From a virus, in the IMG/VR virus record IMGVR_UViG_3300027082_000006, positions 1 through 24,864 of that record: 24,864 bases of DNA. The stretch is one strand, 5' to 3'. How positions within the stretch are numbered: the stretch's first letter is position 1; the number at the start of each line of letters is the position of its first letter. A program made the position numbers and the translations under genes. The notes under the pieces were generated by a model. That model had not been told where the DNA came from. It was given only the letters and a program-made list of their open reading frames with translations, and did not search any database. Positions 1-24,864 of this stretch are shown here, piece by piece.

Positions 1-2
1 AA

Positions 3-3000
3 GATAAATCAGGATTAGAGAAAACCGGAGAAGGTATCGGAAAAACATCCAGTCAAGGTTGGGGAGGAACGAAAAACTTAATTGGCAATTTTGCTCAGGA
101 TGCACACGAAAACAAATATAAATCTGCATTGCTTGATCCTAAACAAAGCATTGCAGAGACAATAGGGAATGATATTGTTCATGGTATTACAGGGGAAGAT
201 AGTAAACTTCATGAGCAAAGTCAGGAGTTTGAAGAAAAAACAAAACAACGTAGAGAAGGGTTACAGGAAGCCGGAGAAGAAATAAAAGAAGAAGGCAAGG
301 AATTAATCCGGGAGAAACAGGTTGAAGGAATGGGAAAAGACGGATTTTGGTATGAAATGGGAGAAGTCATGGGATATGCTCTACCTTCTGCCGCTGCCGC
401 TGTAACTTCTTATTTTAACCCTGCCGCCGCTGGTGCAGTAGGACAGGCTGTTATTGGTACAATAGGAATGTCTGCCGCTGGATCAGCAATGCACGAGGTA
501 GAAGAATATTACAGGAATCAAGGACAGGAAGCCCCGGACGGTGTTAAATACGGTGTTGGTTTGGCCGCTGGTGCGTCTGAAATGCTCCTTGAGCAGATAC
601 CGCTTAAAGGTATAATGAAGCCTATCAAAAATACCAAGATTGGAAAAAAGGTATTAGGTAAAACCGTTGCATCTGAATTAATCAGCAATCCAAAAGTGGC
701 TAACAATATTGTAACAAAATTCGCAAAACAGAACCCAAAACTGTTTAAGCGTTATGCTAAGGGTTTAGGCTCTCAAAGTTATAAAGAAGCCGGACAAGAA
801 GGCGTACAGCAAACGATTGAATCCGTGTTGCATAATACTTACATGGATGAAGAAGACAGAAGAGACTTAGATCAGATTCTCCGCAATGGATTAGAAGCCG
901 CTTATAAAGGTGGTTTAATGGGTGGATTTGTAGGAACAATAGGCTCAGGAGCCGTTCCGGTTAATGACATGAAACGCTGGAAAAAAGAAGGAATGACACT
1001 TGCACAAACAAGTGACGGGGAAGTTTACGAATTAATGGGGCAAAAAGACAAAGAAGGGAATACATTTTTTGCAAGAACCAGAGACGGCAAAAATAAGGAA
1101 ATTAAAAAAGAGAATGTTGTCAGTTCAAAACATATTGACAGGAAAGAATTTGAACAGATTGCAAAGAAGGCTAAAGAAGGTACTGCAATAGCTGAAAAAA
1201 CTGAAAGGGATTTACAGAAAGAAAAGAATAAAAAAGAGGCAGAAAAATTAGTTAACCCGGATACAGACGCTATCACTTTATTTGAAAATGAGGATGGCGA
1301 AGTAGAATATGTTTTGAAAGGGAACCCGGAAAATAACAAATCGCTTCCTTCAAACATACTTTTTGCATTAAATCCAAAAACAGGAAAAACCAGACAGGTT
1401 GCTCCAAGTAGCGTGCAAAATGACAAAGTAGAATATCACAGTGTTGATGAATTTGCAGAGAATGTGACGTTAAAACAAGAAGCCTCAGAACAAATGCAGG
1501 CACAGGCTAAAATGGCAGAGCAGAGACAAGGACAGGCACAAGAACAAGGAGGGCAACTGCAAAAAGGCAAACAAGTATCCTATAACGGAGAAAATTATAC
1601 AGTTGATGAAGTTTCTGAGGATAATGTTACCCTATTGAAAGAGACTTCTGAGGAAAGTATGCCTGAGAGCATAGAGGTTCAAAAATCAGAATTTCAAAAT
1701 ATTGGAGAGCCTATACAGGAAGAGCAAACCGGACAAGAACAACAGCAATCAGATCAACAGCAAGGACAGGAACAAGAATCACAGGAAAGTCAAAATCCGG
1801 TTCTCACTATTCAAAGAAATAAGGATACAGAAAAATACGAAGTAGCGCAACAGGATGATGGTAGTTATCGGGTTAATCAAACATTTACTAAGCGAAAAGA
1901 AGCTGAAAAAGTTGCTAACGAACTTAACGAAGAATACGAAAACTCAGAGTTTACAGTAATAGATGAAACTCCAAAAGATGATCCTTTTGCGAAAAATCAA
2001 TTATACATTCATGTAGAACCTAAAACCCAGCAAAATGAAGAAACTAATAAGGAAACAGAAAGAGAGAGTACAGGAGAAGAAAAAGAAGAGAATACAGAAG
2101 ATGTTCAACGAAGTGATGAACAAGTCAATGCAGAACAAAAAGAATCTCAAAAAACTGGACAAACTGAACAGGAAATTGGACAAACTGAACAGGAAGGAAG
2201 AAAAGAAACTGCTACGCAAGATAGACAAGAGACTGAAACAAATCAATCAAGCGAGGAAGGAAGAAAAGCCGAAAGGACTAATCAATCAGGTACAGGAGAA
2301 CAAGAAGTACGAACCGGGAACGCTGAATCAGGAAACGTTTCACAGTTGGATGAAGGAAGCGTTCAAGAGCAGACTGGAACCAATGCCGAGAATACCGGGG
2401 ATAACAGTGAGATACCCGGAGAGACATTCGACAATAGACAACAAGATTCCGTAGGTAAACAAATAAGTACCGAAGAAGTTGAAGGAATGATCGTTGACTA
2501 CCTAATGACAACCAAACAGGAAGCGTTTGAACAGCAACCAGATATGATAGATGAAGTTGTGGATCATTTCTTTAACACCAATGAATATACCGAATTTTAC
2601 GGCACTATCCCGGCAGTACAAAACCGAAAAGAAGATACACAGACTTACAAAACATTCTTAGAAGCTGAAAAGAATGTAAGTAAAGATCGTGTTATTGAAC
2701 AAACTAAATCCCGGATGGGAATTGCTGAACAACAAAACGAACAACAATATGAAGAAACTCAGGAATCTATTCAAGAAGAAACCACAGACGAAGGAGGACA
2801 AACTCAGGAAGAAGCTCAGGAAGGAATTGAACAAGAAGAGGCAGGATCATCTAAAGAAGGTACAGATCAAGAGAGAGATTCACAGGGAGAGAATGAAAAT
2901 GATCGGCCAGTAGGAGAAAACCAGATTTTTACTGAGGAAATGGCTGAAAAAGCCAGACAAAAACTCAGGGAAAAACTAAACAATACCAATGCAGGAGCCG

Positions 3001-6000
3001 ATCCAGAAACAGCTTATTATGCTTTTGTCTTAGGTGGTTATCATGTAGAGAAAGGCGCGCGAAAATTTTCTGATTTTGTCAAGGCAATGGTTAATGACAT
3101 TGGCAGTGGTATTAAGCCGCAATTAAAAGGTGCATACGCCAGTATTAAAAGACAACAAGGAATGGAATCCTATGTTGATGAAATGGATAGCGACCAATAC
3201 GCTGATAATGCAGATATTGATGAAATATTAAATACCGAAGAAAAAACAGACCTTCAAGAAAAAGAAGGTTTGACCATGGATGAAATTGCAGAAGCTAATA
3301 ATGATCTTGATTCAGAAAATCAAATACCTATTGAAAATGCAATAGATTATAAAGAAGAACAATCTGATCAACCAGAAGGAGTTGTAAGTAATGAAGAGGT
3401 TAAAAAAGAATATAAAAGAATAGACTTAACCCAAGAGATAGACAGTTACGACCTGCCTCCTGTATATGAGAGTGAAATAATGGCAAGGTTTGGATTAAAT
3501 GATAAAAAACCCGGACAATTAGAAAGTTTTCAAAAAGAGGAGGCTGATAGAATAGAAAAAGAAATAAGGAAGAAACTATCTAAAAAATACCCGGAATTAA
3601 AACAATCTGATCAACCAGCCAATGAAGGCAGAAGTGTTGAAACAGAGCAGAAGCCGTCCGATAAAGAGGCGACTTCCGAAAAAACAGAGGAAAAACCATC
3701 CGAGGCGCAAAAGAAAGCCGGAAACTATAAGAAAGAAAAAAGAAATATTCGTGGATTGGAGATTGCCATTGAAAACCCGAAAGGTTCAGAAAGGAGTGGA
3801 ACCGACCAACAGGGTAATGAGTGGAGTGTAACCATAAACCATGACTACGGTTACTTCAATCGAACCAAAGGAAAAGACGGAGATCAGATTGATGTATTCC
3901 TGTCAGAAAACCCGGAAGAAGGCAATATTTATGTAGTTGACCAATATAATGAAGATGGCTCTTTTGATGAACACAAAGTAATGATGGGATTTGCCTCTAA
4001 AAATGAAGCCTTAAAGGCTTACAAGTCAAACTACAATAAAGGAGCCGATAATGCCGGAGCCATTACAGAAGTTACAGAGCAACATTTCAAAGAATGGCTT
4101 AATACAGCACAGACTTATTCCAAACCTAAGCGTAAACCATTCTCCAATTTAAAAACAATAGCCAAAAATTCACTATTAGATCAGGTTGAACAATACAATA
4201 AAGAAACTTCTATACAAAAACGTAGGAAAAAGTATCAGGATATTGTTCAACAGGCCGCTAAATTAGGATATAAAGTAAAAGACAAGAAAGGAAAGAAACA
4301 TGACAATTATCGCTGGGATATTGGAATTTTTAACGACAATGGTAAAAAGGTTTACCGGGATAATGAGATAAAAAACACAAGTGAAATGACTAATTTTGTA
4401 CCTTTAAATGAAAGAAGCGAAAAGGTACAGGAAATATTCAGTAAATTATCACAAGCACATGAAGTTTATCCAAAAATCATTGAGGACTTAAAATTAGGTG
4501 GATTAAAGAAAAGTGAAGTTAAAGGGGCAATTAAGGATATACAAGAAGGAAAAAATACTTATCGTGCGCATGAATTACTCGCAGAATTTGAAAATGCAGT
4601 AGCAAATGATTATTTTAGTGTATATGAAACTGGTAAAGGTGCGGACGCACATTACGAGCCAGTAAGTGTTGATGAAGTATTAGAATCAGCAGAGGATGTT
4701 ATAAACAAAGTTAATGAAGAAAACACATTAGAAGAAGAATATAGCGATGTATTACACATAATCTCAGAGTATGAGATTGAAACCCTTGAAGATTTAGAGT
4801 CGTTAAATCAAAAAGGATATTTCGGTCAATTTCCATATACAGAATATGAATATAATCGACTTAAAGAATACCTAAACGAAAAACAAAATGAAGAAAGACG
4901 AAATCAAAAAGAGAGCAAAAAGACAGAAGGCAAGGAGGATTCTTCAAAGGATGCAGGAAAAAGAGAAAGCTCAGAAGATTCTCAACGAACCCCGGAGCAA
5001 CAAAAAATCGCAGAACAGTACGACCAGCGAATAAGAGAAAAAGAAGAGGAACTCTCTAAGGCAAAGAAAAAACGGGAAAAGAAAGTTGCGGAGTTAAATG
5101 ATCGCAACGGCCTTTGGGGAGATACACAAGAGCAAGGAGACTTATTTGCCGGGGATGCCCTGTTTGAATTTAACAAAGAAAATTATGATATTGCTCTCAA
5201 ACCTTACGATCAGGAAATAGAGAGAATCAAACAGGAGATTGAGCAACTAAAATCTGACAAAGAGAAAGCTATACAAGCCGCTGAACAACAAGGCGATTTA
5301 TTTAACGACCAAAAACAAGATAAAAATGTTAGGAATAGATCAGGAAATACTCAACAAGATAGCGGAAACGCAGACGATGGAGTACAAACTAACCAAAATG
5401 ATGATGAGCCTTCCTCCGAGACTGATAGACGAGCGGGAGGAGAATCTAATGAAGGAATTGACCAATCAGGTAATGAAGGATTTTCCAACACTGGACGAGG
5501 ACAAGGCAGAGCTGGTGGCTCTCAAAACGTGGGAGGTTCTCCCGCTTCTACTGGAAAGGGAGGCAATCAACAACTACGCACAGGAGAACAACGATCTAAC
5601 AATAATGATGGCGTTTCCCCCGATGATAGAGACACCGGATCAGGCTCTCCTACTTCTAATGAAGGAAAGCCCGTATTTGAATCAGAAGAAGTACAGGGAG
5701 ATTCTAAAGATAATCAAGATTTACCTGAAACATCTTCCGAAGAGCATGGAGAGAAACAACAGCAAGAAGGAAAGGTAGATGAACAGGTAAAAGACGAAAG
5801 AGGCAATAAAGAAAGTATTGCTCAATCACTTCCTCAATTATATCCAGAACAACACACTGACGTACAAAAAGGCGAAAAACGCTTATATGTTCAAGGCGGC
5901 AAAGGAATGTTGTTTGCCAATGCCACCGGAACCGGAAAAACTTATACCGGACTTGGACTAATCAAGAGAGAAAAACAATTCAACCCGGACGGCACAATCC

Positions 6001-9000
6001 TTATTGTTGTACCTTCTCAACCAAAAATCAAAGATTGGGCTGATGTTGCCGAAAATTTAGATATGGAATTATATCAAGTACCTGACACTAAGAGTAAGCC
6101 ACAGGAGAAAGGTATAAATATTGTCACATTTAAAAATTTCATTGACAACAATAACATGAAAGATTCTGAATTTGATCTTGTCATGTACGATGAAAGTCAC
6201 AAGCTAATGGGCGACAATAAAGGACAAGCCTCTCAAACTACAATAAATCATTATCAACATACTAATAAATCCTATCATTGGACTTTAGAAAAATACAAAG
6301 ATAATACCGGGTTATGGCCTAAAGAAAGAGAATTAAGAGCCAAAATAAACGAATTAGAAAAATACAGAGAAAAGGGAGATGTAAGAAGTTATAAAGAAAT
6401 AAACAAAAAAATTGAAGAAATAAAAGCGCAGATAGGGGAATTAAACAAACAACAAGAAGAAGTATTACCCGAATTAGAGGAAAAAGCTAAAAAAGCAAAA
6501 GACACTAAGGCTGTTTTCCTTTCTGCAACTCCTTTCAAATCACACTTTAATCTGAGATATGCAAATAAATATCTGTTTGATTGGGGAGAAAGTGAAAATC
6601 AGAACGCTTATAATGTTCCAGATGCAGAGGAAAATTTCTTCGTAAGTAACTTTGGGTATAGAATGAGGCATAATAAACTTACCCAACCAGATGAAGCCTC
6701 CGTTGATGTTTCTGCATTGGAGCGAAGATTTGCGGATGCGCTTATGGAACAAGGCTCAATGAGCGCAAGAGTATTGGAAGTAAACAAGGATTATTCCAGA
6801 GAATTTCCTATTGTGTCTGACAAAGAGAGTCAAATATTAAATGAAGGAATCAAAAACGCTATTGATGGCAGAAAATACGAACATCTATCAAAGTATGCAC
6901 GGTTCCGTTTTATAGGTAAAGGCCACTATCCTAAGCGACTGTTTGAAGTATTAAAAGCCAATTATATAGCAGAAAGGATCAAGAAACACAGAGAACTTGG
7001 AAGGAAAGTTGCTATTTATCATGGATACAATGAGGCTGAAATACAGCATCCTTTTAATTTTGAAGGTGCGTATTATCAGTATGTAGATATGAAAAACGGC
7101 AAACAGGTTACAAAATATATAAAAGATGATAAAGAAGCACTGGAAGAATACGAACAGTTTAAAAAAGATAATCCGCAGTTATTTAATTTAAGTTATGACT
7201 TAATCAACCCTATTGATGTATTGAAGAAGAAATTAGGGGAAGATAATGTAATGGTTTATAACGGCAGAATTTCAAATAAAGAGAAAAATGAAGCCAAAAA
7301 GAAATTCAATGATGATAACAGCGGCAAAGATATACTCATAGTTAACCAGCAAGCCGGAAAAGAAGGAATTGATCTGCACGACAAAGAAGGCGGCAAACAA
7401 AGAGTAATGATGAATATTACCATGCCTTCCGATCCTATTACAGCACTTCAAGTTGAAGGTAGAATTTATAGAATGGGTGTGCAGTCAAACGCTATAATGG
7501 AATACCCGGTTTTAGGATTAGACCTTGAAAGCGCACTTTTCGGCTCAGAAATTAACAGACGGGTAGGTACTACGGAAAATCTTGCAATGGGTAGTATTGC
7601 AAGGGATTTAAGAAAATCATTCAAGCAAGGATTTGAACACGCAGAAAGTTACGATCCACATACAGAACAAGGAACCGGAGGTAAAGAAAGAGACGCAAGG
7701 CAGGCAAAAATGTCAGAGTATGAAGAGGCTAAGGCTCTATATCATACGAATTTAAAGAAAACATCTAAGAATAAATCACAGGAAGGACAGGATTATTTTG
7801 CTACCCCTGAGCCTTTAGGATTTAAAATGATCCGGGATTGGGCTAAAGTACCAGAAGGCGGTGACGTGTTAGAACCATCCGCAGGACACGGAGCCATTGC
7901 TCGGTTTGCACCGGAAAAATCTAAACTCACAGCATTAGAACCAATGCAGGGATTGTTTTCAAAATTAAAAGTTAATGCTGGTAGTGGTAGATTGGAGCAA
8001 ACTAATTTTGAAAATTTAGATAAAGTCAATAGTTATGACAGTGTTGTTATGAACCCTCCTTTTGGTAAAGGTGGTAAAACTGCAATAGAGCATATACAAA
8101 AAGCCTTTAATAATCATCTAAGAGACAGAGGACGTATTGTTGCTATTGTGCCGGAAGGAAATGCAATGCAAAAGAGATTAGATGATTTCTTTAATGGAGA
8201 AAATGAAAAGGGAAAACTAAAAAATCCAGATGCAGTTAAACGGGCAGAAATAACACTGCCATCGGTTACTTTTGAACGTGCCGGAACGAAAGTAAGAACT
8301 AAAGTTATTGTTATTGATAAAGTCAAAAATCCTGACAATTACGAAATAGCACCAGAACAACAAACCGATTTAACTCATATTGAATCCACAAAAGAACTGT
8401 TTGAGCGAATTGAAGAATTAAGCAGCGTACCGGATAAAATTTCACAGGAAGATTTAAAAGAAGATGCAAAACAGAATGAAGATATAGAGGAAAATCAGGA
8501 GGCAGAACAAAAAGAAGGCGCAGGAGAAAATAAAGGCACAGGAGAAAAACAGGAAAATGAAGAATATTCTCCTTTAAACCCGGATTCATTTGTAACCATA
8601 GACGACTATCATCATACTAAGCATGACAAGGATATGAAGATTGTTAAACTCTCTCAAAACCTTGCCAGAGATGATTTCTTTAAATCCAAAAAACTTGCTA
8701 AGAATGTTGGCGGTTATTGGAGTAAGTATGCAAAAGGATTCCTGTTTGACAATCAAGAACAAGCCAGTGAATTTGCACGTCAACTAAATGAAAATTTTAG
8801 ACCAAAATTCAGAATAAAGAAAGTTAAACCTTTTCACAGTTTTGCAGAGAATCCTAAAAATAACACTGAGTTTGCCGGAGATGCTTTAAATCTTGCAGTA
8901 AGTAAAGGAGAATTTACGCAGGCAATACAATCCATTGCAGACCAATTTAACAGTGATTTAAACGCAAATATTAAAGTTGTACGAACAGAAAAAGAACTAC

Positions 9001-12000
9001 CGGAGCGTGTAAGACAGCAAAAGAAAACGCAACAAATACAAGGAGAAGTTTCCGGCGTTCATGATCCACGTACAGGTAAAACTTATATCATTGCCGATAA
9101 TATAAAGAATACAGATGCGGCTAAACGTGTTGCGCTTCACGAGATTGTAGGACACAAAGGATTAAGAGGAGTATTAGGAGGCCAATACAATAAAGTATTG
9201 GAAGATATTTACAACTCTATGGAGCAATCTGATATTGACAGGATCAGTCAGATGTATAACACAGAGGATAAAGTCACAATAGCAGATGAATATGTGGCCG
9301 AACAGGCAGAGAAAGATCAAAAACCAAATGTGGTTCAAAAGGCTGTTTCTAAAGTAAGAGAGTTATTGCGAAACTTCTTTAATCTAAAATACAACAAAAA
9401 TGATATAAATAATTTATTGCAGAAAAACAGGGAGTATTTAAGAAAAGGGGCTAATCCTGTAAGCACAGGACAGGAAACAACCAATTCTCAATTTAAGGCT
9501 GAAAAGAAAGAAGATACTGACGATGGTTCGCCAAAGTTTGTTAAAAGTCCGAAGGATTATTTTGTTGAAGGCGTACAGGACTTGCAAGTTTCAGTAAAGA
9601 AAATGCAAAAAGAAGTAAAGAATAAACGAGGAGGAAAAATACCGGAATCTGCCGATGTATATAAAAAGGAAAATTTAAGCTATGGTAAGGTAAGGAAGAA
9701 ACAAGAAGATTATGAAAAGAACCATGAAAAACCGTTGAACGATGTAGTGGAAAAAATAAGCAAAAAACACGGCCAGTCAGTTGAATCTATTGGAGATTAT
9801 TTGATTGCAAAACATTCACTTGAAAATAACGAGTTTTTCAGAGAAAAGCATGTTAAAGAGTATATAGAAAAACAACAGGAAAAAGGAAAAGAACCCACAG
9901 AGGAAGAAATAAACGGATTAAGGGAAGATTTAAAGAAGATTGATTTTACAGGTTTTGCAGAAAACGTAAAAGATCAACTCCCGGACGATTATTCAAAACA
10001 AGTCATTTCTAACTTTGAGAATAATGTTGACAGTCAATTAGTAGATAAATTGCATGAGGAAGTAAGGAAAGCAACTGATTTTGTATTGCAGAAATGGTTT
10101 GATTATGACAGAATAAACAGTGATACACTGGAAGAGTTAAGGAACCGTTTTAATTTCTACGTTCCGTTGAAAGGCTGGGATGAAGCCGCAGAGGAAAAAT
10201 GGGATTTTTCAAGTGATGTTGCGGATCAAATGAATACCTTGATGAAAAGAAAAGGGCGTAAAACTAAACCAGCTAATCCATTGCCACAAATACACTCAAT
10301 GGCAAATGCCGCTATCATTGAAGGCGAAAGAAATGCAGTCAGGAAAGCCTTTGCACGGCTCATTAGTGCTAATAAAAATATCAAAGATAAAGACGGCAAT
10401 TCTATTATGGATGGTATAGGATCGGCTCATATTATTTATGCCGTTGACATGGGTACAAGAGATAAAGAAGGAAATACTATAAGAACCGAAATGATAGAGA
10501 GACCGTCAGAAGAATATTTCGGACAAAAGAATGAAAACGGGGAGCCACTTGTAAAGACAAGAATTGATAATACTTACAAAAGTAAGCGAACAAAATATCA
10601 GGCCAAAGAGCAAGAGATTGAAGTATATATGAATGGCAAAAAATATATTCTCTATGCCAATGATCCCAATATAGCCAGAGCAATTAGAGGAGATATAGGA
10701 ACACAACTCGGAGCATTAAGAGATGTATTTAACAACGGACTGACAAGTGATAAACAAATACAGAAAATCACAGGTGGACTAATCAATCATACTCCCGGAT
10801 TTGGAGAGATAACAAGAACGATGGGGCAGTTATACACAAGCTATAACCCTAACTTTGTTATTGCCAATATGACAAGAGATATTCCCCTTGCCGCAGTTGC
10901 GCACTTTGTTGAAGGAGATATAGGGCAAACCGGAGCCTTTATCAAGAATATGCGTAAGGCCACAAAAGCTCTATTAAAGAATAAAGGCTCAAAAGAAGAA
11001 AAGAAATATTTACAGGATGAAATACAAAAATGGTTAGATCATGGAGGGGAAACAGGTTGGATGCACCTTAAAAATCCAGAGAGATATGAAAGGAAAATAC
11101 GTAAAAAAATTAAAAGACTTGACAAGAAACAACAATACAATCCTTTAAGACACTTAGAAGAACAAGGAGAGAATGTTTTCAAGCATTTAGAACAACTTGC
11201 AAATTTCTCCGAAAACATTGCCCGTTTTGCTACATTCTTAACCTATAAAGACATGGGTTATTCAAATGATGAAGCCGCTTATCAGTCAAAAAGAGTAACC
11301 GTAAACTTTAACAAGAAAGGAAAATGGAGCAATGTTTTAGGCGCAAATTATGTATTCTTTAATGCCGCTGTTCAGGGTATTAAAAGATATGGAGAATTAT
11401 GGGGAGCCAGTCCGTCAAAATTTGGAATGATACACGGGCTGTTAATGTCACAAGGCTTTATGGTATCATGGCTCCTTGATCTGTTTGGTGGAGAAGACGA
11501 TGAAGGCGTAAGATTATATGACAAGATCAATGATTATAAGAAACACAATTACATGATACTTCCAACTTTTGATGGAAAAACATTGGATATTCCAATGCCT
11601 CATATTCTTAGGTATTTCCACATGGTCGGAGGACTTTCTTACGATGCTATGACCGGAAGAAAATCGGCAGAGGAAGTGATCGGAAAAGGTATCGGTGGAC
11701 TTTCTAAAGCCTTTATTCCGGTGGATGCTTCCGGTTTTGTTTCAGAAGAAGGCGATTTTTCATGGAGGCCGCTTATACCAACTTATGCTATTCCGTGGTA
11801 TGATATTGCAGTAAACAAAAATTTTGCGGAATATAGCATTTACAAAGAACCCTTTACACTTGCTGAGGCTGAACGTAAAGCTGATTCGCAAATGTATTTC
11901 GATCACATTAACAAGTTGTATCCGAAAATAACCGATGCACTTTTCAAATTAGGTGGAGGCGACCCGGAAACAGGATATAATTATTATTACGATGAAGCCG

Positions 12001-12536
12001 GAAATCGGAAAGAGGTTCCAGATATATTGGACGTAAATCCAGCATGGATAGAACACCTTGTAACCAGCTATTTTGGTGGAGCCGGAAAATTAGTAAACCA
12101 AATTATGGCTACAAGCATTAATACAGTGGAGGCAGGAAAAGATTTAATGGATAAGGATAAAAATTTCGGAGAAGCGCTCTCTAATATTGATCTTCAACAA
12201 GTGCCTATTTTATACAGGTTCCTCGGAAAAGGTTATGCTGATCCGATAAAAGATAACTACCATAGTGCTGTTGACTATTACAGGGATTATGATAGGAAAC
12301 TTAACGAATGGAAACGACAAAATAATTATGAAGAATTTTTTAGGCTAATGGATGCAGAGAAATATTATAAAAGCGAAATGCTGAAAGAATATACGCAAAT
12401 CATAAACGAACTTGATGAATACGGCAGCGAAGAGCAGAAGCGCAAATATATAAGAAAAGCGTCTGAACTGGCAAAAGAAGATGATCCACGAGAATATGAA
12501 CCTTTAAATATAAAAAAAGAAAATAATAACGAATAA
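3..12536 (+). CDS. Giant multidomain phage polyvalent protein (helicase + DNA methyltransferase + metallopeptidase), 5' partial
   Basis: The frame is open from the first complete codon at nt 3, with no stop, so the true start lies to the left of the window; the TTG at 129 and the first in-frame ATGs are internal. There are 4177 visible residues, ending in TAA at 12534-12536. Domains in order: Ala/Gly-rich hydrophobic segment (about 340-615), Glu/Gln/Lys-rich linkers (about 1480-2450 and 2740-2930), helical polyvalent-associated domain (2940-3161), pyrophosphatase-like domain (3753-4107), coiled-coil/linker (about 4900-5800), SF2 helicase (5835-7640), N6-adenine methyltransferase (7791-8327), small associated domain (8592-8795), zincin (8997-9389) and an LPD38/PLxRFG-like C-terminus (about 9530-12500). 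Known polyvalent proteins of phages and conjugative elements are often delivered with the DNA. The portal gene follows after 17 bases, which suggests co-expression with virion genes. I infer a DarB-like, virion-delivered role in protecting DNA from host defence. The family call is strong; the function is not shown directly. Confidence 0.9.
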   Translation, partial: DKSGLEKTGEGIGKTSSQGWGGTKNLIGNFAQDAHENKYKSALLDPKQSIAETIGNDIVHGITGEDSKLHEQSQEFEEKTKQRREGLQEAGEEIKEEGKELIREKQVEGMGKDGFWYEMGEVMGYALPSAAAAVTSYFNPAAAGAVGQAVIGTIGMSAAGSAMHEVEEYYRNQGQEAPDGVKYGVGLAAGASEMLLEQIPLKGIMKPIKNTKIGKKVLGKTVASELISNPKVANNIVTKFAKQNPKLFKRYAKGLGSQSYKEAGQEGVQQTIESVLHNTYMDEEDRRDLDQILRNGLEAAYKGGLMGGFVGTIGSGAVPVNDMKRWKKEGMTLAQTSDGEVYELMGQKDKEGNTFFARTRDGKNKEIKKENVVSSKHIDRKEFEQIAKKAKEGTAIAEKTERDLQKEKNKKEAEKLVNPDTDAITLFENEDGEVEYVLKGNPENNKSLPSNILFALNPKTGKTRQVAPSSVQNDKVEYHSVDEFAENVTLKQEASEQMQAQAKMAEQRQGQAQEQGGQLQKGKQVSYNGENYTVDEVSEDNVTLLKETSEESMPESIEVQKSEFQNIGEPIQEEQTGQEQQQSDQQQGQEQESQESQNPVLTIQRNKDTEKYEVAQQDDGSYRVNQTFTKRKEAEKVANELNEEYENSEFTVIDETPKDDPFAKNQLYIHVEPKTQQNEETNKETERESTGEEKEENTEDVQRSDEQVNAEQKESQKTGQTEQEIGQTEQEGRKETATQDRQETETNQSSEEGRKAERTNQSGTGEQEVRTGNAESGNVSQLDEGSVQEQTGTNAENTGDNSEIPGETFDNRQQDSVGKQISTEEVEGMIVDYLMTTKQEAFEQQPDMIDEVVDHFFNTNEYTEFYGTIPAVQNRKEDTQTYKTFLEAEKNVSKDRVIEQTKSRMGIAEQQNEQQYEETQESIQEETTDEGGQTQEEAQEGIEQEEAGSSKEGTDQERDSQGENENDRPVGENQIFTEEMAEKARQKLREKLNNTNAGADPETAYYAFVLGGYHVEKGARKFSDFVKAMVNDIGSGIKPQLKGAYASIKRQQGMESYVDEMDSDQYADNADIDEILNTEEKTDLQEKEGLTMDEIAEANNDLDSENQIPIENAIDYKEEQSDQPEGVVSNEEVKKEYKRIDLTQEIDSYDLPPVYESEIMARFGLNDKKPGQLESFQKEEADRIEKEIRKKLSKKYPELKQSDQPANEGRSVETEQKPSDKEATSEKTEEKPSEAQKKAGNYKKEKRNIRGLEIAIENPKGSERSGTDQQGNEWSVTINHDYGYFNRTKGKDGDQIDVFLSENPEEGNIYVVDQYNEDGSFDEHKVMMGFASKNEALKAYKSNYNKGADNAGAITEVTEQHFKEWLNTAQTYSKPKRKPFSNLKTIAKNSLLDQVEQYNKETSIQKRRKKYQDIVQQAAKLGYKVKDKKGKKHDNYRWDIGIFNDNGKKVYRDNEIKNTSEMTNFVPLNERSEKVQEIFSKLSQAHEVYPKIIEDLKLGGLKKSEVKGAIKDIQEGKNTYRAHELLAEFENAVANDYFSVYETGKGADAHYEPVSVDEVLESAEDVINKVNEENTLEEEYSDVLHIISEYEIETLEDLESLNQKGYFGQFPYTEYEYNRLKEYLNEKQNEERRNQKESKKTEGKEDSSKDAGKRESSEDSQRTPEQQKIAEQYDQRIREKEEELSKAKKKREKKVAELNDRNGLWGDTQEQGDLFAGDALFEFNKENYDIALKPYDQEIERIKQEIEQLKSDKEKAIQAAEQQGDLFNDQKQDKNVRNRSGNTQQDSGNADDGVQTNQNDDEPSSETDRRAGGESNEGIDQSGNEGFSNTGRGQGRAGGSQNVGGSPASTGKGGNQQLRTGEQRSNNNDGVSPDDRDTGSGSPTSNEGKPVFESEEVQGDSKDNQDLPETSSEEHGEKQQQEGKVDEQVKDERGNKESIAQSLPQLYPEQHTDVQKGEKRLYVQGGKGMLFANATGTGKTYTGLGLIKREKQFNPDGTILIVVPSQPKIKDWADVAENLDMELYQVPDTKSKPQEKGINIVTFKNFIDNNNMKDSEFDLVMYDESHKLMGDNKGQASQTTINHYQHTNKSYHWTLEKYKDNTGLWPKERELRAKINELEKYREKGDVRSYKEINKKIEEIKAQIGELNKQQEEVLPELEEKAKKAKDTKAVFLSATPFKSHFNLRYANKYLFDWGESENQNAYNVPDAEENFFVSNFGYRMRHNKLTQPDEASVDVSALERRFADALMEQGSMSARVLEVNKDYSREFPIVSDKESQILNEGIKNAIDGRKYEHLSKYARFRFIGKGHYPKRLFEVLKANYIAERIKKHRELGRKVAIYHGYNEAEIQHPFNFEGAYYQYVDMKNGKQVTKYIKDDKEALEEYEQFKKDNPQLFNLSYDLINPIDVLKKKLGEDNVMVYNGRISNKEKNEAKKKFNDDNSGKDILIVNQQAGKEGIDLHDKEGGKQRVMMNITMPSDPITALQVEGRIYRMGVQSNAIMEYPVLGLDLESALFGSEINRRVGTTENLAMGSIARDLRKSFKQGFEHAESYDPHTEQGTGGKERDARQAKMSEYEEAKALYHTNLKKTSKNKSQEGQDYFATPEPLGFKMIRDWAKVPEGGDVLEPSAGHGAIARFAPEKSKLTALEPMQGLFSKLKVNAGSGRLEQTNFENLDKVNSYDSVVMNPPFGKGGKTAIEHIQKAFNNHLRDRGRIVAIVPEGNAMQKRLDDFFNGENEKGKLKNPDAVKRAEITLPSVTFERAGTKVRTKVIVIDKVKNPDNYEIAPEQQTDLTHIESTKELFERIEELSSVPDKISQEDLKEDAKQNEDIEENQEAEQKEGAGENKGTGEKQENEEYSPLNPDSFVTIDDYHHTKHDKDMKIVKLSQNLARDDFFKSKKLAKNVGGYWSKYAKGFLFDNQEQASEFARQLNENFRPKFRIKKVKPFHSFAENPKNNTEFAGDALNLAVSKGEFTQAIQSIADQFNSDLNANIKVVRTEKELPERVRQQKKTQQIQGEVSGVHDPRTGKTYIIADNIKNTDAAKRVALHEIVGHKGLRGVLGGQYNKVLEDIYNSMEQSDIDRISQMYNTEDKVTIADEYVAEQAEKDQKPNVVQKAVSKVRELLRNFFNLKYNKNDINNLLQKNREYLRKGANPVSTGQETTNSQFKAEKKEDTDDGSPKFVKSPKDYFVEGVQDLQVSVKKMQKEVKNKRGGKIPESADVYKKENLSYGKVRKKQEDYEKNHEKPLNDVVEKISKKHGQSVESIGDYLIAKHSLENNEFFREKHVKEYIEKQQEKGKEPTEEEINGLREDLKKIDFTGFAENVKDQLPDDYSKQVISNFENNVDSQLVDKLHEEVRKATDFVLQKWFDYDRINSDTLEELRNRFNFYVPLKGWDEAAEEKWDFSSDVADQMNTLMKRKGRKTKPANPLPQIHSMANAAIIEGERNAVRKAFARLISANKNIKDKDGNSIMDGIGSAHIIYAVDMGTRDKEGNTIRTEMIERPSEEYFGQKNENGEPLVKTRIDNTYKSKRTKYQAKEQEIEVYMNGKKYILYANDPNIARAIRGDIGTQLGALRDVFNNGLTSDKQIQKITGGLINHTPGFGEITRTMGQLYTSYNPNFVIANMTRDIPLAAVAHFVEGDIGQTGAFIKNMRKATKALLKNKGSKEEKKYLQDEIQKWLDHGGETGWMHLKNPERYERKIRKKIKRLDKKQQYNPLRHLEEQGENVFKHLEQLANFSENIARFATFLTYKDMGYSNDEAAYQSKRVTVNFNKKGKWSNVLGANYVFFNAAVQGIKRYGELWGASPSKFGMIHGLLMSQGFMVSWLLDLFGGEDDEGVRLYDKINDYKKHNYMILPTFDGKTLDIPMPHILRYFHMVGGLSYDAMTGRKSAEEVIGKGIGGLSKAFIPVDASGFVSEEGDFSWRPLIPTYAIPWYDIAVNKNFAEYSIYKEPFTLAEAERKADSQMYFDHINKLYPKITDALFKLGGGDPETGYNYYYDEAGNRKEVPDILDVNPAWIEHLVTSYFGGAGKLVNQIMATSINTVEAGKDLMDKDKNFGEALSNIDLQQVPILYRFLGKGYADPIKDNYHSAVDYYRDYDRKLNEWKRQNNYEEFFRLMDAEKYYKSEMLKEYTQIINELDEYGSEEQKRKYIRKASELAKEDDPREYEPLNIKKENNNE
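340..615 (+). other. Ala/Gly-rich hydrophobic segment of the polyvalent protein
   Basis: This part of the giant protein holds two weakly hydrophobic, small-residue-rich stretches. The first contains ALPSAAAAVTSY followed by AAAGAVGQAVIGTIGMSAAG; the second contains YGVGLAAGASEMLLEQIPLKG. Such segments recur near the N-termini of large phage polyvalent or ejected proteins and could associate with membrane during DNA entry. They are not classic transmembrane helices, so membrane contact is inference. Confidence 0.5.
2157..2198 (+). repeat. Two tandem 21-base units in a Gln/Glu-rich linker
   Basis: Two adjacent 21-base units (2157-2177 and 2178-2198) share GGACAAACTGAACAGGAA and differ in the last three bases. 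They encode GQTEQE followed by I or G. They sit in a long Glu/Gln/Lys/Asn/Ser/Thr-rich linker of the giant protein, which looks intrinsically disordered and prone to repeat expansion. Confidence 0.7.
2940..3161 (+). other. Polyvalent-associated helical domain (GYHVEKGARKFSDF motif)
   Basis: This stretch of about 74 residues begins MAEKARQKLREKL, continues through YYAFVLGGYHVEKGARKF and ends near IKPQLKGAYASIKRQQ. The pattern of a GYH-x2-GAR-x-F core followed by IKP-x-LK-x2-Y recurs in phage and mobile-element polyvalent proteins, usually near helicase or methyltransferase domains. Its biochemical role is unknown to me. Confidence 0.55.
3753..4107 (+). other. Inorganic-pyrophosphatase-like domain within the polyvalent protein
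   Basis: The segment opens with IAIENPKGSERSGTD, continues with HDYGYFNRTKGKDGDQIDVF and ends with FDEHKVMMGF and FKEWLN. The DGDQIDV at 3876-3896 closely matches the family I pyrophosphatase signature (D-G-D-P-x-D-V), with Gln in place of Pro, and YGY precedes it at a similar distance as in true pyrophosphatases. A domain named for this resemblance is a known component of phage polyvalent proteins. The acidic metal-binding residues of the signature are present, so activity is possible, but the substrate is unknown. Confidence 0.7.
5835..7640 (+). other. SF2 helicase domain of the polyvalent protein
   Basis: Superfamily 2 motifs appear in the right order. Motif I (Walker A) is ATGTGKT, with GTGKT at 5928-5942. 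Motif II is DESH at 6189-6200. Motif III is SATPF at 6522-6536. Motif VI is QVEGRIYRMG at 7449-7478, with IVNQQAGKEGIDLH upstream. Between motifs II and III lies a Lys/Glu-rich coiled-coil insertion (about 6300-6510). All nucleotide-binding and arginine-finger residues expected of an ATPase are intact. It probably translocates on or remodels DNA, working with the methyltransferase that follows in the same chain. Confidence 0.9.
7791..8327 (+). other. N6-adenine DNA methyltransferase domain of the polyvalent protein
   Basis: The domain begins DYFATPEPLGFKMI and carries the S-adenosylmethionine-binding motif LEPSAGHGA (7869-7895). The catalytic NPPFG (8052-8066) is of the [ND]-PP-[YFW] type of amino-methyltransferases, most often N6-adenine enzymes. 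GRIVAIVPEG follows as the next core strand. Both key motifs are intact. It directly follows the helicase, giving a helicase-methyltransferase pairing also found in phage P1 DarB, although the domain order here is helicase first. Confidence 0.88.
8592..8795 (+). other. Small polyvalent-associated domain (VGGYWSKYAKGFLF motif)
   Basis: This segment of about 65 residues contains HTKHDKDMKIVKLSQNLARD and NVGGYWSKYAKGFLF, then an EQASEFARQL helix. The pattern of a 'HTKTGE-like' strand followed by GGYYS-x4-GF-x-F is common between enzyme domains of phage polyvalent proteins. Function unknown. Confidence 0.5.
8997..9389 (+). other. Zincin-like metallopeptidase domain of the polyvalent protein
   Basis: The motif LHEIVGHKGLR contains HEIVGH (9138-9155), which spaces the two His residues as HExxGH. 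This is the form commonly seen in metallopeptidase domains of phage polyvalent proteins. A downstream DEYVAEQAE (Glu codons at 9288 and 9300) matches the family's expected third zinc ligand. HDPRTGKTYIIADNIKN precedes it, as is typical. It could process the giant chain itself or cleave a host protein; the sequence does not decide which. Confidence 0.75.
10791..12500 (+). other. LPD38 / PLxRFG-type C-terminal region of the polyvalent protein
   Basis: The region starts near TPGFGEITRTMGQLYTSYNP with NFVIANMTRDIP. It then has VNFNKKGKWSNVLGANYVFF followed by NAAVQG, the hallmark of the large polyvalent protein-associated domain 38 type. After this come IPWYDIAVN and a charged helical tail. This is the usual C-terminal end of such proteins in phages with P22- or T7-like heads. 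A role in virion packaging or attachment is plausible but unproven. Confidence 0.7.
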
Positions 12537-12553
12537 AAAAACCAACGTCAATT

Positions 12554-14635
12554 ATGAGTTACAGAGAAAACATAGACTTGCGGTTATACAATGCTCAGAA
12601 TGTAGGTAACAAGAAAAAAACAAATACACAAATTGCAAGAGAAGAAGGCCGGGAAAATGTTCGCGCGAATCTTGAACTATTAGAAAATTGCAGGATTTGT
12701 TGGGAAAATATGGCTGATCTTCGCAAGCGAAGAGAGACAATGGTAAAATATTATCGTGGCGATCAATGGCACGAAATAATCAAGCACCCGGAAACAGGAA
12801 AGTATATAAGAGAAGATGAATACATGAAGGAAAAAGGAAAAATTCCTTTTGTTCAAAACATTACCCGGCAAATTGTAAAAAATCTGATCGGTCAGTACAG
12901 GAATAACCCTTCAAAATCCATAGTTGTTTCACGTTCGCAAGAAGATTCAGAAGCAAGTGAAATGATGACAAATGCCCTGCAAGCAGTAAAACAGGTTAAT
13001 GTAGCAAAAGAACTGGACGTAAGAAATTATGAAGAGAAATTAATTTCCGGGGCGAATATAGCAAAAACAACATACGCTTACTGGCCTTCAAGGCAAACTT
13101 ATGATCTGTTTATTGAAAACATTTCTCTGAATAAATTCTTTATGAATACGGATATAACTGATATTAGGGTAGATCATAATTTGTATTTGTTGGGAGAAAT
13201 TCATGATTTAACGATTGATGAAGTTGTTGCGGCCTTTGCAGAAAATAAAAAGGATGAACAACGACTGAGGAATTTATATAAACACAGAAACTTAGATTAT
13301 ATTTTTCAACTGAATGGATTGGGAACCAAAAATGTAAGTCAGAAAGATTTTTATATTCCGAGACTTGCGCACAAATGCCGGGTTATTGAAGTATGGGAAA
13401 AGAAAGGAGAATGGAGAACACTGGCGCATGACTACGCAGATGGCTCATGGAAAACTACCGAATACAGCCTTGAAGAAATAGACCAGATTAATGAACAACG
13501 GATGCAAAATGCTATCGAGCAAGGATTTGATCCAGAAGAAGTGCCGCTTATTGACGCTTGGGATGAATTTCATCAGTATTGGTTAGGTAAATACCTAACT
13601 CCTTACGGAAATTTATTGTACGAGACAAAAGAGCCTTATACCCATGGCGAACATCCATATTCCATTGATCTTTACCCGCTCGTTGACGGAATGATATGGG
13701 GATTAATCGAAGATATACGAGGACAGCAAAGGTACATTAACAGACTGATCGGATTGTTGGATTTTATTATGGGTGCGGCCGCTAAAGGTGTTCTGTTGGT
13801 TCCAGAGGATGCAATCCCGGATGGTTACACTATTGATGATTTTACGGATGAATGGAGCAAATTTGATGGAGTTATTAAAATTAAACAAAAACCCGGTCAA
13901 CAACTGCCACAGCAAATATCTACAAATGCAACCAATATCGGTGCGCATGAAATGTTATCACTGCAAATGCAGTTAATACAGGAAATATCCGGTGTTTCCG
14001 GTGCAATGCAAGGACATGATGGCGGACAAGGTAAACCAGCCTCCTTGTATGCTCAGGAGGCTCAGAACAGTTCTATTAATTCGTTGGATTTCCTTGAAAC
14101 ATTTCAAAATTTCCAACAAAAAAGAGACATGAAGGCTATTAAAACAATACATCAGTTTTACAAAGAAAGAAGATTCCTTGCTATCTCAGGACAAAGATAC
14201 ACGGAAGAGGCAAAAATATATGAACCGGAGAAAGTCAGGAACATTGAATTTGACGTTACAGTAACGAAAGGAACCGATAGCCCGGTATATCGACAAATGA
14301 TTGATGAAACATTGATGCAACTGTTAGAGGGTCAATACATTGACCTTGAAATGTTTTTGGAAAATACCAATATGCCTTTTGCCTCTCAACTCATGGATTC
14401 ACTTCAAAAAAAGAAACAAGAGGCACAAAAACAACAACAAGCACAAGGACAGATGCCACAACAAGGACAGGCACAAGGGCAAAACATTCCACCGGAGTTG
14501 TTACAGCAAATGAACCAGCAAATACAGCAAGGTAAAGGAGAAGTAGAGAAAAAAGGCGATCCGCAGGCAATGAATATGATAAAAAATGCAGTTAAAAAAA
14601 CAAAACAGGAAGCACAAAAAGAGTCACAGTCATAG
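12554..14635 (+). CDS. Portal protein (P22-like)
   Basis: The 693-residue product is the size of P22-type portals and forms the dodecameric ring at the capsid vertex through which DNA is packaged and ejected. The N-terminal part has the hallmarks ADLRKRRETMVKYYRGDQW and IPFVQNITRQIVKNLIGQYR. The middle contains HPYSIDLYPLVDGMIWGLIEDIRGQQRYINR, split here as two short landmarks (HPYSIDLYPL and IEDIRGQQRYINR). ISGVSGAMQG and GKPASLYAQEAQNSS follow. The last 80 or so residues are Gln/Lys-rich and probably disordered. The gene starts 17 bases after the giant polyvalent gene, is preceded by an A/T-rich leader without Shine-Dalgarno (AATT-ATG), and ends just before a strong terminator. It is co-directional with the head genes, but the terminase between them runs the other way. 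Confidence 0.88.
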   Translation: MSYRENIDLRLYNAQNVGNKKKTNTQIAREEGRENVRANLELLENCRICWENMADLRKRRETMVKYYRGDQWHEIIKHPETGKYIREDEYMKEKGKIPFVQNITRQIVKNLIGQYRNNPSKSIVVSRSQEDSEASEMMTNALQAVKQVNVAKELDVRNYEEKLISGANIAKTTYAYWPSRQTYDLFIENISLNKFFMNTDITDIRVDHNLYLLGEIHDLTIDEVVAAFAENKKDEQRLRNLYKHRNLDYIFQLNGLGTKNVSQKDFYIPRLAHKCRVIEVWEKKGEWRTLAHDYADGSWKTTEYSLEEIDQINEQRMQNAIEQGFDPEEVPLIDAWDEFHQYWLGKYLTPYGNLLYETKEPYTHGEHPYSIDLYPLVDGMIWGLIEDIRGQQRYINRLIGLLDFIMGAAAKGVLLVPEDAIPDGYTIDDFTDEWSKFDGVIKIKQKPGQQLPQQISTNATNIGAHEMLSLQMQLIQEISGVSGAMQGHDGGQGKPASLYAQEAQNSSINSLDFLETFQNFQQKRDMKAIKTIHQFYKERRFLAISGQRYTEEAKIYEPEKVRNIEFDVTVTKGTDSPVYRQMIDETLMQLLEGQYIDLEMFLENTNMPFASQLMDSLQKKKQEAQKQQQAQGQMPQQGQAQGQNIPPELLQQMNQQIQQGKGEVEKKGDPQAMNMIKNAVKKTKQEAQKESQS

Positions 14636-14668
14636 TTTTCTTCATAATTATTGGTTTTAGGTTTAATG

Positions 14669-14703
14669 AAAAAAGGCAGGGATTGATTTTCCCTGCCTTT
14701 TTT
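14669..14703. terminator. Bidirectional intrinsic terminator
   Basis: A perfect 13-bp inverted repeat pairs AAAAAAGGCAGGG (14669-14681) with CCCTGCCTTTTTT (14691-14703) across a 9-base loop. The GC core followed by a T-run on + and flanked by an A-run that gives U's on the other strand makes it work in both directions. It lies 33 bases after the portal stop and about 58 bases beyond the stop of the leftward operon, so it can end both converging units. Confidence 0.9.
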
Positions 14704-14760
14704 CTTGTCGAATCTAAAAAACTATTCCATGATTGATTTTATGAATAACAAATATAAAAA

Positions 14761-15186
14761 TTATTTAGTAAAATACAATGCCTCGTTTATTAAATCTTTG
14801 AAAGTAACCCTTTTGCTCATAATCCCTTTTGCCTGTAATTTCTTAACATCTCCCCTTGAAACGACACGATATTTTCCTTGCCAATCCGGCAAAACATAAA
14901 AACGCCTGCCGGAACTTGCCTTACTTTTAGCATTTGCCATAACTTTAGCTTGAAATAATTTAAACTGATTGTACTTAATCCCGATCAGTTTAGCCAGCCA
15001 TACAAAATCTTCAAAAATCATTTTGAACGGGTGCGTTGGAGAAAAAAGAATATAATCCTTAATCTCTTCCTCAGTTGCCCTGACAACCTTATTATCGGTA
15101 ACTTTGTAAAAAGTTAGCTGGTTTTGGATTAAATAATATCCAAATATTCTTTTAAACTGCCTCTGCTTTAATGTTTTTCTGCTCAT
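14761..15186 (-). CDS. Unknown protein, last gene of the terminase operon
   Basis: I do not recognise this 141-residue basic protein. It starts MSRKTLKQRQFKR, has a hydrophobic/aromatic middle (FEDFVWLAKLIGIKYNQF), and ends with GRRFYVLPDWQGKYRVVSRG then a helical tail with VTFKDLINEALYFT. The C-terminal layout, a short YVL-x-D-x2-GK strand pair followed by a 'lysine-rich helix plus DL..A.Y.T' ending, reminds me of small proteins in other Bacteroidota phages, but I cannot name a family. It has no signal peptide. It is the most distal gene of the leftward operon, after a 116-base A/T-rich gap, and converges on the shared terminator. It may be a packaging accessory or a regulator; neither is shown. 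Confidence 0.75.
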   Translation of the reverse strand: MSRKTLKQRQFKRIFGYYLIQNQLTFYKVTDNKVVRATEEEIKDYILFSPTHPFKMIFEDFVWLAKLIGIKYNQFKLFQAKVMANAKSKASSGRRFYVLPDWQGKYRVVSRGDVKKLQAKGIMSKRVTFKDLINEALYFTK

Positions 15187-15302
15187 AATTCCCTTGTTTT
15201 ATTGTTTGCAATATTATTAAAAATATTATGATATATATTACCTGTTATTTGTGCTGGTTTATGTTATATAGAATCCAACTCTGTTTTGTGCTTTATAGAA
15301 AT

Positions 15303-15488
15303 TTAGTTTTCAAAAAAATAAAAGTGTATCACTGGTTGCATATTGGTTAAAACATCACCGTTAACAACCTTAAAACCCTGAACGTTAAACTTGTATAAGG
15401 TTTTATTTATGTCAACCAGTACACAAAGTTTGCCTTCATGATCAATATAACTCCCGTCTAAGTAAGGTTTAAAATTTATTTGTTCCAT
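15303..15488 (-). CDS. Small unknown protein directly downstream of the large terminase
   Basis: This is a 61-residue ORF starting MEQINFKPYLDGSYIDHEGK and ending in an aromatic-rich tail (IHFYFFEN). The start lies 12 bases past the terminase stop, in the same direction, so it is probably translated from the same message. The alternating pattern (CVLVDINKTLYKFNVQGFKV) suggests a small beta-rich fold. I do not recognise it. Its tight spacing and lack of competing frames support it being real. Confidence 0.6.
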   Translation of the reverse strand: MEQINFKPYLDGSYIDHEGKLCVLVDINKTLYKFNVQGFKVVNGDVLTNMQPVIHFYFFEN

Positions 15489-15500
15489 ATTTGAAAAAAT

Positions 15501-17477
15501 TTAATAGCTTGCCTCCGAGACCAATTTTTTACCACTTCTTTTAGGCCGTTCGTCAATTTTTTTAGGTGCATCCATGTAATTAAGAGAGAGCCATACCACC
15601 CCGGCTCTTGTAATAACAATATCATCGTGTTCTCCTTCTACGGCTCCCATGCTCCCGTCCTCTTTGTGTTCGTAACGTGCGTATTCTTCTATTGCTCTTA
15701 TATCTCTTTCGATAAATGCTTCTTCTCTCATTGTCGCATTTAACGTATCAATAATTAATCCTTTAGATGAAGGGTTTGTATGGAAACCATATTTTCGGGG
15801 AATATCCTTAATGTTTTCCGGTGTTTCTCTCATGAAAAGATTGTCGTAATAATCCCCTATCTCATCGAGAATTGTGTAGAAGTGATCGCCTTCTGTACTA
15901 ACCTTTTCTTTTCTTAGAGAGTTTGTCTCAATCGCCAATAATCCTTTATTATAAAAAGTAGCCAGTTGAGCCGCCTTCCATGCAAATAAATCCTGATCCA
16001 TGTGGCAACGATAAGTAGCAACAATTTCCGGTACGCCTGCGTGCATCATCCAATATCTATCCATGACACTGATAACAGACCAGTCAGCACTTGCCGTTCT
16101 GCCGCCAATATCGGCAAAAAGCGCATACCTGTTAGCGATTGGCTCTTCTTTGTCCGGGAGGCTCCATACATATAAATTGCCCCTGTTTTGTTTGTAAAAC
16201 TCTATATTTTTCAGTGCAGATTTACCCTTGTCACTGTCTGCGGATAATTCTCCTATATACTCAGGCTTCTTAACTGTCCTGTTTAGTTTTCTAACATAAG
16301 CCGGATTGAATACTTTCCTTCCTGACGATTGGAAAGCCTCCTGCGCATCGGAAGGAAATTCACTGTTCATTCTCCACTCCGAATAATTTTCTGTATCCCG
16401 GAAATGATTATACCAATGAATACCTTCCAGCGTTGCTCCAAGCGACCACAAATACCAATCATAATCATTCATTTGCTCAATAAATGCCTTATAAAAGCCT
16501 TCAATCTTTTTCTGATACCTTTCAATCTCCCACCAACCTACGAAAACAGGTTTATACCCGCTTTTCCCTTCCGTGGCTTCTCTCCATTCCCGGTAGAAAA
16601 ATCCCAATCCTTTGGCAGTGGATTCCATTACAGACAAAGTATAAGGAATTTGTGGTATAGAGGCTCTAATACTTTGAGTTAAATCTTCTGCTGACTTTTT
16701 CTCCGTATCCTTCCAGAAACCAACTTCGCTCATGTGTACCATTCTATAATCATAAGTACGGGTTGATTCCGGTTTTTGTGCAGAACCTACGCCAACAATA
16801 TTGCCTCTCTCATTAATGTACCTGACTTTCGTACTTCGTTGGTAAGGAGATATAGTGAAAGAGGCCACTTCTTTAGGATGGTTTTCTACAATCGTTTCAC
16901 AGAATCCCTGTATATGTTTTGCCTGATCTTCAACGTCTGCAATAATCGCACTATGCCAGTTTTCTTTTATCATTAGTTGAATCCAGACAATATATGATTG
17001 AACAAGTGTAGAGCCGCCCCACTGACGAGCCTTTGCAATAATAACCCGGATGGGTACGCCCCGGATTCTCATGTCCTCTAAAACGCCAAGTAATTTTCTT
17101 TGCGGCCTGTTAAGTTTGAAAGGAATACGCTTGTCACTTTCCTTGTCCGGTATAGTCATGCAAGTAACCGCCCAAAACTCAAAATCATATTTTAGACGTT
17201 TATCGAATATATCAGATAATAATTCATAGTATAATTCATCTGCCCCTTCAAAATTTTTTTTAAGGTAATCGTAAGCGTTTTTTTGTTTTGAAAGAACAAA
17301 AATCAATTCATCTTCCAACATTTGTTTTGGAAGATACAATGATTCTTTATTGGTAAATTTAAGTTCAAAACGTTCAATAGGGGAGCCAATACCCTTGTGC
17401 GGATCATAAGGAGATTCAAGTTCCTTTAATCTACGTTCATTCTCTTTGATTATGTTTTGAATTTCCTTCTTATTCAT
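15501..17477 (-). CDS. terL: Terminase large subunit (packaging ATPase-nuclease)
   Basis: The 658-residue product is the DNA-packaging motor ATPase and headful or end-cutting nuclease that docks on the portal. In the N-terminal ATPase, NRPQRKLLG (adenine-binding/Q region) precedes a deviant Walker A AKARQWGGST (17007-17036), where the usual GKS/T lysine is replaced and a lysine sits at the front of the motif, a form known in phage terminases. A Walker B-like MVHMSEVGFW keeps the catalytic Glu (about 16726-16744). The RNase H-fold nuclease residues are visible as FADIGG (about 16105), LLAIETNS (about 15933) and EHDDIVI (about 15625). The start overlaps the upstream small gene by 8 bases (ATGAATAA). 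The gene is antiparallel to portal and capsid genes. Confidence 0.92.
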   Translation of the reverse strand: MNKKEIQNIIKENERRLKELESPYDPHKGIGSPIERFELKFTNKESLYLPKQMLEDELIFVLSKQKNAYDYLKKNFEGADELYYELLSDIFDKRLKYDFEFWAVTCMTIPDKESDKRIPFKLNRPQRKLLGVLEDMRIRGVPIRVIIAKARQWGGSTLVQSYIVWIQLMIKENWHSAIIADVEDQAKHIQGFCETIVENHPKEVASFTISPYQRSTKVRYINERGNIVGVGSAQKPESTRTYDYRMVHMSEVGFWKDTEKKSAEDLTQSIRASIPQIPYTLSVMESTAKGLGFFYREWREATEGKSGYKPVFVGWWEIERYQKKIEGFYKAFIEQMNDYDWYLWSLGATLEGIHWYNHFRDTENYSEWRMNSEFPSDAQEAFQSSGRKVFNPAYVRKLNRTVKKPEYIGELSADSDKGKSALKNIEFYKQNRGNLYVWSLPDKEEPIANRYALFADIGGRTASADWSVISVMDRYWMMHAGVPEIVATYRCHMDQDLFAWKAAQLATFYNKGLLAIETNSLRKEKVSTEGDHFYTILDEIGDYYDNLFMRETPENIKDIPRKYGFHTNPSSKGLIIDTLNATMREEAFIERDIRAIEEYARYEHKEDGSMGAVEGEHDDIVITRAGVVWLSLNYMDAPKKIDERPKRSGKKLVSEASY

Positions 17478-17916
17478 ACCCGGTCAAATAACTATTTATG
17501 ATTCGACCAACTCGTTCGGGTTTGATGAATGACTGAGGCAGTGGTTCTAAGCTGGTAAGCCTGTATAATTCAATTTCGGAAGGTGTATTTTTTTTATCGT
17601 ATTGATTTAAAATATTAAGATAATTCTGGTAGATGGCCTCATTTTTCTGAGCCTTTAATGTATTTCGTTCATTGTTCTGATAGAAAGTTCTTTTTGCCTT
17701 TTTACGCTGTATTATAATTCCTATGTACTTTGGTGTTAGATAAGTCTCAGGCAATAGCTTTAATGCTGTTAACCTGTAAATTTCTGATACAGGGTACAAT
17801 GTAGCTTTTCGCCCTAACTCTTTTAATACTTGTAAGTAATTCTTATAAATAGCCTTGTCTCTATGGTGTTTTTCTGTATATCTCTCTTTTTTAGGTATTT
17901 TATCTTCTTCTATCAT
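17470..17916 (-). CDS. Probable terminase small subunit with a duplicated domain
   Basis: I choose the ATG at 17916 (MIEEDK, 148 residues). An upstream in-frame ATG at 17976 would add 20 residues unlike the rest and would overlap a candidate promoter. The protein is two copies of one domain of about 50 residues: residues 20-71 and 92-142 share AIY-x-NYL-x2-L, then YRLT-x-L-x2-LP and a P-x3-G-x-II ending. Each copy looks all-helical and could be a helix-turn-helix DNA binder. The gene lies immediately upstream of the large terminase and overlaps it by 8 bases, the usual place for the small subunit that recognises packaging-start DNA. The assignment is by position and fold impression, not by a recognised family motif. 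A transcription regulator is the alternative. Confidence 0.6.
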   Translation of the reverse strand: MIEEDKIPKKERYTEKHHRDKAIYKNYLQVLKELGRKATLYPVSEIYRLTALKLLPETYLTPKYIGIIIQRKKAKRTFYQNNERNTLKAQKNEAIYQNYLNILNQYDKKNTPSEIELYRLTSLEPLPQSFIKPERVGRIINSYLTGYE

Positions 17917-18048
17917 AACAACAAAATTTATATAAATAGACGTTTTAAGCTGTTTATTTATATAACAAATATACAATACGTTTATTTCCTTTACTTAAAG
18001 ATTTACTTTAATATAAATAAAAGTTTTCAACAAGAAATAACATTTTAT
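17917..18048. promoter_or_regulatory. Divergent promoter region between packaging and head operons
   Basis: These 132 A/T-rich bases separate the leftward packaging operon from the rightward head operon, so both must be started here or far away. On the minus strand, TATATTTG (17973-17966) fits the Bacteroidetes -7 consensus TAnnTTTG exactly and lies 50 bases before the chosen start at 17916; no clear -33 TTTG is seen at the usual spacing. On the plus strand, TACGTTTA (17977-17984) is a seven-of-eight match, 65 bases before the scaffold ATG. Confidence 0.4.
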
Positions 18049-18882
18049 ATGGCGAAAAAAGAAGAAGAATACAAAGAAAAACAGCCGGAGCAAAATGCTC
18101 AGGATGGAGAGCCTTCTAAATCAGAAGGAAACGAGCAGACTTCCTTAATGATTGCGAAGGCTAAAGAACGATTCCCGGACACTGAATTTAACTCTGACGA
18201 AGAGGCTTTAAATGCAATTCTTTCAGAAAGAGATGAAATGAAAGATTGGCAAGAACGGGAAATGAAAGCCAATGAAGAAATACGAAAGGCTTTTGAAGCT
18301 GAACCAGCCGCAGGAAAGCTGGTAAAAATGATTGCTCAGGGAGCCGGATTGAGAGAAGCACTGGCCTATATCATGGATGATAAAGAGCTTAGTTCTTTAG
18401 CTCCGGCAGAAGATGAACCCGATCATGAGGCATGGAAACAAAACCGGGATGCAAGGATGAAAGAGTTGGAAGAGCAACAAAAAGAGGATGAAGAGTTTGA
18501 AAACAACATTGCCGCAACTGAGGAAAACATTCAAGCCTTTGCAGAAGAGCATGGTATGGATGAAGAGCAGGCTAAAGGTTTTGCTGATTTCATGTCAGGT
18601 GCAATTCAAGAAATTCTCTCCGGTAAAGTCTCTAAAGACACTATGGCTTTACTGAGAAAAGGGCAGAATTACGATAACGACCTTGCCGATTTTCAAAAAT
18701 CACAAGAGGTAAAAAATAAAAACGAGGAAATTGAAAAACAAAAGGCAAAGAAAGAAGGAGGTGACGGAGTTCCAAAACTTTCTGGAAAAGGTGGAACGAA
18801 GCCACAGAAAAAAGAAAATCCCGGAGGAAAAACTCCTTTCGATGAAGGAATAGATAATTACCAGAGACGAAAAGTGCTTTAA
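18049..18882 (+). CDS. Probable capsid scaffolding protein
   Basis: The ATG at 18049 gives a 277-residue protein beginning MAKKEEEYKEKQPEQ. Upstream in-frame codons back to 17863 run over the divergent promoter and the opposite-strand gene and are not plausible coding. The product is highly charged and helical, with a coiled-coil-like Glu/Lys/Gln-rich centre (MKELEEQQKEDEEFENN), a more hydrophobic patch (ADFMSGAIQEIL), a Lys/Gly-rich linker, and a basic C-terminal end (NYQRRKVL). Basic C-terminal segments of scaffolds commonly bind the capsid protein. It lies 27 bases before the major capsid gene, the standard place for a scaffold. I see no protease motif. The call rests on position and composition. 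Confidence 0.7.
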   Translation: MAKKEEEYKEKQPEQNAQDGEPSKSEGNEQTSLMIAKAKERFPDTEFNSDEEALNAILSERDEMKDWQEREMKANEEIRKAFEAEPAAGKLVKMIAQGAGLREALAYIMDDKELSSLAPAEDEPDHEAWKQNRDARMKELEEQQKEDEEFENNIAATEENIQAFAEEHGMDEEQAKGFADFMSGAIQEILSGKVSKDTMALLRKGQNYDNDLADFQKSQEVKNKNEEIEKQKAKKEGGDGVPKLSGKGGTKPQKKENPGGKTPFDEGIDNYQRRKVL

Positions 18883-18909
18883 ACAACAAACAATAAATAA
18901 GTAAACATT

Positions 18910-20313
18910 ATGAAAAAAAGAGTAATTAGAATTTTAACGAGCCTATTTTTCGTTGCTACGTTCGTACTTGTAGCCGTTGGTGTCTTATCACTTGATCAAA
19001 TCAGTGATATGCTAAATGCAACCGGACTAACAACTGCATTTGCGGCAGGTACAACCGAAGTATACGAAGGAGAAGGCTCAGACACGGAAAAAACTGACAG
19101 TAAGTCAGAGGATTTGAACGAAAATACGTTATCGCAGAAGATAACCAAAATGAATCCTTCCCGGTATCCATTGGATACAATTTTAAGGGAAATGGGGATT
19201 GTTGTTCCAATTAATAGTTGGGAGACTGAATGGTATAATGTAGATCAACGTGGTATTGAGGATTCACTTGCATCTGGTTGTGATACAACTTCCGATGCTG
19301 AGGGAACCGATCCCGAAGTTTATACATTAAACGTAAACAGCGGTCATATTTGGAGTGTTGATGATACATTTATTTTTCAAGTCTTTACAGGAAACAGCAA
19401 TACTTTTGTTGCTCCCGATGGTAAGGAAGTCGCAGGACAGGTTGTTGATAAAGTTGACAATACAACAATTAAAGTATTCCTTATTCAAGCCCCTGACGGT
19501 TTAACAACTAAAGATTGGGGAAGTGGTGTAGGTGTTATCCCGACTGGATCGAAAATCACCCGTATGGGTAATGCGAAGGCAGAAAAGGATATGCAAAATG
19601 CACCATATAACATCTATCCTCAAAAAAGAAGCAATTTGGCTCAAATACACATGAGACAAGTTGAAGAATCAACTTATCAAAGATTGCATCAGACTGAGGT
19701 TCCTTGGGGATTTGCAGATCATAAGGCACAATCACTGTTTGACCTTAGACGCTCAATGGAATATACCAGCTTGTTTGGTCAAAAAGCTGAAGTTCCTGAT
19801 CCGCTCAGGGCAAACAATGATATTAAGCGATTCTCGGATGGTATTATACGAAATATTGATCAGGCGCTACAATGGGATAGCTCAGGATTAAATGAGGCAA
19901 CATTTGTTGACTGGACACGAAACACATTTACCGGAAATGATGGTGCGGATACTCGTATAATGTTTCTTGGTTCTGAAATTTTAGGCGAAATGGCTAAGAT
20001 TGATTCAGTAAAGAAACAGATTGACGGTAAGTCAACAATGGTTAAATGGGGAATTGAATTTAAAGAAATTGTTACTCCGTTTGGCCGTTTCCTTGTTAAA
20101 CTCCATGACGGATTGAATTATGCTGGATGGAGCAAGAAAGGATTAATCCTTGACGTAAATAACCTTGAAAAGCATATTTTCAAACAAATGGAAACCACTG
20201 AGTTGGACTTGAAAGGTTCCGGCCAGCGAAATGTTGATGCAAACGTAATTCATGAGGCGTTCTGCGTTGTTACTCGCTATCCCGACACACACAGAATTAT
20301 TGAATACGTATAG
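18910..20313 (+). CDS. Major capsid protein (HK97 fold expected) with signal-peptide-like N-terminus
   Basis: The 467-residue product follows the scaffold and is the best candidate for the shell protein. MNPSRYPLDTILREMG, SWETEWYNVD, a beta-rich domain (about residues 125-215), then a helical/beta core with HQTEVPWGF, SLFDLRRSMEY, FSDGIIRNID, RIMFLGSEIL and EAFCVVTRYPDTHRI match the general pattern of Bacteroidota phage capsid proteins. The oddity is residues 1-46: a basic start (KKRVIR), a 21-residue hydrophobic stretch (ILTSLFFVATFVLVAVGVLS plus L), and TTAFAAG, which resembles a signal peptidase site. The first ATG has the ATT-ATG context shared by neighbours, so this N-terminus is likely translated. 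An internal start at Met34 (19009) is the alternative. Confidence 0.82.
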   Translation: MKKRVIRILTSLFFVATFVLVAVGVLSLDQISDMLNATGLTTAFAAGTTEVYEGEGSDTEKTDSKSEDLNENTLSQKITKMNPSRYPLDTILREMGIVVPINSWETEWYNVDQRGIEDSLASGCDTTSDAEGTDPEVYTLNVNSGHIWSVDDTFIFQVFTGNSNTFVAPDGKEVAGQVVDKVDNTTIKVFLIQAPDGLTTKDWGSGVGVIPTGSKITRMGNAKAEKDMQNAPYNIYPQKRSNLAQIHMRQVEESTYQRLHQTEVPWGFADHKAQSLFDLRRSMEYTSLFGQKAEVPDPLRANNDIKRFSDGIIRNIDQALQWDSSGLNEATFVDWTRNTFTGNDGADTRIMFLGSEILGEMAKIDSVKKQIDGKSTMVKWGIEFKEIVTPFGRFLVKLHDGLNYAGWSKKGLILDVNNLEKHIFKQMETTELDLKGSGQRNVDANVIHEAFCVVTRYPDTHRIIEYV

Positions 20314-20326
20314 TAATTAAAATAAT

Positions 20327-20352
20327 ACAGGGGAGGTTAAACCCTCTCCTGT
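20327..20352 (+). terminator. Hairpin after the capsid gene (attenuator or RNA-stability element)
   Basis: A 10-bp stem pairs ACAGGGGAGG (20327-20336) with CCTCTCCTGT (20343-20352), with one G-U pair and a 6-base loop. It lies 13 bases after the capsid stop and 28 bases before the next ATG, with only a short T-rich stretch after it. It may partly stop transcription or protect the capsid message, allowing more capsid than downstream protein. Confidence 0.6.
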
Positions 20353-20380
20353 TGTTTAAACAAAAAAAATATAATCAATT

Positions 20381-20806
20381 ATGGCAAAAGTTAAAACATA
20401 CAGAGCTTTACGACACTTAGGGTTAATGCTTCATGTTACCCGGAAAGATGGCAACCGTGTACCTATTGAATTTACGGGAGGTACTCGTTCCCCTAAAGTT
20501 GTCAGGGGAACATTTCAGACAGGGGATAAAGAGTTGCAAGCTATTTTGGAAAAACATCCCCGTTACAATGAGGACTTTAAATTGATCCGGGAAGAAGAAG
20601 AAGAAGAAAATGAAAAATCTGACGGCAATTCTAAATTTTTAAAGAAGAAAGAAATAAAAGGAATTAAGACCGTGCAGGATGCTAAAAACTATCTCATGGA
20701 TAACTACGATGAAGTAAAAGCCGAGGACGTTAAGAATAAAGATAAAATTCTTGAGGTAGCCGATAAGGTTGGTATTACTTTCCCAGAATTACAAAATTCT
20801 CAGTAA
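20381..20806 (+). CDS. Small protein following the major capsid gene, unknown function
   Basis: The 141-residue product has two parts. The N-terminal half is beta-rich and basic (KTYRALRHLGLMLHV, GNRVPIEFTGGTRSP, GTFQTGDKELQAILEKHP). The acidic linker EEEEEENEKSD joins it to a C-terminal helical domain (IKTVQDAKNYLMDNYDEVK and KILEVADKVGITFPEL). That C-terminal pattern resembles small helix-loop-helix modules seen in capsid-adjacent genes, but I cannot name a family. Its place between capsid and connector suggests a head-stabilising or head-completion protein. The start is preceded by CAATT-ATG; it ends three bases before the next gene's ATG. Confidence 0.78.
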   Translation: MAKVKTYRALRHLGLMLHVTRKDGNRVPIEFTGGTRSPKVVRGTFQTGDKELQAILEKHPRYNEDFKLIREEEEEENEKSDGNSKFLKKKEIKGIKTVQDAKNYLMDNYDEVKAEDVKNKDKILEVADKVGITFPELQNSQ

Positions 20807-20809
20807 TGA

Positions 20810-21388
20810 ATGAATAGAACCGAGATAGTAAATAAAGTCAAGATAAAAATGAATGAAATATCCCCGTTTGACAGTAGCGGGGATATTGTCAATAATACGT
20901 TTGTGGATGATCTGTTAAATGAATCAACCCGAACAATATTACTGTCAGCACCTAAAAAAATTCTGCCAATAACCAAAGATGATACTACAACTAGCAGTGA
21001 CAATGGAGATGGAACAGGAACAATTACTTTGCCTTCTAATTATTTAAGGTTTGTTGAATTAAAAATGAAACAGTGGAAAAGAAGTGTTACAAAACTAATT
21101 AGTGTAGATTCAAGAGAATATAAAAAACAATTCAATAAATACACAAGAGGAGGAACCGCAAAACCAAAAGTAGCTGAATTAGGGGATGAATTAGAATATT
21201 TTTCTGTAAAAGACGATCATTCAATAGACTATTTTAAATACGTCAAGAATGAGGTTCCTGAGAATCTTAGCAATCAAAATTTATTAGATGCTATTACGTG
21301 GCAATGCGCAGGAGATTGTTTTATCGTACTCTCAGAAATAGAAATTGCCAAAACAGCATTTCAGAAGGCAGCAGAACACTTAAAATAA
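20810..21388 (+). CDS. Probable head-tail connector / head-completion protein
   Basis: This is a 192-residue protein starting MNRTEIVNKVKIKMNE. NNTFVDDLLNESTRTILLSA gives two N-terminal helices, then a beta segment follows (GTGTITLPSNYLRFVELKMK) and a conserved-looking LDAITWQCAGDCFIVLSE with a C-terminal helix ending EHLK. A helical start, a 'TITLP..YLRFVELK' strand pair and a long C-terminal helix are typical of adaptor proteins that bind under the portal in podophage-type and Bacteroidota phages. Its position two genes after the capsid fits. The ATG at 20810 lies just past the previous stop; an ATG at 20806 in another frame stops after three codons. Family membership is not certain. Confidence 0.6.
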   Translation: MNRTEIVNKVKIKMNEISPFDSSGDIVNNTFVDDLLNESTRTILLSAPKKILPITKDDTTTSSDNGDGTGTITLPSNYLRFVELKMKQWKRSVTKLISVDSREYKKQFNKYTRGGTAKPKVAELGDELEYFSVKDDHSIDYFKYVKNEVPENLSNQNLLDAITWQCAGDCFIVLSEIEIAKTAFQKAAEHLK

Positions 21389-21397
21389 CATTTTATT

Positions 21398-21757
21398 ATG
21401 GATATTTACAAAGGAGAAAAAGCTGGAAAATTCACAACATATATTTATGACGAAGATGGAGAAACCAAAATTGATCCAACTACCTTGGAAGATGTTATTA
21501 TTTGGCTGTATATGGACTATACAAATGAACTTGTAAACGTATATTCTATATCAGGAAATGGAATAACAAGAGAAGGTAATACCTATAATACAACGACATT
21601 AACAGTAAACGGAAACGATCTTGAATTTTATATAGATGCAGAATATACACAAGAATTAAGCCCCGGACAGATTATTTTTCAACTGGATGAAGTAAATAAC
21701 GGAGAAGTACAAGAAAAATATACAAGCGTTTTAGCAACCCTTAAAGATGCAAAATAA
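21398..21757 (+). CDS. Small beta-rich structural protein, unknown
   Basis: The 119-residue acidic protein begins MDIYKGEKAGKFTTYIYDEDG. It alternates strands and turns throughout (TLEDVIIWLYMD, GNTYNTTTLTVNGNDLEFYI, LSPGQIIFQLDEV). It has no signal peptide, membrane segment or catalytic motif. The stop codon overlaps the fibre start by one base (TAATG), so the two are translationally coupled. It could be a baseplate-like or fibre-attachment protein; that is inferred only from coupling to the fibre. The start context ATAACATTTTATT-ATG nearly repeats that of the scaffold gene. Confidence 0.75.
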   Translation: MDIYKGEKAGKFTTYIYDEDGETKIDPTTLEDVIIWLYMDYTNELVNVYSISGNGITREGNTYNTTTLTVNGNDLEFYIDAEYTQELSPGQIIFQLDEVNNGEVQEKYTSVLATLKDAK

Positions 21758-24711
21758 TGGTTGTATTTGTCGAGACATCACCTTCTAAGAAAACAGTAAA
21801 TGTTGAGCCTTCTCCTGTAAACAAGAAGGTTGTTGTTTCTGATGTATCAAGCAATCAGGTTGTGGTACAGACAAGCAAAAACAACAATTCTGTTTTTATA
21901 TCCCGAAAAGAAGCTAAAAATGTATATGTTCAAAGAGAAGGTGGCGGAGGATTACAAGTTGATTCTCCAACTGTCAATGGTGGTTTACTGGCAGGAGATA
22001 CAGACGGTACATATTACTGGACACAACCATATACGCACCCTGTCTATAAATCCTTTGACACTAACCCTGACCATATAATATCTCAAATTAAAACAAACTA
22101 TAAAGGCCATGTTATAGATATAATCACGAAAGACCCTTCAACGTCAAGTGATGTATGGGATGCAGACGAAAACGGACTGTATTATTCCAATAACGTAGGA
22201 ATAGGAGGACATTCATCCGCTGATGCAAAACTCAAAGTACATGGAGATATAATTGCAACAGGTGGGATAATGGCTTATGCAGATGATGGCAGTTTTGGCT
22301 CTATTTGGGATAATATACCACTCGCAACAAAGGACAGTGTAGGCGGTGTGAAAGCTCCCCACGATGAAACGGACACAAGCACTAACATGTATATTGATTC
22401 TAACGGTATTTTACAAGTTAGCGGTGATCTTTCAGATTTAAGTCAACATAGCGTCACAGAATTAAACGATGTTAACAGTGCAGGCTCCGGTAATATAATC
22501 ACTTCCACAGAAAGGAACAATCTGCATGCACACGCAAACAGAACCGTTCTCGATAATATTAGTAGCTCCGGTTCCGGTGACATTATTACGTCAACCGAAA
22601 GGAGCAATCTGCATACACACTCAAACAAAACCGTCCTCGATAACATTAGCAATTCCGGTTCAGGGGATATAATCACTTCTACCGAAAGGACAAACCTAAA
22701 CAGTGCTTACGATCATATTTCTAAAACAACAAATCCTCACAACACTGGATTCAGTAATGCTTATGATTATAACATAACCGATGCCTTTTTTAAAGTTAAC
22801 GAGGGCAATGCCGAGCAAGATGCAGGAATGAAGGTGCATGTAGGCAGTAATGTTTATCAGTTATTCAAATGGGATGCTACAAACGGGAGGTGGTACTTGG
22901 ACGCTGACGTACACGTAGAAGGAAACATAACAGCGGCAAATGAAATATCTGCCTATTCCAGCGCATCAACGGGCGACATTTGGGATGATATGCCCGTTGC
23001 AACTGCTACGAGTTTAGGCGGTGTGAAAGTAGATGATTCAATTAGTGATGTGTATTTAGACAGTAACGATGTTCTACAAATTAGCATACCTTCCGATGCC
23101 GGGCAATGGGATTCAATTACAGGGGGAATTGAATATACAGGTGGAAATGTTGATATAACAAATGGAAATCTCTACGTATCAGGAAATACAACTATTGAAG
23201 GCGATTTAACTGTTAATGGTACGGAGTTCATTACTAACACAGAGACGGTAGAGATAGAGGACAATCTCGCAATAATCAACAGCGGAGAGACAGGAGACGG
23301 GGTTTCTGCCGGATTTGCCGGATGGGAAGCAGATAGAGGAACGCTTACTAATTATCGGTGGGGATTTGACGAAAGTTCAGACCTTTGGAAGATTGGTAAG
23401 GTTGGCGATTTACAGGCGGTAGTCACACGTCCTGACAGCGTTACTGATGACACAATGGCTCTTTGGGATGATGCTAATAATAGATTGAAATTTTTAGCAC
23501 GTAGCAATATTAATCTTAGTGATTTCAATATTGATATAGGACTTTCAAATCTTAGTGATTATAGTACAACAAATGCAATAAGAACAGCAGCTCATACAAT
23601 TGAAGCGAATTATCCTCAATTAAGATTTGAAAAACCCGATGCACCTACTGACCAAAAATATACACGATGGGTACAAGCTTCTAATTATTTAGATTTAAGA
23701 TTCTATAACGATGCTTTAGACACCTACGAACCTGTTTACAGAATGATTAGAGATGGTTTCACTCCTACTTATGTTGACTTTGAAACAGAATTAAGGGAAC
23801 AAGGGCAAAGGGTAGCCACAAGGAATTGGAGTACCCTGCAAAATGTGATGGAGCAGGGGAATAGTACGGATAATGTGAGCCAATTTATTAATTTCAATAA
23901 TTATCTCGATTTATCAGGAAAGGGCGCTGAAATTGGATTTGACACAAATGAAAATGCTGGTGTATTCCAAAGTTATGATAGAACTAATAATAATTTCATA
24001 AAAACATTCTTACGAGGTAACCCTATTGAATTAAGAGAAGGCAACGTCAACATCACAGATGGCAACCTCCAAGTTGATGGAACAGGAGATAGTTATTTTG
24101 CAGGAAACCTGTCAGTAGGGAAAACAACAGCGGCAACAGGAGCCTTAGACGTGGAGGGGAATGCTGTAATCAATGGTAATTTTACGGTTAATCAAAGTAT
24201 AGGATCTCAATTCGTATCTGATGAAGGAGATTATAGATTTTATTTCACTGACCAAAGTGGAAATAAAGTCCTTGATATAAAAGATTTAGATGGGAATTCA
24301 ACAAATATGACAATATCTAATTCAGGTGTATCTGTTAATGACGACATCACTGCAACTAACTTCATTCTAAGCTCTGACCGTAGATTGAAGAACAATATAA
24401 CTCCCATAACTGATGCACTGACAAAGGCATTATTCCTTAACCCTGTTCAATTCAACCACAATAAGGATAACAGGGCGGATATAGGTTTCATAGCTCAGAA
24501 CGTACAAAAGATGTTTCCAGAACTAGTGCATAAACGGGAAGACGGATATTTATCGCTTAGTTATCAACAATTTACAGCCGTTAATAATGCTGCTATACAT
24601 GAGTTATACAGCGAATTTCAGAGATTAAAAAAGGAAAACCAAAAACTAAGAAACGAAGTTGAAAAACTAAAATCTAAAATGAACAAGATATGCAAGCAAT
24701 TAGAGGATTAA
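21757..24711 (+). CDS. Tail fibre / receptor-binding protein with C-terminal S74 intramolecular chaperone
   Basis: The 984-residue protein is a trimeric-fibre type. The N-terminal part has repeated Val/Lys-rich strands (VVFVETSPSKKTVNVEP) and GGGGLQVDSPTVNGG. The shaft holds three 29-residue repeats (22480-22719) with HxH motifs, two copies of a WDxxPxAT-x3-GGVK module (22306-22356 and 22981-23031), and a DLTVNGTEF/ETVEIEDNLAIINSGE segment common in phage fibres. The C-terminus is a peptidase S74 domain: SSDRRLKNNI (24370-24399) has the Ser-Asp-x2-Leu-Lys spacing of the self-cleaving dyad. IGFIAQNVQKMFPELV follows, then a heptad coiled coil (FQRLKKENQKLRNEVEKL). The domain normally guides trimer folding and then cleaves itself off. 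The stop overlaps the next gene by 22 bases. Confidence 0.88.
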   Translation: MVVFVETSPSKKTVNVEPSPVNKKVVVSDVSSNQVVVQTSKNNNSVFISRKEAKNVYVQREGGGGLQVDSPTVNGGLLAGDTDGTYYWTQPYTHPVYKSFDTNPDHIISQIKTNYKGHVIDIITKDPSTSSDVWDADENGLYYSNNVGIGGHSSADAKLKVHGDIIATGGIMAYADDGSFGSIWDNIPLATKDSVGGVKAPHDETDTSTNMYIDSNGILQVSGDLSDLSQHSVTELNDVNSAGSGNIITSTERNNLHAHANRTVLDNISSSGSGDIITSTERSNLHTHSNKTVLDNISNSGSGDIITSTERTNLNSAYDHISKTTNPHNTGFSNAYDYNITDAFFKVNEGNAEQDAGMKVHVGSNVYQLFKWDATNGRWYLDADVHVEGNITAANEISAYSSASTGDIWDDMPVATATSLGGVKVDDSISDVYLDSNDVLQISIPSDAGQWDSITGGIEYTGGNVDITNGNLYVSGNTTIEGDLTVNGTEFITNTETVEIEDNLAIINSGETGDGVSAGFAGWEADRGTLTNYRWGFDESSDLWKIGKVGDLQAVVTRPDSVTDDTMALWDDANNRLKFLARSNINLSDFNIDIGLSNLSDYSTTNAIRTAAHTIEANYPQLRFEKPDAPTDQKYTRWVQASNYLDLRFYNDALDTYEPVYRMIRDGFTPTYVDFETELREQGQRVATRNWSTLQNVMEQGNSTDNVSQFINFNNYLDLSGKGAEIGFDTNENAGVFQSYDRTNNNFIKTFLRGNPIELREGNVNITDGNLQVDGTGDSYFAGNLSVGKTTAATGALDVEGNAVINGNFTVNQSIGSQFVSDEGDYRFYFTDQSGNKVLDIKDLDGNSTNMTISNSGVSVNDDITATNFILSSDRRLKNNITPITDALTKALFLNPVQFNHNKDNRADIGFIAQNVQKMFPELVHKREDGYLSLSYQQFTAVNNAAIHELYSEFQRLKKENQKLRNEVEKLKSKMNKICKQLED
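22480..22719 (+). repeat. Three 87-base repeats in the fibre gene (29-residue units with HxH)
   Basis: Units start at 22480, 22567 and 22654 (the last is partial). Each encodes [AS]GSG-x-IITSTER-x-NL. The first two continue as HxHxN-x-TVLDNIS, with LHAH and LHTH. The DNA differs mainly at third codon positions, so the duplication is old and selection has kept the protein sequence. Confidence 0.85.
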
Positions 24712-24864
24712 TAACAGCGGTTTTTGTAATTATAGCGGTTTCAGGTTATAGTCAAGTACCGGATAATTTAACTTTTGACCTGGATACAGTGGTAGATGTG
24801 GTTAATCCTTCATCTAATGACCTTATTCAATGTTTCAGTGATGCAAATGCTGATTTATTTGATG
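24690..24864 (+). CDS. Structural protein of unknown role with signal-peptide-like N-terminus, 3' partial
   Basis: An ATG at 24690 opens a frame that reads to the right edge (58 complete codons) and overlaps the end of the fibre gene by 22 bases. The N-terminus MQAIRGLITAVFVIIAVSGY has a basic start, a hydrophobic core and a likely cleavage before Gln22 (GYS|Q), typical of Bacteroidota exported proteins. The following VPDNLTFDLDTVVDVVNPSS and NDLIQCFSDANADLFD strongly resemble the N-termini of proteins found in Bacteroidota phage and prophage structural clusters. Those usually continue with a Phe-Asp-Pro-x-Tyr segment, which would lie outside the window. I cannot state a function. Confidence 0.7.
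   Translation, partial: MQAIRGLITAVFVIIAVSGYSQVPDNLTFDLDTVVDVVNPSSNDLIQCFSDANADLFD

Follow-up and report, generated by a model that had tools for sequence, protein, structure and literature searches.

The stretch of DNA analysed here (the window) is an entire virus record of 24,864 bases with a GC content of 37%, and it opens with a very long reading frame immediately in front of a portal gene. This arrangement raises the question of what a single chain with several unrelated enzymes does beside the genes of the phage head. The initial annotation had described one frame of at least 4177 residues with four enzyme-like domains, had compared it to the DarB protein of phage P1 and had suggested an ejected protein that blocks host defences.

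Gene context and conservation of the giant reading frame

The genes defining the context are:

3..12536, + strand: giant polyvalent protein gene, open for at least 4177 codons, 5′ end lost at the contig edge
12554..14635, + strand: P22-type portal protein gene (P22_portal, E 1.9e-40)
15501..17477, − strand: terminase large subunit (phrog_2, E 2e-16), homologous to a gene of Bacteroides phage BF1-TP2
18910..20313, + strand: major capsid protein, SU10-like (PF17236, E 1.1e-29)

The frame is open over the length initially claimed and runs off the 5′ edge. All quoted motifs of the four enzyme-like domains are intact and in frame, namely DGDQIDV (residue 1292), GTGKT (1976), DESH (2063), QVEGRIYR (2483), LEPSAGHG (2623), NPPF (2684) and HEIVGH (3046), and Pfam supports the InPase and the helicase. 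The reported distance to the portal gene is also correct, as exactly 17 bases (12537-12553) separate the stop codon from the portal ATG at 12554. In four further contigs (L012, L015, L029, L043) a giant likewise lies within about 100 bases directly upstream of the portal gene.

Genes for a probable scaffold, an adaptor-like protein and an S74-type tail fibre follow further downstream. The genes for portal, terminase, scaffold, capsid and adaptor have homologues in BF1-TP2, and the host of this tailed phage is therefore likely a member of the Bacteroidota. The large terminase gene has an unusual place, on the opposite strand between the portal and the scaffold/capsid genes; the homologous gene of BF1-TP2 is labelled 'tail spike protein', yet its own note names Terminase_6C. 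No companion Dar proteins were seen on this partial contig.

The frame is a fragment; judged by where the N-terminal region begins in L012, L013, L029 and L043, an estimated 200-265 residues are missing. A search for the missing 5′ end with the first 32 bases of the window retrieved only one other viral contig with the same start, L001, which is 98.2% identical to the window across 15.6 kb. Within the giant frame the two differ by 173 synonymous and 69 nonsynonymous changes (pN/pS 0.098); judged from this comparison the gene is under purifying selection and its cargo enzymes are strongly constrained. The start of L001 falls within two bases of that of the window. The first ~1,900 codons of the two are nearly identical with few synonymous changes, whereas synonymous divergence reaches 0.10-0.24 in the zincin, C-terminal and LPD38 parts, and this difference between the halves suggests recombination.

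A profile search with the translocase-methyltransferase dyad found relatives on 334 viral contigs (80 were kept) and at least 45 in bacterial genomes. Each relative is encoded by one long frame, in most cases of 3,100-6,000 codons. Because of the low pN/pS, the number of viral contigs and the long single-frame relatives, the comparison confirms the giant as a real conserved gene and not a chance frame. In PHROGs it matched several uncharacterised giants and the family 'DarB-like antirestriction', while NCBIfam gave no match. Relatives in Stx phages were also named by the search and are known by name from it only.

Domain architecture

The following segments were delimited within the giant protein:

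63..992, + strand: N1, N-terminal region (residues 21-330), conserved with L012, L013, L029 and L043, no named family
2901..3293, + strand: D953, unnamed conserved domain (residues 967-1097), also in JC1 gp69
3702..4103, + strand: InPase, type I inorganic pyrophosphatase-like (PF18823; residues 1234-1367; Pfam E 4.2e-51)
5787..7694, + strand: SWI2/SNF2-type translocase (residues 1929-2564), with Walker A at 5928-5942, DESH at 6189-6200 and motif VI at 7449-7472
7758..8453, + strand: N6-adenine DNA methyltransferase (residues 2586-2817), with YFATPEPL at 7794-7817, LEPSAGHG at 7869-7892 and NPPF at 8052-8063
8535..8906, + strand: X2830, small unnamed conserved domain (residues 2845-2968), which in relatives usually follows the methyltransferase
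8892..9512, + strand: zincin-like metallopeptidase (residues 2964-3170), with HEIVGH (HEXXXH form) at 9138-9155 and the glutamate of IADEYVAE at 9279-9302
9543..12422, + strand: C-terminal carrier module, all-helical (residues 3181-4140), common to giants with different cargo
11517..12131, + strand: LPD38 (PF18857; residues 3839-4043; Pfam E 5.4e-24)

Scanned singly, the N1, D953, X1400, X2830 and zincin segments gave no trustworthy Pfam match. The initial annotation had spoken of LPD-type modules in the plural; Pfam found a single named LPD, LPD38.

The InPase is 46% identical to that of BF1-TP2, and its acidic residues are kept in most of the 23 aligned rows (D in 22, D in 20, D in 22 and E in 21). 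A homologue forms part of the portal chain gp19 of phage Pa193; the Pa193 portal was ruled out as an InPase structure, as residues 529-765 have no density. D953, for which neither Pfam nor NCBIfam provided a name, occurs in 56 of 98 dyad-carrying giants (all giants of at least 1500 residues with the motor were counted) and in 44 of these 56 precedes the motor by 111-211 residues, the distance being about 120 in most giants. The InPase and another segment separate the two in the window giant, and this stretch appears to be an insertion. A segment between InPase and motor, X1400 (window 4173-4997; residues 1390-1665), has a relative in L001 only.

Several giants start with the short motif IxEFxxxIKxKYPxYxDxDDxxLAxxxVxKxPxY (L029 765-905, L013 4334-4474; also L007, L071, L107 and L111), which is possibly a signal for loading into the virion, like the one at the N-terminus of P1 DarB.

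The zincin yielded neither a Pfam nor a PDB match, and its assignment, which we consider likely, rests on the motif, the homologues and the predicted secondary structure. In 34 aligned rows the two histidines of the motif are kept in 33 and 31 and its glutamate as well as the downstream glutamate in all. The structure model places HEIVGH in a helix, with the strands of a small beta sheet before it and IADEYVAE in a later helix, as expected of a zincin. A HEXXXH subset of polyvalent-protein zincins has been described (PMC5512222).

From the zincin through to LPD38 the chain is predominantly helical in the model. Searched against the PDB, the C-terminal carrier gave only weak matches to designed proteins by sequence and no match by fold (best E 0.77). 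Among predicted phage proteins the zincin-to-LPD38 fold matched 86 at E ≤1e-3, including proteins named for LPD38, transglycosylase, RelA/SpoT or methylase.

The translocase-methyltransferase dyad

Pfam recognised ResIII (1946-2075, E 1.6e-9) and Helicase_C (2404-2492, E 3.8e-7) in the translocase, and MTS (2658-2732, E 7.9e-5) in the methyltransferase slightly below the Pfam cut-off. By sequence the methyltransferase profile also matches TaqI methylase. Across 117 aligned dyads the motifs GTGKT, DE (motif II), Q-EGR--R, TPEP, EPSAG-G and NPP[FY] are near-invariant, with some circularity in these counts because the rows had been selected by profile. The initial annotation had named loss of catalytic residues in all close relatives as an argument against its proposal; in the aligned dyads these residues are almost always retained.

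A structure model of the dyad built with 36 sequences reached a pLDDT of 86 and a pTM of 0.81. The best fold matches were remodellers and RapA-type motors; superposed on SWI2/SNF2 remodellers the motor model gave a VIA Z of ~20 over ~400 residues, with rmsd mostly 4-5. The type ISP enzyme LlaBIII (4xqk) was fourth by E-value in Foldseek (E 2.4e-11, TM-score 0.28, 11% identity). Sub-threshold matches to Strawberry-notch models were obtained for dyad relatives. Our literature search on a translocase-first dyad found a single sentence, stating that Strawberry-notch-like motors occur in 'a few instances' of polyvalent proteins (PMC5512222). Neither a target of the methyltransferase nor a target-recognition domain was identified in the giant.

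Solo dyads of 840-870 residues are present in Flavobacteriia phages (L096 9920-12442, L032 9896-12484, L064 9917-12445). In the Chryseobacterium prophage L096 the solo dyad adjoins genes for RusA, PcfK, PcfJ, a PAPS reductase-like protein and a TET-associated (DNA) glycosyltransferase. The existence of solo dyads implies that the dyad is self-sufficient and concerned with DNA, and that it works without injection too.

Constant ends and exchanged cargo

The main result of the comparison, as read from the sequences, is that the ends of the giants are constant and their middles are swapped. In 96 of the 98 giants the methyltransferase follows the motor, while the LPD38 block was found in 53, the zincin profile in 28 and the InPase in 17. 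The giant of BF1-TP2 combines InPase, ART-PolyVal (an ADP-ribosyltransferase), a PBECR5 nuclease and LPD38 and has no dyad. That of L012, directly before the portal gene, carries dyad, ART and RadC. Burkholderia phage JC1 gp69 has D953 and the C-terminal block in common with the window giant (21% identity of the carrier over 1202 residues, E 1e-31; both with LPD38), and its cargo consists of a transglycosylase, a DarB-type methyltransferase-helicase and LPD3. L017 and L044 likewise combine InPase, translocase, methyltransferase, zincin and LPD38, so the four-enzyme set is not unique to the window.

Proposed function and alternative explanations

By analogy with described systems, we consider a virion-carried protection of incoming DNA with self-processing by the zincin the most likely function. 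The complete picture of a packaged, ejected polyvalent protein that protects the entering DNA and bears exchangeable cargo receives slightly better than even credence from us. The giant would be expressed late, when the capsid genes are, would be incorporated into the head and would enter the next cell together with the ejected DNA. A carrier for entry into and exit from the virion would be formed by the zincin-to-LPD38 block at the C-terminus and by the N-terminal region, with the enzymes between them as exchangeable cargo. On the entering duplex the translocase may travel while the attached N6-adenine methyltransferase marks or shields the DNA before restriction. The zincin would cleave the chain and free working pieces, and the InPase may clear pyrophosphate or a nucleotide signal and so favour early phage synthesis. 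Both of these InPase roles were proposed for polyvalent proteins in PMC5512222, where ejection and defence blocking were first suggested for the whole class; for the window giant we infer the same two properties by analogy.

Packaging is proposed because JC1 gp69, with which the giant has the C-terminal carrier in common, is a virion component identified by 51 unique peptides (PMC9144972), and only through this homologue does the virion location suggested earlier find support. No reports on proteomics or function were found for the window phage or for any giant with a translocase-first dyad.

The giant could instead primarily be an internal ejection or core protein that brings the DNA across the envelope, with the enzymes as accessory riders and protection as a minor effect. 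An N-terminal transglycosylase in relatives (JC1 71-164, Parlo 44-150) and the constancy of the carrier beside a variable cargo are in line with this, as are two smaller late genes of ~170-220 and 360-510 codons that precede the giant in BF1-TP2, L013, L043, L016 and JC1. Together with the giant their sizes recall the ejection-protein trio of P22, and large ejection proteins occur in podoviruses. The product of the JC1 upstream gene, gp68, is a virion protein. Nevertheless, apart from JC1 gp68 ('virion structural') the upstream genes gave no PHROG match to ejection proteins, the carrier has no fold match in the PDB and the cargo enzymes are strongly constrained; we regard this explanation as rather unlikely.

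That the dyad acts on the host after injection, by methylating host DNA or by stripping off proteins such as RNA polymerase in the course of takeover, seems to us distinctly improbable. The dyad's methyltransferase has a homologue in DarB, a protein known to protect the injected DNA itself (PMC5512222), although remodellers and RapA-type motors are the best fold matches and effectors aimed at the host, for instance ART and PBECR RNase, occur in sister giants. The solo dyads, one of them beside DNA-modification genes, and the late-gene position would also suit a giant that is not injected at all, a late product that methylates progeny DNA ahead of packaging and is active only in the producing cell. 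For such a protein the fused carrier, which the virion protein JC1 gp69 also has, would be needless, yet giants of several phage lineages retain it, and we give this explanation very little weight.

If protection of entering DNA by an ejected giant holds true, a processive DNA-modifying motor reaches the cell along with the genome in many phages, borne by a common carrier whose cargo is swapped among relatives, and this carrier would be a natural protein-delivery module. The homologues of cultured phages (Parlo, Skulduggery, BF1-TP2) would then serve to study DarB-like protection of entering DNA.

Comparison with known systems

By its sequence features the giant belongs to the phage polyvalent proteins in the definition of Iyer et al. 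2017 (PMC5512222), in agreement with the initial reading. At least two disparate enzyme domains are joined in one chain (InPase, SF2 motor, methyltransferase and zincin motif), two domains listed there as phage-only, LPD38 (PF18857) and InPase (PF18823), score above cut-off, and the gene lies among late virion genes, followed by those for portal, terminase, capsid, an adaptor-like protein and a tail fibre. Giant size, unrelated enzymes, InPase, HEXXXH zincin, adenine methyltransferase with SWI2/SNF2 motor, LPD38 and late-gene context are all features of that class. The usual dyad of the class, however, has the methyltransferase before the helicase and is accompanied by LPD36. The window giant is motor-first; before its methyltransferase lies the helicase, and Pfam gave no LPD36 match there, the existence of an LPD36 model in Pfam being unconfirmed.

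Dyads 36-40% identical with invariant core motifs are found in Serratia phage Parlo gp81 ('DarB-like antirestriction'), Klebsiella phage ZX1 ('PLxRFG protein'), Vibrio phage 1.232.O gp28, Ruegeria phage 45A6 and Pseudomonas phage Skulduggery. An InPase was not found in these five giants, and that of Parlo differs further by its N-terminal transglycosylase and by LPD39 in place of LPD38. BF1-TP2 gp68 resembles the window giant in the InPase, the HEXXXH zincin, the LPD38 C-terminus and the homologous structural genes, but ART-PolyVal and PBECR5 replace the dyad, and portal and terminase genes are located elsewhere. JC1 gp69 (Bcep22 gp75 type, DarB-like), a giant protein of the virion, also combines a methyltransferase with an SNF2 motor, a zincin motif and LPD38. 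It differs in the order methyltransferase then helicase and in its transglycosylase and LPD3, and no InPase was found in it.

P1 DarB, which is packaged and protects DNA (PMC9024508, PMC5512222), shares the junction of an N6 methyltransferase with an SF2 motor and the location of its gene beside the portal gene; P1 darB (L136 10469-17236) directly adjoins the latter and is transcribed divergently. The methyltransferase part of the initial comparison with DarB stood: TPEP, LEPSAGHG and NPPF mark an EcoKI/TaqI-type N6 adenine methyltransferase, and its profile matches DarB at 91-282 with 46.7 bits and JC1 with 43.7 bits. These scores are given in bits because the E-values refer to a set of two sequences. 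Close kinship was not supported. The motor profile (HEL) reached no more than 5.7 bits against DarB and −2.7 bits against JC1, so the helicase is of another lineage, and the translocase precedes the methyltransferase instead of following it. DarB has 2255 residues and gave no HEXXH, InPase or LPD38 match. The giant was rejected as a DarB orthologue on account of the reversed order and of a helicase not measurably related by profile. Since helicase lineage and order differ, the antirestriction that DarB exerts in cis against type I enzymes is not automatically transferable to the giant, and on these sequence comparisons the translocase-first dyad deserves separate treatment.

A single chain with the motor before the methyltransferase is known from the type ISP enzyme LlaBIII (4xqk). 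LlaBIII is a restriction enzyme, whereas the Pfam scan found no nuclease domain in the giant. One could go further and regard the translocase-first dyad as a DNA-protection machine in its own right, carried in the virion, a counterpart to type ISP enzymes that lacks the nuclease and has an origin separate from DarB; it would be interchangeable cargo on a common ejection carrier in hundreds of phages and in the window would have received the InPase by insertion between D953 and motor; we consider this combined proposal doubtful. Class, domains and the idea of delivery were published in 2017, and the carrier/cargo pattern and the distinct translocase-first dyad usefully extend them. The giant of the window thus takes its place as an unusually complete member of the polyvalent class already described.
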